Origin: an uncultured Spirochaetia bacterium
GTDB taxonomy: Bacteria > Spirochaetota > Spirochaetia > CAKZLE01
Assembly (NCBI GenBank): GCA_937125225.1
Contig: CAKZLE010000014.1
Coordinates: forward strand, 62,001-126,000
DNA: 64,000 bases
Reading direction: 5' to 3'
Part shown: piece after piece, positions 1 to 64,000 of the stretch
Numbering within the stretch: the first letter of the stretch is position 1
How the letters are laid out: each line of letters opens with the position of its first letter
Notes under the pieces: generated by a model
The model's database searches: none
Told to the model about the DNA's origin: nothing
What the model saw: the letters and a program-made list of their open reading frames with translations, nothing else
Translations under genes and position numbers: made by a program

Positions 1-1
1 G

Positions 2-1138
2 TATCTAGTCCTGGCAGATGGGACCGTGTATCAAGGTACATCATTTGGAACTCCACCCCTAAGACCAAATGAGCTTGCAGCTGCACTCATTTCCGGTTGT
101 GGAGAAGTCGTTTTCAATACGAGTATGACAGGATACCATGAGATCCTGACAGACCCATCGTATACTGGTCAGATAGTTCTGATGACCTACCCTCATATTG
201 GTAATTATGGAACAGAGAAAACATGGTCCGAGGGTGGTCCCCAACAGCGAAAGGGGTCCAAGGAGATCAAAGCTTCAGGGCTGGTCGTTCGTGATTATTA
301 CGATGGGCCGCTTCCTCCGGGTAGAGAGTCACTAGACTCCTTTATGAAACGAGAAGGCATCTCTGGTATCTCCGATATCGATACAAGACGGCTTACTCTC
401 TCCCTAAGGGACCAGGGTTCGCAGAATGGAGTGATCGTAGCTTCCGATCAAGACAAAATGACTGAAGAAGGTCTAGCACTCGTCCTATCCTGGCTAAAGG
501 CTCGACCCTCTATGGAGGGACAGAATCTGATCACCGATGTAGGTACACAGAGGACTATGACCATAAACGAGAAAGGTTCATTCAAGATGGGTCTCGTCGA
601 TTATGGGATCAAGAACTCGATCATAGACGAGCTCGTGAAAAGAGACGTTCAGGTGACCCTCTTCCCCTCCGATATAACCTACCAGGAGATAAGTACTGCC
701 GGTATTCAAGCGCTCTTCCTATCAAATGGTCCAGGAGACCCAGCAGTACTCACACCACAGATCGAATTGATCAAACAATGTATCGGGAAGATGCCGATCT
801 ATGGTATATGTCTCGGTCACCAGTTGATCGCCAATGCGATCGGTGCCAAGACCTACAAGATGACCTTCGGTCACCATGGTGGGAATCATCCGGTCCGAGA
901 CGAGGAGACTGGCAAGGTCTTCGTAACCTCTCAGAACCATGGGTTCGCTGTAGAGGCAGAATGTCTACCAGAGGAGATCAGTTGCTGGTTCATCAATGCC
1001 AACGACGGTTCAGTCGAAGGGTTGAAGCATAACACACTGCCGATCATGTCTGTTCAGTTTCATCCCGAAGCATCGCCAGGACCTCATGATGGAAGCTGGT
1101 TCTTCGATGCAGTATTAACACAAGCACAGCAGTCCTAG
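2..1138 (+). CDS. carA: Carbamoyl-phosphate synthase small subunit (partial at window edge)
   Basis: Glutaminase subunit that supplies ammonia to CarB for carbamoyl phosphate, used for pyrimidine and arginine synthesis. The frame is open to the left edge and reads [16 protein letters not shown], the usual CarA N-terminus, so the GTG at 26 is internal and the true start lies outside the window. About 378 residues are visible. The first half is the small-subunit domain. The second half is a class I amidotransferase with nucleophile Cys (codon at 809) in GICLGHQ and the His/Glu pair in [12 protein letters not shown], so the triad is complete. carB follows 8 bases after the stop, and its AGGAGG ribosome site overlaps the carA stop codon, so the two are one operon. 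Identification is secure. Confidence 0.97.
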
Positions 1139-1146
1139 GAGGATAT

Positions 1147-4100
1147 ATGCCTGCAAGAAAAGATATTCAATCAATTCTGATCATTGGAAGCGGTCCGATC
1201 GTCATCGGTCAAGCCTGCGAATTCGACTATTCAGGGACCCAGGCAGTCAAAGCACTGAAGGAAGAGGGGTATCGGGTCATCCTCGTGAACCCGAACCCGG
1301 CGACTGTGATGACGACTCCAGGAATTGCAGACAGTATCTACATGGAGCCGTTATCGGTAGAGTATGTAGAGGAGATCATCAGGAACGAGAGACCCGATGC
1401 AGTCCTTACCACTATGGGGGGGCAGACAGGCTTGAACCTGACTTTAGAACTAGCCAAAGAGGGAATCCTCGAAAAATATGGGGTAGAAGTCATTGGAGCA
1501 GGAATCGACTCCATCACTCTGGCAGAGGATCGAGGAGAATTCAAGAAAGTCGTCGCAAAACTGGGATTGGAATCACCGAACTCACGATTGATCAACAATA
1601 TCGAGGACGCCATCTCTTTCAAAGAGAAACTAGGACTTCCGATCATCATCAGACCAAGCTATACCTTAGGTGGTTTTGGGGGAAGTATCGCGGAGACTGA
1701 AGAAGAATTCATCCCACTTATCGAGAAGGCCTTACATGCCAGTCCGACTCGTGAGGCTCTTGTTGAAGAATCTCTCATCGGCTGGAAGGAGTTCGAACTT
1801 GAAGTCATGAGAGACCATGCAGATAATGCGATCATCGTCTGTTCGATCGAGAATATCGATCCTATGGGGGTCCATACTGGTGACAGTATCACCGTTGCGC
1901 CTATCCAGACACTCTCCGACCGCCAATATCAGACCCTGAGGAATGCTTCGATAGATATCCTCAGAGCTGTAGGCGTAGACTGTGGTGGATCGAACGTACA
2001 GTTCGCAATGGAACCTGACAGTGATCGATTGGTCGTAATAGAGATGAACCCCAGAGTATCAAGATCATCAGCTCTCGCTTCAAAGGCGACGGGCTTCCCG
2101 ATCGCACGATGTTCTGCAAAACTCGCAGTGGGGTACACACTTGATGAAGTACTCAACGAGATCACCGGTGCGACAGCCTCCTGCTTCGAGCCAGTACTCG
2201 ATTACTGTGCGGTAAAGGTTCCTAGATTCGAATTGGAGAAGTTCCCAATGGGATACTCTGCTCTCGGGACCCAGATGAAGAGTGTCGGAGAGACTCTTGC
2301 AATAGGAAGAACCCTTAATGAGGCTTTGAATAAGGCGATCAGAGCAACAGAACGTTCCTATCAGGGACTTGGTGCCCTAGAGGGCTTCTCAGACGAGGAG
2401 ATGGAGAAGATCCTTACGTCAGCCCATCCCCTGAGGATATTCGCTATCTACTCCAAACTCAAAGAGCTCGGAGTAAAGTCAGTAGAAGCTCTTTCAGCGA
2501 AGACTGGTTATGATAGATGGTTCCTCTACCAGATGACAAGACAGATAGATCTGGAGAACATGATCGAAGCTGCAGGTAAGGAGATCTCATCAGAATTGCT
2601 CATGAAGGGCAAGCGAATGGGATTCTCTGACAAACATATCGCAAGACTGACAGGAACAGAGGAGACAGAGATCAATCAGATGAGATCTGAAGCTGGAATC
2701 AAACCCGCCTACCATCTCGTTGATACCTGTGCAGGTGAATTCTCTGCACAGACTCCCTACTTCTACTCCACCTATGGTGAGATCGATGAGGGAGAGCCTA
2801 TAGGTGAAGGGGGTATCATCATCCTTGCAAGCGGCCCGAACAGGATCGGACAGGGACTTGAATTCGATACCTGCTGTACCCTTGCATCCCTTGCCTACCA
2901 GGACCATGGGAAGAAGGCGATTCTGGTAAACTCCAACCCAGAGACGGTCTCGACAGACTTCAACACCTCTGACAGGCTCTACCTCGAACCACTGACTGCT
3001 GAACATGTGATTGCTATCATGGAAAAGGAGCAGATCAAGGATGTTGTCGTACAACTTGGTGGACAGACCCCACTCAACATGGCAGAGACCTTAGAGAAGG
3101 CTGGAGCACATATCATCGGAACCCCTATCGAAAGTATCAATGATGCTGAGGATAGAGGGAAATTCTCTGCACTTATCACCAGACTGGGGCTCAGACAACC
3201 AGAGAACAGGATGGCAGGAACGAATGACAGAGTCAGGACTGCAGCTCATGAGATCGGGTTCCCCGTACTCTTGAGACCCTCTTTCGTCCTTGGTGGCAGG
3301 AGTATGTTCATAGCTTATAACGATCAGGAACTTGAGGAGTTCTTGAAGAAGGGTATCACCATATCTGAAGAGGCTCCTGTCCTCGTCGACCAGTTCCTTG
3401 AGGATGCCTTCGAATATGACCTCGATGCCATCGCAGATGGTTATAATGTCTATGTCGGTGGGATCATGCAGCATATCGAGGCTGCAGGTGTACACTCTGG
3501 TGACTCAGCCTGTGTATTCCCTCCCTATAAGACCTCTCAGGCGATCAATGAGGAGATGAAGCATGCTGCAGTGGCTATCGCACGAGAGACGAAACTCCAC
3601 GGGTTTCTTAATATCCAGTTCGCAGTGAAAGATGAGATCCTCTATATTCTTGAAGTCAATCCTAGAGCTTCACGAACGGTACCATTCCTTTCGAAGAACT
3701 CCAGTGTCAATCTCATCGATGCTGTGGTTCAATCATGGATCGGAAAGAATCTGAGCGAACAGGGTCTTGTAGGTAAGGATGGTATAGGGATGGGAAGCTG
3801 TACCACAGGCTGGGCAGTCAAAGAGGCGGTATTCTCATTTGATAGATTCAGTGATATCGACCCCGTCCTTGGACCGGAGATGAGATCGACTGGAGAGGTC
3901 CAGGGCTCTGGGAAGACCTTTGGAGAGGCCTTCGCAAAGTCACAGATCGGTGCTGGTAATAGACTACCTCATAGAGGGAAGGTATTCATCTCGGTGAACA
4001 AGAGAGACAGAGAGACCATAATCCCGATAGCTAAGGCCTTCGATAGACTTGGGTTCACGATCACCGCAACGAGAGGAACAGCAAGAGACCTCTATGATGC

Positions 4101-4368
4101 AGGTATTCTTTGTGAGATCATCCTGAAAGTTCACGAAGGTCATCCGAATATCATCGATAATATCAGGAACAGACGAATAGATCTGGTCATCAATACCCCG
4201 ATGGGATTCATGGCAAAGAAGAGTGATGATGATATCAGGACCGAAGCGATGAGGATGAAGATCCCCTATACCACTACAACCAGTGCTGCCGAGGCTGCGA
4301 TCGAAGCTATCACACATCTGAATACTACAACACCTCTAGTGAAGAGACTCCCGGAGTATAGAAGATAG
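1147..4368 (+). CDS. carB: Carbamoyl-phosphate synthase large subunit
   Basis: Synthesises carbamoyl phosphate from bicarbonate, ATP and the ammonia channelled from CarA. It is 1073 residues, the normal full length. The start [17 protein letters not shown] is preceded by AGGAGG with good spacing. Two homologous ATP-grasp halves are visible. The first opens with [19 protein letters not shown] and the second (about residue 560) with [17 protein letters not shown]. The C-terminal MGS-like allosteric domain (from about 940) contains ISVNKRDRE and [12 protein letters not shown]. No frameshift or missing block was seen. A terminator hairpin follows directly, so carAB ends the transcript here. Confidence 0.98.
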
Positions 4369-4372
4369 AGAT

Positions 4373-4411
4373 GAAGAGCGGCTACCCCTTCTATTGGAGT
4401 AACCGCTCTTC
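4373..4411 (+). terminator. Terminator hairpin after carB
   Basis: GAAGAGCGGCTAC (4373-4385) pairs with GTAACCGCTCTTC (4399-4411) with one mismatch in 13 positions and a 13-base loop. It starts 5 bases after the carB stop. The run of T that normally follows is weak, so it may be a leaky or Rho-assisted terminator. Confidence 0.7.
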
Positions 4412-4514
4412 AATACTGATTCTCTCAATCGCTTTTAGATCATCTAACTATCATTGAAATACAAAGCATGCGAATCAACAAAAGTAAAAATTAGATTTAT
4501 TTTTCAATAATACC

Positions 4515-4543
4515 TTGTTAAAAACAGTCTGTGATTCTATGCT
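4515..4543 (+). promoter_or_regulatory. Candidate promoter for the GGDEF gene
   Basis: TTGTTA (4515-4520), a 17-base spacer and TATGCT (4538-4543) fit a weak sigma-70 promoter. It would start transcription near 4550, upstream of the chosen ATG at 4570 but downstream of the earlier in-frame start at 4531. This supports the shorter protein. Confidence 0.4.
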
Positions 4544-4569
4544 TGAGAAAACCAATCAAGAAGGTATAC

Positions 4570-6231
4570 ATGTCTCTTGAAAAAAGAGCAGCAATACAAC
4601 TGTCTCACTTCCTAGTTTTCTCATTAGTGATTCTCCTCATCACACTCTTCATGTCTATGAGTGCTAAGGACTTCGGCCTTGGTGGTGAGGTTCAGGACCT
4701 TAATGATGGATGGACAGTAACCTTTTCTGATACTGTATTATCTGATGCACAGATTCCTCTGAATTTGGATATTCCTCCAAATACACCCTATACCATAACG
4801 CGAGAAGGGATCACATCCGGGCTTTCAGGGTCTGTACTCAAGTTACGAGCATCGATGATGAGTGTATCGGTATTCAGTGACGGCAAAGAGATCTATAGCA
4901 ATGATATCCAGAGCAGATCGACCTGGTTCTATGATCCCTATCCGAGTGTCTGGCATTTTATACATCTCCCCTCCTGTTTTAAAGATCACACGTTGAGTAT
5001 CACATTCTCCTCTCCTGTAGAAGAGTTCTCAGGTATGGTGAACTCGATCTCCTTTGGAACCGGAGAAGCTCTTCTCATTGAATCATTGAGTGATCGATTC
5101 CTGGATTTCATCATCTCATTCTTCCTGATCGTGATTGGTATGATATTCATCTTCATCACCCCACTCACACGAAAGATCAATGCTGATGCACGTCTTCTGT
5201 ATCTTGGGGAGTTTGCTGTCATCATCGGTGTATGGCTCTTATCGGAGACTAGGATCCTACAGATATTCACGGGAAACAGGTTCTTCATCGGCAGCCTCGG
5301 GTATCTTGCTGTAACATGTATCCCGATCCCACTGTTATTGTATATTAGACCAATCGTCAGAAAAAAGATCAGGCCTATCCTCTCTGGGTTCATTGCTCTG
5401 TTCAGCATTGAACTCTTCATGATACTGATCCTGCAGCTCTCAGGGACTTTGTTCTTCATTCAGTCTGCTAGAATCTCAATGATTCTCATCATAGTATGTG
5501 CATTAACACTGATCGGGATCCTCTTAGATGAGAGTTTCCGACGAACCAATAGAGAGGCACGAAGATTTCTGAACTATTTTGTGATTCTAGTATGCTTCAC
5601 TGCTATAGAGATCGTATTCTTCTTCTTACAGAAATATGATTTTCAATCTAGTTTCATATCGATCGGCATCATGTTCTTCTACCTCTTACTAGCTGCCGAT
5701 TCTATCTCCTATATAAATGACCTGATAATAAAGAATAATGAGACTCTCTTCTACCAGCGACTTGCCTATCGTGACAGTCTTACTGGTGGTCTGAACAGAA
5801 CGGCCTTCGATAGAGATCTTGAAGCATTTATGAATGAGAACAGTATCGACGGGTTCAGACTCATTCTCTTCGATCTGAATGATCTGAAGAAGATCAATGA
5901 CAACTATGGCCACATAGCCGGAGACAACGCGCTAGCAACCGTATATAAAGCTCTCGAGGACTCCTACGGCAAGACAGGAAGATGCTATCGTATCAGTGGT
6001 GATGAGTTCGCCGTATTGTTAAGAGACAACCGTGAGGAGTTGTATGAAAACTCCTCTGCTCAATTTGAAAAGGAACTCGTGAAAGAATCAGATACACTGC
6101 CCGAACAGCTAAAGGTAGCTGCAGGAACTGGGGTATATCGAGCCTCTGATGAGGTGGGTTTTGATGAGTTCTATCATATAGTCGATCAACGGATGTATGA
6201 GAACAAACGGTTTATCAAAGATCAGGAGTAA
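4570..6231 (+). CDS. Membrane receptor-type diguanylate cyclase (7TMR-DISM-like plus GGDEF)
   Basis: Predicted to make cyclic di-GMP in response to an extracellular signal. I chose the ATG at 4570 because AGAAGG lies 5 bases upstream; the earlier start at 4531 has no ribosome site. The 553-residue protein has an N-terminal TM helix and an extracytoplasmic region of about 150 residues containing a beta-rich ligand-type domain. A block of about seven hydrophobic helices (roughly 175-390) and a C-terminal GGDEF domain follow. This is the 7TMR-DISM architecture. The signature is SGDEF at about residue 476, a variant found in some active cyclases. The metal-site region FDLNDLKKINDNYGH is intact. 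It stands alone, convergent with the next gene, and its target is unknown. Confidence 0.8.
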   Translation: MSLEKRAAIQLSHFLVFSLVILLITLFMSMSAKDFGLGGEVQDLNDGWTVTFSDTVLSDAQIPLNLDIPPNTPYTITREGITSGLSGSVLKLRASMMSVSVFSDGKEIYSNDIQSRSTWFYDPYPSVWHFIHLPSCFKDHTLSITFSSPVEEFSGMVNSISFGTGEALLIESLSDRFLDFIISFFLIVIGMIFIFITPLTRKINADARLLYLGEFAVIIGVWLLSETRILQIFTGNRFFIGSLGYLAVTCIPIPLLLYIRPIVRKKIRPILSGFIALFSIELFMILILQLSGTLFFIQSARISMILIIVCALTLIGILLDESFRRTNREARRFLNYFVILVCFTAIEIVFFFLQKYDFQSSFISIGIMFFYLLLAADSISYINDLIIKNNETLFYQRLAYRDSLTGGLNRTAFDRDLEAFMNENSIDGFRLILFDLNDLKKINDNYGHIAGDNALATVYKALEDSYGKTGRCYRISGDEFAVLLRDNREELYENSSAQFEKELVKESDTLPEQLKVAAGTGVYRASDEVGFDEFYHIVDQRMYENKRFIKDQE

Positions 6232-6284
6232 TATCCATCTCTTTGATTCACCGAGGAAAGATACAGTAAGAATTAGCAATAGTA

Positions 6285-6313
6285 ATCCCCTGATCTAAGT
6301 TCTATCAGGGGAT
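6285..6313. terminator. Bidirectional terminator between convergent genes
   Basis: ATCCCCTGAT (6285-6294) and ATCAGGGGAT (6304-6313) form a perfect 10-bp stem with a 9-base loop. It lies between the GGDEF gene and the convergent dehydrogenase operon and could serve both. No long T run is present on either side. Confidence 0.6.
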
Positions 6314-6349
6314 CTAAGTATCTCAATCTGAAGTTATGAACGATCATTA

Positions 6350-7303
6350 TCAATAGGCATTGAAACGAGGAACATCTCCCTTCATGACCTGAACGACCTG
6401 TTCAGCGATGGTCGATCTGAGTTCAATGATCGAAGTCTCAGAATAGAATGCAATATGTGGAGTCAATAGGAGTGTTGGCATATGGGATATACGATCAAAA
6501 GAATGTGGAGGTTCGTTCGGTAGTACATCAAGAGCTGCCCCGTGGATCTTTTCCATTTCTAATGCAACAGATAGTGCTTCAATATCAATAACCGGTCCCC
6601 TTGATGTATTGACGATAAAGCTATCGGTCTTCATCAAAGAGAGCATCTTCTCATCAATAAGATTGACTGTCTCTTCTGTAAGAGCACAATGGACAGAGAT
6701 ACAATCAGACTGCTCCATCACATGCTCTAACGAAACGCTTGAGACTCCATACTCTTTGAAGACCTCATCTGATACATAGGGATCATAAGCAATGATAGAA
6801 AATCCAAAGACCTTGAGTTTCTCTGCTGTCCGTCGTCCAATATTCCCAAAGCCAACGAGACCAATCGTTGTTCGATCTGCAGCTTTTACCGGAACAAGTC
6901 TAGTGAAATCCCATATCCCCTGTTTTACCTGTTGAGTACCCCGAGTGATATGTCTTTGAAGAGAGAGGATCATCGCGATTGCATGATCTGAGACCTCATT
7001 GATACAATATTGGGGATTATGAGCTACATAGATACCAAGCTCTTTAGCAGCCTTTACATCGACATTATCAATTCCAATACCATATCTACTTACGATCTTA
7101 CACTTTGGAAGACTCTCTAAGACCTTTCTCGTTATGGGGGCATACTGAACAATGATCGCATCTGCATCTGCCGCAAACTCGATCACCTCATCTTCAGTTA
7201 ACAAATGAGCTGATTTCAGGACTCCCCCAGCCGCTTCGATGATCTGTTTCTCAATTTCTCTATCAGGATAATCATAGTCTACCTGTGCAACCACGAAACT
7301 CAT
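6350..7303 (-). CDS. D-isomer-specific 2-hydroxyacid dehydrogenase
   Basis: NAD(P)-dependent oxidoreductase interconverting a D-2-hydroxyacid and a 2-oxoacid. The 317 residues contain the nucleotide-binding GLVGFGNIGRRTAEKL (about 147-162). The catalytic Arg is in NTSRGPVID, the Glu in LDVLPNEPP and the His in LTPHIAFYSE. The overall form resembles phosphoglycerate dehydrogenase and CtBP-like members without an ACT domain, so the substrate cannot be named. Its ATG overlaps the stop of the upstream zinc dehydrogenase by 4 bases, and it is the last gene of the operon. In this context it probably handles a 2-oxo or 2-hydroxy acid made by the aminotransferase or SDR; that is inference. Confidence 0.88.
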   Translation of the reverse strand: MSFVVAQVDYDYPDREIEKQIIEAAGGVLKSAHLLTEDEVIEFAADADAIIVQYAPITRKVLESLPKCKIVSRYGIGIDNVDVKAAKELGIYVAHNPQYCINEVSDHAIAMILSLQRHITRGTQQVKQGIWDFTRLVPVKAADRTTIGLVGFGNIGRRTAEKLKVFGFSIIAYDPYVSDEVFKEYGVSSVSLEHVMEQSDCISVHCALTEETVNLIDEKMLSLMKTDSFIVNTSRGPVIDIEALSVALEMEKIHGAALDVLPNEPPHSFDRISHMPTLLLTPHIAFYSETSIIELRSTIAEQVVQVMKGDVPRFNAY

Positions 7304-8313
7304 ACATCGGCTCCTTCAAGATCGAATAAGACCCGCATCACATCATCGCCGCCTTTTGCAGAGGCAAAGGCTTCTTCATACGATTCAAGAGGATACACCT
7401 GATACAATAGAGACAGGTCCATATCAAGGTTCTCTAGCATGTGAATAGCTCTATGGAAATCATAGTATTCATAGACTCTTACCCCAATCAAGGAGATCTC
7501 TTTAAAGCTGATTGGAACATAGGAGACTGCTCGATCCTGTGTAGGGATTGCAACCATGACAACTTGTCCCTTTACTCGAACATTCACATTTGCGATCTTT
7601 AGCGTCTCAGGTCCTCCGGCAGCGTCAAACACAACGTCAAACCCTTTCCCATCAGTAATCTCATCTCTCACCGATGGTTCACTATTCGTGTCGAAAGTCT
7701 TGAACCCCAGTCGCTTGAGCAATGTATTCCTAAAGGGGTTGATCTCTGATATAAAGACATCTGCACCAGCCTGTTTAGCAGCTATGGCGACAAACAGCCC
7801 TATAGGTCCTCCACCAATGACCAGAACCGTATCAAGAGATTTCAAGTTCGAGAGTCTTATAGCATGAACACCAACAGCCATAGGTTCTACAAGGGCTCCA
7901 TGAACCATCTGAATAGAGTCCGGTAGTCTATACACCTTATCCGATGCAATCACCACATATTCTGCAAAGGCTCCATCAGCATCAATCCCATACAATCCCA
8001 AGTTCTGGCAAACATGAGGATAACCAGATCTACAGCTATAACAACTTCCACAGCTTATCAAAGGTTCAACGACTACCCGCTCTCCAACAGAGAAATCGGT
8101 ATCAACACCAGCTTTATCGATGGTTCCAGAAAATTCATGGCCCATGACAAGCCCACCCTTTGCACGAGGATGCTGACCATCAGCGATATGCATGTCAGTC
8201 CCACAGATACCAGCATAGGAAACTTTGATTCTTACCTGATCAGACGCTGGTTCAGGAACTGGTTTCTCCCCTAAATGGATTGAACAATTCCCACTATATT
8301 CTAATGTTTTCAT
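7300..8313 (-). CDS. Zinc-dependent medium-chain dehydrogenase
   Basis: Alcohol or polyol dehydrogenase of the MDR superfamily, 337 residues. The catalytic-zinc residues are in AGICGTDMH and GHEFSG. The structural-zinc cysteines are in CGSCYSCRSGYPHVC, and the cofactor loop is VIGGGPIGL. The closest named families by appearance are threonine, sorbitol and L-idonate 5-dehydrogenases, and the substrate is not fixed by sequence. The start has AAGGAAT upstream. Together with the neighbouring SDR this resembles the idonate/gluconate dehydrogenase pair, but the neighbouring importer is of the amino-acid type, so the pathway is probably different. Confidence 0.88.
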   Translation of the reverse strand: MKTLEYSGNCSIHLGEKPVPEPASDQVRIKVSYAGICGTDMHIADGQHPRAKGGLVMGHEFSGTIDKAGVDTDFSVGERVVVEPLISCGSCYSCRSGYPHVCQNLGLYGIDADGAFAEYVVIASDKVYRLPDSIQMVHGALVEPMAVGVHAIRLSNLKSLDTVLVIGGGPIGLFVAIAAKQAGADVFISEINPFRNTLLKRLGFKTFDTNSEPSVRDEITDGKGFDVVFDAAGGPETLKIANVNVRVKGQVVMVAIPTQDRAVSYVPISFKEISLIGVRVYEYYDFHRAIHMLENLDMDLSLLYQVYPLESYEEAFASAKGGDDVMRVLFDLEGADV

Positions 8314-8334
8314 AGATTTATTCCTTATATGTAG

Positions 8335-9102
8335 CTATAGGGATGAGAGGATACCACCATCAATGATCAGGACTTGTCCAGTCATGTAACTTGTACCTAC
8401 TCCTGCCAAGAATCTTGCAGCCTCTGTCAATTCGATCTCATCTCCCCAACGGTTCTGAGGTGTCCTATTTCTTAACCAACTATCAAATTCCTTGTTCTCA
8501 ACCAATGGAGTGTTCATCTCGGTCGCAAAATACCCTGGAGCAATCCCATTGACCTGGATATTGAATTCAGCTAGATCAACAGCCATAGCTTTCGTTAGCA
8601 TCTTCGCAGCCCCTTTTGAAGTTGCATAGGCAGGGATACCTGGTCGAGCAACTTCACTCAGTAAAGAACAGATATTAATGATCTTGCCCTCTTTTCTTTT
8701 TACCATATGCTTTGCTACAGCCTGACCGACGTAGAAGATACTATAGAGATTCGTCTTCATCACGGTATCAAAGTTCTCAAAGCTCATGGTAAGAAAATGA
8801 TCTCGAATATTACGACCCGCATTATTCATCAGAATATCTATTGGACCAATATTCTTCTCAATCTGATCAACACCTATCTGAACGGCCCTCATATCGGTTA
8901 TATCAAAGGCAATAGACTTTACATCGTATCCAGCTTGTCTGAATTCAGTGGTCGTCTGCTCTAGCCGCTTTTCATCACGTCCATGTAAGATGACCTTGGC
9001 ACCAGCCTCACAAAATGATCGGGCAAACGTCTTTCCTAGCCCCCTACTTGATCCAGTGATGAATACAGTCTTCCCCTCGAATGAGTTCTGTATGGTACTC
9101 AT
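8335..9102 (-). CDS. Short-chain dehydrogenase/reductase
   Basis: Classical SDR oxidoreductase of 255 residues. The cofactor site TGSSRGLG is near residue 17, the NNAG motif is near 93, and the catalytic Ser (NICSLLSE) and YATSK are near 146-162. The C-terminal IDGG end is typical of the family. The form is like gluconate 5-dehydrogenases, but this is a broad subgroup. It starts inside the last codons of the aminotransferase gene (4-base ATGA overlap), so it is translationally coupled. The substrate is probably a hydroxy or keto intermediate of the same pathway. Confidence 0.87.
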   Translation of the reverse strand: MSTIQNSFEGKTVFITGSSRGLGKTFARSFCEAGAKVILHGRDEKRLEQTTTEFRQAGYDVKSIAFDITDMRAVQIGVDQIEKNIGPIDILMNNAGRNIRDHFLTMSFENFDTVMKTNLYSIFYVGQAVAKHMVKRKEGKIINICSLLSEVARPGIPAYATSKGAAKMLTKAMAVDLAEFNIQVNGIAPGYFATEMNTPLVENKEFDSWLRNRTPQNRWGDEIELTEAARFLAGVGTSYMTGQVLIIDGGILSSL

Positions 9103-10199
9103 AGGGATAGATCCTTTTTAGCTTGTTTAAGGATATCGATTATTTGGTCCAGTTGTTTAGGGTCAGCTACCGGCCCCATATGTCCAACCCGAATCACTTT
9201 TCCTTTTGCAGGTCCAAGACCCCCACCAATAAGGATCTGATGTTCTTTCTTAAAATAATCTACTAATTCAATGGATTTCCCAAAAGGGATTGAGATAGCG
9301 GTAAGACCATGTGCATAGTCTTTTGAACTGAACAGTTCATAGCCGATCTCTGTCACTCGTTGTCTGAAATATTCAGTGACTTCAACATACTTGTCGATAT
9401 GAGCTAAGTACCCCTCGGAAAGCATCCGCTTGAGTGCGACAGTCATAGCACGAACGATAGGAACGGCATGAGTGATCAACTGTGGATGTAACGGTCCCCA
9501 ATAGGGTTCATACTTTTTCCAGATCTTCAGATTCAGATACCAGTCGGGTCTATTCACCGTCTCCATAAGAGCCCATGCTTTAGCATTGAATGCGAGAAGC
9601 GCCAAACCAGGAGGTGATTCTAAACCCTTCTGGGAAGCTGTAACACATACGTCGACACCCCAATCATCCATGAGGAGTTTCTCGACACCTACGGAGGAGA
9701 CACCATCAACGAAGAACACTGTATCTGTTGCACGTGTCAGTTCAGCAATCTCCTCTATAGGATTCCTTACCCCAATAGATGTCTCAACATGAACAGCAAG
9801 TACTACATCAAAGTGTTTTTCCTCTAATGTTCTCTTGATCAATTTCAGATCAAAGGTGTTAGCGAATCCAAATTCGATTGTTTTTACATGGGGAGTAAAT
9901 CCTTTGGCGATTTCTGTGAGTCTAGCTCCGAAGAATCCATTACTGAGAACAAGCACACTCTTATTATCATAAACAAGATTACCGATTCCCATATCCAAGG
10001 CTGCACTACCAGTCCCTGGAAATACATAGACCTCTCCCTGTGTTTGGAAGATCTCTTTTGTCAAAGCTATGGTCTCGGTATAGATGTCTGCCCACTCCTG
10101 TCCAAAATGAGGCATCATAGGCTCAGCGAGTTCCTGTAGTACATCGTCTCCAACCTCAATAGGGCCAGGAATAAAAAGTTTATAATCTGTTGTCTTCAT
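9099..10199 (-). CDS. Class V aminotransferase (alanine-glyoxylate/serine-pyruvate type)
   Basis: PLP enzyme of 366 residues that transfers an amino group between an amino acid and a small oxoacid. The N-terminus FIPGPIEV, the GTGSAALD segment, the aspartate stretch FFVDGVSSVG and the PLP lysine in TASQKGLESPPG mark the AGXT/SgaA/PhnW branch. The start has AAAGGAAAG upstream. It lies directly behind the amino-acid-type ABC importer and before three dehydrogenases, so its likely job is to deaminate the imported compound to an oxoacid. Donor and acceptor cannot be read from the sequence. Confidence 0.88.
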   Translation of the reverse strand: MKTTDYKLFIPGPIEVGDDVLQELAEPMMPHFGQEWADIYTETIALTKEIFQTQGEVYVFPGTGSAALDMGIGNLVYDNKSVLVLSNGFFGARLTEIAKGFTPHVKTIEFGFANTFDLKLIKRTLEEKHFDVVLAVHVETSIGVRNPIEEIAELTRATDTVFFVDGVSSVGVEKLLMDDWGVDVCVTASQKGLESPPGLALLAFNAKAWALMETVNRPDWYLNLKIWKKYEPYWGPLHPQLITHAVPIVRAMTVALKRMLSEGYLAHIDKYVEVTEYFRQRVTEIGYELFSSKDYAHGLTAISIPFGKSIELVDYFKKEHQILIGGGLGPAKGKVIRVGHMGPVADPKQLDQIIDILKQAKKDLSL

Positions 10200-10221
10200 A
10201 ATCTTTCCTTTCGTTCTTTTT

Positions 10222-10962
10222 TTAAAGAATCTGTTTCAAGAATCTTTCTACACTTTCATGCCCAGGGTCCGTGAAGAACTTATCTGGAGCACATGTGGAT
10301 ACTATCTTACCAGCATCCATGAAAGATATTTTATCTGCAGCTACGCGAGCGAATCCCATCTCATGTGTGACGACGATCATGGTTCTCCCCTCATCTGCAA
10401 GTTTTTCCATTACATTAAGGACCTCTCCGATCATCTCAGGATCCAATGCAGAGGTAGGTTCATCAAATAGGATGAGATCAGGATTCATCGCTAAGGCCCT
10501 TACTATAGCGGCCCTCTGTTTCTGTCCACCGGAGAGTTCCCCAGGAAGAGCATCCATCTTGTTCTCTAATCCGACTTTCTCAAAGTAGGTTCCTATCTGA
10601 TCTATCATCTCACCCTTGTGTTGCCCTAATGCTTTCATCGGACCTAGTAGAGCATTCTCAAGTATTGTCATATGAGGGAATAGATTGAATGATTGAAAGA
10701 CCATCGCACACTTTTTACGTATTGTTCTTGCATGCTTCTTTGTTACAGGTTCACCTTCAACAAGGATCTGTCCTGAATTGATCTTCTCAAGGTAGTTGAT
10801 ACATCTGATAAGAGTCGATTTTCCTGCACCACTTCTTCCACAAAGGACATGTGTTTCTCCATCATAGAAATTCATATTGAGATGGTCGAGAACAACCAAG
10901 TCTTTTTCAAATTGTTTAACAACATCTTTAAACTCAACAATAATCTGTTTATTCTGATTCAT
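10222..10962 (-). CDS. Polar amino-acid ABC transporter ATP-binding protein (GlnQ type)
   Basis: ATPase of 246 residues that powers the adjacent importer at the inner membrane. Walker A is GRSGAGKST, the signature is LSGGQKQRAAIVRALA, Walker B is LILFDEPTSALDPE, and the switch His is in VVTHEMGF. It resembles GlnQ, GltL and HisP most closely. It is third in the transporter gene order (permease, permease, ATPase) and is followed by the aminotransferase after about 20 bases. Confidence 0.92.
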   Translation of the reverse strand: MNQNKQIIVEFKDVVKQFEKDLVVLDHLNMNFYDGETHVLCGRSGAGKSTLIRCINYLEKINSGQILVEGEPVTKKHARTIRKKCAMVFQSFNLFPHMTILENALLGPMKALGQHKGEMIDQIGTYFEKVGLENKMDALPGELSGGQKQRAAIVRALAMNPDLILFDEPTSALDPEMIGEVLNVMEKLADEGRTMIVVTHEMGFARVAADKISFMDAGKIVSTCAPDKFFTDPGHESVERFLKQIL

Positions 10963-10982
10963 TTTATTCTAATGCTCCCTAT

Positions 10983-11624
10983 TTAAAGTATTGTTTTTGC
11001 TTTAATTCGTCTTTCAAGATATTTCGATAATCGTTCTAGACAATAACAAATGATAAAGAAGAATATTGCCACCACTACATACACACCAACGGGCCTATAA
11101 ACGACCTGCATGATCTGTCTTGCATAATTGAGCAATTCCATCACTCCTATAGCAGAGATCAGGGTAGTGTCTTTGATAAGAATCACATACTGCCCCACTA
11201 AGGAGGGGATGATCGATAGCCAGACCTGTGGCATGATGACATGGACCATCTTTGATAAGACCGAGAGACCTATAGAATCTGCCCCCTCATGCTGCCCTTT
11301 TGGGATCGCCATGATGCCTGCACGAATGATCTCTGCTACGTATGCCCCATGATAGATTGAGAGCACAATGATCGCGGTGACGATCGGACTGACAAAACTA
11401 CCAGAGAAGAAGACTAACAGTAGGAGAGTCAGGGGAGGAAGGCCCCGCATGATTGTGACATAAAGCGTAACAATATATTTGAGGATCGGAATCTGTAGAT
11501 ATCCTAATACCCCGACGATGATACCTATTATCAGAGACAAGACCATACTTATAGGGATCACCTTCAATAAGGCCAATAAGCCTGCGCTTAAGAAATTTAT
11601 GATTGTTAAATAATCTGCTACCAT
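10983..11624 (-). CDS. Polar amino-acid ABC transporter permease
   Basis: Inner-membrane permease of 213 residues with about five hydrophobic helices. It carries the HisM/GlnP-type EAA loop around GADSIGLSVLSKMVHVIMPQVW. AGAGGT lies ahead of the ATG. It begins 5 bases after the stop of the first permease, and the two should form a heterodimer. Confidence 0.9.
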   Translation of the reverse strand: MVADYLTIINFLSAGLLALLKVIPISMVLSLIIGIIVGVLGYLQIPILKYIVTLYVTIMRGLPPLTLLLLVFFSGSFVSPIVTAIIVLSIYHGAYVAEIIRAGIMAIPKGQHEGADSIGLSVLSKMVHVIMPQVWLSIIPSLVGQYVILIKDTTLISAIGVMELLNYARQIMQVVYRPVGVYVVVAIFFFIICYCLERLSKYLERRIKAKTIL

Positions 11625-11629
11625 GTCAT

Positions 11630-12283
11630 CTACCTCTTAACCTTGAATCGTTTCTCTATCTGTTTTGATACTACGGACAATATCAAGAATAGAAGCAAGT
11701 AACATATCGCTGATATGAGGAACCCAGTAGTATCGAACGTTCTCGCATAGATACTATTTGAGACACGGGTCAATTCACTTATCATGATCATTGAGAATAG
11801 TGATGTATCTTTTATGACTATTGAGATCTGACCTGTCATAGCAGGAACTGCATCACGTAATGCTTGAGGCAAGACTGCATAACGAATGACTTGGAATCTA
11901 GATAAGGCAAGGCTTTCTCCAGCTTCCCAGTCACCCTTAGGCACCGATTCAATATATCCTCTGATGATCTCACTTATAAAAGCTCCCTCATTAAGCATGA
12001 TCCCAATCAATGCACAGAGAAATGCTGGTAGGGATATCCCGATAAAAGGAAGACCATAAAAAAGAAGGAACAACTGAACTAGTAAAGGAGTATTTCTAAA
12101 GACTGTTATATAGATTCGTAATATTGTTGTAAGACCACGGATCCTCATCGCCAATAATATCGAAATAAAGATCGCAAATAACACCGCAGCAATAGAGCAG
12201 ACGATAAAATAGAAGACTGTTGTCCCAAAAGCACTCAAGATCTGGGGCCACCAATCAAATAATACATAAAGATTAAAACTCAT
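11630..12283 (-). CDS. Polar amino-acid ABC transporter permease
   Basis: HisQ/GlnP-family permease of 217 residues with about five TM helices and the EAA-loop motif GESLALSRFQVIRYAVLPQAL. I set the start at 12283 because AGGA precedes that ATG at normal spacing. The longer frame to 12328 would begin inside the 14-bp hairpin behind the binding-protein gene and is unlikely. It partners with the next permease. Confidence 0.9.
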   Translation of the reverse strand: MSFNLYVLFDWWPQILSAFGTTVFYFIVCSIAAVLFAIFISILLAMRIRGLTTILRIYITVFRNTPLLVQLFLLFYGLPFIGISLPAFLCALIGIMLNEGAFISEIIRGYIESVPKGDWEAGESLALSRFQVIRYAVLPQALRDAVPAMTGQISIVIKDTSLFSMIMISELTRVSNSIYARTFDTTGFLISAICYLLLFLILSVVSKQIEKRFKVKR

Positions 12284-12322
12284 AATGATTCCTGGTTTTT
12301 TATTATTAAGAGAAAAATCATG

Positions 12323-12353
12323 TGACAACCTTGAAGGATCTTCAAGGTTGTCA
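12323..12353 (-). terminator. Strong hairpin between binding-protein and permease genes
   Basis: A perfect 14-bp stem (12323-12336 with 12340-12353) has a 3-base loop. On the minus strand it is followed by ATTTTTCTCTT. It has the form of an intrinsic terminator but lies inside an operon, between the binding-protein stop at 12371 and the permease start at 12283. It is best read as a partial terminator or a 3'-end stabiliser that raises binding-protein expression over the permeases. Confidence 0.8.
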
Positions 12354-12370
12354 ATGTATCAATTAGATGA

Positions 12371-13222
12371 TCAGCTTCCTACTTCAAAGGTTGGTTCGTA
12401 TGCATAACCCATCCATTTCTGGAAGACTTCTGCGTATTTACCGCTCATCTTACTCAATCTCATAAACATATTAGCTGCATTAGCTAATTTAGGAGAATCG
12501 AATCTTGTCGCAAATGCTAATGAATCCCATGCGATTGGTTCAGTTATTAACTCGAACTGATCTGCATACATACTCATTGATGATTCAAGCTGTAGTCTAT
12601 CATTTAGATATGCATCAGCTCTTTTTGCAGATAGAGCAACTGCATTATCTGCATTTGTTCCATTAGTCTTCATCTGTGCATCTGGGAAAAGTTTTCCACC
12701 AAGTTCTTCATAAATACCACCAGTAGTCGTAGTAAGAACTACATCTGGATTATTAAGATCTGCCAATGTGGTGAGTCCACTTCCTTTTCTTACAAGAGCG
12801 TGGGCTGAAACAGCTACGAATGGTTCGATAAAGATCATTTTCCCTGCTCGTGCAGTCGTTCTGGTAAGGCATGTTGTTAACATATCTACCTGACCGGTAA
12901 GGAGTGATGGAATGATTCCTGACCATTCAAAAGGTCTTACTTCAAGCTCTACACCAAGGTCATCAGCAAACATCTGAGCAAGCTCAATAGCTAAACCCTC
13001 GATTTCACCAGTCTGTGCATTTTTAAATGCGAAAGGTGGAGTACCTAACTCTGTCGCCACGACAAGTTTACCGGATTCAAAGATGCTATCCATCGCATCT
13101 ACTGTCTCTTCTACGGCTACTGTAGAACCACTTTCTGCAGAAGTACTTTTTGTACACCCGGTAAACACTACTGTAAGCATTAGTGCGAGCACACATAATA
13201 AAGCTACTGTTTTCTTACTCAT
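12371..13222 (-). CDS. Amino-acid ABC transporter substrate-binding lipoprotein (family 3)
   Basis: Extracytoplasmic ligand-binding protein of 283 residues. The lipobox VVFTGC gives lipidation at about residue 23. The family 3 core begins at KLVVATELGTPPFAF and includes GLAIELAQMFADDLG, typical of polar amino-acid receptors. I chose the ATG at 13222, 5 bases after GGAGG; the longer frame from a TTG at 13234 would start within that ribosome site. It is the first gene of the transporter operon, with a good promoter upstream and a strong hairpin downstream. The ligand is unknown. Confidence 0.9.
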   Translation of the reverse strand: MSKKTVALLCVLALMLTVVFTGCTKSTSAESGSTVAVEETVDAMDSIFESGKLVVATELGTPPFAFKNAQTGEIEGLAIELAQMFADDLGVELEVRPFEWSGIIPSLLTGQVDMLTTCLTRTTARAGKMIFIEPFVAVSAHALVRKGSGLTTLADLNNPDVVLTTTTGGIYEELGGKLFPDAQMKTNGTNADNAVALSAKRADAYLNDRLQLESSMSMYADQFELITEPIAWDSLAFATRFDSPKLANAANMFMRLSKMSGKYAEVFQKWMGYAYEPTFEVGS

Positions 13223-13237
13223 TGTTTCCTCCAAATT

Positions 13238-13252
13238 TGAAACGTTGTTTTA
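13238..13252. promoter_or_regulatory. Candidate IclR-family operator in front of the binding-protein gene
   Basis: TGAAAC-GTT-GTTTTA is an imperfect inverted repeat between the -10 element and the ribosome site. A matching TGAAAC-AATG-GTTTTA lies at 14379-14394, upstream of the IclR gene itself. The half-site TGAAAC/GTTTCA is of the kind used by KdgR-like IclR regulators. The assignment to this IclR protein is inference. Confidence 0.45.
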
Positions 13253-13255
13253 CTA

Positions 13256-13285
13256 TTTATAACCCCTCTGTTTCAGTTATGTCAA
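13256..13285 (-). promoter_or_regulatory. Sigma-70 promoter for the amino-acid ABC operon
   Basis: On the minus strand TTGACA (13285-13280), an 18-base spacer and TATAAA (13261-13256) form a near-consensus promoter. It lies about 35 bases upstream of the binding-protein ATG at 13222. Confidence 0.75.
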
Positions 13286-13311
13286 TCTTTATTTATAATA
13301 ATAAAACAGTT

Positions 13312-13327
13312 CCTACATATATGTAGG
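13312..13327. promoter_or_regulatory. Perfect 16-bp palindrome upstream of the ABC promoter
   Basis: CCTACATATATGTAGG is a perfect palindrome about 27 bases upstream of the -35 element of the binding-protein promoter. Its position would suit an activator site. No protein can be assigned. Confidence 0.35.
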
Positions 13328-13490
13328 CTTACTTATATTAACAGGGGTGATTTATACGATCTTACTGAGTAGCTCATGATCACTATTGATGAGGTCTCCA
13401 GATTTTATGGGGAGTGAGTTATCAAAAATGAGGAATTTCTGGAAACTCAGGAGTAAAAGAGATAATTGGTTTTATGATAATTAGTCTATA

Positions 13491-14270
13491 TTATTCGATA
13501 TTTCCTAGTTCACTAGAAATATCTTTTGCAGCGTTGAACATCCATTCAAGAAAAGTATCTTTCTGGGAATCGTCAAATCTGAATTCAGTCCAAGTAATAC
13601 TCAATCCCGCTATGACCTCATTGAATCTATTCATGATGGGTACTGCCATACAGTAGAGATTCTCTTCTCTCTCTCCGACATCCTCAGAATAACTTTGAGT
13701 TCTTATGCGTTCAAGCTCTTTTAGGAGGTCTTTCTCATTACTGATGGTAAATGGAGTCAAGAGTTTATACTCCATCCCTTCAAGTATCTCTTCAATAACC
13801 TCGTCAGGGCTAAAAGCTAATAGTAACTTCCCAAGCCCAGTACAATGGACAGGGGCTTTGTTCCCAATCCTTGAAAGCATAGCCTGTGAATGATCTGAAT
13901 TGATCTTATGAATATAGATGATCGATTTTGATTCTTTATCAAGAATAGCAAGATGTACTGTTTCACTCGTCCTTGAACTAAGATCCTGCATATATCTATT
14001 GGCAATCGTAGTGATATCACGAATATTCAAGACTTTGGAACCGACTTGAAACAGCTTAAGGGTTAGGGAGTATCTCTCACTTTCAGTATCTTGGTTGACA
14101 TATCCCAAACTCTTCATTGTTTGGAGGAACCTGAAAATAGTACTTTTAGACATACCTATGCGTTTTGACAGTTCACTGAGTCCAAGATCCGGCTCTTTTG
14201 CCAATTCTTCAACTATCCCAAAGACTCTACCTACGGAAGTTACTGAAACTGTTCCTACTTCTTTTCCCAT
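13491..14270 (-). CDS. IclR-family transcriptional regulator
   Basis: DNA-binding regulator of 259 residues. The N-terminal winged helix (about 12-70) contains LSELSKRIGMSKSTIFRFLQTMKSLGYV. The C-terminal IclR effector domain (about 85-255) includes PVHCTGLGKLLLAF and GLSITWT. It is KdgR-like in form. It lies directly upstream of the amino-acid ABC and dehydrogenase operon on the same strand and probably controls it through the TGAAAC...GTTTTA sites. The effector is likely the imported compound or an oxoacid derived from it. Confidence 0.9.
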   Translation of the reverse strand: MGKEVGTVSVTSVGRVFGIVEELAKEPDLGLSELSKRIGMSKSTIFRFLQTMKSLGYVNQDTESERYSLTLKLFQVGSKVLNIRDITTIANRYMQDLSSRTSETVHLAILDKESKSIIYIHKINSDHSQAMLSRIGNKAPVHCTGLGKLLLAFSPDEVIEEILEGMEYKLLTPFTISNEKDLLKELERIRTQSYSEDVGEREENLYCMAVPIMNRFNEVIAGLSITWTEFRFDDSQKDTFLEWMFNAAKDISSELGNIE

Positions 14271-14300
14271 TGAATTCCTCTATCAAACTACATTACCATA

Positions 14301-14312
14301 CCAAATATTTGG
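14301..14312. promoter_or_regulatory. 12-bp palindrome in the IclR leader
   Basis: CCAAATATTTGG is a perfect palindrome between the -10 element and the IclR start codon. It could be an autoregulatory site; evidence is position and symmetry only. Confidence 0.3.
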
Positions 14313-14331
14313 GATATTTGCTGTGGCAAAC

Positions 14332-14360
14332 ATTCTATATTCAGATTTCTCTTTTGTAAA
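14332..14360 (-). promoter_or_regulatory. Sigma-70 promoter for the IclR gene
   Basis: On the minus strand TTTACA (14360-14355), a 17-base spacer and TAGAAT (14337-14332) make a good promoter. It sits about 60 bases before the IclR ATG. Confidence 0.65.
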
Positions 14361-14378
14361 CCATTAAAAATTCAAAAA

Positions 14379-14394
14379 TGAAACAATGGTTTTA
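14379..14394. promoter_or_regulatory. Second candidate IclR operator
   Basis: TGAAAC-AATG-GTTTTA lies just upstream of the IclR -35 element and shares both half-sites and similar AT-rich flanks with the site at 13238-13252. Being upstream of -35, it would suit autoregulation by activation or looping. Confidence 0.4.
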
Positions 14395-14562
14395 TTTTTA
14401 TACTATCTATCATTATTGGCACTACTATAATTTCAATGAACCCGATTAAGATCTATTTATATAGTGCATCTTTTTATTGAAACATAACTTGTTCCAAGGG
14501 ATTTGCATTCAAGTTTGTATCAAATATACAATGAGGATTACCAGAATACGTGCTATTACACT

Positions 14563-14606
14563 AAAAAAAGGCTGAGACCCAAGCATATGGGAATCAGCCT
14601 TCTTTT
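14563..14606. terminator. Terminator after htpG
   Basis: AAGGCTGA (14568-14575) pairs with TCAGCCTT (14594-14601), with further inner pairing of ACCC/GGGA. T runs occur on both strands. Read on the minus strand it follows the htpG stop by about 25 bases, so it is a textbook intrinsic terminator. Confidence 0.85.
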
Positions 14607-14624
14607 TAATTTCAGGGAAGATCT

Positions 14625-16496
14625 CTAAAGGATCTTGCTCAATAGATCGCTAAGTCTCTGTGTGAACTCGACAGGTTTCTTGATCATGACACCTTCTGCA
14701 AGAAGAGCCTGATCAAGCAGAATATTACTTACATCTGCTACCATATCAGCATCATCGATCTCTGCGATCCGCTGAAGGATCGCATGATCTGGATTGATCT
14801 CCAATATTGGTGTGAACTCAGGCATCTCTGTCTGCCCCATAGCTTTGAGCATCTGCTGCATCTGGACAGTTGGATCATTCTCATCAACTACAACACAAGC
14901 TGGAGCCTCTTCGAGTCTTGTAGATGCTATAACATCTTTGACTCGATCTCCCAATGCCTCTTTGATCTTATCAAGAACAGGTTTAGCCTCTTCTTCTTTC
15001 TTCTTATCCTCATCAGTCTTGATGTCGTCTGCCGCACCAGATTTATTGATAGCTTTCAGTTCTACCTCTTTATAGTTTCCGATGGTCGGAATAACGATAT
15101 CATCGATCTCATCATCCATGATAAGGACTTCATAGCCCTTCTTGATATAACCCTTGATCAGAGGAGATCTTCTCAAGGTCTCTTCGTTTCCACCAGCAAT
15201 ATAGTAGATAGCCTTCTGGTCTTCGCCCATTCTCTCTTTGTATGCAGCAAGACTGGTGAAGCCATCATTCTCAGTAGTCTTGAATCGTACGAGCTCCATA
15301 AGATTCTCTTTGTTCGCATAATCTGAATAGAGGCCCTCTTTAAGAGGTCTATTGAACTCTTTGATGAACTCCCCATACTTCTCAGGATTGGACTCAGAGA
15401 GTTTCTTGAACTCCCCTAGTATCTTCTTCACAGAGGCTATCTTTATGCTGGACATGACTCTATTCTGCTGGAGGATCTCTCGCGACACATTGAGAGGGAG
15501 ATCTTCAGAGTCGATAACACCCTTTACGAATCTCAGGTAGGGAGGAAGGAGCTCTTTCTCATCATCGGTGATGAATACTCTTTTCACATAGAGTTTCACT
15601 CCTGGCTTGTAATCAGCCTGGTAGAGATCGAAAGGAGCCTTCTTGGGGATATAGAATAACGTCGTGTATTCAATAGTCCCTTCTGCTCTTGTATGAATAT
15701 AGAATAGAGAATCTTCATTATCATAGGAGAGACTCTTATAGAATTCTTGGTAGTCCTCTTCTGAGAGGTCAGATTTTGATCGTTTCCAGAGAGCTGCAGC
15801 AGTATTGATCTGTTCGATCTTATGCTCGATCTTTTTCTCTTTATTATCTTCACCTTCGTAGGATTCCTGATCATACTCCAAGAATATGGGAAATGCGATA
15901 TGGTCTGAATATTTTTTCACCAACTGTTCGATCTGCCATCTGTTAGCGTACTCATCACCCTCTTCATTGAGTTCGACGATGATCGTAGTTCCCTGTTCTT
16001 CTCTTTCAGATTCTTCTACCTTGTAGGAGTTCTTACCATCACTACTCCACTTCCATGCCTGATCAGACCCTGCTTTTCGTGTGATTACTTCTACATGATC
16101 AGCGACCATGAAACAAGAATAGAATCCGACTCCGAACTGTCCGATAAGATTGGCATCTTTCTTAGCATCTCCACCCATCTGGGAGAGGAACTTCTTTGTT
16201 CCAGAACGAGCGATCGTTCCCAGTTGTTTATCAAGGTCATCAGCATCCATACCGATACCATTGTCTCTGATCGTCAGAGTCTTCTGGTCTCCATCGGTGA
16301 ATGTGATATCGATTCTAGGATCGTATTCCATTCCCTTGAACTCTTGCTCTGTGAGTGTGAGATATTTTAGTTTATCGAGAGCATCTGATGCATTCGAGAC
16401 CAACTCTCGAAGGAATATTTCCTTATGTGAATAGAGAGAATGGATGATCAAATTCAATAGTTGATTTACTTCAGTCTTAAAACGTTTCTGAGCCAT
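14625..16496 (-). CDS. htpG: Chaperone HtpG (Hsp90 family)
   Basis: ATP-dependent cytoplasmic chaperone of 623 residues, normal bacterial length. The N-terminal GHKL ATPase shows FLRELVSNASDALDKLKYL, DNGIGMDADDL and GQFGVGFYSCF. The middle domain contains FVKGVIDSEDLPLNVSREILQ, and the C-terminal dimerisation domain follows. The start MAQKRFKTEVNQLL at 16496 is chosen because AAGGAG lies 9 bases upstream and because it matches the family start; the frame extends to 16520 without support. It is a single-gene unit with its own terminator. Confidence 0.97.
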   Translation of the reverse strand: MAQKRFKTEVNQLLNLIIHSLYSHKEIFLRELVSNASDALDKLKYLTLTEQEFKGMEYDPRIDITFTDGDQKTLTIRDNGIGMDADDLDKQLGTIARSGTKKFLSQMGGDAKKDANLIGQFGVGFYSCFMVADHVEVITRKAGSDQAWKWSSDGKNSYKVEESEREEQGTTIIVELNEEGDEYANRWQIEQLVKKYSDHIAFPIFLEYDQESYEGEDNKEKKIEHKIEQINTAAALWKRSKSDLSEEDYQEFYKSLSYDNEDSLFYIHTRAEGTIEYTTLFYIPKKAPFDLYQADYKPGVKLYVKRVFITDDEKELLPPYLRFVKGVIDSEDLPLNVSREILQQNRVMSSIKIASVKKILGEFKKLSESNPEKYGEFIKEFNRPLKEGLYSDYANKENLMELVRFKTTENDGFTSLAAYKERMGEDQKAIYYIAGGNEETLRRSPLIKGYIKKGYEVLIMDDEIDDIVIPTIGNYKEVELKAINKSGAADDIKTDEDKKKEEEAKPVLDKIKEALGDRVKDVIASTRLEEAPACVVVDENDPTVQMQQMLKAMGQTEMPEFTPILEINPDHAILQRIAEIDDADMVADVSNILLDQALLAEGVMIKKPVEFTQRLSDLLSKIL

Positions 16497-16682
16497 GGCA
16501 AAAAACTCCTTATGTAACATGGTGCAATTTTATTAAATTGGTTTGTGCTATACAACCGTTTAAAAACATACTAATTTCACACATAAGGGGCAAGGAAAAC
16601 TCAAGGAAAATTCCATAGTTCATCAGGTTTTTCTTCGATTCTATGAGTGATAGAGTATACTTACCTAAAGGGAATAGATCTC

Positions 16683-17354
16683 ATGGCTAATATTATTAGA
16701 GTAATCTGGCGTATTCTTATCACACTGCTCAAGCTGGTATTAGTCCTGATCCTCGTATATGGAGTTGCAATCATACTAGGAGCCTTGATCCCCTCTAGAC
16801 CGGAACTGACTTCAGACACCGCTTCACAAGATTACTTCATCTATCTCATCGACAACGGAGTACATGTGGAGATATGTCTTCCATCTATTCAAGCCCCACA
16901 ACAGGTAACCACACTATTCGATGATACCTCAGAAATCCTATTGTATTGTTTTGGTTGGGGTGATCGCTATTTTTATCCCGGCACCCCAAATATTTCAGAC
17001 CTTGAATTAGTACCTATGATCAAAGCCCTATTCTTCCCTTCTCCAGGTGCATTAGGTATCACCTGGTACGGAAATCATCTTATAGAGGATGACCATGTGC
17101 GTAAGATAGCTGTTACTTCAGAACAGGTTGCTGCAATCTATGAATTCATCACATCCTATATGGCTGATACTCCAATAGAGAATGAGGATATAGCATCAGG
17201 TTATGGCTCGATCAAGTTCTTTGAAGCCAAAGGAACCTATTCACTCTTCTATACCTGCAACAACTGGACAAACGAGGCCCTGAAACTGGTGAATATCCCA
17301 ACCCATGTGTGGACCCCGACTCTTTGGGGTGTTGGTTATTGGACTGGCAGATAG
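16683..17354 (+). CDS. DUF2459 family membrane-anchored protein
   Basis: Protein of 223 residues with one N-terminal TM helix (about 5-35) and an extracytoplasmic domain. Segments such as NGVHVEICLP, CFGWGDRYFYPGTP and TCNNWTNEALKLVNIP match DUF2459, sometimes annotated as urease-region hypothetical protein. No activity is established. I chose the ATG at 16683, 9 bases after AAGGGA, instead of an upstream GTG at 16647. It is convergent with the sulfatase gene and unrelated to it by any visible signal. Confidence 0.75.
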   Translation: MANIIRVIWRILITLLKLVLVLILVYGVAIILGALIPSRPELTSDTASQDYFIYLIDNGVHVEICLPSIQAPQQVTTLFDDTSEILLYCFGWGDRYFYPGTPNISDLELVPMIKALFFPSPGALGITWYGNHLIEDDHVRKIAVTSEQVAAIYEFITSYMADTPIENEDIASGYGSIKFFEAKGTYSLFYTCNNWTNEALKLVNIPTHVWTPTLWGVGYWTGR

Positions 17355-17377
17355 GAAACCGTTTTAAACGTATATGC

Positions 17378-18796
17378 TCAACCAATCTCATTCTTATCAT
17401 AATAGGCAATTATATAGGGATGGTTCTCATCATAGACAGTGAGGGGCTTTGCATCAGAGACGAATCCTGCGGACCTCACATTACCATTTAACTGACCAGT
17501 GAAGACATCTCCAAGATCATCTCTGCACAATTCGATCTTTTGGGTTAGGAGTTTTACCACATCTGGATACTCAGAAAAGACATTATGGGTCTCTCCAGGA
17601 TCTGACTTCAGATTATAGAGCTCATTAACCTCTCGATTCTCATCAATCGGGTCTGCAGAGTTGAATTCGATGGAATGCCTGTTTCTCGAGACGAACAGTT
17701 TCCAGTTCTCATACCTGACCGCTTCTAGGGTATTACACATATAGTAGAAGAAGGTGTCTCGATGAGATTGCTTGGATCTACCTAGTATCAGTTCTGATTG
17801 ATCTACACCATCTATGGTCCTCTCTTTTGGAAGCTCTTCACCTACGATCTTTGCAATAGAAGGAAGCAGGTCAATCGAGCTGATCAACTGATCACTGATA
17901 CCAGAAGAGATATGATTCTTCCAATGAACAATAAATGGTACGCGAAGTCCACCTTCCCAAGTAGTTCCCTTTGTTCCTCGTAGACTACCATTACTCTCAC
18001 CAAAATCATTCCTTGAACCATTATCTGAAGTGAACAAGATGATAGTATTCTCATAAAGACCATATGTCTTGAGGGTATCTACAAGCACACTAGTCGACCA
18101 ATCAATAGCCGCAACGCAGGCCCCGTAATCTCCATTTCTTGAATTCCCAATAAACATTGGCGCAGCATATAAAGGAAGATGGACATGCATATGTGCAAAA
18201 TAGAGAAAGAAGGGGTTATCTTTATTACGTTTGATGAAATCAACACTCTTCTCGACATATCGTTCAGTCAGTGAAGTCTGATCTGGTTGTTCCTGAATGA
18301 CCTCCATATCATTAATAAGAGGCAATGGAGGTCGATCAGGGCGTTCTGTCGTAGGACACATATCATTACTATAGGGAAGCCCATAGTACTCATCAAAGCC
18401 AAAATTCAAAGGGAGGAATTCCGGTTGATCTCCACAGTGCCATTTCCCAACAATCTTGGTAGCATAATCAGCTTTCTTAAGTAATTGTGCAATGGTGAAC
18501 TCATGCTTCTCTAAACCTAGCTCATCACCAGGTCTTAGAACTCTATTCCCATGAAAACTCCCGAAACCTATCCTTGGAGGATAACAACCTGTGAGCATTG
18601 CTCCCCTTGAGGGAGAACAGACAGATGATGCCATATAAAAATCATTGAACTGTAATCCATCTCGAGCCAATCCATCAATACAGGGAGTTGAGTTCTTCTT
18701 CGATCCATAACACCCTAGATCACCATATCCAAGATCATCACAATTGATAAGAATGATATTAGGTCTCATTTTTTCATTTTCTTCTCTGTTCATCAT
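17378..18796 (-). CDS. Sulfatase without signal peptide
   Basis: Formylglycine-dependent sulfatase of 472 residues. NIILINCDDLGYGDLG provides metal ligands and VCSPSRGAMLTG is the maturation motif, so the catalytic residue is a Cys converted to formylglycine. The ligand motif FTSDNGS is also intact. The N-terminus is charged and non-hydrophobic, so the enzyme should be cytoplasmic. It is the last gene of a unit with the ABC importer and a second sulfatase, 66 bases behind the latter. That gap holds a weak TAGAAG/CTTCTA hairpin. The substrate is probably a sulfated sugar delivered by the importer. No formylglycine-generating enzyme is in the window. Confidence 0.9.
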   Translation of the reverse strand: MMNREENEKMRPNIILINCDDLGYGDLGCYGSKKNSTPCIDGLARDGLQFNDFYMASSVCSPSRGAMLTGCYPPRIGFGSFHGNRVLRPGDELGLEKHEFTIAQLLKKADYATKIVGKWHCGDQPEFLPLNFGFDEYYGLPYSNDMCPTTERPDRPPLPLINDMEVIQEQPDQTSLTERYVEKSVDFIKRNKDNPFFLYFAHMHVHLPLYAAPMFIGNSRNGDYGACVAAIDWSTSVLVDTLKTYGLYENTIILFTSDNGSRNDFGESNGSLRGTKGTTWEGGLRVPFIVHWKNHISSGISDQLISSIDLLPSIAKIVGEELPKERTIDGVDQSELILGRSKQSHRDTFFYYMCNTLEAVRYENWKLFVSRNRHSIEFNSADPIDENREVNELYNLKSDPGETHNVFSEYPDVVKLLTQKIELCRDDLGDVFTGQLNGNVRSAGFVSDAKPLTVYDENHPYIIAYYDKNEIG

Positions 18797-18862
18797 TCCT
18801 ATCCTTGATCATTGATAAAATAAAATAGAAGGCATCATGAGGAGTCTTCTACCAGGCCACAT

Positions 18863-20242
18863 TCACCTATATAATCCTTTGGGTGAATAGGCATCGGACC
18901 TACTGACAAGTGCTCCCTCTGGAGGGGAAACAGTGCCAGAGCATAAAGGATCATGAGTATCTACCATCCAGCTCTCAAGAGCTTCCACTAATGTATGATA
19001 GACCTCTTGAGTCTTATTATCTAATTGATCTCCAACTAGAAGGTTCATTTCTTCATCAGGATCAGTCTGTAGATCATATAGGAGGTCTTCATACTGATCG
19101 AACTCATTGGTATTTTGAGAAAATTCAAAGAGCCCACTCTCACTCTCTTCTCCAAGTAGTTCTATCTTTGCAGGAGAATTATCGATGTTCGAGGGGAGAA
19201 AGGGGTATTTTGTGAACCGTCTGATCAACTTAAAGGCTGAAGACCTTATTGCTCTTACCGGTTCATAGGCTGCATGGTAAGTTATCTCTGAAAAAAGATA
19301 TTCATGGAAAGGAGAATCTAAACAATCATCTTTGATGAGAGATATGAGACTCTTCCCCCGCAAAGACTTATCATCAACCCCTAAGAGTTCATGAATCGTT
19401 GGGATGATATCGAGGTGGGAAACAGGTTCCTCTATAACGATAGAATTCTTTATTCCCTCTATAGCGAGATCTTCAGGAAATCTTATCATGAGTTCAACCC
19501 CAGTTCCTCGATCACTGAGTGTACATTTATATCCAGGAAATGCGATTCCATGATCGGTAGTCACAATGATAAGAGAATCATGATAAAGTCCCTGATCCTT
19601 CAAAGCCTTAAGAACCTTACCAATCAACAGGTCGGTATGTTCAACACCTCTCTTATATCCTGCAAGATCTGTTCTCAACTCATCTGTATCCGGTAAACCA
19701 TATAGGGGGAATCTTTTATCTTCAAAGGGTCTATCCGCAACTGGGAAAGGTCTGTGTGGCTCAAATAGCCCCCAGAACAGGTAGAAAGGAGGTTCATGAG
19801 GATCTTTACCTTGAATCCATTCAGTCAAGGCCTCCGCTATTGAGGAGTCCCAGTCTAATGGTTCGAATCCGGGTGATAATGAAGCTTCGGGATCCTTACC
19901 GATATATTCATCATAACGTAACATCTCCCAATCTGGGACCTCATGCTGAATACCAGCAAGGGCAGTAGAATAGTTCAAGTCCTTTAACCTACTCGAAAGG
20001 TGTTTCTCAACTGGACTTAAGGCGAAACCTCTATGAGCTAGACCAATCATATTCACTTCATGGGGATACAAGCCTGTGAGCATAGCAGCCCTACTTGGTG
20101 AACAGGTAGGAGCTGCACAAAAGGCCTCTTTAAAGAAAACACCCTCTTCTGCTATAGCTGATATATTCGGTGTATGAACAGGAAACCCATAGGGCTGGAC
20201 AGCACGTCCAGCATCATGGGCATGTATGATAATGATATTCAA
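18863..20242 (-). CDS. Sulfatase, heparan N-sulfatase-like, TTG start
   Basis: Sulfatase of 459 residues. It begins MNIIIIHAHDAGRAVQPYG, close to the HDxGR opening of sulfamidase-type enzymes, and has TCSPSRAAMLTG as its Cys-type maturation motif. TTDHGIAFPG supplies metal ligands. There is no signal peptide, so it is predicted cytoplasmic. The start is a TTG at 20242, 7 bases after AAAGGA and 4 bases after the permease stop; no later Met is plausible. This tight coupling shows import and desulfation are co-expressed. N- versus O-sulfate specificity is uncertain. Confidence 0.9.
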   Translation of the reverse strand: MNIIIIHAHDAGRAVQPYGFPVHTPNISAIAEEGVFFKEAFCAAPTCSPSRAAMLTGLYPHEVNMIGLAHRGFALSPVEKHLSSRLKDLNYSTALAGIQHEVPDWEMLRYDEYIGKDPEASLSPGFEPLDWDSSIAEALTEWIQGKDPHEPPFYLFWGLFEPHRPFPVADRPFEDKRFPLYGLPDTDELRTDLAGYKRGVEHTDLLIGKVLKALKDQGLYHDSLIIVTTDHGIAFPGYKCTLSDRGTGVELMIRFPEDLAIEGIKNSIVIEEPVSHLDIIPTIHELLGVDDKSLRGKSLISLIKDDCLDSPFHEYLFSEITYHAAYEPVRAIRSSAFKLIRRFTKYPFLPSNIDNSPAKIELLGEESESGLFEFSQNTNEFDQYEDLLYDLQTDPDEEMNLLVGDQLDNKTQEVYHTLVEALESWMVDTHDPLCSGTVSPPEGALVSRSDAYSPKGLYR

Positions 20243-20246
20243 CAGA

Positions 20247-21101
20247 TTATCCTTTGACAGCTCCTGCAGTCATTCCACTTATAATCCGGTCGTGTAGGAA
20301 AACATAGACAAAGATCGTTGGGATCATGGTGATCACGATCGCTGCAAGCATACTAGTATAATCTACAACGAACTGACTTCTGAAGAATCTGATACCTAAC
20401 TGTAGAGTTCTTGATGCTTCAGAAGAGGTCAATAACATCGCATAGGTAAACTCATTCCAACAATAGATGAATACCAGAGTTCCGGCAGTTACCAGACCAG
20501 GCTTTGTCAAAGGAAAGACTACCTTCGTAAAGCGTTGAGTGAAACTACAGCCATCTATAACAGCTGCTTCCTCGAGTTCGATGGGAATAGATCCCATGAA
20601 TCCATGAACAAGATAGACTGAGACAGGCAGATTCATTGCCGCATAGGTAATGATCAAACCAATAAGCGTATCATAGACTCCTAGACTACTTACGATCTTA
20701 AAATAGGGGACCATCAAAGCAATGATCGGAACCAACACACCTGCTAAGATAATGTTTAATATCGTCTCATTGAATTTGAACTTTTCCCTTGAGATTGCAA
20801 AAGCCCCCATTGCAGAAACCCCTAGATTAACAATCATCGCACAAGAAGCGATAATAGTAGAATTCAGGAACAGCCTAGGAAGACCTGCCATCTGTAGAGC
20901 ATTCTGATAATTCTGGAATTGCCAAACCGCTGGGAATGAGAAGGGTTGAGTCTCAAATTCAAAATTCGTCTTGAATGATGAGATGACTAACCAGATAATT
21001 GGTGCGAATGTCATGAAGAGGAAGAATATAATATACATCCACTTCCCGATCTTAGCGATATAATCGACTGCAGTAAGTTTTTTTAAACCTTTTTGTACCA
21101 T
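20247..21101 (-). CDS. Sugar ABC transporter permease (MalG/UgpE type)
   Basis: Inner-membrane permease of 284 residues with six predicted helices. The EAA loop is ELEEAAVIDGCSFTQRFTKVVFPLTKPG. GGGGGA lies 4 bases before the ATG. It forms the importer with the upstream permease and binding protein. No ATPase gene is present in the locus; a shared MsiK/UgpC-type ATPase elsewhere is usual for this family. Confidence 0.92.
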   Translation of the reverse strand: MVQKGLKKLTAVDYIAKIGKWMYIIFFLFMTFAPIIWLVISSFKTNFEFETQPFSFPAVWQFQNYQNALQMAGLPRLFLNSTIIASCAMIVNLGVSAMGAFAISREKFKFNETILNIILAGVLVPIIALMVPYFKIVSSLGVYDTLIGLIITYAAMNLPVSVYLVHGFMGSIPIELEEAAVIDGCSFTQRFTKVVFPLTKPGLVTAGTLVFIYCWNEFTYAMLLTSSEASRTLQLGIRFFRSQFVVDYTSMLAAIVITMIPTIFVYVFLHDRIISGMTAGAVKG

Positions 21102-21110
21102 GATATCCCC

Positions 21111-21992
21111 CTACTGTGCCGCATCTGATGCACTATCATTTCTACTGAAAAGCCATCTGATAATCGCAATCGTAACACCACCGAATATGATAAGAATCGA
21201 ACCGATAGCATTCGCCTCTCCATATTTCAATGCTCCCATATCCCTGAATAACAGGATACCAAGTACTGATGTTGAGTGAGCAGGACCACCATTAGTCATC
21301 AAATATGTTGATTCGAAGTGTCTCATTCCATAGGCTAATGCCAATGTCATCGTGGTTATGAGAATACCTCGCAACATCGGGATGGTAATATGTAATTCCT
21401 GTTGTAGGATATTTGCTCCATCGATCTCTGCTGCTTCATAATAGGTATCTGATATTCCCATACGTGAAGCAAGGATCACAATCATGAAATACCCAATATA
21501 GAAAACCTGTTGTACGATAACAGCTGGTAGAGCCGTAGTGGTATTACCCAACCAGTTCTGAGCTAGATGAGATAATCCTATTCCTTCCAGAAGACTATTG
21601 AGAATACCAAATTCAGCATTGTAGATCGCAAGCCACATCATTGCTAATGCAACTTGAGATATGACATTGGGAAGGAATATGATAGTTCTTGTGGTTTTCC
21701 AGCCTAGTGGCTTTCTAGCCAATATCATAGCCATTCCTGCAGCCATTGGAATATGGATAAAGGCCCTGATCAAAGCCCACAATATGTTGTTTCTTAATGA
21801 TAATCTGAAAGTTGCATCACCAAACAGATCGATATAGTTATCAAGTCCTATAAACTCCATACTCCCTATACCATTCCATTTTGTGAGACTAGTTACAAAT
21901 ACGAATCCTAATGGATAAACAAAATATACAACAAATAATGTTAATACAGGGAGGAGGAAAAGCAGTATCTGCTTCCAGTTCTTATTCCTCAT
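21111..21992 (-). CDS. Sugar ABC transporter permease (MalF/UgpA type)
   Basis: Permease of 293 residues with six predicted helices and the EAA loop YYEAAEIDGANILQQELHITIPMLRG. I place the start at ATG 21992, 5 bases after AGGTGG; GTG codons just upstream overlap that ribosome site. It is preceded by the hairpin behind the binding-protein gene. Confidence 0.92.
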   Translation of the reverse strand: MRNKNWKQILLFLLPVLTLFVVYFVYPLGFVFVTSLTKWNGIGSMEFIGLDNYIDLFGDATFRLSLRNNILWALIRAFIHIPMAAGMAMILARKPLGWKTTRTIIFLPNVISQVALAMMWLAIYNAEFGILNSLLEGIGLSHLAQNWLGNTTTALPAVIVQQVFYIGYFMIVILASRMGISDTYYEAAEIDGANILQQELHITIPMLRGILITTMTLALAYGMRHFESTYLMTNGGPAHSTSVLGILLFRDMGALKYGEANAIGSILIIFGGVTIAIIRWLFSRNDSASDAAQ

Positions 21993-22010
21993 CTTCACCA
22001 CCTTTTTAAA

Positions 22011-22037
22011 GAAGGCCTGACATGAAGTCAGGCCTTC
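22011..22037 (-). terminator. Hairpin between sugar-binding protein and permease genes
   Basis: GAAGGCCTGAC (22011-22021) and GTCAGGCCTTC (22027-22037) form a perfect 11-bp stem with a 5-base loop. Only a short T run follows on the minus strand. As in two other operons here, it lies between the binding-protein gene and the permeases and probably limits read-through or protects the upstream message. Confidence 0.7.
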
Positions 22038-22064
22038 TAATATACATATGAAAAATAATTTCTA

Positions 22065-23330
22065 TTAATCGATCTTGTTAGCAATCTGCTCAACAAATTC
22101 TTCTGGGGTTGCCTGACCTAGAGCCATCTTTGCCAAAGCCTGTCCAAACTCAGCTACTACATCTGAAGTATAGTTATACTGGAAATGAGTATTGATGAAG
22201 GAAGCATCATTGATAGCATTCATGAATTTACCCTGAAGTGCATCAACCTCTTCATTTTCATCTACGGTATATCCGACTGCGAATAGAGCTCCAGAATCGA
22301 ATGAGATCTTTTTAACATTCTCAGGTTTTGTCATCCACTGCATGAATGCAACAGTTGCCTCTTTCTTTCTTGGGTCATCAGTAGCTGCTGCTGCAAGGTT
22401 TGACTGTGGGAATCCGATCTGTGCTCCACTGAATTCTGAACCAGGTGCAGATGCGATAGTTGTAGCATTATAAACTGCTTCTGCTTCGCTTTTGACTCGA
22501 CCAATATACCATGGTCCATTGATGAACATAGCAGATCTACCTGCGAGGAAGTGTCCACCAGAAACACCAGCGTCTCCACCAATAGCGTCTTTTGAAGTGT
22601 TTCCATCTGAATACATCTTAAGAAGAATCTCAGCAGCCTGTACGAATACAGGATCTGTAATATCTTTTTCCCAAACATCCGGTCCACCGATCGCTGCTGC
22701 GATATGTGAGAACCAGAGCATTGAAGTCCATGCATTTGTTCCACCAGTCATCTGACTTGTTGGGATGAAACCTGCAGCTTTGATCTTGTCACAAGCATCA
22801 AAGAATTCATCATAGGTTGTAGGAACTTCATCAACACCAGCTGCATTGAAGATGTCCATGTTATACCATACTGGTGTCACTGCGATCTCGAATGGGACTG
22901 ATTTAGTCTCTCCATCGATAGTAGCACCTGCGATAGAACCTTCAACGAAATTGTCTCCCCAGTCACTATCAAGGTCTTCTGAGAAATCCATCAGAAGGTC
23001 ACCTTCATAGAAAGCAAATGAAGTCTGACTCACATTGAAAACGAACAGGTCAGGTACGACACCTGCAGAGATCTGAGCATTCAGTTTATTTCTATAAGCA
23101 TCATAATCAGGGTTCTCTTCAATATCTACCTGATATTTTCCATCATACATCTCATTGAATTCATCAACTAATGCTTTTACCATTGGTGCTTTTGAATCTG
23201 CACCTACCCAGATTGTTGGCCATTTCAAAACTATTTCTTTATCTGCTTCCTGCTGTCCAGCAGCCCAAACTACACTTGGCATAATAAACATGATCAATGC
23301 TAGGCCAAGTAAGATTTTTTTTGTCCTCAT
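22065..23330 (-). CDS. Sugar ABC transporter substrate-binding protein (family 1)
   Basis: Exported solute-binding protein of 421 residues. The signal peptide MRTKKILLGLALIMFI is followed by WAAGQQEADKE, a spirochaete-like cleavage region without a lipobox Cys. The mature part begins KEIVLKWPTIWVG and contains PDLFVFNVSQTS, as in oligosaccharide binders of the UgpB/MalE group. The start at 23330 has AAGGAG upstream; the frame extends further but without support. It is the first gene of the importer/sulfatase operon, transcribed from a promoter overlapped by the ROK operator. The ligand is likely a sulfated mono- or oligosaccharide, by context only. Confidence 0.92.
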   Translation of the reverse strand: MRTKKILLGLALIMFIMPSVVWAAGQQEADKEIVLKWPTIWVGADSKAPMVKALVDEFNEMYDGKYQVDIEENPDYDAYRNKLNAQISAGVVPDLFVFNVSQTSFAFYEGDLLMDFSEDLDSDWGDNFVEGSIAGATIDGETKSVPFEIAVTPVWYNMDIFNAAGVDEVPTTYDEFFDACDKIKAAGFIPTSQMTGGTNAWTSMLWFSHIAAAIGGPDVWEKDITDPVFVQAAEILLKMYSDGNTSKDAIGGDAGVSGGHFLAGRSAMFINGPWYIGRVKSEAEAVYNATTIASAPGSEFSGAQIGFPQSNLAAAATDDPRKKEATVAFMQWMTKPENVKKISFDSGALFAVGYTVDENEEVDALQGKFMNAINDASFINTHFQYNYTSDVVAEFGQALAKMALGQATPEEFVEQIANKID

Positions 23331-23352
23331 AAAAAATTCTCCTTTTTTATTT

Positions 23353-23373
23353 TTACTTACACTAAGTAAGTAA
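23353..23373. promoter_or_regulatory. ROK operator 1
   Basis: TTACTTAC and GTAAGTAA arms flank five central bases. The 21-bp site overlaps the -10 element of the importer promoter. Read in the direction of transcription it differs from the site at 24792-24812 by one base of 21. Both flank the ROK regulator gene, so it is very likely the operator for that protein. Confidence 0.85.
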
Positions 23374-23397
23374 AACATAGTAATATTCAGTTGTCAA
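23369..23397 (-). promoter_or_regulatory. Promoter of the sugar ABC/sulfatase operon
   Basis: On the minus strand TTGACA (23397-23392), a 17-base spacer and TTTACT (23374-23369). The -10 element shares five bases with the ROK palindrome, which fits repression. Confidence 0.65.
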
Positions 23398-23507
23398 CGA
23401 TTTTCTTAAGACATGGCTGTCCAAAGATGATCGTCAGACCCCTCCTCCTGTATATCAAACCACTTTTTATCAATGGTGCTGATAGCTTCTAATTATACTA
23501 TATAAGA

Positions 23508-24692
23508 CTAATTGATCGCAAAGAATTCATCGAATACCAGATCACAAGCACCAAGTCCTGCTTCAAGAGCACTGTACTCGTCAGCATAGACTTCGATCTC
23601 TGAGCCCTTGGGGTTATAAGGATCGACCTGAACACACTTCCTAACCACTTCTGCAAGGATCTGGGAAATCTCCTTGAAGCGTGTGATGACGAGGATGCCA
23701 TCAGGAGAGAGTGTCCTGAAAATATTCTGTGCACTCGTTGCTAGCTGAGACACCTCGCGCTTGATCAGACTCCTCAACTCCAGGTCTCCATTCTCCAATG
23801 CTTTTTCCACATCATCTATTGCAGGGAAATCTAATCCATATTTCTTAAGAGACTCAGTGATCGCAGGTTCTGACACATACGTCTCAAGACAGCCATTCGA
23901 ACCGCAATAGCATTCACGTCCATTCACATCTACGATAGTATGGCCAACCTCGAAGGTAGTCCTACCAAGAACCGAGAACAGCTTACCATTCGTTATGAAG
24001 GCTCCTCCCACACCCTGTCTGATGAAGAAGGTAAAAAGAGCTCCAGAATCCTTTGCAACACCTCTTCGATAGGCGTTCATGGCGATGACACTCGAGTTGT
24101 TGGTTACGATCACTGGAATATCGAATTTGTCCTCTAGCATCTTTCCGAGGGGATAGTTCTCAAAACCCTGAATCCTGGTATAACTGATGACCTCACCGGT
24201 ATCAACATTGATACGTCCCGGAGCACCGATTCCCATTCCCAAGATCTTCTTCTTATCTATCCCTGTCTTACTGATCGCCTGACTGATCATTTCCCCCAAT
24301 AGTTGTGAGACATCATCGGCATCAGCACCGTCTGGTAACATCAGATCCTCTGAATAGATCGGTCTCTTATTGAAATCAACAATGAGTACATGAGCTGATC
24401 GTGACCAGAATTCGACTCCGATCACAAAATGAGCTTTGGGTACCACCTGATAATAGACAGGTTTTCTCCCCTTCTTATCAGGATCCTTGATGATGGTGTT
24501 CTTTGTTACTAGGATCAAACCCTTCTCCTCCAGTATAGAGAAGATCCTCAAAACTGTTGGAGCTTTCAGACCAGTAAGATTAACCACTTCCGATTGAGAT
24601 AGGCCTTCACTATGTTGTATAGCTTGTAGAACGATCTTCTCATTCTTCTGTCTGATATCTTCTCCACGTAGTGGCAGATTCTTCATTGTCAT
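23508..24692 (-). CDS. ROK-family transcriptional regulator
   Basis: Sugar-responsive repressor of 394 residues. An N-terminal winged helix (about 10-75) contains SQSEVVNLTGLKAPTVLRIFSILEEKGLI. The ROK domain (about 90-385) includes GMGIGAPGRI, the EVGH segment and the zinc motif CYCGSNGCLE. It is NagC/XylR-like. AGGAG lies 7 bases before the ATG at 24692. It sits between the importer/sulfatase operon and the divergent transketolase operon, each carrying the same 21-bp palindrome in its promoter region. The inducer is probably a sugar or sugar phosphate from the imported substrate. Confidence 0.92.
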   Translation of the reverse strand: MTMKNLPLRGEDIRQKNEKIVLQAIQHSEGLSQSEVVNLTGLKAPTVLRIFSILEEKGLILVTKNTIIKDPDKKGRKPVYYQVVPKAHFVIGVEFWSRSAHVLIVDFNKRPIYSEDLMLPDGADADDVSQLLGEMISQAISKTGIDKKKILGMGIGAPGRINVDTGEVISYTRIQGFENYPLGKMLEDKFDIPVIVTNNSSVIAMNAYRRGVAKDSGALFTFFIRQGVGGAFITNGKLFSVLGRTTFEVGHTIVDVNGRECYCGSNGCLETYVSEPAITESLKKYGLDFPAIDDVEKALENGDLELRSLIKREVSQLATSAQNIFRTLSPDGILVITRFKEISQILAEVVRKCVQVDPYNPKGSEIEVYADEYSALEAGLGACDLVFDEFFAIN

Positions 24693-24776
24693 GACCTATC
24701 TCCTGTTGAATAAACACGTAAACTCTTTTTTAGCAATCAGTATCTTTATACTATTTTCTGCTTTACAAAGGAAGGA

Positions 24777-24812
24777 TATAATGCTATTTTTTTACTTACT
24801 TAATGTAAGTAA
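24777..24812 (+). promoter_or_regulatory. Transketolase promoter and ROK operator 2
   Basis: A perfect TATAAT lies at 24777-24782 without a clear -35 element. The 21-bp palindrome TTACTTAC...GTAAGTAA follows at 24792-24812, covering roughly +3 to +24. Repression there would block early elongation. The site is nearly identical to operator 1. Confidence 0.8.
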
Positions 24813-24834
24813 TAATTATAGCAAGGAGTTCCTG

Positions 24835-25665
24835 ATGAATCAAGAAAAAAAGCAGGACTTGCAGGAAAAGGCACGAGAAGTTCGGATAGAGACACTGAAA
24901 TCAATCGGACATCTCGGAGTCGGCCACGTTGGTGGTGCGATGTCTATCGTGGAAGTCTTGACCTATCTCTATTATGCAGAGATGAATGTAAATCCACAAG
25001 AGCCACGGATGAATGATCGTGATCGTCTTGTTCTTTCAAAGGGTCACGCCGGTCCTGCTCTTTATAGTATTCTCGCTATGAAGGGGTTCTTCCCTAAAGA
25101 GTGGTTATTAACTCTCAATCAGGGAGGTACGAACCTTCCAAGCCATTGTGATAGAAACCGTACTCCGGGAATAGATATGACTACAGGCTCTCTCGGCCAG
25201 GGTCTTTCAGCAGCTGTCGGTATCGCACTGGCCACAAGATTGAATAAGACTGATAACAGAGTGTTCGCTATCATCGGTGATGGAGAATCACAAGAGGGTC
25301 AGAACTGGGAGGCAGCGATGAGCGCCGCTCAATTCAAACTAGGAAGACTGATAGCGTTTACTGATTATAATAAGATGCAGATCGATGGGATGACTGAAGA
25401 TATCATGGACCTTGCTGCACTTGAGAACAAATGGGAATCCTTCGGCTGGCATGCTCAGCGAATCGATGGACATGACTTCGAAGCCCTCGCAGAAGCGGTG
25501 AAGAGAGCGAAAGAGGAGACAGATCGACCATCGATGATAGTCCTCGACACCATTAAGGGTAAAGGATGTTCATTCGCAGAGAACAAACTCGGTTCTCACA
25601 ACATGCCGGTATCAGCAGATGATCTCAAAGAAGCTCTTGCAGCACTTGGTGAGGGGGAAAACTAG
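24835..25665 (+). CDS. Transketolase, N-terminal (thiamine-binding) subunit
   Basis: First half of a split transketolase, 276 residues. IGHLGVGHVGGAMS, LSKGHAGPALYS and the thiamine diphosphate motif GDGESQEGQNWEAAM with DYNKMQIDG are intact. The start MNQEKKQDLQ at 24835 is supported by AAGGAG 6 bases upstream. With the next gene it would transfer two-carbon units between sugar phosphates. Split transketolases often belong to special sugar pathways and need not be the housekeeping enzyme. The ROK operator in its leader ties it to the sulfated-sugar importer. Confidence 0.92.
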   Translation: MNQEKKQDLQEKAREVRIETLKSIGHLGVGHVGGAMSIVEVLTYLYYAEMNVNPQEPRMNDRDRLVLSKGHAGPALYSILAMKGFFPKEWLLTLNQGGTNLPSHCDRNRTPGIDMTTGSLGQGLSAAVGIALATRLNKTDNRVFAIIGDGESQEGQNWEAAMSAAQFKLGRLIAFTDYNKMQIDGMTEDIMDLAALENKWESFGWHAQRIDGHDFEALAEAVKRAKEETDRPSMIVLDTIKGKGCSFAENKLGSHNMPVSADDLKEALAALGEGEN

Positions 25666-25666
25666 A

Positions 25667-26605
25667 ATGGGAAAAGATATGAGAACAGTGTATACTGATA
25701 CACTTATTGATATTGCCAAAGAGAATGAACAGATCTGTGTACTTGAAGCAGACCTGATGGCAGCTACTGGGACAAAAACCTTCAAAGATGTCTATCCTGA
25801 TAGATTCTTCGATGTCGGGGTCGCAGAAGCTGATATGGTCGGAGTCGCCTCAGGTCTATCAGCAGAGGGCAAGATACCCTTCGCTGCATCATTCGGGACT
25901 TTCGCATCACGAAGGACGTTTGATCAATTCTTCCTGTCTGCCAACTATGCTCAACTCAATGTGAAACTCGTCGGTACCGATCCAGGAATAACAGCACAGT
26001 TCAATGGTGGGACACATATGCCTTTCGAAGATATCGGCATGATGAGACTCGTCCCCGGTCTCGTGATCATCGAGCCTGCAGATATCGTCTCCTGTGAAGC
26101 TCTCATCAGAGCAGCAGCAGATTATAAAGGTTCTATGTATATCAGACTCCATAGAAAAGGGTCGAATGCCCTCTATGCTGAGGATCAGAAGTTCGAATTA
26201 GGAAAAGGTAATGTCCTTGTAGATGGAGATGATGTAACGATCATCGCCACCGGATTCATTATGGTTCCGGAAGCCTTGAAAGCCGCTCAGATCCTGAAGG
26301 AACAGGGGATCTCTGCTGCTGTGATCGATATGCACACGATCAAGCCATTGGACAATAAGTTGGTCCTCGATTACGCACAGAAGACTGGTGCGATAGTCAC
26401 TTGTGAGAATCATCAAGTTGCCGGTGGACTCGGTGGAGCTGTAGCTGAACTCCTATGTGAGGAGTGTCCTACACCATTAGGAAGGATCGGATCCCAAGAC
26501 AGATTCGGACAGGTAGGGACTCTGGAGTTCCTGATCAAAGAATATGAGATGACCGCAGAGGATATTGCGAAGAAAGCCGTATCAGTCATCGCCAAAAAAA
26601 GATAA
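25667..26605 (+). CDS. Transketolase, C-terminal subunit
   Basis: Second half of the split transketolase, 312 residues. The pyrimidine-binding domain shows FDVGVAEADMVGVASGLSAEGK with the catalytic Glu, and PFAASFGTFASRR. The C-terminal domain (from about 185) ends with GRIGSQDRFGQVGT. The ATG at 25667 follows the upstream stop almost directly, with GAGGGG ahead; an ATG at 25679 is an alternative. The two frames meet as in other split enzymes, not as a frameshift. Confidence 0.92.
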   Translation: MGKDMRTVYTDTLIDIAKENEQICVLEADLMAATGTKTFKDVYPDRFFDVGVAEADMVGVASGLSAEGKIPFAASFGTFASRRTFDQFFLSANYAQLNVKLVGTDPGITAQFNGGTHMPFEDIGMMRLVPGLVIIEPADIVSCEALIRAAADYKGSMYIRLHRKGSNALYAEDQKFELGKGNVLVDGDDVTIIATGFIMVPEALKAAQILKEQGISAAVIDMHTIKPLDNKLVLDYAQKTGAIVTCENHQVAGGLGGAVAELLCEECPTPLGRIGSQDRFGQVGTLEFLIKEYEMTAEDIAKKAVSVIAKKR

Positions 26606-26618
26606 CAGGAGAAACATT

Positions 26619-27104
26619 ATGTCTGAAAAGATCACATTGGCTATAGCTTCTGACCTTTCGGGATTCCCATTGAAGACCGCTATCGTTGAGTATTTGAATG
26701 GTAGAGATGACATTGAAGTCATCGATTTCGGTATCGAATCACCTGAAGCACCAAAACCCTACTCTATCCAGGCCCCAAAAGTAGCCGAGGCAGTACAGAG
26801 TGGTAAAGCAGAGAAAGGTATCCTCATATGTGGGACTGGTCAGGGAATGGCTATAGTCGCTAATAAATACAAGGGTGTCTATGCTTGCGTGACCGATAGT
26901 GTATTCTCCGGTGAACGATCAAAGATCATCAATAATGCGAATGTCATCACTATGGGTGGCTGGATCACCGCACCATTCCTTGGTGTACAGATTGTAGAGG
27001 CATGGTTGAGTATGGCTTTCACTCAGAAGATGGAATTCAAGAGAGACTTCCTGACAGAGCAGTTTGGTATCGTACAGGGAATCGAAGAAGAGAATTTCAA
27101 ATAG
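26619..27104 (+). CDS. Atypical RpiB/LacAB-family sugar-phosphate isomerase
   Basis: Small isomerase of 161 residues. The catalytic Cys lies in GILICGTGQGMAIVANK and the overall frame matches RpiB. However, the DH motif near the N-terminus is DL (IASDLSGFPLK), and the later active-site His before ND/NN is Ile (SKIINNANV). Loss of both histidines suggests a substrate other than ribose 5-phosphate, or altered chemistry. AGGAG lies 7 bases before the ATG. It is third in the ROK-controlled transketolase operon, so it probably acts on the sugar phosphate of that pathway. Confidence 0.8.
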   Translation: MSEKITLAIASDLSGFPLKTAIVEYLNGRDDIEVIDFGIESPEAPKPYSIQAPKVAEAVQSGKAEKGILICGTGQGMAIVANKYKGVYACVTDSVFSGERSKIINNANVITMGGWITAPFLGVQIVEAWLSMAFTQKMEFKRDFLTEQFGIVQGIEEENFK

Positions 27105-27126
27105 ACTCCTAACAGGTAAGAATATA

Positions 27127-27154
27127 AATGGCTGTCTCAGATGAGACAGCCATT
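27127..27154. terminator. Bidirectional terminator
   Basis: AATGGCTGTCTCA (27127-27139) and TGAGACAGCCATT (27142-27154) form a perfect 13-bp stem between the convergent isomerase and ACT-protein genes. The loop is nominally two bases, so the apical pairs probably open. Confidence 0.8.
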
Positions 27155-27189
27155 ATTCTTGATATGAACTCTATTAATCCTAGAAGGAT

Positions 27190-27720
27190 TCAGCTCAGTG
27201 ATCTGAATGCGATATCGAGATCACGATCATATGCTAACTGCTGCAGAATCTCTTGTAACTCAGCTGCGCGTTTCGGGCCTTCTAGGGTAATCCGTATCCT
27301 CATGTTGAACATAGGAGAACCAGTAAAAGGTGCTGATTCAGCGTCTGTCTCGAGTTCTTCAATATTGATCTTCTCCTGGGAGAGTAGAGAGGTCACTGCA
27401 TGGACAATACCGGGAGAATCCAAGGAGACTGTCTCTATCATATAGGGGACACCTGTTCTTCTTGAACTCCCCTCTTCTGTCACTACGACATCTACAGAGA
27501 AATCATTCAAGGGTCCCTTGGAAAAATCATGGCTGGCAAGTTTTTCGATGGCCTTGGGATCACCCTCGACTAACATCATCACGGCAAACTCACCACCTAG
27601 TACAGACATCTTACTCTCTTCTATATTACAGGAAGCCTCTTCTACCACACTGGTAATATCATCAACGACACCGATCCGATCTGAGCCGATCGCTCTAATT
27701 ACTGCAAAAGCCTGGTCCAT
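27190..27720 (-). CDS. Double-ACT-domain regulatory protein (GcvR-like)
   Basis: Cytoplasmic protein of 176 residues made of two ACT domains, about 4-80 (AVIRAIGSDRIGVVDDITSVV) and about 90-172 (MIETVSLDSPGIVHAVTSLLS). This is the layout of GcvR, which modulates the glycine cleavage regulator, and of other amino-acid sensors. GGAGG precedes the ATG. No glycine-cleavage gene is nearby, so its partner is unknown. Confidence 0.8.
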   Translation of the reverse strand: MDQAFAVIRAIGSDRIGVVDDITSVVEEASCNIEESKMSVLGGEFAVMMLVEGDPKAIEKLASHDFSKGPLNDFSVDVVVTEEGSSRRTGVPYMIETVSLDSPGIVHAVTSLLSQEKINIEELETDAESAPFTGSPMFNMRIRITLEGPKRAAELQEILQQLAYDRDLDIAFRSLS

Positions 27721-27823
27721 CTATCCCACCTCCAAATATATGGTATATTGGCATTGTACGTTCAAGAATAGAGCTTGTCCACTGATTATTCTTTTAAAAT
27801 CTCTTGAGATAAGTATATTTTTC

Positions 27824-27853
27824 TTGAATACATCAATTTCAGTATAGTATAGT
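27824..27853 (+). promoter_or_regulatory. Promoter for leader ORF and CNNM gene
   Basis: TTGAAT (27824-27829), an 18-base spacer and TATAGT (27848-27853). Predicted +1 falls on the A of the ATG at 27860, so the first frame of the message would be leaderless. Confidence 0.5.
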
Positions 27854-27859
27854 GAAAGC

Positions 27860-27958
27860 ATGGAAGACCCACTATCGGATACATCAGAAGACCCTCATTT
27901 ATCATTCAAGACCATTACTATGAACAGACACTCCTCTAAGGAGAGGGTTGTTCTATGA
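27860..27958 (+). CDS. Possible 32-residue leader ORF overlapping the CNNM start
   Basis: A short frame beginning MEDPLSDTSEDPHLS whose TGA overlaps the ATG of the CNNM gene (ATGA). It has no ribosome site, but its ATG lies seven bases after a TATAGT element, as in several other SD-less genes here. It could couple translation into the next gene. I do not recognise the peptide, and it may be non-functional. Confidence 0.35.
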   Translation: MEDPLSDTSEDPHLSFKTITMNRHSSKERVVL

Positions 27959-29208
27959 CATCACATCTCATATCAATATTCATTCTCATATTTCTATCAG
28001 GTATCTTCTCTGGAACCGAGACAGCGTTCACTTCATTATCATTCATTCAGGTCAAAGAGCTTGAGAATAGTGATAGAAAAGCTGCAAAGGTCGCTGCAAG
28101 ATTGGCTAAGAAATCAGATGTTCTACTCACAACCATCCTAATAGGGAATAATCTCGTGAATATCGCAGCCTCTGCCATGGTCACTACGTTGACCATTGAT
28201 AGATTCGGTAATCAGGCGATCGGATATGCAACAGGGATCCTGACTCTGATCATTCTCATCTTTGCAGAGATCACTCCAAAACAGATCGCCATAGTGAACA
28301 GCAAACAGATCTGCCTGTATATGGCCTATCCGATATATGGTCTCACCATGGCCCTCTATCCTCTGGTATTCATCATCAAAGGAATCAGCTCTTTCATCAC
28401 GAGTGTTTTTGTCAAGGAAAAACGGGAGAACATCTCATTAGAGGGGATACTCCACGTCATGGATGTAGCACAGGATCAGGGAATCGTAGAAGACTATGAA
28501 TCGAATCTCGTCCAAAGAGTATTCAGATTCGATGATATCGATGTTCATACCATAATGACCCATCGAACGGATGTCTTCAGTATTGATGGCAGGACGAAGG
28601 TCAAAGAGGCCCTCCCACTTGTCGTTCAGAGCGGGTACTCACGTATTCCGATCTTTGAAGGTACCCCAGAACATATCGTAGGGGTCCTACTCACAAGAGA
28701 CCTACTCGATCATGTGATCGGGGAACATCTTGAGCTGACTGTTGATCAGATTGCCGTAGACCCTATCTTTGTCCCTGAGACAAGAAAGATCCATGAGATG
28801 TTTTCTCTTTTCAAGACTCGTAAACTACACCTGGCAACTGTCATGGATGAATATGGTGGATTAGCTGGAATCGTCACCCTAGAAGATGTCATAGAGGAAC
28901 TCTTCGGTGAACTCTATGATGAACATGAGACGGGGACTCTAGAGAGGATCATCCCTACATTAGATGACTCCTTCACGATCATGGGGGAGACTCCAATCCA
29001 GCAGGTCGAAGACTACTTCGACCTCGATATGGAGCATAGCAGACACGTGGGAACTATCAGTGGATATATCACCGAACAGCTTGGGACCATACCTGAAGAG
29101 GGCCAGATCGTTGAGACTGAATGGGGTATATTCAAGATTGATTCCATGCAGGGAAATCGTATCCTCTCGCTGATATTTCTCCCCATGGAACCTCACAAGG
29201 TAGTATAA
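27955..29208 (+). CDS. CNNM/CorC-family transporter (DUF21 plus CBS pair)
   Basis: Membrane protein of 417 residues of the hemolysin-C-like group, linked to magnesium or cobalt transport. A DUF21 membrane domain (about 1-165) has three or four helices and begins SGIFSGTETAFTSLS. A CBS pair (about 195-320) contains IMTHRTDVFSIDG and MDEYGGLAGIVTLEDVIEELFGE. A CorC_HlyC domain (about 335-410) closes the protein. AAGGAG lies upstream. It is translationally overlapped with a short leader frame. Confidence 0.9.
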   Translation: MTSHLISIFILIFLSGIFSGTETAFTSLSFIQVKELENSDRKAAKVAARLAKKSDVLLTTILIGNNLVNIAASAMVTTLTIDRFGNQAIGYATGILTLIILIFAEITPKQIAIVNSKQICLYMAYPIYGLTMALYPLVFIIKGISSFITSVFVKEKRENISLEGILHVMDVAQDQGIVEDYESNLVQRVFRFDDIDVHTIMTHRTDVFSIDGRTKVKEALPLVVQSGYSRIPIFEGTPEHIVGVLLTRDLLDHVIGEHLELTVDQIAVDPIFVPETRKIHEMFSLFKTRKLHLATVMDEYGGLAGIVTLEDVIEELFGELYDEHETGTLERIIPTLDDSFTIMGETPIQQVEDYFDLDMEHSRHVGTISGYITEQLGTIPEEGQIVETEWGIFKIDSMQGNRILSLIFLPMEPHKVV

Positions 29209-29264
29209 ACCTAAGTCTTGAATAACTTCTTTATCTCCAAATGACTATATCCTCAACCACCTGA

Positions 29265-29293
29265 TTGACTGAATCGATTCTCATGGGTATCAT
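29265..29293 (+). promoter_or_regulatory. Promoter placing leuS on a leaderless mRNA
   Basis: TTGACT (29265-29270), a 17-base spacer and TATCAT (29288-29293). The expected +1, seven bases on, is exactly the A of the leuS ATG at 29300. No ribosome site exists in front of that ATG. Confidence 0.65.
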
Positions 29294-29299
29294 TCGATC

Positions 29300-31813
29300 A
29301 TGAGCAAATACCCATTCAACAAAATCGAACCAAAATGGCAGGCGTTTTGGGAAGAAAATAAGACTTTCAAAGTCACAGAAGATCCTGCATACCCAGAAGA
29401 CAAACGAGTATATGTTATGGACATGTTTCCATACCCATCAGGAGCTGGACTCCATGTAGGACATCCTGAAGGTTATACCGCTACAGATATCTATTGTCGA
29501 TACCTATCTATGAATGGATACAATGTATTGCATCCAATGGGATTCGACTCTTTCGGACTTCCTGCAGAGAACTATGCGATCAAAACAGGAACACATCCAA
29601 AAGTAACTACCGAGAAGAACATCAATCATTTCAGAGAACAGATCAAGAGTCTTGGTTTCTGTTATGACTGGGATCGTGAAGTCTCCACACATACCCCGGA
29701 ATACTACCGATGGACACAATGGATCTTCCTTCAGCTCTATAAGAAGGGACTCGCCTATGAATCGGAGACTCCGATCAACTGGTGTCCCAACTGTAAGACT
29801 GGTCTTGCCAATGAAGAGGTAAAAGACGGAAAGTGTGAACGCTGTAGTACTCAGGTAACAAGAAAGAACCTCAGACAATGGATCTTGAAGATCACCGAGT
29901 ATGGGGACAGACTTCTTGAGGATCTCGATTCATTAGATTGGACTGATGCGATCAAGGCGATGCAGCGAAACTGGATCGGTAAGAGTGAAGGTGCAGATGT
30001 GACCTTCTCGATAGAGGGACACGATGATACGATCCCCGTATATACCACACGTCCTGATACACTCTTCGGTGCCACCTATATGGTATTGGCTCCAGAGCAT
30101 CCTCTCGTACATGAGATCACCACTGATGAGTATCATGATGCAGTCGATACCTATATTGATAAGGCAGCAAAGAAATCAGACCTTGAACGAACTGATCTGG
30201 CCAAAGAGAAGACTGGTGTATTTACCGGTGCCTATGCAATAAATCCGGTCAACGATAAGAGAATACCTATCTGGGTAGCCGACTATGTACTGATCTCCTA
30301 TGGATCGGGAGCGATCATGGCAGTACCTGCACATGATACACGAGACTGGGAGTTCGCTAAAGAGTTCGACCTACCGATCATTGAGGTCCTCAAAGGTGGC
30401 AACGTTACAGAAGAGGCTTTCACCGGTGATGGAACTCATATAAATTCAGGCTTTCTGGATGGGATGGATAAAACAACGGCCATCAATGCGATGATCGAAT
30501 GGCTTGAAAAGAGAAAACTGGGAACAAAAGCAGTCAATTTCAAACTGAGAGACTGGATCTTCAGTCGACAGAGATACTGGGGAGAACCTATCCCGCTGGT
30601 ACACTGTGAAGATTGTGGTATCGTTCCAATCTCAGAGTCGGAACTTCCCCTACGATTACCTGAGACTTCCTCTTTCGCACCCTCGGGAACTGGAGAAAGT
30701 CCTTTAGCCAATATTACAGAGTGGGTCAACACCACCTGTCCGGTTTGTGGAAAGCCTGCAAAACGTGAGACCAACACGATGCCTCAATGGGCTGGATCAT
30801 GCTGGTATTATCTGCGATATCTTGATCCACATAATTCTACGGAACTTGCTGAAAAAGAGAAGATCGATTACTGGATGCCAGTTGACCTCTATGTAGGTGG
30901 TGCAGAACATGCCGTCTTACATCTGCTCTATGCACGATTCTGGCATAAGGTCCTCTTTGATATCGGAGTCGTGGATCAGAAAGAGCCATTCCAGAGACTG
31001 GTGAATCAGGGAATGATCACCTCCTTCGCTTATCAGAGAAAAGATAAGTCTCTTGTCCCTACCGATGAGGTAGAAGAGCCTGAGACTGATCTCTATATCG
31101 AGACAGCAACAGGTGAGAAACTTGAGAGAGTCATCGCTAAGATGTCAAAGAGTCTGAAGAATGTCATCAATCCTGATGATATCATCAAAGACTTCGGGGC
31201 TGATTCCATGAGACTCTATGAGATGTTCATGGGTCCTCTACAGGTCTCAAAGCCGTGGGCGACTAGTGGCCTCTCTGGTGTCCATAGGTTCCTAGATAGA
31301 GCTTGGAGACTCTCCGATAAAGAACTCAGTGATAAGGAACCTCCTAAGGAACTTCTTAAATCACTTCACAAGACGATCAAAAAGGTAAATCATGATACGG
31401 CGAATCTGGAGTTCAATACTGCGATCGCTCAGATGATGATCTACATCAATGACCTGTTCAAGAGTGAGGAACTCTATAGGTCACTCTGGGAACCCTTTGT
31501 AAGGATCCTTGCTCCCTATGCTCCTCATATTGCAGAAGAACTCTGGGAGAAATTAGGATATGAGCCTTCTATAGCGAAAGCAGCTTGGCCCTCCTATGAT
31601 GAGGCATTGACTATCGATGATGAGATCACAGTGATCTTTCAGGTCAATGGAAAGGTGAGAGCTAAGGTCAATGTAGCCCTTGGTCTTGATAAGGCTACCT
31701 TAGAAGAGATGGCTCTAACACATGAGAAGGTTCGGGAATGGATCAAGGACAAGGAGATCAAAAGAGTGATCGCCGTTCCCAACAAACTCGTGAATATCGT
31801 CATAGGAAAATAG
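29300..31813 (+). CDS. leuS: Leucyl-tRNA synthetase
   Basis: Class I synthetase of 837 residues, normal bacterial length. The HIGH-type motif is in [15 protein letters not shown] (about 43-57) and KMSKS in [15 protein letters not shown] (about 613). The CP1 editing domain with [14 protein letters not shown] (about 236) is present, as are zinc-type cysteines in [15 protein letters not shown] and CERC. No T-box or leader exists upstream. The promoter lies so close that translation probably starts on a leaderless message. Confidence 0.97.
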
Positions 31814-31842
31814 AACTCACTACGTTCTGCGAAGATGAATAG

Positions 31843-31879
31843 AAGAGGTTCAACTCATAATGAGATGAACCTCTTTTTT
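31843..31879 (+). terminator. Terminator after leuS
   Basis: AAGAGGTTCA (31843-31852) pairs with TGAACCTCTT (31866-31875), with an inner CTCA/TGAG stem and a following run of six T (31874-31879). A textbook intrinsic terminator. Confidence 0.9.
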
Positions 31880-31894
31880 ATATAGTCATGATCC

Positions 31895-33349
31895 TCAGAT
31901 CTGATACAACTCCTCATAAGGAAAACCGGTAAGCATCTCACAGGTCTTTCGGACTTCAGCATCTACCTCATCTCTACTACCACCATCATCAAGTCGTCTC
32001 ATCTCTTGCACGATCACAGCATGTCTTTTTGGAGTGATTTTGAACTGTAAGCCGAGGAAAACTCCAATGATCACAAGAGTGATCGGCCCGAGTAGGAAGA
32101 ATAATCTGAGAGCTTCAAGGGTCTCGACTGATTGAACCTCATTGGAGACAAATCCGATCTGAGTCAAGACAAAACCGATCAACGGCATTGCTATTAGCCC
32201 CTGAACCATCTTCCTGATGAGCGTCATAGCTCCAGAATAGATGCCAGAACGTTTCTTTCCGGTAATCAACTGATCTACGTCTATCACACTTGGCAGGATC
32301 GCCCAGGGTATAAGGATTGCAGCCGAGGTCCCCGTTCCGATCAAAGCACAAACTAGAGCGATGACTACAGTCGAAGAGGAAGGAGAGAGAAACAGGAAGG
32401 AACTCATAAGACCAAGAGCGAACAAAGTCATACCTATCACAAAGGCGACGCCTTTGCCTCTTTTGTTAGAGATCATCGTATAGACTGGCATCATAGCTAT
32501 CTGTACGATCATCAAAGAACCCATCGCAACAGGATACAACTCAGGTTTCTGAAGATAATAGGTCAGGAAATATACGAAGAGCGCCATGAGGATATCAGAG
32601 GCAGTATAGGCCGCAATATACATTCCTACATGAACTCTAAAGGAGCTGTTTTTCAAGATGGTGGCGAACTGGCTGAAGATCGCTAGAGCGCTACTCTCTC
32701 GTTCTCTCTTCTCATAAGGAAGTTCCCAAGTACCGAAATAAACCAAAAGCCAAGGAAGAGCATAGAGGACTCCGAAGATGATCGCCATAGTGATATATCC
32801 ACTACTTGATCCCGCAGGATATTTCCCGATGATCATACTTGGGATCGTTCCTGCTAGCAGGGCCGAAACACCTGAGAAGATCATCCTGGAAGCTGAGAGT
32901 CTTGACCGTACCTTGAAATCTACAGTCATCTCTGCATTCAGTGCAGCATAGGGAATCATGACCATAGTGAATACGGTACTAAAAAGGATATATGCAAAAC
33001 TGTAATAGGCGAAGACTGCAGCTTGAGAACCAAGATTGACTGGTAGCCAAAGGAGAAGGAAACTAACGAATATCGGAACGATCCCGATAAGAAAATAGAC
33101 TCTTCTTCTACCATGTTTTGACCTGGTAATATCAGAGAGATACCCCATGAGAGGATCAGAGATCGCATCCCATACCTTCCCTATTGCAAACACGAAACCT
33201 GCTGCAGCAGGACTCAATCCGGCAACCTCAGTCAGATAGAAGAGGAACATCATACCGATAATGAGAAAGGACCCACCTCCGTAGACATCTCCCACACCAT
33301 AGCTTAACAATGTACCTACGGTTACCCCTCGCTCTTCTGTTTTTTTCAT
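31895..33349 (-). CDS. GPH-family sugar:cation symporter (MelB/XynP type)
   Basis: Membrane transporter of 484 residues with about twelve helices. It begins LLSYGVGDVYGGGSF and has the family motif WDAISDPLMGYLSDITRSKHGRRR near residue 62. GPH carriers move glycosides, pentosides or hexuronides. It has its own promoter and is separated from the rhamnose-type operon by a terminator, so joint regulation is not implied. The substrate is unknown. Confidence 0.9.
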   Translation of the reverse strand: MKKTEERGVTVGTLLSYGVGDVYGGGSFLIIGMMFLFYLTEVAGLSPAAAGFVFAIGKVWDAISDPLMGYLSDITRSKHGRRRVYFLIGIVPIFVSFLLLWLPVNLGSQAAVFAYYSFAYILFSTVFTMVMIPYAALNAEMTVDFKVRSRLSASRMIFSGVSALLAGTIPSMIIGKYPAGSSSGYITMAIIFGVLYALPWLLVYFGTWELPYEKRERESSALAIFSQFATILKNSSFRVHVGMYIAAYTASDILMALFVYFLTYYLQKPELYPVAMGSLMIVQIAMMPVYTMISNKRGKGVAFVIGMTLFALGLMSSFLFLSPSSSTVVIALVCALIGTGTSAAILIPWAILPSVIDVDQLITGKKRSGIYSGAMTLIRKMVQGLIAMPLIGFVLTQIGFVSNEVQSVETLEALRLFFLLGPITLVIIGVFLGLQFKITPKRHAVIVQEMRRLDDGGSRDEVDAEVRKTCEMLTGFPYEELYQI

Positions 33350-33376
33350 GTTCTCTCCACTATTATATTTTTACAC

Positions 33377-33404
33377 ATTGTAACATAACTGCATGAGAAG
33401 TCAA
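33377..33404 (-). promoter_or_regulatory. Promoter of the GPH transporter gene
   Basis: On the minus strand TTGACT (33404-33399), a 16-base spacer and TACAAT (33382-33377). Confidence 0.65.
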
Positions 33405-33409
33405 AGAAA

Positions 33410-33432
33410 AGCTGCTGGAAGGACCAGCAGCT
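33410..33432 (-). terminator. Terminator after the rhamnose-type operon
   Basis: AGCTGCTGG (33410-33418) and CCAGCAGCT (33424-33432) form a perfect 9-bp stem with a 5-base loop. On the minus strand TTTTCTTT follows. It closes the transcript that ends with the mutarotase gene. Confidence 0.85.
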
Positions 33433-33474
33433 AAAAAGGAGTGAAAATGAATAATTGTTCATTACCAGCTATTA

Positions 33475-33789
33475 TTAATCTAAATGAAAGACCTCTTCTA
33501 GTGAGACTGATACCGGCGAGTTATCCTCATTGGTCTCCATGATGTCTGCCATATAGGCCCACCACTTCTGAACAATCTCAAGAGTTCCGAGATCCTGAGA
33601 CCCTCCACCACCAACATTCTTCTGTACTGCGAATAGTGTATCGGTCTCTTCGTCAAGAAAGATCGTATAGTCCCGAACACCACTCTCGATTAGGAGTTGT
33701 TTCAGTTCAGGCCAGATCTCATCGTGTCTTTTACGATATTCCTCTTTCATACCAGGAAGTAACTTCATCTTAAAACTGCTTCGTTTCAT
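33475..33789 (-). CDS. rhaM: L-rhamnose mutarotase
   Basis: Small cytoplasmic enzyme of 104 residues interconverting rhamnose anomers. The catalytic His is in KRHDEIWPEL (about 20-29). The C-terminal WWAYMADIMETNEDNSP matches the RhaM/RhaU family (formerly DUF718). It is the last gene of the importer operon, 2 bases after the permease stop, as in the rhizobial rhaSTPQU order. It is the best marker that the importer handles rhamnose or a similar 6-deoxyhexose. Confidence 0.9.
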   Translation of the reverse strand: MKRSSFKMKLLPGMKEEYRKRHDEIWPELKQLLIESGVRDYTIFLDEETDTLFAVQKNVGGGGSQDLGTLEIVQKWWAYMADIMETNEDNSPVSVSLEEVFHLD

Positions 33790-33791
33790 AG

Positions 33792-34850
33792 CTAGACCTC
33801 TACCATCCCGGATTCTTTTTGCTGCCTTCGCAGTTTTCTTCTTGCTTTTACCGTATCCAGGAATCCTGGTAACAGTACCGCTATGATCAACAGGAGTCCT
33901 GTAGTGATGATCATCACCTTAGCAGAGAGATTGATCAAGCCCATACCGAACTTAAGATATCCCAGAAGGAAGATAGCCATAAGGACTCCGAAGAGATTCC
34001 CTTTACCACCTGTGATCGAGACTCCACCAAGAACTACGAGAGTGATCACTTCCATATCCCATCCAAGGGCTATGTTAGGTCGTGTACTCCCGATCCTTGA
34101 GGTAAGTAATACTGCTGAGATACCGCAGAATAGTCCCATAAGGGTGAAGTTGATGAATCTAGCTCTATCGACTTTAACGCCAGAGAATCTTGCCGCCTCT
34201 TTAGAGTTTCCGATCGCATAGAGTTTTCTACCATATTGTGTCTTATGTAGAACGAATCCCATGATAGCCGCTAGGACTAAAAACAACACCAATTCGAAGG
34301 GGATAAGCGTCTCTCCTAGGTACCCCTGTCCAAAATAGGCGAACTTTTCAGGATACTTTGTATACGCCTGATCCTCAAGTATTGCTTGAGAGATCCCCCT
34401 GAAGATTGATTGTGTCGCAAGAGTAACAGCGATCGCAGGCATCTTGAAGCTGGTAACTAAGAATCCATTTACCATACCGGCAGATAGACCAGCGAGTAAT
34501 CCTATGATAACGATACCTGCCGCGCCGATTTCATGACTCGATGCAAAACCCATAGAGAAGGAGCACAAGGCAATGATCGAGGCGATCGATATATCGATAT
34601 CACCAGACATGATGATGAATATCATCGGAAGGGCCATGATGGCCTTCTCCATGAAGGTGAAGGTCGAATTCATCAGATTGAAGTAATCGAGGAAATAGGG
34701 TGAAAGATTCGAGAACAGGATGAACTCGAATACGATCAATACTGCCAGGATCACCTCCCACTTGGTAAATATTACAATCAACCGCTCTTTGAGACTGTTC
34801 TCATCAACCAGTCTTGAACCACTGACTAACTCACGTTTTTTCTCAGCCAT
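33792..34850 (-). CDS. rhaQ: Rhamnose-type ABC transporter permease Q
   Basis: RbsC/AraH-family permease of 352 residues with about nine or ten helices. It contains MSGDIDISIASIIALCS (about 82) and GDMEVITLVVLGGVSITGGKGNL-type C-terminal signatures. Its ATG overlaps the stop of the upstream permease. Named RhaQ by gene order and the adjacent mutarotase. Confidence 0.82.
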   Translation of the reverse strand: MAEKKRELVSGSRLVDENSLKERLIVIFTKWEVILAVLIVFEFILFSNLSPYFLDYFNLMNSTFTFMEKAIMALPMIFIIMSGDIDISIASIIALCSFSMGFASSHEIGAAGIVIIGLLAGLSAGMVNGFLVTSFKMPAIAVTLATQSIFRGISQAILEDQAYTKYPEKFAYFGQGYLGETLIPFELVLFLVLAAIMGFVLHKTQYGRKLYAIGNSKEAARFSGVKVDRARFINFTLMGLFCGISAVLLTSRIGSTRPNIALGWDMEVITLVVLGGVSITGGKGNLFGVLMAIFLLGYLKFGMGLINLSAKVMIITTGLLLIIAVLLPGFLDTVKARRKLRRQQKESGMVEV

Positions 34851-35842
34851 TATTGCTGCCTCCCCTTTAAGAGTTCTTGTTCTCTTCTCTTCTCAGAAAG
34901 TGTGTTGATCAGCATCGCGACCAATACGATCGCTCCCTGGATGAACATCTGATAGAAAGGAGAAAGATTAATGACTGGAAGAGCATTATTTATGATTCCC
35001 AGGAACAACGCTCCTAAGACGACTCCTACTACTGCACCAGAGCCACCAGCGATACTCACACCACCAATGACACAGGCTGCGACAGTCTGTAACTCGAAAC
35101 CTGCGGCAGTCTCATTCACCGCTGCTGCAAATCGAGAAGTCCACATGACCCCTGCGATACCACTAAGGATTCCGCTCAAGGTGAAGATGGTCATATGGAT
35201 CTTCTTCTCCTCGACCCCGACAAACTTGGCGGCTACTTTATTACCACCGATCGCATAGATCTCACGACCACGTTTAGTATACTTACTGAAGTAGAACATG
35301 ATCACTGAGACGACAATCCCCCACCAGATAAGGTTACTGATACCGAGAAAGTTACCATGAGGTAGGTTCATATATGATTCTGTCATCTCGTGTGCTGTTA
35401 CCCACTGACCTCTACTGATGACGAAGGTCATTCCTCTATAGATACTCATGGTGCCCAAAGTGGTGATAATTGGTGGGACCTTACCATAAGCGACTGCTGC
35501 ACCATTGATCATACCAAGAACCATCCCGATAAGCATTCCTATGATCAGGACAAAGCCTGCAGGCATACCTGGATTGTATTGATTGATCATCGCGGCAGAC
35601 ATTCCAGAAAGTCCGATCATGGAGGCGACTGATAGGTCGATCCCTCCGGTCAGGATGACAAAGAACTGTCCGATAGAGACCATGATCAATATGGAGGTAT
35701 CGTTGACGATTCGTTCGATATTAGTTACTGATACAAAGTTCGGAGCTCTCATGGTGACTCCGAAAAGGAGCACACCGATCAGAAGGATCAGACTCGTCTC
35801 TCTTCGTTGTGTTATTGTCTTTATTGATGTTGGTATACTCAT
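34850..35842 (-). CDS. rhaP: Rhamnose-type ABC transporter permease P
   Basis: RbsC-family permease of 330 residues with LTGGIDLSVASMIGLSGM near residue 63 and VAACVIGGVSIAGGSG near 240. A 4-base overlap with the ATPase gene couples translation. It should pair with RhaQ in the membrane. Confidence 0.82.
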   Translation of the reverse strand: MSIPTSIKTITQRRETSLILLIGVLLFGVTMRAPNFVSVTNIERIVNDTSILIMVSIGQFFVILTGGIDLSVASMIGLSGMSAAMINQYNPGMPAGFVLIIGMLIGMVLGMINGAAVAYGKVPPIITTLGTMSIYRGMTFVISRGQWVTAHEMTESYMNLPHGNFLGISNLIWWGIVVSVIMFYFSKYTKRGREIYAIGGNKVAAKFVGVEEKKIHMTIFTLSGILSGIAGVMWTSRFAAAVNETAAGFELQTVAACVIGGVSIAGGSGAVVGVVLGALFLGIINNALPVINLSPFYQMFIQGAIVLVAMLINTLSEKRREQELLKGRQQ

Positions 35843-37350
35843 AGAGAGACCCCCTCTTCTATATGGCCGGTTGCAGCTTTGATCACATTGTCTGAGTTCG
35901 CCTCTTCACGTGAGAACTCCCCGGTCATCTTGCCCTCATGCATTACGATGACTCTGTCAGCCATTCCAAGGACTTCAGGAAGTTCCGAGGAGATGAGGAT
36001 GACTGCAAGCCCTTGAGAAGCCATCTCTGAGATGAATTCGTGAACTGCTGCCTTTGTGGCTACATCGATACCCTTTGTTGGTTCATCGAGGATCAGGATC
36101 CTTGGTTGAGTTGCTAACCATTTAGCTAGTACGACCTTCTGCTGATTCCCTCCTGAAAGTGTATCCGCATCAACATGCCAGCCCGCCGCACGTATCTCCA
36201 TCTTCTCACCAAAGGTCTTTGTGACCTCAAACTCTCTCTTCTTATTGATGATCCCATATTTTGAGAGTTTGTTTATCTGAGGGAGAGTGATATTCTTCGC
36301 AATAGACATCTGGAGAATCACTCCCTGGCTCTGTCTATCTTCAGGGACAAAAGCGATACCATAGTTCATCGCATCATTAGGGTCAGCTATGTGAACCTCT
36401 TTACCATCTAGAGAAACCGTACCAGCTGATCGTTTATCGATCCCGAAGATCGTCCTCATAACCTCTGATCGCCCTGCGCCGATCAACCCGAAGAATCCGA
36501 GAATCTCACCTTCATGAAGATCGAAAGAGACATTGGAGAAGTATCCCGGCTGTGCCAGGTTCTTGACCGACAGCATCGTCTTCCCGATCGCTACATCAGT
36601 CTTCGGATACATCTGATCGAGAGATCTTCCTACCATCATGGTGACGATCTCATCGACATTCGTATCTGCTACCTTACCTTCCCCGATATACTTACCATCT
36701 CTGAGAACGGTGAAATAGTCACAGATCTCAAAGATCTCATCAAATTTATGTGAGATGAATATGATCGCTTTGCCAGCATCTTTTAACCTTCTCACGATCT
36801 TATAGAGATCCTCTACCTCTCGCATAGAGAGAGCAGAGGTAGGTTCATCCATGATCACTATCTGAGCATTCAAAGATAACGCTTTTGCGATCTCAACCAT
36901 ATGTCTCTGTGCTACTCCAAGATTCTTCACAAGAGTATTACAATCTATATCAAGCTCAAGTTCATCAAGCAATGCTTGAGTCTCCTTCTGCATCGCTTTC
37001 CAATCTATTCGTCTAGTTCTACCTTTAGTTATATGATGTCCCATGAATATATTCTCTGTCACTGATAATTCAGAGAACATGGACGCTTCCTGATGTATAG
37101 CTGCTATTCCTGCGTTCTGAGCATCAAGAGCATTCTTGAACTCTAGTAGATTCCCTTCATAGAGAACCTCACCTGCTGTAGGAAAATAGACACCTGTCAT
37201 AATCTTGACCAGTGTTGATTTTCCTGCACCATTCTCTCCAATAAGAGCATGTACCTCACCGGTTCTTATAGTGAGATGGACACCATCTAGAGCTTTTATA
37301 CCAGGAAAGTATTTAGTGAGGTTCTTCACCTCTAATATTGTTTCTGACAA
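35839..37350 (-). CDS. rhaT: Rhamnose-type ABC transporter ATPase (two domains), TTG start
   Basis: Tandem ATP-binding protein of 503 residues of the RbsA/AraG group. The first domain has GENGAGKSTLVKIM and VIMDEPTSALS. The second has the degenerate P-loop GLIGAGRSEVMR, LSGGNQQKVVLAKWL and LILDEPTKGID. The start is a TTG at 37350, 6 bases after GAGGAG. It is preceded by a terminator-like hairpin that separates it from the binding-protein gene. Confidence 0.85.
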   Translation of the reverse strand: MSETILEVKNLTKYFPGIKALDGVHLTIRTGEVHALIGENGAGKSTLVKIMTGVYFPTAGEVLYEGNLLEFKNALDAQNAGIAAIHQEASMFSELSVTENIFMGHHITKGRTRRIDWKAMQKETQALLDELELDIDCNTLVKNLGVAQRHMVEIAKALSLNAQIVIMDEPTSALSMREVEDLYKIVRRLKDAGKAIIFISHKFDEIFEICDYFTVLRDGKYIGEGKVADTNVDEIVTMMVGRSLDQMYPKTDVAIGKTMLSVKNLAQPGYFSNVSFDLHEGEILGFFGLIGAGRSEVMRTIFGIDKRSAGTVSLDGKEVHIADPNDAMNYGIAFVPEDRQSQGVILQMSIAKNITLPQINKLSKYGIINKKREFEVTKTFGEKMEIRAAGWHVDADTLSGGNQQKVVLAKWLATQPRILILDEPTKGIDVATKAAVHEFISEMASQGLAVILISSELPEVLGMADRVIVMHEGKMTGEFSREEANSDNVIKAATGHIEEGVSL

Positions 37351-37398
37351 ACTGAACTCCTCGCTTGATAGGGAGAATCCTTATCAATGTTATAAAAA

Positions 37399-37422
37399 AG
37401 CAGGCCTTATGAAAGACCTGCT
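37399..37422 (-). terminator. Terminator-like hairpin behind the rhaS gene
   Basis: AGCAGGCCTT (37399-37408) pairs with AAGACCTGCT (37413-37422) with one mismatch and a 4-base loop. On the minus strand TTTTTTATAA follows. It lies inside the operon, between the binding-protein and ATPase genes, and should act as a partial terminator. Confidence 0.8.
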
Positions 37423-37447
37423 CATCTAGCCATTTCTTAAATGCTAT

Positions 37448-38464
37448 TTAGAATATCTCAGCGTATTTAGCGATGTTCTCCGCTGTGAATACGAAAGGTG
37501 TTCCCATGATAGATATTCCGTCTTCACCAATGACTACATCACCCATTCTTCCACAGTCAATGACATCACCAGGATTTCCTTCTACAGCACCTGTTGCAAG
37601 AGCGTAGAGGATATAGGTTGATGTATAACCGAGGTCTACTGGATTCCAGAGAGCCATCTGCTGACATGTACCATTTTCGATATACTGTTTCATCTCTGAT
37701 GGAAGTCCAAGACCGGTCAACTGAACCTGTCCCTTCTTACCTTCATCTTCGATAGCTTTTGCTGATGCAAGGATTCCGATAGTTGTTGGAGAGATGATAC
37801 CTGCGAGTTCAGGATATTTTTCCATGAGTCCAACTGCTTCTCTATAACTCTTATCTGATGCATCATCACCATAAACGACTTCTACAAGTTCCATATCTTT
37901 GTATGCTGGTTCTTTGATCTCTTCTTTCATCCATTCGATCCATGCATTCTGGTTTGTTGCCTGTGAAGTTGCTGATACGACTGCTACCTGACCTTTATAG
38001 TCACAGAGTTCTGCGATCAATTCGATCTGCTGTCTTCCGATGAGTTCTTCATCTGATGGAGCAAGGTCAACGATTCTTCCACCTGAAGCGATTCCTGAAT
38101 CGAATGATATCACTTTGATTCCTGCTTTCATTGCTTTCTTAGCTACAGGGATCAATGCATCTCTATCATTTGCAGAGATAGCGATTCCATCTACTTTCTG
38201 AGCGATCAAAGTCTCGATGATCTCGATCTGACCTTCTGCTGTCGATGAAGAAGGACCTTGGTAGATTGATTCAACATTTCCAAGTTCTCCAGCAGCTTCC
38301 TGTCCACCATCTGCAACGGCTTCAAAGAAACCATTTCCAAGACTCTTCACTAACAGTACGAGTTTCATATCCTCATCAGCGGGTGCAACCTCCTGGGCAC
38401 CTCCTGCATAGATGAAACTTGCAGCAATTGCCATTACCATAATGATCGATAACAATTTTTTCAT
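37448..38464 (-). CDS. rhaS: Rhamnose-type ABC transporter substrate-binding protein
   Basis: Periplasmic-binding protein of 338 residues, RbsB-like fold. The signal peptide MKKLLSIIMVMAIAASFIYA is followed by GGAQEVAP, a spirochaete-like mature start. The core begins MKLVLLVKSLGNGFFEAVADG and includes AQKVDGIAISANDRDALIPVA. AAGGAG precedes the ATG. The nearby AI-2 receptor group is similar, but the mutarotase at the operon end favours rhamnose. The two-component system lies 100 bases upstream on the same strand. Confidence 0.85.
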   Translation of the reverse strand: MKKLLSIIMVMAIAASFIYAGGAQEVAPADEDMKLVLLVKSLGNGFFEAVADGGQEAAGELGNVESIYQGPSSSTAEGQIEIIETLIAQKVDGIAISANDRDALIPVAKKAMKAGIKVISFDSGIASGGRIVDLAPSDEELIGRQQIELIAELCDYKGQVAVVSATSQATNQNAWIEWMKEEIKEPAYKDMELVEVVYGDDASDKSYREAVGLMEKYPELAGIISPTTIGILASAKAIEDEGKKGQVQLTGLGLPSEMKQYIENGTCQQMALWNPVDLGYTSTYILYALATGAVEGNPGDVIDCGRMGDVVIGEDGISIMGTPFVFTAENIAKYAEIF

Positions 38465-38562
38465 AATTAGACACTCCTTTTATTTGTTATTAAAATTGTA
38501 TCATCAGAGCGGAACAACCGGTTAGGGGCATTATCTACAGTAATGGTATCAATTTCTCAGAT

Positions 38563-39732
38563 TCAGAGTTGATTCAGATATTCAGAAGGGGTTACACCAA
38601 GATTCTGTTTGAACACTTTGGAGAAGTGCTTACTACTGCTATACCCGACGAGACTGGCAATCTCCTTGATGGTATGCATGTGCAGTCCAAGTAGTTCTTT
38701 TGCTCTTTCAAGACGAAGCTCGGTGATATATTGGGTAAAGGTCTTTCCTAGTTTTTGATGAAACTCATAGGATAGATAGTTCGGAGTGACCGATAAGCTT
38801 TCAGCTACCTGAGCAAGACCAATCTCATTTGTGAACGATTCTGACAAAATAGATAGTGCCCTGTTCACCAATCTGTTAGTTATGATTTTCCCTGTATCTT
38901 TTTCTGAATAATTTCTGATCAACTTATCCAGATTCTCTTTTTCAACTAGCTGGTTTGAAGCAACGATACAATCTGAGAGTGACCTCACGACCTCTGTTGA
39001 ACAATACGTTAAGACCTCTGAGAAACCAGATAGAAACCGGTCGAATTCGGCAACACCCCTTGAGAGGATAGCTTCTGTAGTACCTTCAAGAGCAATGATG
39101 GGATTCCCATCATCTAATGATGATACTCCGATCGTAACACTAGAATCAGAATTCTCATCAGAGAACGTACGTAATCTCTTCACGAAAGAGGTATAGGCTT
39201 GGAACTCATCAACAGAATCACCGACCCGATTGGGGAGGACTACCTTCCCGACGAGATATCCCCTCTCATTGATGTCATCTCCTGATAAGGAATCACTGAG
39301 GATTCCATTCATCTGATGTTCTAATCGTATCCTATTCGATATCTTTCGTTCCTTGATCTGGCATATGACACTTTCAATACAACTTTGGAGTTCTTCTGGT
39401 GAAGCAGGTTTCAGAAGATAGTCAATCGCTCCAAGAGTGATCGCCCGTTTTGCAAAATCAAACTCAGCATACCCGGTCAGAATGATCCAGCAGGTATTAG
39501 GGGAGATTCTCTTGCCCCGTTCCATCGCCTCTAGACCATTTACCTTGGGCATCTTGATATCGACGAAGACAATATCTGGTTGAAGCGCTTCGAGCAATTC
39601 TAGCAACTCCTCCCCATTACCGGCCTGTTCTATCGCAGAGAAGTTCATTGACATCTCTGAAGCTATCTCTTCGAGCATATCAAGAATACTGAAACGTACA
39701 AGATACTCGTCATCAGCTATGATGCATTTCAT
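38563..39732 (-). CDS. YesN-type response regulator with AraC output
   Basis: Protein of 389 residues. The receiver domain (about 1-120) has acidic DDE, phosphoacceptor Asp in IVFVDIKMPKVNG and Lys in LLKPASPEE. A C-terminal AraC-type double helix-turn-helix (about 290-388) ends GYSSSKHFSKVFKQNLGVTPSEYL. The middle region is not recognised. It overlaps the histidine-kinase gene by 20 bases. Being directly upstream of rhaS, it probably activates that operon in response to an extracellular sugar. Confidence 0.9.
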   Translation of the reverse strand: MKCIIADDEYLVRFSILDMLEEIASEMSMNFSAIEQAGNGEELLELLEALQPDIVFVDIKMPKVNGLEAMERGKRISPNTCWIILTGYAEFDFAKRAITLGAIDYLLKPASPEELQSCIESVICQIKERKISNRIRLEHQMNGILSDSLSGDDINERGYLVGKVVLPNRVGDSVDEFQAYTSFVKRLRTFSDENSDSSVTIGVSSLDDGNPIIALEGTTEAILSRGVAEFDRFLSGFSEVLTYCSTEVVRSLSDCIVASNQLVEKENLDKLIRNYSEKDTGKIITNRLVNRALSILSESFTNEIGLAQVAESLSVTPNYLSYEFHQKLGKTFTQYITELRLERAKELLGLHMHTIKEIASLVGYSSSKHFSKVFKQNLGVTPSEYLNQL

Positions 39733-41641
39733 TGAAGGTCATCCTTATCTCAGTCCCGTTACCGGGAGTACTGGTAATATTGAAGGCAGAATTCGGAAAG
39801 GAGTATTTGAAACGTTTTCTTACATTCCCGATACCAATATGTTCTCTCTCAGCAAGCGTCTCTAATGAGAACCCCACACCATTATCTGAAACGACTATCG
39901 TTATCTTTTCCTCACCCTCTTCCATCGCATGATATCCTCTGACGGAGAGAACTCCCACTTCATCCTCTAAAGGCTCAAGTCCATGTAATACTGCATTCTC
40001 AGCTAAGGGTTGTAATATGAGTCTAGGAATCTCAATATTCTCAAGTCCTTCAGCCAATTCTACGGAGTATTCAAGACGATCTCCGAATCGGAGTCTCTGT
40101 AGTTCACAATAGTTCTTCACGAAACTGAATTCCTCGGCTATCGTGGTCACTCTTCTGGAATCCTGAGTATAACGTAGCATATCTTTTAGATGTATGATCG
40201 ATTTCTCTAATCCCTTTTTCTCTCCAAGTCTATTTAGTCCTATGAACCCATTCAAGATATTATAGATGAAATGTGGTTGGACCTGAGACTGAAGCGCCTG
40301 GTATTCTGCCTCACCCTTACTGATGAGTTCAAGATATTTCACATGATTGTCCAGCATGAGTGATGCAAACTGAGAGAAAGTGGCTAGTCGGACAATCCCG
40401 AGATCGGTGAAACCAGGTGAGGGTTTATGGATGGCCACGGTAAGGCTTCCTACAATCTCCTTTCCGATGGTCAGAGGCATGATCATGATTGACGCAAGTT
40501 CAGGATAGTAGTCAAGAAGTTCCTTTTCAGAAAGGAGTTTAGCATCTCCTGAGAGAAGCGTCTCCTGCCGCAGGACCTCTAGATGAGAGGACATCATCCC
40601 CGACTCATCACCATATTCACTGTTCTTCTTCAAAGTCGTCCTACCAGAGATGTCAGGGTCTGTTCCGAGGAGATGTACACCAGCAAAATCACATTGAGTC
40701 TTCTCGACAACGATCTTTGCGATAATATCCATCATCTCCTTAAGGTCTGTATCATTGGATATCAGCGTACCAACAGACTGAGAGAGACTCAAGATGGTAT
40801 CTACGTTCTCCTTAAGATCTACGGTAAGATCATTGAAGTGTACCGCTAATTCACTGAATTCATCTTTTCCCTGCGTATCCATACTCTGGGAGAAATCTCC
40901 TTTAGAGACTCTCTCAAAAGAGGATCGGACCCGTTCTATCTTCATGATGATATCCCGAGAGAATATCAGGGAGATGGTGATACAGAGACCAGCGATACAG
41001 ATTGCAAGGATAATATAGAGTATCGATACCTGACGTTCGAGTTTTTTTCCATAAGCACTATACTGCTCGATAAAATAGTTCATGAAGCTCTCAAAACTAT
41101 CAACAAAGTAGTAGGAGGTGTCTCTGAACTCCTCGAAGAAGGGGACGAAGGTCTCATCACTGAAGATCAGGTCAAAACGCCCCTCATCCTTTGAGCCGAT
41201 AGCAGCGAGGAGATTGATAATTGAGACATTCAGCTCATCTAGACGGTCCATAGCACGATTGTGCATCGTATTGGCTGTATTATATTGATCAAGGAGTTCT
41301 TGATTCGAGAAGCTCAATTCGATACTCGTCTCCATGAACTCGTCGAATGAATGTTGATAGAGAATAACTGAGTTCCTCCACTCTTTCACGGTAACTGTCG
41401 TTCTTGGAGAATAGGTATAGGACTTTAACTGTCCATACACCTTGGGAACGAAGATATCGAAGACCATGTCCTTCATAAGGGAATGGACTTCCCGGGAACG
41501 CACCTGCATCTCTATCCCCTTCTGTACCGAGTTGTTGATCGCATTGACCCTTCTCATAGTATACAGTCCAAGAGAGATGAATAGCAGGGACCCAATCAGG
41601 AAAATAGACGCTAAAGATATGAGTTTCGTTCGAATTCGCAT
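39713..41641 (-). CDS. YesM/LytS-type sensor histidine kinase
   Basis: Membrane kinase of 642 residues. TM helix 1 is near the N-terminus and TM helix 2 lies at about 210-232, enclosing a sensor domain of about 180 residues rich in helices. A HAMP segment (about 233-285), a GAF domain (about 295-430), the His-kinase motif QVQPHFIYNILNGF (about 450) and an ATPase domain with DNGVGFSLETL follow. I chose ATG 41641 with GTAGGA upstream over 41656. It forms a pair with the overlapping response regulator, and the ligand is unknown. Confidence 0.9.
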   Translation of the reverse strand: MRIRTKLISLASIFLIGSLLFISLGLYTMRRVNAINNSVQKGIEMQVRSREVHSLMKDMVFDIFVPKVYGQLKSYTYSPRTTVTVKEWRNSVILYQHSFDEFMETSIELSFSNQELLDQYNTANTMHNRAMDRLDELNVSIINLLAAIGSKDEGRFDLIFSDETFVPFFEEFRDTSYYFVDSFESFMNYFIEQYSAYGKKLERQVSILYIILAICIAGLCITISLIFSRDIIMKIERVRSSFERVSKGDFSQSMDTQGKDEFSELAVHFNDLTVDLKENVDTILSLSQSVGTLISNDTDLKEMMDIIAKIVVEKTQCDFAGVHLLGTDPDISGRTTLKKNSEYGDESGMMSSHLEVLRQETLLSGDAKLLSEKELLDYYPELASIMIMPLTIGKEIVGSLTVAIHKPSPGFTDLGIVRLATFSQFASLMLDNHVKYLELISKGEAEYQALQSQVQPHFIYNILNGFIGLNRLGEKKGLEKSIIHLKDMLRYTQDSRRVTTIAEEFSFVKNYCELQRLRFGDRLEYSVELAEGLENIEIPRLILQPLAENAVLHGLEPLEDEVGVLSVRGYHAMEEGEEKITIVVSDNGVGFSLETLAEREHIGIGNVRKRFKYSFPNSAFNITSTPGNGTEIRMTFNEMHHS

Positions 41642-41771
41642 AGCAAATCCTACCATAGATACTCAGAATCAACAAATATAGAATCCTATAAGTTCTCATT
41701 ACTTTCAATAGTTATCACTATTTCATGAGAATATGCCGGTCAGGATCTAATTCTGTATTATAATACATGAT

Positions 41772-42947
41772 ATGCAAGATCATTCATTTCACTTAAAACA
41801 ACAGGCCCTTCAACTTGGAGCACAACTTGTCGGCATCACATCCGTAGCTCGGTTAGCCGATTCACCCCCTTCTGGAAATTCGGAAAAGCTTCTCAGTGGT
41901 GCTCAAGGAGTCATATCCTTTGCAATCTCCCTCGATGAGAAGAATGTTTCTGATTTTATCGGGAAAAGGAGCTGGGATGCTCATTGTGAAGATAGGAAAG
42001 AGATCGTACAGAGATTGTATACTATTGGAGATTCTCTGGTTAAGACACTTGAGGAACTTGGTTACCGAGCAGTGAACGTTGATATCAATAACAACTATCT
42101 CCCTGAAGAGGGTGCTGCTGATATAACAGAGATGACCGAATTCCATCCAGAATTCTCTCACAGATATGCAGCGGTAGCAGCTGGTCTCGGAAGACTTGGG
42201 TGGAGTGGGAATCTCATGACTCATGCATATGGGTCCCTTGTAGAGCTCGGCAGTGTGATCACCGATGCCAGATTAGAAGAGGACCCCTTGTGTGAAAAGA
42301 ATCCCTGTGATGGATGCAAGATGTGCTCCTTCGTCTGTCCGGTAGGTATGATAGACCCAAAAGAGTCAATGACTGTCACGATCGCCGGGATCACGGAGAC
42401 TATCAGTAGAAAGAGACCTAATACCTGCTGTTGGATAGGTTGCACCGGTTATGAGGGGACATCTCATAAGAAGACCTGGTCTAACTGGAGTCCCTATAGA
42501 TTGGGAACCCCCCTTCCAAAGAACAAACTGGATATCGATAGGCTCTGCAACTCCCTTCAGAGTGCTGATCCTCAGATGCAGGAGGGAGATAATTCGTTTG
42601 CAGACTATCGAAAGGCGATCTTTGATCCCGCATGGGTATACTATACGGTCTGTGGTCTCTGTAGAAGTGTCTGTATGAAGGATAGGATTCAACGACTCGA
42701 AAATAGAAAGATGATCCATGATTCCGGGATGGCAGCACTCGCTCCAAATGGTGAACATGTCAGGGCAAGGGAAGGTAACATCGCAATCCCTACCTCCTTT
42801 GGGGTGCAGGTCGTCATCAATCCCTCTGATTTCACCGATACCAGTCGGATTCTTCCCTCTCAAGGGAAGAACCCTCTAGATAGAGAGGTTCTACAGGAGA
42901 TCTTGGAATATCGTTTATCAGGTAAGCCATTCAAAGGAATCTATTAG
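41772..42947 (+). CDS. QueG-like double-cluster iron-sulfur protein
   Basis: Cytoplasmic protein of 391 residues related to epoxyqueuosine reductase and reductive-dehalogenase-like proteins. It has ferredoxin motifs CDGCKMCSFVCPVG (about 180) and CGLCRSVC (about 297), plus CCWIGC between them. The region AGLGRLGWSGNLMT matches QueG, but the catalytic Asp segment before it is replaced by SHRYAA. It is therefore unlikely to be true QueG. TATAAT at 41759-41764 puts +1 about one base before the ATG, and there is no ribosome site. Function unknown. Confidence 0.7.
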   Translation: MQDHSFHLKQQALQLGAQLVGITSVARLADSPPSGNSEKLLSGAQGVISFAISLDEKNVSDFIGKRSWDAHCEDRKEIVQRLYTIGDSLVKTLEELGYRAVNVDINNNYLPEEGAADITEMTEFHPEFSHRYAAVAAGLGRLGWSGNLMTHAYGSLVELGSVITDARLEEDPLCEKNPCDGCKMCSFVCPVGMIDPKESMTVTIAGITETISRKRPNTCCWIGCTGYEGTSHKKTWSNWSPYRLGTPLPKNKLDIDRLCNSLQSADPQMQEGDNSFADYRKAIFDPAWVYYTVCGLCRSVCMKDRIQRLENRKMIHDSGMAALAPNGEHVRAREGNIAIPTSFGVQVVINPSDFTDTSRILPSQGKNPLDREVLQEILEYRLSGKPFKGIY

Positions 42948-43007
42948 CTCGGACTATCCTAGTTTCTCATACAAAGAAGACAGAGATAACTCTAAGTATC
43001 GAAAGCT

Positions 43008-44168
43008 CTACCTTTCACTATTTCTCTTTAGAGTAGAGGGGAGGATAAGGGCGAGAGGTATTAGTCCAAGACCGACCATACTGCATATTTTATAGACAAG
43101 ATCTAGTCCGATTGTATCTCCCATAAAACCGATTGCCAAAGCAATGAAGGATCCGACACCAAAGTTTATTGACATATACATTCCATTCATGAATGTGGGC
43201 ATGGTAGTATCTGTATCCTGTACAGTCGCCAACAGGACCGGCCCACTAGCAAACATGAAGAATCCAAGAAAAGAGAGAAAGAGCATACTGTTAACATAGC
43301 TGAACAGTCCCATGAAGAGAACGGTTCCCAATGAAGCATACAGTAATGTTCGCTTTCTACCAATCCTATCGGACAGGGGCCCCGCTAGAAAGGTCCCAAC
43401 TACCCCGAAGCCCTGAAGAACAGAGAGTGATATCCCCGAATACCATAAGGATTCCCCTTTGATGATCAGATAAACAGGTAGATACAGTGTCAAAGCAGTT
43501 TTCATGACTGCATTGAACATGATGAAACCAGCAAGAGCTAAGAAGAAGAATCGGTATTCCCTGATGAGTTTATGTGTGTCTCCCTTTACCGGTTTGTTCT
43601 TATAGGTCTGAACCGGTTTATAATCTCTCAATTTGAAATAGAGGAGAAGGGATGCGACAATACCTAAAGGCATCAATTTCCAGGTCTCTTCAAGTGACCA
43701 GAACGAGACGGCAGCAGTAGCGACAAGTGGCCCTATCGTACGGGCTAACTCCCCACCGACCATATACCAGCTCATACCGGTTCCTACATTCTGTCCCGAA
43801 GAGTCCCGGACGATGACCGGTGAGGGGACATGAAAGAAGGCTGCAGATATTCCAGAGACGAACAGAAGGAGGAACAACATCGCAAAGGAGTTTGCCAACC
43901 CGATAAGGCTCATTACTATTGCAGTCACTCCCGGGGTTATGATGATAAAATACTTCACCCCCTTCTTCTCAGCAATTAGCGCTAAAAGAGGGTTGAAGAG
44001 AGTAGGCGCATTTCGTACCACTTGAAGGATCGCAGCCGCAGATAGCGGGATATTGAGCTTTGTGATCAATAAAGGGAGAAGTGGTGCAAAGAAGGCCGTA
44101 TATATGTCATGAATATTATGTGCTACAGCTATAGTCAGCACTCGTGATCTGTGAAATCTTTTTTCCAT
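43008..44168 (-). CDS. MFS transporter, fosmidomycin-resistance-like
   Basis: Major facilitator of 386 residues with twelve predicted helices. The N-terminal AVAHNIHDIYTAFFAPLLPLL and SGISAAFFHVPSPVIV resemble the FSR group of drug efflux proteins, and GPLSDRIGRKRTLL is the conserved MFS loop. AAGGAAT lies upstream. The 113-base gap from the upstream lipoprotein gene leaves co-transcription uncertain. The substrate cannot be predicted. Confidence 0.8.
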   Translation of the reverse strand: MEKRFHRSRVLTIAVAHNIHDIYTAFFAPLLPLLITKLNIPLSAAAILQVVRNAPTLFNPLLALIAEKKGVKYFIIITPGVTAIVMSLIGLANSFAMLFLLLFVSGISAAFFHVPSPVIVRDSSGQNVGTGMSWYMVGGELARTIGPLVATAAVSFWSLEETWKLMPLGIVASLLLYFKLRDYKPVQTYKNKPVKGDTHKLIREYRFFFLALAGFIMFNAVMKTALTLYLPVYLIIKGESLWYSGISLSVLQGFGVVGTFLAGPLSDRIGRKRTLLYASLGTVLFMGLFSYVNSMLFLSFLGFFMFASGPVLLATVQDTDTTMPTFMNGMYMSINFGVGSFIALAIGFMGDTIGLDLVYKICSMVGLGLIPLALILPSTLKRNSER

Positions 44169-44281
44169 TATTCCTTATAGCAGTTTTCTTACTAATAGTC
44201 TCCTTGTAGACCAAAGAATAATCAGGGAAACCTTTTGGATTCTGTAGAGATAGATCGGCAGGTCCTTCATCCTTCTCGATA

Positions 44282-45043
44282 TCAGAGTTCTACTGGGAAA
44301 GAGATAAATTCTGATTCATACTCACCGTCTTCTGCTACCTCTATACGAATAGTATATCGTGAGCATTCAGGGTTATACAGGTTATAGGTCCCTTGAGGAA
44401 GCGACAGATAGGCTGTGCCTTCAGACTGTGAGGCTGATGCTACTGGAACACCTCTCTGATCAGCAATCCAGAATCCACTCTGAAGTTCTGAGACTTCGAC
44501 AGCGTGAAACTTGCCCATATTGATCTCCAACTCCTCATTGCCAAATAGGATCTGAAAATAGAGCTCTCCCCAATCAGTAGCCCAAGGCCGCCCTTCTGTC
44601 TGAGACCATATATTATCTACAAGATCCTGATAGTCGATAATCTCGATCACGTCTGAGAACTCATACTGGTATTCAAGGATTGAGGCCGCTATAGCACCTG
44701 ATCTGCTAGAGAGTTCGAAGCTACAGTCCCGTTGTAGCGAAGGATTCATACAGACTCCAAGAGGCGCATTCGTGCCTAGAGGATATGCTGCGGCTACACA
44801 GGGGAGGCCTTTAGGTATCTGGAGTGTAAAGGAGTCTCTATCTGCCGGGAGGTATATCTCAGAGACCCCATCATCAGAGAGATACCTCACGATATACCAT
44901 ACACGTCTACCCGAAGCATGCTCCCAGGGAGATCTCTCGGCAAATCGAAGTTCTACCGAATAGACCTCATGTTCATAGATACAACCTAATGAGATGAAAC
45001 AGATGATACAGATAAGTAAGGTAAGGATTAGATGTTTTTTCAT
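44282..45043 (-). CDS. Hypothetical lipoprotein
   Basis: Protein of about 253 residues starting MKKHLILTLLICIICFISLGC, a clear signal peptide and lipobox with Cys near residue 21. I do not recognise the beta-rich remainder; segments such as LPQGTYNLYNPECSRYTIRIEV suggest immunoglobulin-like or carbohydrate-associated folds. ATG codons at 45058, 45049 and 45043 are all in frame, and none has a ribosome site. A 12-bp hairpin covers them. The gene begins just behind the DUF4416 gene, so translation is probably coupled. Confidence 0.65.
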   Translation of the reverse strand: MKKHLILTLLICIICFISLGCIYEHEVYSVELRFAERSPWEHASGRRVWYIVRYLSDDGVSEIYLPADRDSFTLQIPKGLPCVAAAYPLGTNAPLGVCMNPSLQRDCSFELSSRSGAIAASILEYQYEFSDVIEIIDYQDLVDNIWSQTEGRPWATDWGELYFQILFGNEELEINMGKFHAVEVSELQSGFWIADQRGVPVASASQSEGTAYLSLPQGTYNLYNPECSRYTIRIEVAEDGEYESEFISFPVEL

Positions 45044-45068
45044 ACTCATAATAAACATGAGTATGAAA
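45038..45068 (-). promoter_or_regulatory. Hairpin covering the lipoprotein start codons
   Basis: TTTCATACTCAT (45038-45049) and ATGAGTATGAAA (45057-45068) form a perfect 12-bp stem with a 7-base loop. It contains the three candidate ATG codons of the lipoprotein gene and abuts the DUF4416 stop at 45069. A ribosome finishing DUF4416 would open it. Confidence 0.55.
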
Positions 45069-45608
45069 TCAATGCTTCATGGAATCTTCCCGTAATTGCT
45101 TGAGATAAGATTTTCGTATCTCTTTTAACAGGTTTCTGTACTCCTCAGTCTTGAAATCTGTATAGGTCCAATCAAGAGACTGGAATCCCTTATTCATATA
45201 GATCAAAGTAACCTCTCCATAGATCCCATCCTGAAGAGGGATCCTGTGGCCACGATCTTTGGTCGTAGCCAGGATGAATCGGTCACGAGAGAGGATGCCG
45301 GGATCAAGATTGATCTTACGCAACCCCTCTTCTTTGAATGACTCTTCAATAGAATCAGTGGTCCTCTTTATCTTCGACAGCATACTAGGAGAGACTAGAT
45401 CTTTACAGACATAGAACATCCGCTGGATATCTGGTCCCATCTCAGGAACATAGTAGTCAGTATAGGAGAAGGGATAGGGGCCAAAGACTGCTTCGATCTC
45501 TCCAAATACTGCTAGGAGCTCTTTCTCAAGTTCAGGATGACGTTCCAATCTTGTTGAGAGAACTCCAATGATCAGCTTTTCTGGAGTAAATTCACCTATC
45601 GCTCCCAT
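45069..45608 (-). CDS. DUF4416 family protein
   Basis: Protein of 179 residues. KLIIGVLSTRLERHPELEKE, FSYTDYYVPEMGP, INLDPGILSRDRFILATTKD and the IPLQDGIYGEVTLIY segment match DUF4416, common in spirochaetes and some deltaproteobacteria and without known function. The ATG at 45608 is 5 bases after the stop of the DAHP synthase fusion. A longer frame to 45659 would overlap that gene and is not used. Confidence 0.85.
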   Translation of the reverse strand: MGAIGEFTPEKLIIGVLSTRLERHPELEKELLAVFGEIEAVFGPYPFSYTDYYVPEMGPDIQRMFYVCKDLVSPSMLSKIKRTTDSIEESFKEEGLRKINLDPGILSRDRFILATTKDRGHRIPLQDGIYGEVTLIYMNKGFQSLDWTYTDFKTEEYRNLLKEIRKSYLKQLREDSMKH

Positions 45609-45613
45609 TCGCC

Positions 45614-47533
45614 CTATCTCCCTGAAGTAAAGGTTCCCAGTACTCGAACAGTCTGGCAACTCGCTTTGAGCTCTTGTACTGCAAGGTGGAACTCATCAAT
45701 ATCCGAGATCTCAGTCTCAACAAAGAACATATACTCCCAGGGCTTCCCAAGAATAGGTCTTGATTCGAGTTTATTCATATTCACTCCACGGTTAGACAAG
45801 ACTTGTAATGCAGTGAATAGGGCTCCTGGCTTGTTTTTTGTAGAGAATATCAATACACCACGGTTCGGTGTCTCATTCGCTGTGAAATCTTTAGCGAACT
45901 CCTCTCTCGTGATGATATAGAATCTTGTATAGTTTCTTGGGTTGGTCTCGATTCCCTCTTTCAGAATATGTAACCCATAGGCTGATGCCGCCTGAGCACC
46001 TGCTATCGCAGCACAGGAGGGATCATTGAGTTCTTTGATATAAGCTGCGGCTCCGGCAGTATCAAAGAATGGTACTTTCTCAATATGTGGATGTCGATCT
46101 AGGAAATCAGCACACTGCGCTAGTCCTTGAGGATGTGAGTAGACCTTCTTGATCGAATCGATATCAGCCTCTGGAAGGGTGATGAGTGTATGGATTATTC
46201 TTATCTGCTGTTCACCGATGACCTCAATATCCGGGTGGCTGAGTAATAGATCAAAATTATCATTGATCGTACCCGCTAAAGAGTTCTCCACCGGAAGCAC
46301 CCCGAAGGCTGTATGACCATGCATCACTGATGAGAATACATCTTTGAAAGCATGATAGGGTTCAGCTATGATATCCTGATCGAAGAACTGATTCAACGCC
46401 AATTCACTATAGGCGCCAGGAACTCCCTGGAAGGAGGCTTTAAGTCCACCCTTATCATCGGTATCAGTAGATCTCTTCAGTTCATTGATCACAATCTCTT
46501 TCTGTTTATTCATGGGAATAGTCTCTACAGATTTTCCAATGACTGGTACCAATGCTTCGATATCTCGCATGAGTTTCTCGAACTGTTCAGGGAAAAGCGA
46601 TTGTGGTCCATCGGATAGAGCCTTGTCTGGTTCAGTGTGGACTTCGACCATGACACCATCAGCACCTGCAGCGACTGCGGCTAGAGCCATCGGAAGGACT
46701 TTCCCTCTAAGACCTGTACCATGGCTGGGGTCTACGATCACAGGAAGATGGCTGAGTTTCTTCACAACCGGAATAGCACTTAGATCCAAGGTGTTTCTTG
46801 TATAGGTCTCAAAGGTCCTGATTCCTCTCTCACAGAGGATGACATCATCAGTTCCATGTGCCATGAGATATTCAGCAGCCATGAGCCACTCTTCGATAGT
46901 TGCTGCGAGGCCTCTTTTGAGCATAACGGGTTTACCCGTCTTTCCTACGGCTTTCAACAGTTCGAAGTTCTGCATGTTTCGAGCTCCGATCTGATAGACA
47001 TCGACATAATCAAGCATCATATCCACATATACTGGACTAACGATCTCACTAGTAACGGGGAGACCAACACTCTCTCCAGCCTCTTTAAGATACATCAAAC
47101 CTTTCTCTCCCAATCCCTGGAAGGCATAAGGAGAAGTCCTTGGCTTGAAGGCACCACCACGAAGCATCACAGCACCTGCTTTTGCGACCTCTGCGGCTAT
47201 ATCCAACATCCGTTCACGAGATTCGATCGCACAGGGACCGGCGATCGCCATGACCCGGTTCCCACCGATCTTGATATTTCCTGCTCTTACAATGGTATCT
47301 TCTTTCTTCAACTCACGAGAAGCAAGTTTATATGGTTTTGAGATTGGGATGACTGAGTTCACCCCATCGAGTACCTCTACAGATCTTAAGTCGATCCGAG
47401 ACTTTCCTACGGCTCCAAAGATGATCTCTTCCTCACCTACGATCTCTCGGACCTGAAAACCTCGGTCCTCAAGAAAGGCCCGGATATTCGCCTTCTTTCT
47501 CTCAGTGATATTCTTTTGCAATACGATAATCAT
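45614..47533 (-). CDS. Fused DAHP synthase and prephenate dehydratase
   Basis: Protein of 639 residues joining the first step of the shikimate pathway to the phenylalanine-specific step. Residues about 1-340 are a type I-beta DAHP synthase with an N-terminal ferredoxin-like regulatory domain and motifs MAIAGPCAIESRE, KPRTSPYAFQGLG and DPSHGTG. After a linker of about 25 residues, about 365-545 is prephenate dehydratase (FQGVPGAYSE, FGVLPVENSLAG, NYTRFYII). About 555-635 is an ACT domain with GALFTAL and KLESRP, the phenylalanine-binding elements. The linker is too short for chorismate mutase. AGAGGT precedes the ATG. Phenylalanine could inhibit both activities through one ACT domain. Confidence 0.92.
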   Translation of the reverse strand: MIIVLQKNITERKKANIRAFLEDRGFQVREIVGEEEIIFGAVGKSRIDLRSVEVLDGVNSVIPISKPYKLASRELKKEDTIVRAGNIKIGGNRVMAIAGPCAIESRERMLDIAAEVAKAGAVMLRGGAFKPRTSPYAFQGLGEKGLMYLKEAGESVGLPVTSEIVSPVYVDMMLDYVDVYQIGARNMQNFELLKAVGKTGKPVMLKRGLAATIEEWLMAAEYLMAHGTDDVILCERGIRTFETYTRNTLDLSAIPVVKKLSHLPVIVDPSHGTGLRGKVLPMALAAVAAGADGVMVEVHTEPDKALSDGPQSLFPEQFEKLMRDIEALVPVIGKSVETIPMNKQKEIVINELKRSTDTDDKGGLKASFQGVPGAYSELALNQFFDQDIIAEPYHAFKDVFSSVMHGHTAFGVLPVENSLAGTINDNFDLLLSHPDIEVIGEQQIRIIHTLITLPEADIDSIKKVYSHPQGLAQCADFLDRHPHIEKVPFFDTAGAAAYIKELNDPSCAAIAGAQAASAYGLHILKEGIETNPRNYTRFYIITREEFAKDFTANETPNRGVLIFSTKNKPGALFTALQVLSNRGVNMNKLESRPILGKPWEYMFFVETEISDIDEFHLAVQELKASCQTVRVLGTFTSGR

Positions 47534-47672
47534 CTTTGTACCTCTATCTTTCTTATCATCCTATATTATAAGGAGTTTTAATGCGTGATAGTAGCATGTT
47601 GCCCCCATCTCTTCAATGTGGTTAATATGGGTATCTCTTTCAATTCTCAGAAAATCCGGGTATATTTCTCCT

Positions 47673-48338
47673 ATGAAAGATGAGAAATATTGGGATATGA
47701 TTTTTAATGAGATGAAATCGGGAATAGATGCCCTTGGGGCAGGTCTTCCTTCAGTTTCCCTGATTGCTGAAGAGGGGAAGGATCCCTACCGGGTACTCAT
47801 CTCTACTCTGATATCACTCAGAACAAAAGATGAAGTGACCTTAGCAGCATCAAGGAGATTGTTTGCCATAGCGGATACGGCTTCAGGCATGCTCCCTATT
47901 GATACACAAACCATTGAAGAGGCTATCTACCCCGCTGGATTCTACAAGAGAAAAGCTCAGAATATCCTGAAAGTATCAAGGATTCTCTGTGAACAGTATG
48001 CAGGAAAGGTCCCTGACAATCAGGAGGCCCTACTGGCACTTCCTGGAGTCGGGATCAAAACAGCGAATCTCACCTTGAACCTCGGCTTCGGTATAGATGC
48101 GATCTGTGTTGATACTCATGTCCATCGGATCTCCAATAGAATGGGCTGGATCCATACGAAGACTCCAGAGGAGTCAGAAGTAGATCTGCAGTCAGTCCTC
48201 CCAAAACGATTCTGGATCCCCCTCAATGAGATGCTTGTCACCTATGGCCAGAAGATCTGTACGCCGGTCTCTCCTCATTGTTCTACCTGTACAGTAGAAT
48301 CCATCTGCCAGAAGATAGACGTAAGGAAACACAGATGA
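47673..48338 (+). CDS. nth: Endonuclease III (DNA glycosylase/AP lyase)
   Basis: Base-excision repair enzyme of 221 residues. The helix-hairpin-helix with catalytic Lys is LPGVGIKTANLTL (about 120), the catalytic Asp is in CVDTHVHRISNRMGW, and the cluster cysteines have the spacing C-x6-C-x2-C-x5-C near the end (CTPVSPHC through ESIC). The ATG at 47673 has no ribosome site but lies seven bases after TATATT (47661-47666), suggesting a leaderless message. The frame extends to 47616 without better support. Its stop overlaps the next start. Confidence 0.92.
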   Translation: MKDEKYWDMIFNEMKSGIDALGAGLPSVSLIAEEGKDPYRVLISTLISLRTKDEVTLAASRRLFAIADTASGMLPIDTQTIEEAIYPAGFYKRKAQNILKVSRILCEQYAGKVPDNQEALLALPGVGIKTANLTLNLGFGIDAICVDTHVHRISNRMGWIHTKTPEESEVDLQSVLPKRFWIPLNEMLVTYGQKICTPVSPHCSTCTVESICQKIDVRKHR

Positions 48339-48808
48339 TCATCATAAGCAGTTGTTTAGCAGGTATCGACTGTAGATATGATGGGAACTCCTTTCCCACA
48401 TCATATATGGAACTCCTTCATGATCTGATCACCTCTGAGTTAGCGATCTCTGTCTGTCCCGAAGTGGAGGGAGGACTCCCGACTCCCCGCCCCTCAGCTG
48501 AGATAGTCGAAGGCCGTATCCTGATAAAGAACGGAGAGGACCTCACGAAGAGTTTTCAGCAAGGTTGTGATTCGGTACTCAAGAGGATAACCTCAAAGAA
48601 GGTAGCACCATCTCTTGCCATCCTCAAATCACGTTCACCCTCCTGTGGAGTCTCTACGATTTATGATGGGACTTTCTCAGGGAGAATCATACAAGGCTCT
48701 GGTCTCTTTATGAGAAGATTGAGGCAGGCATACCCGGATCTTAAGATCATTGATGAGACTGAACTAGAAGAATATGCTACTTGGTTAAGGTCACTGCTTT
48801 CTGAATGA
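48335..48808 (+). CDS. DUF523 family protein (TudS-like)
   Basis: Protein of 157 residues. Conserved cysteines occur in ISSCLAGIDCRYDG, VCPEVEGGLPTPR and LKSRSPSCGVSTIYDG, the DUF523 pattern that in TudS binds an iron-sulfur cluster used in thiouracil desulfuration. The ATG at 48335 overlaps the endonuclease III stop (ATGA), with AAGGAAA upstream. Its last 18 bases overlap the convergent EamA gene. Exact substrate unproven. Confidence 0.85.
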   Translation: MIIISSCLAGIDCRYDGNSFPTSYMELLHDLITSELAISVCPEVEGGLPTPRPSAEIVEGRILIKNGEDLTKSFQQGCDSVLKRITSKKVAPSLAILKSRSPSCGVSTIYDGTFSGRIIQGSGLFMRRLRQAYPDLKIIDETELEEYATWLRSLLSE

Positions 48809-49699
48809 TCCATACTGCGACAGCAGAACTCCACATATGACAATGACCATTCCAAAGACTTTTATAAGCGTGAACTGTTCACCAAAGAACAACAATGAGG
48901 TGACTGCGGTTATCGCAGGTATGAGGTTCACGAACCCATTTGCCTTTGATGGTCCTAGAGTCTTGATTCCAAAGTTCATGAAGATAAAGGCAAAACTCGA
49001 TGAGAACACTGCTAAGAAGGCGATACTGATCAATACCCCAAAACCATAGTCTCCCTGCAATACCGAGAAGAGATAGGTTCCATCAAATTCGAAGATGAAG
49101 AAAAAAGGTAGGAACATAAAAAGCCCAATCGTATTCTGAACAGCTGTTACGGTTACCGGAGAGTAGTGTCTAGGAAGTTTCCTGACAAAGATCGTATAGA
49201 AGACAGCCGAGAACACCGCACAAAAGATTAGAACGACCCCTAATGGTGAGGCATCACCACCTCCATTAAAATCTGAGACGACTAATAGTACTACCCCTAA
49301 AAAGGCGATAAAGAGTCCTATATAGTTATTTAGGGATGTCTTTTCATGAAGCAGGAATCTTGAGAAGATAGGTGTGATCACCGGGATGGTACCAATCAGG
49401 ATCGAAGCTATGGAGGCAGAGACCAGTCTTAGTCCGAAAGTCTCTGTCATGAAGTAGCCTAATGGTTGCATCACCGCTATCACTATGAAGAATAGGAGAT
49501 CTTCTCTTTTTGGAAGCCCCTCTTTACCATATTTGATCTCATTGAATATCAGAAGGAAGATCGATGAGATGACCAACCTGAAGGTGACGATAGTGATCGG
49601 TCCGAGCACTTCCAAGGCCGCTTTGGTGGCTGGGAAGGAGACCCCATAGAAAAGCATCGCTAATAGCATCGCCCCATAAGCTTTCTTTGTATTTGACAT
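48791..49699 (-). CDS. EamA/DMT-family transporter
   Basis: Inner-membrane carrier of 302 residues with ten predicted helices in two EamA repeats. The first begins AYGAMLLAMLFYGVSFPATKAAL and the second near SPLGVVLIFCAVFSAVFYTI. AGG at normal spacing before the ATG at 49699 sets the start over a GTG at 49705. Its 3' end overlaps the DUF523 gene by 18 bases. The substrate (a metabolite or amino acid) is unknown. Confidence 0.88.
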   Translation of the reverse strand: MSNTKKAYGAMLLAMLFYGVSFPATKAALEVLGPITIVTFRLVISSIFLLIFNEIKYGKEGLPKREDLLFFIVIAVMQPLGYFMTETFGLRLVSASIASILIGTIPVITPIFSRFLLHEKTSLNNYIGLFIAFLGVVLLVVSDFNGGGDASPLGVVLIFCAVFSAVFYTIFVRKLPRHYSPVTVTAVQNTIGLFMFLPFFFIFEFDGTYLFSVLQGDYGFGVLISIAFLAVFSSSFAFIFMNFGIKTLGPSKANGFVNLIPAITAVTSLLFFGEQFTLIKVFGMVIVICGVLLSQYGSFRKQ

Positions 49700-49850
49700 A
49701 ATCACCTGCTGAAATATAAAAAGTAACTCATACTCTCACAGTTCTTTGATAATGCCAATAACAAATAGTATTGATATTATCACAAATCTATTTGGTAAAC
49801 GCATAGAATCATTGTACAATCAGATAATACTTTTTATCTAAGGATATAGC

Positions 49851-51386
49851 ATGGCCGAAAACAAGACTCTTGGAACTCGAGTAATAAAGAACACATTATC
49901 AAATTATGGTTCCTTAGGTATCTCTATGATCGTCATGGCCTTTTTGATGAGGATCCAATATACCAACATCCCCTACCAGGACTATGGCTTCTGGAGTCTG
50001 ATCTGGTCGATCTTCGGGTATTCCTTACTACTGGATTTCGGGTTCGGAGTAAGTGTTCAGAAGTATACGAGTGAAGTATCGGTCACCGGGGACTGGGAGA
50101 AGTATAACAATCTCATCAGTACGATATTCTATGCCTACTGTATTCTTGCCGTTGTTCTAGCCGCAATCGTCATCGGGTTGAGTTTCAAACTCGATGTCAT
50201 GTTCAACTTTCAAGAGGGCTCCGATATAAACTATTATAGACAAGTCTTCCTCATCTTCGGTATCGGGACATCGATCCTGTTTCCTTTCGGCTTCTTCTCC
50301 GAGATGCTCACCGGTATGCAGTTGATACAGATCCGTAATCGAGTACATGTCATCTTTACCCTGATAAACTTTGGAAGTATGGCCTACGTCATCCTCTCAG
50401 GCTATGGACTCATCGCTATGGTATATGTTTCGATCGGTACTCATATCGTAAAGAATATCGCTATCTGGTTCTTCACTAAGCGAAATATCCCGGAACTGTC
50501 GATCAAGATCGCACATGCAAAGTTTCATATGCTCAAAGAGGTCACGAGTTTTTCGATGTTTGCCTATCTGATTACCTTCAGCAATATCATTGTCTTCAAT
50601 ACCGACCAGATAGTCATATCGGCATTCGCCTCAGTAGAGCTTGTCGCCCTCTATCAGGCTGCTGCAAAGATCGCGCAGATCTTTAAGAACTTCTCTACTC
50701 AGTTCAATGAGAATCTTGGACCGCTTGCTGCGATCTTCCATACTAGCGCCCAGCATGAGAAACTGGCAGAGATGCAGATCACCACGGCACGTGTGGTATC
50801 TTTCATAGCGACGCTCATGGTCGTTCCTCTCATGATCTATATAAAACCATTACTGGCTCTTTGGTTAGAATTGACCGCGCCAGAGACTTTTATCAGTGCC
50901 ATCATCCTCCTGGGATCGATGTACTTCTATGTCATCTTCAGATCTGGTTCGATCAAGATACTCCTGATGATTGGTAAAGAGAAGAAACTCTCTATTGCAG
51001 CTCTGATCGAATGTTTTGGGAATCTTTTGATTAGTATCATCCTGATCGGCAGACTTGGGATCGTCGGTGTCGCTATTGGTACGATGATTCCGAACATTCT
51101 CGTCGGCATCTTCTATAACATCCCAGCCTCCAGTGCGGCATCTGGCCTTCCGATCTGGGAATTTATCCGTAAGGGTGCTCTCAAAACTATTGTAGCAGGG
51201 ATCATTGCAGCAGGTCTTTCTTATCTGTTACTCGTAATCTATGAGCCAAAGAATCTTCTTATTCTGTTTGTCTATTGTTGCCTGAGTTGTCTCTTGTTCA
51301 TCATCACCTATCTATTCATAGGACTGACATCAGTAGAAAGGGCTTCAGCAAAGAACATGGTACTCTCAAAGATCAAAGGAGCGTGA
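49851..51386 (+). CDS. Polysaccharide flippase (Wzx/MATE-like)
   Basis: Membrane protein of 511 residues with about fourteen helices of the oligosaccharidyl-lipid flippase group. It starts RVIKNTLSNYGSLGISMIVMAFLMR and has AVSVELVALYQ-type loops. AAGGATA precedes the ATG. It would flip lipid-linked repeat units across the inner membrane for surface polysaccharide assembly, in keeping with the genes that follow. The last 14 bases overlap the convergent phosphatase/kinase gene. Confidence 0.85.
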   Translation: MAENKTLGTRVIKNTLSNYGSLGISMIVMAFLMRIQYTNIPYQDYGFWSLIWSIFGYSLLLDFGFGVSVQKYTSEVSVTGDWEKYNNLISTIFYAYCILAVVLAAIVIGLSFKLDVMFNFQEGSDINYYRQVFLIFGIGTSILFPFGFFSEMLTGMQLIQIRNRVHVIFTLINFGSMAYVILSGYGLIAMVYVSIGTHIVKNIAIWFFTKRNIPELSIKIAHAKFHMLKEVTSFSMFAYLITFSNIIVFNTDQIVISAFASVELVALYQAAAKIAQIFKNFSTQFNENLGPLAAIFHTSAQHEKLAEMQITTARVVSFIATLMVVPLMIYIKPLLALWLELTAPETFISAIILLGSMYFYVIFRSGSIKILLMIGKEKKLSIAALIECFGNLLISIILIGRLGIVGVAIGTMIPNILVGIFYNIPASSAASGLPIWEFIRKGALKTIVAGIIAAGLSYLLLVIYEPKNLLILFVYCCLSCLLFIITYLFIGLTSVERASAKNMVLSKIKGA

Positions 51387-53781
51387 AGATAGTCTCGTTC
51401 AGATCAAAGAGTCTTCTTCTTGTATGTTTCTCTGTTACTGAATAGATCATCTGTATTCCTCGACCTCTTGTAGCAGATTCCTCATTCTTCTCTTCAAAGA
51501 AATCAATGAATGAAGCCTCTCGAGGAGGTAACTCCCAAGGGATTGCCTTATCACGGAAGATGAGAGTTATCTTATCCTTGACCTCTATAGTTATATTGAT
51601 GACCGTATCACTCTTACCTTTCATCCCATGTTCTATCACATTATTGACGAACTCGTTCACGATCAGTTTTGTGAACAGCCCCTTCGTAGGATCATCGATA
51701 CACTCATTCACATAGGTCTCACATGCCTCACCGACAATGATCGTATGAGAGAAGTCTGGTTGGATCTGAAAATGTATACGTCCATCCTCTCTAGTCTTGG
51801 CAGTGTCTTCCTGAAAGACGAGGAAGGTGAAATCATCAACTGAGATATCATATCCTTTTTTAGTTATCTTATCTCTTAACTCATAGGGGAAGATTATCGA
51901 ATCATCACAGGAAAGTTCCTCATCGATTATCTTGAGGACACCTTCCCTTTCGATTCTCGACCCATCAGATGCCGTTCCATCAAAGACTCCATCAGTGAAG
52001 AGACAGACCGATTCATCAGCTCCGATCGTTGTCGTGAACTCTTCAGCTTCGGTATACTCATAACTACTCATCCAACCAAGTGGGATTCCCCCGATATCTT
52101 CGAACTCACGGAGGTTCTTTGTCTTTCGATCCAAGATGAACCCCCCGGGATGTCCAGCACTGATACTTGTCAGAGTATGATTCTCAAGGTCAACAACACA
52201 AAGGATCATTGTCATATAATTGTCATGAAAGAGTTTCTTTGATAATATCTTGTTTAGCTGTGTCATGATCACTGAAGGGGTGACCTCCTGAGAATCCTGT
52301 GACAGCAACATATTCACGATGGATTTCACAGCCGTCATTGTCAAGGCAGCCTGTACCCCATGTCCAGAGATATCACCGACATACATGACCGATAGTGTCT
52401 CGCTCACAGATATGATATCAAACAGGTCCCCACCAACTTTTGAACTCGGAGAATAGACAGAGGAGATGATATAATCATCCTGAATCCTGACCCACGAGGG
52501 AAGAAGATAGGATTGAACAGATTGGGCTGTATCAATATCATCCATGAGATCCTTATATAATCGATTCCTCTCCTCTTCAGCTATCTTTGAACTTACGATA
52601 TTGCTGAATTGTCTTCCAAGGGCGTCGATCAGATTCTTTTCCTCTTTATCGAATATCTCATCAGAGTCTTTGCAGATAGTTAGCTCCCCAAGAGGGACAC
52701 CATTACAGATGATCTTTGAGCTATGTTGTTTCCCAAGTCGGTTCATATTAAATCCACTACTGGTATACTCTTTTCCCTCATAGGTGATACGAGCATTCGC
52801 ATCACCTGATGAACCAAAACTTGGCAGGATAATATTTACCGCACGGGTGAAGATGTTCTCAATAGTTATATTGGTCTCTGAGAGGATCTTTGTCACACCA
52901 TAAAGACAGTCAAGCTCTCTTAGCCTTTCAGAGATGACTTCCATCAACTCCTCCTGCTGTCTCTTGTGTTCCTCCTTCTCTGATATATCGATCCCGATTC
53001 CGCGATATCCGATGATAGTATCCTCATGGACGATAGGGGAGAATAGAATCTGTACAGGGAAGTCCTCATCACGACTATTCTTCATACGTAGGTCCATAGA
53101 CTGGATACTTCCCGTCTTCTTCGCTCGTTCTAAGAGCTTCTGGACTAACTCCCTATCATCATCATGAAAGAAGTCAAAGACACTGGTAGGTTTGAAATAA
53201 TCAGAGTCAATCTGTTTGAATATCTCATAGGTACTCTTGTTGATATATGAGAGTCTATAATCTCCATCTAACTCGATGATGATCGCAGGGAGCATGTTCG
53301 CCATCTCCATGAATCTCTGTGAACTTCGTTGAAAGTTCTCATTCTGAAGACAGGCCCTACAGGCCTCCCCTAGTTTCTTATTGAGAGGTTTCAGAGAATC
53401 AAGAAGGTCTTTCTCTAATGAACCCTCTTTTCTCAAGAGTACCAACAAGCCTATATCTGATAGCCCCATGATATAGAAAGTTCCCTCTTCAATCGTACCT
53501 GTGATAATGTCTGCTTCGATATTCTTACTATTGGAGAGTTCATCTATGAGTTTCTTGAAACCAACAGATCTCTCGAAATTCCTTGGAATCGAATAGGCTA
53601 CAGAAAAGGAGATCCTATGAGTAAAATCCCGTTCAGTAAGCAGGATGGCTCCCATTGCACAGGACAATTCCTTCAGATATCTGCTCACACTTACGCTCAA
53701 CATCCGTCTCAGATCAAGAGACTCTCCGATCCCCATCGCTATCTGGAAACATATTTGATTGCGCTTTTCTTGTGTTAACAT
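51373..53781 (-). CDS. Partner-switching regulator: PAS-GAF-SpoIIE phosphatase plus RsbW-type kinase
   Basis: Soluble protein of 802 residues with opposite activities in one chain. An N-terminal GAF-like part (about 1-150), a PAS domain (about 155-285) and a GAF domain (about 295-405) precede a PP2C/SpoIIE phosphatase (about 425-625). The phosphatase has VGGDLFDI, GDISGHGVQAALT and LFTDGVFD, so metal ligands are intact. The C-terminus (about 670-800) is a GHKL anti-sigma-type kinase with N-box VNEFVNNVIEHG and G-box RGRGIQMIYS. It should dephosphorylate and phosphorylate a STAS protein; one is encoded at 56498. AGGAG precedes the ATG. Confidence 0.9.
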   Translation of the reverse strand: MLTQEKRNQICFQIAMGIGESLDLRRMLSVSVSRYLKELSCAMGAILLTERDFTHRISFSVAYSIPRNFERSVGFKKLIDELSNSKNIEADIITGTIEEGTFYIMGLSDIGLLVLLRKEGSLEKDLLDSLKPLNKKLGEACRACLQNENFQRSSQRFMEMANMLPAIIIELDGDYRLSYINKSTYEIFKQIDSDYFKPTSVFDFFHDDDRELVQKLLERAKKTGSIQSMDLRMKNSRDEDFPVQILFSPIVHEDTIIGYRGIGIDISEKEEHKRQQEELMEVISERLRELDCLYGVTKILSETNITIENIFTRAVNIILPSFGSSGDANARITYEGKEYTSSGFNMNRLGKQHSSKIICNGVPLGELTICKDSDEIFDKEEKNLIDALGRQFSNIVSSKIAEEERNRLYKDLMDDIDTAQSVQSYLLPSWVRIQDDYIISSVYSPSSKVGGDLFDIISVSETLSVMYVGDISGHGVQAALTMTAVKSIVNMLLSQDSQEVTPSVIMTQLNKILSKKLFHDNYMTMILCVVDLENHTLTSISAGHPGGFILDRKTKNLREFEDIGGIPLGWMSSYEYTEAEEFTTTIGADESVCLFTDGVFDGTASDGSRIEREGVLKIIDEELSCDDSIIFPYELRDKITKKGYDISVDDFTFLVFQEDTAKTREDGRIHFQIQPDFSHTIIVGEACETYVNECIDDPTKGLFTKLIVNEFVNNVIEHGMKGKSDTVINITIEVKDKITLIFRDKAIPWELPPREASFIDFFEEKNEESATRGRGIQMIYSVTEKHTRRRLFDLNETIFTLL

Positions 53782-53807
53782 CGATGGGCTCCTATCAGAA
53801 TCAAGTT

Positions 53808-56051
53808 TTAGAGAAAAGTTTTAAGAACATCAGTCAGTATGATCCCGGAGAAATGGGTATGGGTGTCTTTGATTCGTTTGATAGAATCCTTGATCACAGG
53901 GACCTTGGCCTTGGCTGAACTTGATACCACATAGATTACAGAATCACAGTATTGTGTCAGAACCTCTGCGTCTACACTATTCTCGACAGGAGGTGATTCG
54001 ATGATGATAATACTATACTTTGCTTTTATCTCATCTATGAGTTCTCCCATTCTCTTCGATTGTAGGAGATCTGGAACAACGGCCTCATGTCTGATTGGTA
54101 TGATATCTACTCCTGGAAGTTGTGTATGGTAAACGATCTCTTCAAGACCATCAGCGGTATAGGAAAGATACTCTCCCAAGCCATAGGGGGGCTCTTTCTC
54201 CTCTTCGAATAAGATCTCTGAATACATCTTTTCGTCAATACTCTTACGAATCTGTCCCTCTATGATTATGACCCTCTCATCCTGTCTACCAAATACTGAT
54301 GCTAGATTGATAGCGACAAGGGTCTTCCCCTCGCTGTCAGCGGAGCTTGTGATCAGAAAAGTCGCTCCCTGTTGAGGGAACTGTTTCCGTAATGGTCTAG
54401 CAAGCATACGGAACTTTTCAATGAATATAGACTCCTTATCTCCACTTGGAATGACCTGTTTTGATCTTCTTGTAGCAGGTAATGCAGTCAACACCTGTTC
54501 CTTCAGCCGCAGTGAGGCCTCCCCAACTGATCGTAATCTTTTATCAAAGAAGACCTGAAGAAGAATGAAAGCATACCCAAAGGCCCCAATGAGAAAGGCA
54601 AAGGCTATCGCTAGCATCTGCTTATTCGATCCAGAGGGGTATATTGGAGGTATCGCATCTGATACGATCATGAAGTCGGAATACTTCTGCTCTATAGCTA
54701 TTGTTGTCTGAGCAAGCATCTTCTCAAGACCACGTCTCTCTGCACGTAATGAGGTGATCGCTCCATTCAAGGTGATATATTGTTGCTGTTTCGCAGGGAA
54801 GTTCGTGAGAGTCTTCTCAAGTTCTTCTTGAATCCTAAGATGTGTTTTATAGGTCTCTTGGGCTGTCAGAAGATTGATCTCTGCGTCGACTCTCTTCAAT
54901 TGAAGATCATAAAGATAATCTGAGAATGAGAGACTCTCTGCAGAACCTATCACATCTCTATCACGAAGATCATCAATGAGAGAATTCAGATAATCGATAT
55001 CAGTAGTATCAGCATACCTTGCTATAGCTAATTCATATTGGTATTGAGCAGTTGTCAACTCTGCTCGAGAGATCTCGCCATTCGCATAAGCCTCTTGGGC
55101 TATTCGATAGAGGTCCTCTTCCTGTTGGATCATGATGGAATTCACCTCTTTAGAGCGAATCTCATCTATCTGTTCCTGTACGAGAAGGATCTGTACAGAA
55201 ATATCATCCTGTGTGACTGACCCCGACTCCTCTTCTGATTGTTTGGTCAAAAGATTCTTGGTCTCTAGTATCGTCTTATCGACCTGATCCATCTCCATTG
55301 CATATACACGCATCATAGAAAGATCGTTCTCAAGGTCGAGTTGGACTTTCAGATACTCTTCTGCATAGGGTGTGTTCAGTAGATCGACATTGTTCAGCTC
55401 ATGCTTGGTGAGGAAATCATCAAAAGCCTTGATATTCTCCTCAAGTTCAATATCGATCGAGGCAATCTGTACATTCAGATTCCCCAACTGGTCTTCTAGC
55501 TCTGTCATCGTTATCTTTGTGATGTTCTTCAAGAAGATATCACGGATAGAATTGGCTAAGAGTGCCGCCATCTCCCTATCTTCTGATTTTGCATAGATAA
55601 ACATGAGATTCGTATTTCCTGAAGAATCAACCCGAATGGCCCCTCCAATCTGTTCTAGGGTCATCTCTAAGCCCATCTCAGTCCTCAACTGCTCAAAGTT
55701 AGGGACGAGTTCTACCATATTCACAAGAGTACCAAGGGTCATACTGCTATCATCACGTGTTGTCAGCTGGGCCCCCTGCTGGTAGGAAAGAGAGGTATCA
55801 GAATCTAGGGTCTGATGAACTATGAACTGGTCAGAGAGAGCTGATGCAACAGGTTGATAATAAAGTACGGTGATCGCCTCGAATTCCTGAGTACCCAACA
55901 TTATCGCAGCACCCACTCCGACACCAATTGCAACCACAGCGATGATAATCAACCACCACTTCTTCTGGAATATCGCTTTCAAGATAGTCTTTATATCTAT
56001 AGGTAAGGTTACTTCTGCTTGAGCTTCGCTCTGTGGGACCTGTTCAGCCAT
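53808..56051 (-). CDS. Wzz/BY-kinase-like polysaccharide protein with degenerate kinase motifs
   Basis: Inner-membrane protein of 747 residues. A Wzz-type chain-length domain has TM helices at about 33-52 and 470-492, with a long coiled periplasmic region between. The cytoplasmic part (about 550-747) has the tyrosine-kinase fold with P-loop SADSEGKT (about 570). However, Walker A' reads IIIEGQIR instead of hDxDxR and Walker B reads IIIESPP instead of hhDTPP. The C-terminus stops at LKTFL with no tyrosine cluster. ATP may bind, but kinase activity is doubtful. It probably controls polymer length with the flippase and transferases of this locus. Confidence 0.85.
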   Translation of the reverse strand: MAEQVPQSEAQAEVTLPIDIKTILKAIFQKKWWLIIIAVVAIGVGVGAAIMLGTQEFEAITVLYYQPVASALSDQFIVHQTLDSDTSLSYQQGAQLTTRDDSSMTLGTLVNMVELVPNFEQLRTEMGLEMTLEQIGGAIRVDSSGNTNLMFIYAKSEDREMAALLANSIRDIFLKNITKITMTELEDQLGNLNVQIASIDIELEENIKAFDDFLTKHELNNVDLLNTPYAEEYLKVQLDLENDLSMMRVYAMEMDQVDKTILETKNLLTKQSEEESGSVTQDDISVQILLVQEQIDEIRSKEVNSIMIQQEEDLYRIAQEAYANGEISRAELTTAQYQYELAIARYADTTDIDYLNSLIDDLRDRDVIGSAESLSFSDYLYDLQLKRVDAEINLLTAQETYKTHLRIQEELEKTLTNFPAKQQQYITLNGAITSLRAERRGLEKMLAQTTIAIEQKYSDFMIVSDAIPPIYPSGSNKQMLAIAFAFLIGAFGYAFILLQVFFDKRLRSVGEASLRLKEQVLTALPATRRSKQVIPSGDKESIFIEKFRMLARPLRKQFPQQGATFLITSSADSEGKTLVAINLASVFGRQDERVIIIEGQIRKSIDEKMYSEILFEEEKEPPYGLGEYLSYTADGLEEIVYHTQLPGVDIIPIRHEAVVPDLLQSKRMGELIDEIKAKYSIIIIESPPVENSVDAEVLTQYCDSVIYVVSSSAKAKVPVIKDSIKRIKDTHTHFSGIILTDVLKTFL

Positions 56052-56432
56052 AATACCTCGTCATTATTACTAGAATCTTTTCAAATCATATCATATTTTC
56101 CAATAAATGATAAACTAATATTGTTTATGCCCGTATAAGTGATCACTATAAATTCAAATATTCACGAAAAATAGATAAAATCAGGATGAATCCCACAACA
56201 ATCTGTATTGAAGAGTTTTGAGCTATACAAGAATATTGAATCTCAAGGAGGACTATTCAGTAAGCTAGACTCTCTACCATGAACAGTAAACTTTCAACTA
56301 GAAAAGGTCATACACTGAATGACCTATAGAGTGATTGAAGAATATGAATACCCTGTCATATATACAGATAGGCCTATAAGCCAAGTTATGATTTTACTAG
56401 CTATGCTAGGTTTTTTATATTTTCTTTTTATA
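56052..56432. other. Non-coding stretch between divergent genes
   Basis: About 380 AT-rich bases between the Wzz-like gene and the STAS promoter. It holds an ATAAAC/GTTTAT inverted repeat (56110-56128), a 10-bp palindrome ATAGGCCTAT (56368-56377) and a 5-bp hairpin followed by six T (56397-56416). An AAGGAGG at about 56244 has no usable start behind it. I can support no gene here; a small RNA is possible. Confidence 0.5.
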
Positions 56433-56463
56433 TTGACAACTAGCGTCTAAATAATTATATAAT
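56433..56463 (+). promoter_or_regulatory. Promoter of the STAS gene
   Basis: TTGACA (56433-56438) and TATAAT (56458-56463) at 19-base spacing; TTATAT at 16 bases is an alternative. The leader to the GTG start is about 30 bases. Confidence 0.65.
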
Positions 56464-56497
56464 GGATTGTGTCTGTTATAATCCAAGGAGGAGATCT

Positions 56498-56824
56498 GTG
56501 AAGAACACTAAAGTTGGGAACGTCATGATACTAGAGGTCGAGATTCAAACCTTGAATTCGGCAAACGTAAAGGATTTCAAGAACGAAATGTTAACCTATC
56601 TAGATTCAGAAGAGCAAGTCCTGTTAGATCTGTCACAATTAACTTTCGTTGATAGTTCCGGCCTTGGAGCCTTCCTGTTCTGTTTGAAGAGACTCAACCA
56701 GAAAGGTGGAAAGTTCAAACTCTGTAATATCACAAAACCTGTACGAGTCCTCTTTGAACTTGTACGACTTCACAAAGTCATCGAAGTCTTCGAATCACGT
56801 GATGCTGCCTTAGAGACATTCTAA
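56498..56824 (+). CDS. STAS-domain anti-sigma-factor antagonist, GTG start
   Basis: Small cytoplasmic protein of 108 residues of the SpoIIAA/RsbV type. The phosphorylatable serine lies in TFVDSSGLGAFL, followed by GGKFKLCNITKPVRVLFEL. The start is GTG at 56498, because AAGGAGG lies 6-7 bases upstream; the longer frame from 56462 would begin inside the promoter. It is the natural substrate for the phosphatase/kinase protein at 51373-53781. No sigma factor is encoded nearby, so the downstream target may be distant or not a sigma factor. Confidence 0.88.
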   Translation: MKNTKVGNVMILEVEIQTLNSANVKDFKNEMLTYLDSEEQVLLDLSQLTFVDSSGLGAFLFCLKRLNQKGGKFKLCNITKPVRVLFELVRLHKVIEVFESRDAALETF

Positions 56825-56840
56825 AAAAACAACTCTTTAT

Positions 56841-56870
56841 TTGAAAAATCCATAATCTCTATGCTATACT
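56841..56870 (+). promoter_or_regulatory. Extended -10 promoter giving a leaderless message
   Basis: TTGAAA (56841-56846), an 18-base spacer and TATACT (56865-56870) preceded by TGC, an extended -10. The expected +1 is 56877, the A of the next ATG. Confidence 0.65.
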
Positions 56871-56876
56871 ACCACT

Positions 56877-58061
56877 ATGAAAAAATCTGTTAGTCTTTTT
56901 ATATTCATTGATGCATTGGGCTGGGAAATACTCAAAGAATCAGAGTTTTTAGATGATATTCTTATACAGAAATCACCTATTGGAACGATCTTCGGGTATA
57001 GCGCGACCTGTGATCCAACCATACTTACTGGTGTACTACCTAGAGAACATGATCATTTCTCTTTCTATGCCTATGATCCTAAGAACTCACCATTCCGAAA
57101 GAATCTATTCATCCAGCTTATGAGACTCGTTCCAAAAGCCCTTTCAAGCCGAAACAGGGTCAGGAATGTTGCTGGGCGAATCATCAAGCGAGGACTTGAT
57201 TATACGGGATATTTCAATATCTATAATATGCCATTCAAACTACTTCCATATTTCGATTACACAGAGAAACGAGACCTCTATCAACCCGATGGAATCAATA
57301 GTGGATCAAAGACGATCATGGATTACATGAGAGATAATAAGATACCATTCACACAGTCAAACTGGAGATCCCCAGAGGTTGAGAATCTCAAGACTCTATC
57401 AGATGAGCTCAAAGACCCTCATAAGGATCTCAGCTTTGCTTACCTGTATATGGCAGCGATGGATGCGACTCTCCACCAGTATGGATTCCCTCATCAGGAC
57501 GTGACTGATAAGATCGCCTGGTATGATGCTCGACTCAGAGAATTGATCGATACAGCGAAATCTGAATATGAAGATGTTCGCCTTTTTGTCTTCTCAGACC
57601 ATGGGATGACCAATATTCATGAAGATTATGATCTGCGATCTGTTATCGAGTCTACAGGTTTGAGATTTGGTAAGGACTATGCAGCAGTATATGACTCCAC
57701 TATGGCAAGATTCTGGTTCTTGAAAGATGGTTCTGAAAAGATCATACGAGAAGCGTTATCAACAGTATCAGTTGGACGGGTCCTTAATAAGAAAGAACTC
57801 ACAGCATGGGGAGCCGACTTTCCGAATAACCGGTATGGGGATTTGATATTCCTCTTGGATGCAGGAGTCTTGCTCGTCCCAAGTCATATGGGAGAAAGAA
57901 CGTTGAAGGGTATGCATGGTTATGATCCTATGGATAAGGATTCAGTAGCATCATTCTCAACGAATACTGACCTGAAAGACCTTCCTATCCGTTTGGAAAA
58001 TCTCTATGATCTGATGAAAGATGAAGCCGACAGGAATCTTAGCCTTAATTCGGAGGGATGA
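56877..58061 (+). CDS. Alkaline-phosphatase-superfamily phosphodiesterase
   Basis: Nucleotide pyrophosphatase/phosphodiesterase-like protein of 394 residues. Metal and nucleophile positions look intact: FIDALGW, ATCDPTILTG (Thr nucleophile), MAAMDATLHQYG, FSDHGM and GMHGYDP. There is no signal peptide, so it is probably cytoplasmic. It has no ribosome site, and its ATG coincides with the predicted +1 of an extended -10 promoter. It overlaps the next glycosyltransferase by 4 bases, forming a three-gene cassette. It may hydrolyse or transfer a phosphate-linked group on a glycan precursor; the substrate is unknown. Confidence 0.8.
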   Translation: MKKSVSLFIFIDALGWEILKESEFLDDILIQKSPIGTIFGYSATCDPTILTGVLPREHDHFSFYAYDPKNSPFRKNLFIQLMRLVPKALSSRNRVRNVAGRIIKRGLDYTGYFNIYNMPFKLLPYFDYTEKRDLYQPDGINSGSKTIMDYMRDNKIPFTQSNWRSPEVENLKTLSDELKDPHKDLSFAYLYMAAMDATLHQYGFPHQDVTDKIAWYDARLRELIDTAKSEYEDVRLFVFSDHGMTNIHEDYDLRSVIESTGLRFGKDYAAVYDSTMARFWFLKDGSEKIIREALSTVSVGRVLNKKELTAWGADFPNNRYGDLIFLLDAGVLLVPSHMGERTLKGMHGYDPMDKDSVASFSTNTDLKDLPIRLENLYDLMKDEADRNLSLNSEG

Positions 58062-58933
58062 TGAAACAGAAGACCACTGCCGTGATCTTACGATCACATA
58101 ATGATATGCCGCTCATCGCAAAGACCTTGGAGATGCTCTCCAAACAGACTCTCCCCTTTCATCTTATCGCCTTAGATAATGAATCGAGTGATGGTACGCT
58201 CGAGGAGATACGAAAATATACTGATGATATCATAACGATACCTGCAGGCACCTATGTCCCAGGCCCCGTCCTGAACATAGGTATCGAAGCTGCTAAAGAT
58301 TATAATAGGTTTATCGTATTCCTGAACTCAGACTGCACCCCAGATAATGAGTTCTGGCTTGAAGAGATGCTCAAAGGTTTTCATGAAGAGAAGATCGCAG
58401 CAGTATTTGGCAGACAGATGCCTCGAGAGGATTGTAAACCTATCTTCGCAAAGGATACAGACGATACCTATGGGGATGGAGAGAGACAGCAATATTGGAA
58501 GCACTGCTTCTCTATGGCCTCATCTGCTATAGACCGTACCTGTTGGGAAGAGGCACCTTTTAGAGAAGATATCCAATATTCAGAGGATATTGATTGGACA
58601 TGGAGAGCTCGACAGAGGGGTTGGAAGATCCAGTATGTCAAAGACTCTAAAGTCTACCACTCACATAACTACTCTTGGAAAGCTTTCAAAAGACGACACT
58701 ATGGCGAGGGTAAAGCAGAGGCTGCGATATTCTCCTGGGATCGTTGGGAGAAGACCTTCTTGAGATACTCCTTCCTACCCTACCTTAGACAGATCCTCTC
58801 TGATTGGAAGTTCGGTCTACGAGAGAAGAAGATCGCGATACTGTTTCACTCCCCAGTGATTAGACTCGCACAGCTTATCGGAAGAAGAAAGGGCTTTAAT
58901 GAAGGGATCCGTGAATTGAAAGGAAAGGCTTGA
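58058..58933 (+). CDS. Family 2 glycosyltransferase
   Basis: GT-A fold glycosyltransferase of 291 residues. It has TAVILRSHNDMPLIAKTLEM, the nucleotide segment LDNESSDGT, the DxD-region FLNSDCTPDNEFW and SEDIDWTWRARQRGW. It resembles rhamnosyltransferases. The C-terminal basic amphipathic region suggests membrane association. It is coupled by 4-base overlap to the phosphodiesterase and nearly abuts the next gene, so the three probably act on one product. Confidence 0.85.
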   Translation: MMKQKTTAVILRSHNDMPLIAKTLEMLSKQTLPFHLIALDNESSDGTLEEIRKYTDDIITIPAGTYVPGPVLNIGIEAAKDYNRFIVFLNSDCTPDNEFWLEEMLKGFHEEKIAAVFGRQMPREDCKPIFAKDTDDTYGDGERQQYWKHCFSMASSAIDRTCWEEAPFREDIQYSEDIDWTWRARQRGWKIQYVKDSKVYHSHNYSWKAFKRRHYGEGKAEAAIFSWDRWEKTFLRYSFLPYLRQILSDWKFGLREKKIAILFHSPVIRLAQLIGRRKGFNEGIRELKGKA

Positions 58934-58935
58934 AT

Positions 58936-60003
58936 ATGAACTGGTATACACGAAAAGGATCACAAGCATTCAACTCCGAGATAGATTCGACTCTTTCTCG
59001 GATGAGTGATGAGGTAGCGACAGCAGTAGGAGAGGTATTCACCGCTCTTATCCTCGGTGGAGGATATGGAAGAGAAGAGGGAGCCTGTGTGATTAGAGAC
59101 GAAAAAGAGTCTCTCTACAACGACCTTGATCTGTTTCTTATCACAACAAAGCCCTATTCACTAACAAAAGAGGTCGGTGCGGTTCAAAAGAAATATGAAC
59201 ACATACTGGGTATCGATGTAGATATCGGAGCTCCTTTGACCATCTCTGATCTTCAGCAGTTACCGAATCAGTTGATGTGGCATGACCTTCTCAATGGACA
59301 CCTTGTACTCAAGGGGCCACAAGATATCATCTCATCTCATATGCCATCTCATATGAAAGAAAAGGTTCCTCAGGTTGAATCCATCCGTTTGGCACTCAAC
59401 AGAGGATCGGGTCTTCTTCAGGCTATCATCGCATCAGAGAGTGAAAAACCTCTTTCTGACCCAGATTTTATCAGAAGGAACTATTTTAAAGCCGCACTGG
59501 CCTTTGGAGACTGCCTTTGTATCACCCATCAGGTTTATACGGTAAATCTCCCTGAGAGATTGAATAGATTAGAGTCGATCAAGGATAAGATCCCGAGACA
59601 ATTCAGCGATTCAGTACCTGGACTCTATAAAGATGCGATCAGATTCAAACAATCCCCCGACTCCTATGGCCGGGATCAGACCGGGATCAACGAGTTGAGA
59701 GTTGCTGCAAGACTCTGGTGTGATCTATTCATCTATGGAGAGAAGGTGCGAACTAGTAAGAGTTTTTCAGATCCAGCTTCATATGTGCAAAACGGATTCA
59801 TTCGAGAACCGGAACAGCATAGAGGACGAAACCTCCTTCGAAATATCGTGAAGAACCTTCAGATGAAGAGAATCTCCTTCCGATACCCGAGAGAAGGTCT
59901 TTATGGGGAACTAGTATCATTATTGGATGATCCTAGACCGGAAGATACCCAATGGCTCAGAAGATCTGAAGAGTTCCTGAACCTTTGGAATACCTATAAT
60001 TAG
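58936..60003 (+). CDS. Nucleotidyltransferase-fold protein of unknown function
   Basis: Protein of 355 residues. Near the N-terminus ALILGGGYGREEG is followed by NDLDLFLI and then IDVDIG, the GG/GR...DxD...D arrangement of the pol-beta-type nucleotidyltransferase superfamily. The long C-terminal part is helical and unrecognised. I use ATG 58936 rather than TTG 58930; GGAAAGG lies upstream. Encoded with a phosphodiesterase and a glycosyltransferase, it might attach a nucleotide or phospho-group to a glycan, but this is only context. Confidence 0.65.
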   Translation: MNWYTRKGSQAFNSEIDSTLSRMSDEVATAVGEVFTALILGGGYGREEGACVIRDEKESLYNDLDLFLITTKPYSLTKEVGAVQKKYEHILGIDVDIGAPLTISDLQQLPNQLMWHDLLNGHLVLKGPQDIISSHMPSHMKEKVPQVESIRLALNRGSGLLQAIIASESEKPLSDPDFIRRNYFKAALAFGDCLCITHQVYTVNLPERLNRLESIKDKIPRQFSDSVPGLYKDAIRFKQSPDSYGRDQTGINELRVAARLWCDLFIYGEKVRTSKSFSDPASYVQNGFIREPEQHRGRNLLRNIVKNLQMKRISFRYPREGLYGELVSLLDDPRPEDTQWLRRSEEFLNLWNTYN

Positions 60004-60005
60004 GA

Positions 60006-61442
60006 TTACATCCTATTCCGGTCGATGAAGAGTCTGAACAGGTACTTACCTACGAGTTTGATGTTGTAGAGAAGCGAATCATTCACACTATAGAAGATAT
60101 CTGATGCATAGAGCATCTCCTCTTCCTGTTTAGTCCGATACAGAATCTCTCCTTCAGAGATAAGGCCTAAAGAGGAGGCGAGGTAGAGTTCCTTCCACTC
60201 ATCATTCATATGAGAGACCTCTTCAGGTGATCTTGGTTGAAGCCCACAGAAGCGCATCTTTCCGGTCACGATACTTCCAAGTCCGGGTATCAGGATAAAG
60301 AGGAGGTGCTTAACCAAGCGACCTTCAAGTTCTCTTCTATTCTTATAACTACGAATGACCATCGTATTATAATTATCATCAGTCCTGATCATCTGAGGGA
60401 GTTTAACCACTTCGATCCTCTTGAAGGCTACACCATGCTTGATAATGTGAGCAAAGGTCATCACGATATGGATCGGTAGGCATATGATAAATAAAAGCAG
60501 AGCGATGAACCTTGAGAACAGTGGGACATGCGTAGAACGTGATGATTCAATATGAGATAGAAAGATCTCGTCAGTGGCATTATATATGGTATTCACTTCA
60601 GTATTTAGTATCTGATTCTTATGGATGATCGATCTCTTTATATCAAGTTGTTTTCCCACATAACCATGATCGAAGATCACTGATTCTGTAATGAAAGACC
60701 CCTCATCTATAACACAACCTTTACCTATCTCGACATAGGGCCCAATACTGTTGTTGTCGCTTAGCTGAGTCTGTTCATTGATATATACAGGAGGGACAAT
60801 CGTAGTATTCTTGGGTAGTTTCACACCCGGACCGACCCAAAGCCCATTTCTCAATTCATGTCCGATGACAATAAGTCCTTTGAACTGCTTATCCAAAGCG
60901 CTTTTCAAAGATCGTATATACTCAGCACCAGTTCGAACTGCAAGATAGGGTAGAGCCTCTCTCTCTTTCAAAGGTGATTCAGGTTCAGCAGATACAAGAT
61001 CAAATTGTGATATACTACCCTTCTTCACTGCAGCCCATTGGAGACAATTCCCCTCTGGATCAGTGAATCCGACCTCTTTATTCCCTGCTAGAAGTTCTTT
61101 TGAGATCATAGGAAGAACAAGACCGTTACCAAAGAGCACAATCTCATCAGCCTCCGCATAATCAGCATTTACGATCCTAGATAAAAGATCCTTCTGTTCT
61201 TTCAGGAGGAAATATGAGACCTCGAGGCCCCATCTCTCTCCATCTCCAATCAGAGCCTCCACCTCTTGGGCATGATCGAATAGATATACATACAACTGTT
61301 TCACACCAAGCTGTTCGATATATTCGATGGAATGCTGAAGAAAAGGTTTCCCCTGTATTGGAAACAGGAAACTCGGAATATGTAGAGGATCCTCTGCACT
61401 CGGAATCTGTGGTATTCTTGTCATATCAAGGATTGCTTTCAT
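60006..61442 (-). CDS. Degenerate fusion: nucleotidyltransferase-like, left-handed beta-helix, sugar-transferase-like
   Basis: Protein of 478 residues. The N-terminal third resembles sugar-phosphate nucleotidyltransferases (GKPFLQHSIEYIEQLG, GDGERWGLEVSYFLL) but lacks the glycine-rich GGxGTRL signature. Hexapeptide repeats follow at about 200-280 (WVGPGVKLPKNT, SIGPYVEIGKGCVI). A hydrophobic segment (about 305-335) and a C-terminus with GKMRFCGLQPRSPEEV resemble the end of WcaJ-type transferases, but the catalytic SLDELPQL is replaced by a hydrophobic run. It is probably a non-catalytic or repurposed partner of the true transferase two genes upstream. Confidence 0.7.
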   Translation of the reverse strand: MKAILDMTRIPQIPSAEDPLHIPSFLFPIQGKPFLQHSIEYIEQLGVKQLYVYLFDHAQEVEALIGDGERWGLEVSYFLLKEQKDLLSRIVNADYAEADEIVLFGNGLVLPMISKELLAGNKEVGFTDPEGNCLQWAAVKKGSISQFDLVSAEPESPLKEREALPYLAVRTGAEYIRSLKSALDKQFKGLIVIGHELRNGLWVGPGVKLPKNTTIVPPVYINEQTQLSDNNSIGPYVEIGKGCVIDEGSFITESVIFDHGYVGKQLDIKRSIIHKNQILNTEVNTIYNATDEIFLSHIESSRSTHVPLFSRFIALLLFIICLPIHIVMTFAHIIKHGVAFKRIEVVKLPQMIRTDDNYNTMVIRSYKNRRELEGRLVKHLLFILIPGLGSIVTGKMRFCGLQPRSPEEVSHMNDEWKELYLASSLGLISEGEILYRTKQEEEMLYASDIFYSVNDSLLYNIKLVGKYLFRLFIDRNRM

Positions 61443-61446
61443 CTGA

Positions 61447-62202
61447 TTATTGCCTCTTACTCTTTTTTGCTGCTTTCTTCACTCGATGGGTGAATACGAT
61501 ATTTCCGACTATATATCTCTTCCACATCCTTCTTGGCTCTTTCAACAGGCGCCAGACCCATTCGATACCTAGCTTTCGCATCCACATAGGAGCCCGCTTG
61601 ATGTTTCCTGAGAAGAAATCAAATAGACCCCCGACACCCATAGCAGTTGCAACGGGTAGCTCGTTAAGATTCTGATGTATCCACTTCTCCTGTCTTGGGA
61701 CTCCCATAGCAACAAGGAGAAGATCTGCTTCACTCTCCTTCATCTCAGTCAACAGTACCGGTGTATCATCAAGAGTGAAGAACCCATCATGTACCCCACT
61801 GATGATATCAGGAGCGATCTCTGTATGTACCCATGTCTGTACTCGAGAAGCGGTTCCAGGTGAGGCTCCAAGCAGGAAGATCTTAAGACCCTCATCCTTG
61901 CATCTCCTACAGAGAAGAGGGAACATATCGGTCCCGTTCACATTATCGGCTATCTTCACATCGAATATCTCACCGGCCATCCTGATACCACTGCCATCAG
62001 CAAAGATAGCATCACTACCTTGCAGTATCTGTTTATACTCTGCATCAGTACATGAGACGTTGATACAATGTGCATTCACGAAATTCAGTTCACTTGTCTT
62101 CTCTCTATCCTTGATAGAGTCGATGATCATATCTAAAGCCTGATCCATCGTAACATTATCTATGGGAATATCTAGGAGGTTGAATCGAGTCTTCTTATTC
62201 AT
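61447..62202 (-). CDS. WecG/TagA/CpsF-family glycosyltransferase (GT26)
   Basis: Enzyme of 251 residues that adds the second sugar to a lipid-linked glycan primer. It has NFVNAHCINVSCTD, the catalytic-Asp region AIFADGSGI, VNGTDMFPLL, LLVAMGVPRQEKWI and AMGVGGLFDFFSGNIKRAP followed by basic residues. It begins just behind the initiating-transferase gene, which fits consecutive steps. Donor sugar (ManNAc or other) is not determinable. Confidence 0.9.
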   Translation of the reverse strand: MNKKTRFNLLDIPIDNVTMDQALDMIIDSIKDREKTSELNFVNAHCINVSCTDAEYKQILQGSDAIFADGSGIRMAGEIFDVKIADNVNGTDMFPLLCRRCKDEGLKIFLLGASPGTASRVQTWVHTEIAPDIISGVHDGFFTLDDTPVLLTEMKESEADLLLVAMGVPRQEKWIHQNLNELPVATAMGVGGLFDFFSGNIKRAPMWMRKLGIEWVWRLLKEPRRMWKRYIVGNIVFTHRVKKAAKKSKRQ

Positions 62203-62203
62203 A

Positions 62204-63469
62204 CTAGTAGGCTCCTCTTCCGGTCAATACTGCCGGTACTGTCAAGAAAAGGAGTTTTATATCCAGCCATATACTATGACTCTCTATATAGAGTACATCG
62301 AGTTTAACCTGATCCTCAAATCCAATATCAGCTCTTCCGCTTACCTGCCAAATTCCAGTAAGTCCAGGAATCACCTCTAATCTTCTTCGGTCCTCCTGAG
62401 TATATAATGCTACTTCACGTGGAAGAGGAGGTCTAGGACCGACCAGAGACATATCACCCTTGATGACACACCAAAGTTGTGGAAGTTCATCAATACTGAA
62501 TCTTCTGATGAACCGACCGATAGCTGTTACTCGAGGATCCTTCTTCATCTTAAAAGTGATATCACCTTCTCTCTCACTCTGCTGAAGGAGTTGATCCTTC
62601 ATCTTATCGGCATTTACCACCATTGATCTGAATTTTGGGAAACTGAAGATCTTTCCCTGTTTACCTACCCGTTGCTGATAATAGAAGACCTTACCACTAT
62701 CGGTTAATTTGATGATCAGACCAACGATCAGGAAAAGTGGTGATAAGAGAAGTAATGCACTCATGGTCGCTATGATATCTATCAACCGTTTCAAGAAGAG
62801 GGTGGACTTAACTACCCCCCTCCAGACAATTCGTTTGAAGGCATAGGATCTCTTCACCTTCCCACCCTTGCTAAAGCGAGCAAGCATCTCATCAACCTGC
62901 TCTGTCTGATGAGTAGCCTCTTTAGGTTCAGCGACCACTTGTCGTTTTATATATCTAGCAAGTCCTGGTACTGAATCTTTGACAGATTCGGAATGATGAA
63001 TCTGAATATCTGCAGATGCTTTCTGTGGCAGAACAGAGTTCTTGAGTTGCTCCTCAAAGGAGGTAGTAGCCTCTTCAATGGATTTCTTCGTCTCATTCGC
63101 ATCAGATTCAGCCGTCTCAAGACCTTCCAACATGGATAGGGATCGCTCTACCTCCAAGATAGCAAGATCTAAAGGGTCTGTATCAATGAAGAGATCGATT
63201 CGTTGTGCTACCTCTTTCGGAATGATCGAAGACGCAACAGGACCATAGAAAAGAGAGACTCTTGCCTCAGTTTTTTTAGATACAACCTCAGAGATCTTCT
63301 TTGCATCATAGGAGCCGGCATCATAGATATCAGCATTCGGTTTCAGAAGAAAGGAACTTATCGCTATTGGTTCTAATAAGTCCTCTCCGATCTGTTTACT
63401 GATCTCATGAGAGAACTCTTCGATCCGTGATGAAGAAGCTCCTGATAACGTAATTACCCAATCACTCAT
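62204..63469 (-). CDS. Initiating sugar transferase (WcaJ type) with unusual N-terminal domain
   Basis: Polyisoprenyl-phosphate hexose-1-phosphate transferase of 421 residues, initiating surface glycan synthesis. The C-terminal catalytic domain (about 220-421) has LKRLIDIIATMSALLLL, FYYQQRVGKQGKIFSFPKF, SIDELPQLWCVIKGDMSLVG and TGIWQVSGRADI. Instead of the usual membrane helices the first 110 residues look like a degenerate P-loop kinase: SGASSSR where GKT would be, and RIDLFIDTDPLDLAILEVER as in uridine kinases. A helical linker joins the two. The gene overlaps the GT4 gene by 4 bases. Confidence 0.88.
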   Translation of the reverse strand: MSDWVITLSGASSSRIEEFSHEISKQIGEDLLEPIAISSFLLKPNADIYDAGSYDAKKISEVVSKKTEARVSLFYGPVASSIIPKEVAQRIDLFIDTDPLDLAILEVERSLSMLEGLETAESDANETKKSIEEATTSFEEQLKNSVLPQKASADIQIHHSESVKDSVPGLARYIKRQVVAEPKEATHQTEQVDEMLARFSKGGKVKRSYAFKRIVWRGVVKSTLFLKRLIDIIATMSALLLLSPLFLIVGLIIKLTDSGKVFYYQQRVGKQGKIFSFPKFRSMVVNADKMKDQLLQQSEREGDITFKMKKDPRVTAIGRFIRRFSIDELPQLWCVIKGDMSLVGPRPPLPREVALYTQEDRRRLEVIPGLTGIWQVSGRADIGFEDQVKLDVLYIESHSIWLDIKLLFLTVPAVLTGRGAY

Positions 63470-64000
63470 TTTTTACCGCTCCCAGCCAATGTCTTCTTGA
63501 ATACGTCGATAGTCGTTGATACGGTCTTCTCCCAGGAAAACTCAGAAGACCACTTAAGGCTCTTCTCGATCAATGCTTCTCTAGACGCTTCTGAAGCTAA
63601 GACCTTTTCGATCGCATCTGCCATCTGATTGATATCAAGAGGATCGAACGTTGGTGTATGAGGACCACTCACTTCAGGGAGTGAGGCAGCATCAGATGAG
63701 ATGACTGCAGTACCACATGCCATTGCCTCCAAGACAGGGAGTCCAAAACCCTCGAATCGTGAAGGAAGTACAAATAGATCAGCTCCTCGATAGAAATCAG
63801 CGACATCCTCTGCATCAATAAAACCAGGAAAGAAGATATCTTTAGAGTAGACAGAAGCCTTCGCGACTGCGAAGATCTCATCAGACCTTTCTTTTGCAGG
63901 ACCTGGAAGGACAAGAGAGATCTTCTTTCCAGTCCTATTCCGATATTCTTCAAAAGCCTTGATAAGATTTACATGGTTCTTTCCAGGATGTTCTAATCTT
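63466..64000 (-). CDS. Family 4 glycosyltransferase (partial at window edge)
   Basis: The C-terminal part, at least 178 residues, of a GT4/GT1-type glycosyltransferase. The frame is open to the right edge and reads RLEHPGKNHVNLIKAFEEY, then ISLVLPGP, ADFYRGADLFVLPSRFEGFG and LPVLEAMACGTAVISSDA, the nucleotide-sugar site with the conserved Glu residues. The ATG at 63732 is internal. It is upstream of, and overlaps, the initiating-transferase gene. Confidence 0.9.
   Translation of the reverse strand, partial: RLEHPGKNHVNLIKAFEEYRNRTGKKISLVLPGPAKERSDEIFAVAKASVYSKDIFFPGFIDAEDVADFYRGADLFVLPSRFEGFGLPVLEAMACGTAVISSDAASLPEVSGPHTPTFDPLDINQMADAIEKVLASEASREALIEKSLKWSSEFSWEKTVSTTIDVFKKTLAGSGKK

Follow-up and report, generated by a model that had tools for sequence, protein, structure and literature searches.

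Sulfoquinovose (SQ) is an abundant sulfur sugar of plant membranes. Few organic sulfur compounds are more plentiful, and bacteria that produce sulfide are fed by its breakdown under anaerobic conditions. One regulator of its catabolism, CsqR, is a DeoR-family protein. It controls the yih genes of E. coli in response to sulfosugars (PMC9594981). In the sulfoacetate form of the sulfo-transketolase pathway, SQ is degraded by SqvB/SqvD, SqwGH, SqwI, SqwD, and SqwKL (PMC12890257, PMC9594981, PMC11659671), where SqwI is assigned to the family PF02502 (PMC9594981) and SqvB to PF16161 (PMC12890257, PMC9594981). The sulfoacetate variant is known from Acholeplasma (Chu et al., 2023, as described in PMC12890257 and PMC11659671), and a 2026 review reports the sulfo-transketolase pathway in Spirochaetes.

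The window studied here, a stretch of 64,000 nucleotides from an uncultured Spirochaetia bacterium, contains a ROK-family gene between two matching palindromes. These palindromes are, very probably, the operators of a local ROK repressor that controls a single regulon of SQ uptake and sulfo-transketolase catabolism. The predicted system shares the SqwGH, SqwI, SqwD, SqwKL, GH31, and DUF4867 genes and, as a candidate, SqvD with the Acholeplasma variant, whereas its two loci are tied together by four common operators and a ROK repressor, and two sulfatases have been added to the importer operon. The regulator resembles NagC and Mlc in combining a winged helix with a ROK domain, as well as in its zinc motif, AT-rich palindromic operators, and sugar regulon; nevertheless, it scores far below the cut-offs of these families (112.8 of 650 and 99.8 of 530 bits) and has its own operator and a local regulon. 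CsqR and the ROK protein both act on SQ catabolism, the latter by prediction, but they belong to different families. The pathway itself is known, whereas its ROK regulator and the DNA target of this regulator appear to be undescribed in the literature searched, in which we found no account of ROK regulation of SQ genes, judging by titles and abstracts, or of what turns the transketolase route on; the original description of the sulfoacetate variant may hold a prior mention.

Operators, promoters, and the ROK protein

Two exact 21-bp palindromes are located at 23353-23373 (TTACTTACACTAAGTAAGTAA) and 24792-24812 (TTACTTACTTAATGTAAGTAA), and when each is read in the direction of its transcript (TTACTTACTTAGTGTAAGTAA and TTACTTACTTAATGTAAGTAA, respectively) they differ at one position of 21. 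Direct reading thus bears out the coordinates and the single-base difference given in an earlier note on this DNA, and also its placement of the ROK gene (23508-24692, minus strand) between the two palindromes. At up to three mismatches, the window contains 2 matches, compared with a mean of 0.12 in shuffled sequence.

The operator sequence comprises two overlapping palindromes, the 21-bp one with an 8-5-8 arrangement described in the earlier note and a 7-3-7 core offset from it by 2 bp. Over 84 sites, the mean complementarity is 0.63 for the former and 0.70 for the shifted core, and one mismatch or none is observed in 38/84 and 60/84 sites, respectively. Compensatory changes across the operator dyad showed no excess over independence, so profile symmetry is the sole basis for choosing between the dyads. 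With modest confidence, we favor as the operator the 17-bp core within a site of approximately 25 bp, which places predicted operator 1 at 23349-23373 (core 23353-23369, PWM score 25.8) and predicted operator 2 at 24792-24816 (core 24796-24812, PWM score 24.7). The 21-bp palindrome is exact, although by profile symmetry over the 84 sites its dyad is probably 2 bp off.

Operator 1 spans the -10 box of the importer promoter (23369-23397, minus strand; TTGACA at 23397-23392, a 17-bp spacer, and TTTACT at 23374-23369), in agreement with the overlap already noticed between the first palindrome and the -10 of the binding-protein gene. Likewise, the second palindrome does follow the TATAAT of the transketolase promoter, a perfect box at 24777-24782 on the plus strand that is accompanied by a -35 element weak against the consensus (TTTTCT by position). 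On the other side of operator 2, and abutting it, lies a putative ROK promoter that had been missed (24815-24843, minus strand; TTGATT-N17-TATAAT, a consensus match only, at 10/12 positions), which points at the ROK gene, so that operator 2 is flanked by the -10 boxes of these two divergent promoters, for the transketolase and ROK genes. In some relatives, the shared interval contains separate sites for the ROK and transketolase genes (L051/L089, L052/L143). The candidate sqvD gene on contig C36 is again preceded by TTGACA-N17-TTTACT, and there too the operator covers the -10 box, as in the importer promoter. The position of the operators over the importer -10 and between the divergent -10 boxes suggests repression together with autoregulation, and the natural reading would be that all target promoters are repressed and that the ROK gene is autoregulated.

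The ROK-family protein (394 aa) has an N-terminal winged helix (PF13412, E 4e-5) and a C-terminal ROK domain (PF00480, E 8e-37). The zinc motif CxCGxxGCxE is present as CYCGSNGCLE, and residues C263, G264, and C268 as well as the E-x-G-H motif are invariant in 13 orthologues. The catalytic Asp of ROK kinases (NDxN) is replaced, with NDAN of the ROK glucokinase 2qm1 aligning to NNSS, as expected of a regulator. Nine further ROK homologues are encoded in the same genome.

Sites in the genome and the sulfoquinovose genes

The genome (3,433,998 bases in 36 contigs) was scanned by pattern matching, and the candidates returned were scored with the PWM. Two matches have no mismatches, namely the window pair, and two have one mismatch (C36:98832 and C36:106937, 8 kb apart), while the next matches appear only at three mismatches. 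The C36 sites score 25.8 and 22.6, whereas each of the nine weaker candidates scored in this genome reaches at most 7.9; among the latter, three sites with a one-mismatch core (C4:59615, C26:45427, and C33:1640) were taken as chance occurrences. The palindromes are not chance: the 3.43 Mb hold four strong sites, and random occurrence of the motif throughout the genome, named in the earlier note as grounds for dismissing the operators, is not what the scan returned.

Both C36 sites lie within one 12-kb run of genes on the same strand. The first precedes genes for an aldehyde dehydrogenase of the CoA-acylating type, an ADP-forming CoA-ligase pair, and a DASS anion transporter, followed further along the operon by a 299-aa protein without a Pfam match, an amidohydrolase-like protein, and a GFO/Idh/MocA oxidoreductase. 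Behind the second site come genes for a FucI-like isomerase, a GH31 enzyme of the sulfoquinovosidase clade, and a DUF4867 protein. The motif scan therefore yielded an aldehyde dehydrogenase, a CoA ligase, an anion transporter, an isomerase, a GH31 enzyme, and a DUF4867 protein, and none of the additional members proposed in the earlier note, i.e., a kinase, an aldolase, and a sulfatase maturase.

In the window, family matches identify the sugar-binding protein of an ABC importer (22065-23330) and its permeases of the MalF/UgpA (21111-22001) and MalG/UgpE (20247-21101) types, all on the minus strand. On the plus strand they identify the N (24835-25665) and C (25667-26605) subunits of a SqwGH-like split transketolase and a SqwI-like isomerase of the RpiB/LacAB family PF02502 (26619-27104), the family to which SqwI belongs (PMC9594981); for SqwGH and SqwI, family membership is observed and activity predicted. 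The C36 genes supply the other candidates. The closest solved protein to the SqwD candidate is the CoA-acylating succinate-semialdehyde dehydrogenase 8cei (E 5e-102), the SqwKL candidate is an ADP-forming pair of ATP-grasp_2 and CoA-binding ligase subunits, and the SqvB candidate is the DUF4867 protein (PF16161, E 1e-66). The FucI-like SqvD candidate has a match to PF02952 (E 6e-8), and a search for its solved structural relatives found none. Since the gene families of the window and of C36 match the published pathway step by step, the substrate is most likely SQ, and the regulon most likely serves to degrade it through the sulfo-transketolase pathway to sulfoacetate, in which form, rather than as sulfate, the sulfur would most likely leave.

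The C36 GH31 enzyme falls in the YihQ clade (5aed, E 5e-168, versus 7e-45 for the next, generic GH31 type). Of the sulfonate-pocket residues of YihQ, Q288, R301, W304, and Y508, it retains all except R301, which is replaced by Gln; specificity for SQ is therefore likely rather than certain. This Gln is found in the GH31 enzymes of the window clade (L042:3299-5299) and of most relatives, and Arg is found in many other spirochaetes, including the Sphaerochaeta-like group; an Arg two residues further on in many GH31 enzymes might substitute for it. Variation is also seen at the SqvD position, which in five sulfo-transketolase clusters (L110, L118, L133, L139, and L146) is occupied by a different FucI-like isomerase, 23-26% identical to the SqvD candidate of this genome.

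Several other genes deserve mention. The 299-aa protein, the amidohydrolase-like protein, and the GFO oxidoreductase form a trio that recurs with the SQ importer in many spirochaetes (L041:13930-14826, L042:11-1869, and relatives). The GFO protein encoded before SqvD was considered as an NAD-dependent sulfoquinovosidase and rejected, because other dehydrogenases match it at least as well as 8qc2/8qc3 (E ~6e-18) do. Three more homologues of the transketolase N subunit are encoded at C20:215576, C30:2609, and C34:81866 (62, 60, and 44% identical).

Conservation across Spirochaetota

ROK homologues were gathered from 98 genomes and 76 named loci, all of the latter from Spirochaetota except two records, whose labels read Clostridiales and simply "bacterium". 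The ROK gene occurs together with a transketolase gene in 53 of the 76 loci, all 53 from Spirochaetota and usually in divergent orientation, and is bordered on its other side by the importer, SqvD, or SqwD operon. De novo motif search from random starts in 101 upstream regions recovered TTAnTTACTTWcnGWAAGTAAnTAA, a motif of approximately 25 bp identical to that of the window operators. In cross-validation, one half of the loci served for training and the other half for testing, with the threshold set so that 1% of shuffled regions scored above it; the motif was found upstream of the transketolase gene in 43/47 cases, sqvD in 25/30, the binding-protein gene in 14/19, the ROK gene in 43/52, and the SqwD aldehyde dehydrogenase gene in 3/5. 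Sites with up to two mismatches are present in 15/20 genomes with closer ROK homologues, compared with 7/30 other genomes of the class. Sites also accompany nine ROK homologues that have no recognised SQ genes, and several of these homologues lie on cut contigs. In the ROK tree, a divergent, well-supported clade (L092, L095, L097, L100, and L103-L105) lacks the motif, and just one member has recognised SQ genes nearby. Across the 53 loci, the operator and the ROK gene are conserved together with the SQ genes. A conserved 25-bp operator accompanied by its own ROK gene marks the genes of the pathway even where they are scattered across a genome, and shows which added genes fell under its control; moreover, the inducer of the regulator is directly testable.

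Sulfatases, alternative readings, and the proposed mechanism

Two sulfatase genes stand behind the importer genes on the minus strand, encoding the SGSH-like SulfB (18863-20242), 4 bp behind the permease gene, and the arylsulfatase-like SulfA (17378-18796), 66 bp after SulfB. Given these gaps, the two genes most likely share a transcript with those of the importer. The C/S-x-P-x-R motif of type I (formylglycine) sulfatases is present in each as CSPSR (VCSPSRGAM in SulfA, TCSPSRAAM in SulfB), and both match PF00884 (E 2e-58 and 4e-37, respectively). No signal peptide is evident in either, which would place them in the cytoplasm, acting on an imported substrate. SulfA and SulfB are absent from the SQ operons in all relatives' loci compared. 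In the nearest relative (G001/L043), whose binding protein is 78% identical, other genes take their place; in L149, a SulfB homologue (45%) adjoins the SQ cluster but stands behind a different ABC transporter; and homologues elsewhere belong to ROK/ABC/GFO/PHP operons. The sulfatase pair appears to have been added behind the importer genes in this lineage, under the same operator.

According to the earlier note, a sulfated sugar is imported, O-desulfated, and passed to a dedicated transketolase and isomerase. Tight coupling of two CSPSR sulfatases to the importer genes speaks for this scheme, as does a sulfatase maturase gene at C18:13336. However, all other genes of the regulon form the SQ set, none of the relatives, not even the nearest one, has the sulfatases in its SQ operon, and the genome motif scan found no operator near the maturase gene, making the scheme very unlikely. 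Its proposal of one ROK regulon is strongly supported for the joining of the importer to the split-transketolase and isomerase operon, given the scarcity of the motif and its conservation in dozens of relatives; desulfation is not part of the core, with the sulfatases outside the conserved regulon and the C36 genes forming the SQ set. Sulfatases do not cleave C-S sulfonates, and SQ carries its sulfur as such a sulfonate. The importer could also take up O-sulfated sulfoquinovosides, with intracellular O-desulfation preceding sulfoglycolysis and the sulfatases recruited for that step. We consider this unlikely; if true, it would constitute a combined route for sugars bearing both a sulfate ester and a sulfonate, and no such route is described in the literature searched.

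It is also quite unlikely that ROK binds the same operators in the service of another sulfonated sugar or an SQ derivative. The Gln in place of YihQ Arg301 in the GH31 enzymes of the clade, despite the retention of the other three pocket residues, and the alternative FucI-like isomerase of some relatives (23-27% identity) would fit such a substrate, but the gene families are exactly those of the published SQ pathway, and the closest relatives of the GH31 enzyme are SQ-cleaving enzymes. Most improbable is that another regulator binds the palindromes and the ROK gene is a bystander: ROK binding to the operators is predicted and the genome offers nine further ROK homologues, whereas this ROK gene and the motif lie side by side throughout the phylum, the site lies upstream of ROK in 43/52 cases, and the subclade without the motif coincides with the divergent ROK clade.

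For the preferred reading, ROK control of SQ catabolism, we propose a mechanism that builds on the sites observed directly, their scarcity, conservation, and gene content, and in which binding, repression, the inducer, and the enzyme specificities are predicted. Without inducer, a ROK dimer would occupy the four operators, shutting off the importer promoter at its -10 and both divergent promoters of the transketolase and ROK genes, hence autoregulation, and would also sit before the SqwD and SqvD operons on C36. The repressor might be released when the ROK sugar pocket takes up SQ, one of its glycosides, or a product of an early step, e.g., sulfofructose. SQ glycosides would be taken up by the importer, SQ freed by the GH31 enzyme, and sulfofructose formed by SqvB/SqvD; SqwGH and SqwI would then remove two C2 units and pass them to glyceraldehyde-3-phosphate, and the sulfoacetaldehyde would be converted by SqwD/SqwKL to exported sulfoacetate with a gain of ATP. 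The two cytoplasmic sulfatases would have come under the importer operator as a lineage-specific addition.

Related sulfatases occur in two other settings. In genome G067 (contig C107, L212:6652-15371), close homologues of SulfA and SulfB, a third sulfatase, and an oxidoreductase form one run, a possible source module of the window sulfatases. At L213:7192-9952 (contig C3 of the genome studied here, G000), a second ROK gene is divergent to a sulfatase gene whose product shares 58% identity with SulfA; next comes a TctC/TctA-like transporter, and two serine recombinase-like genes lie nearby.
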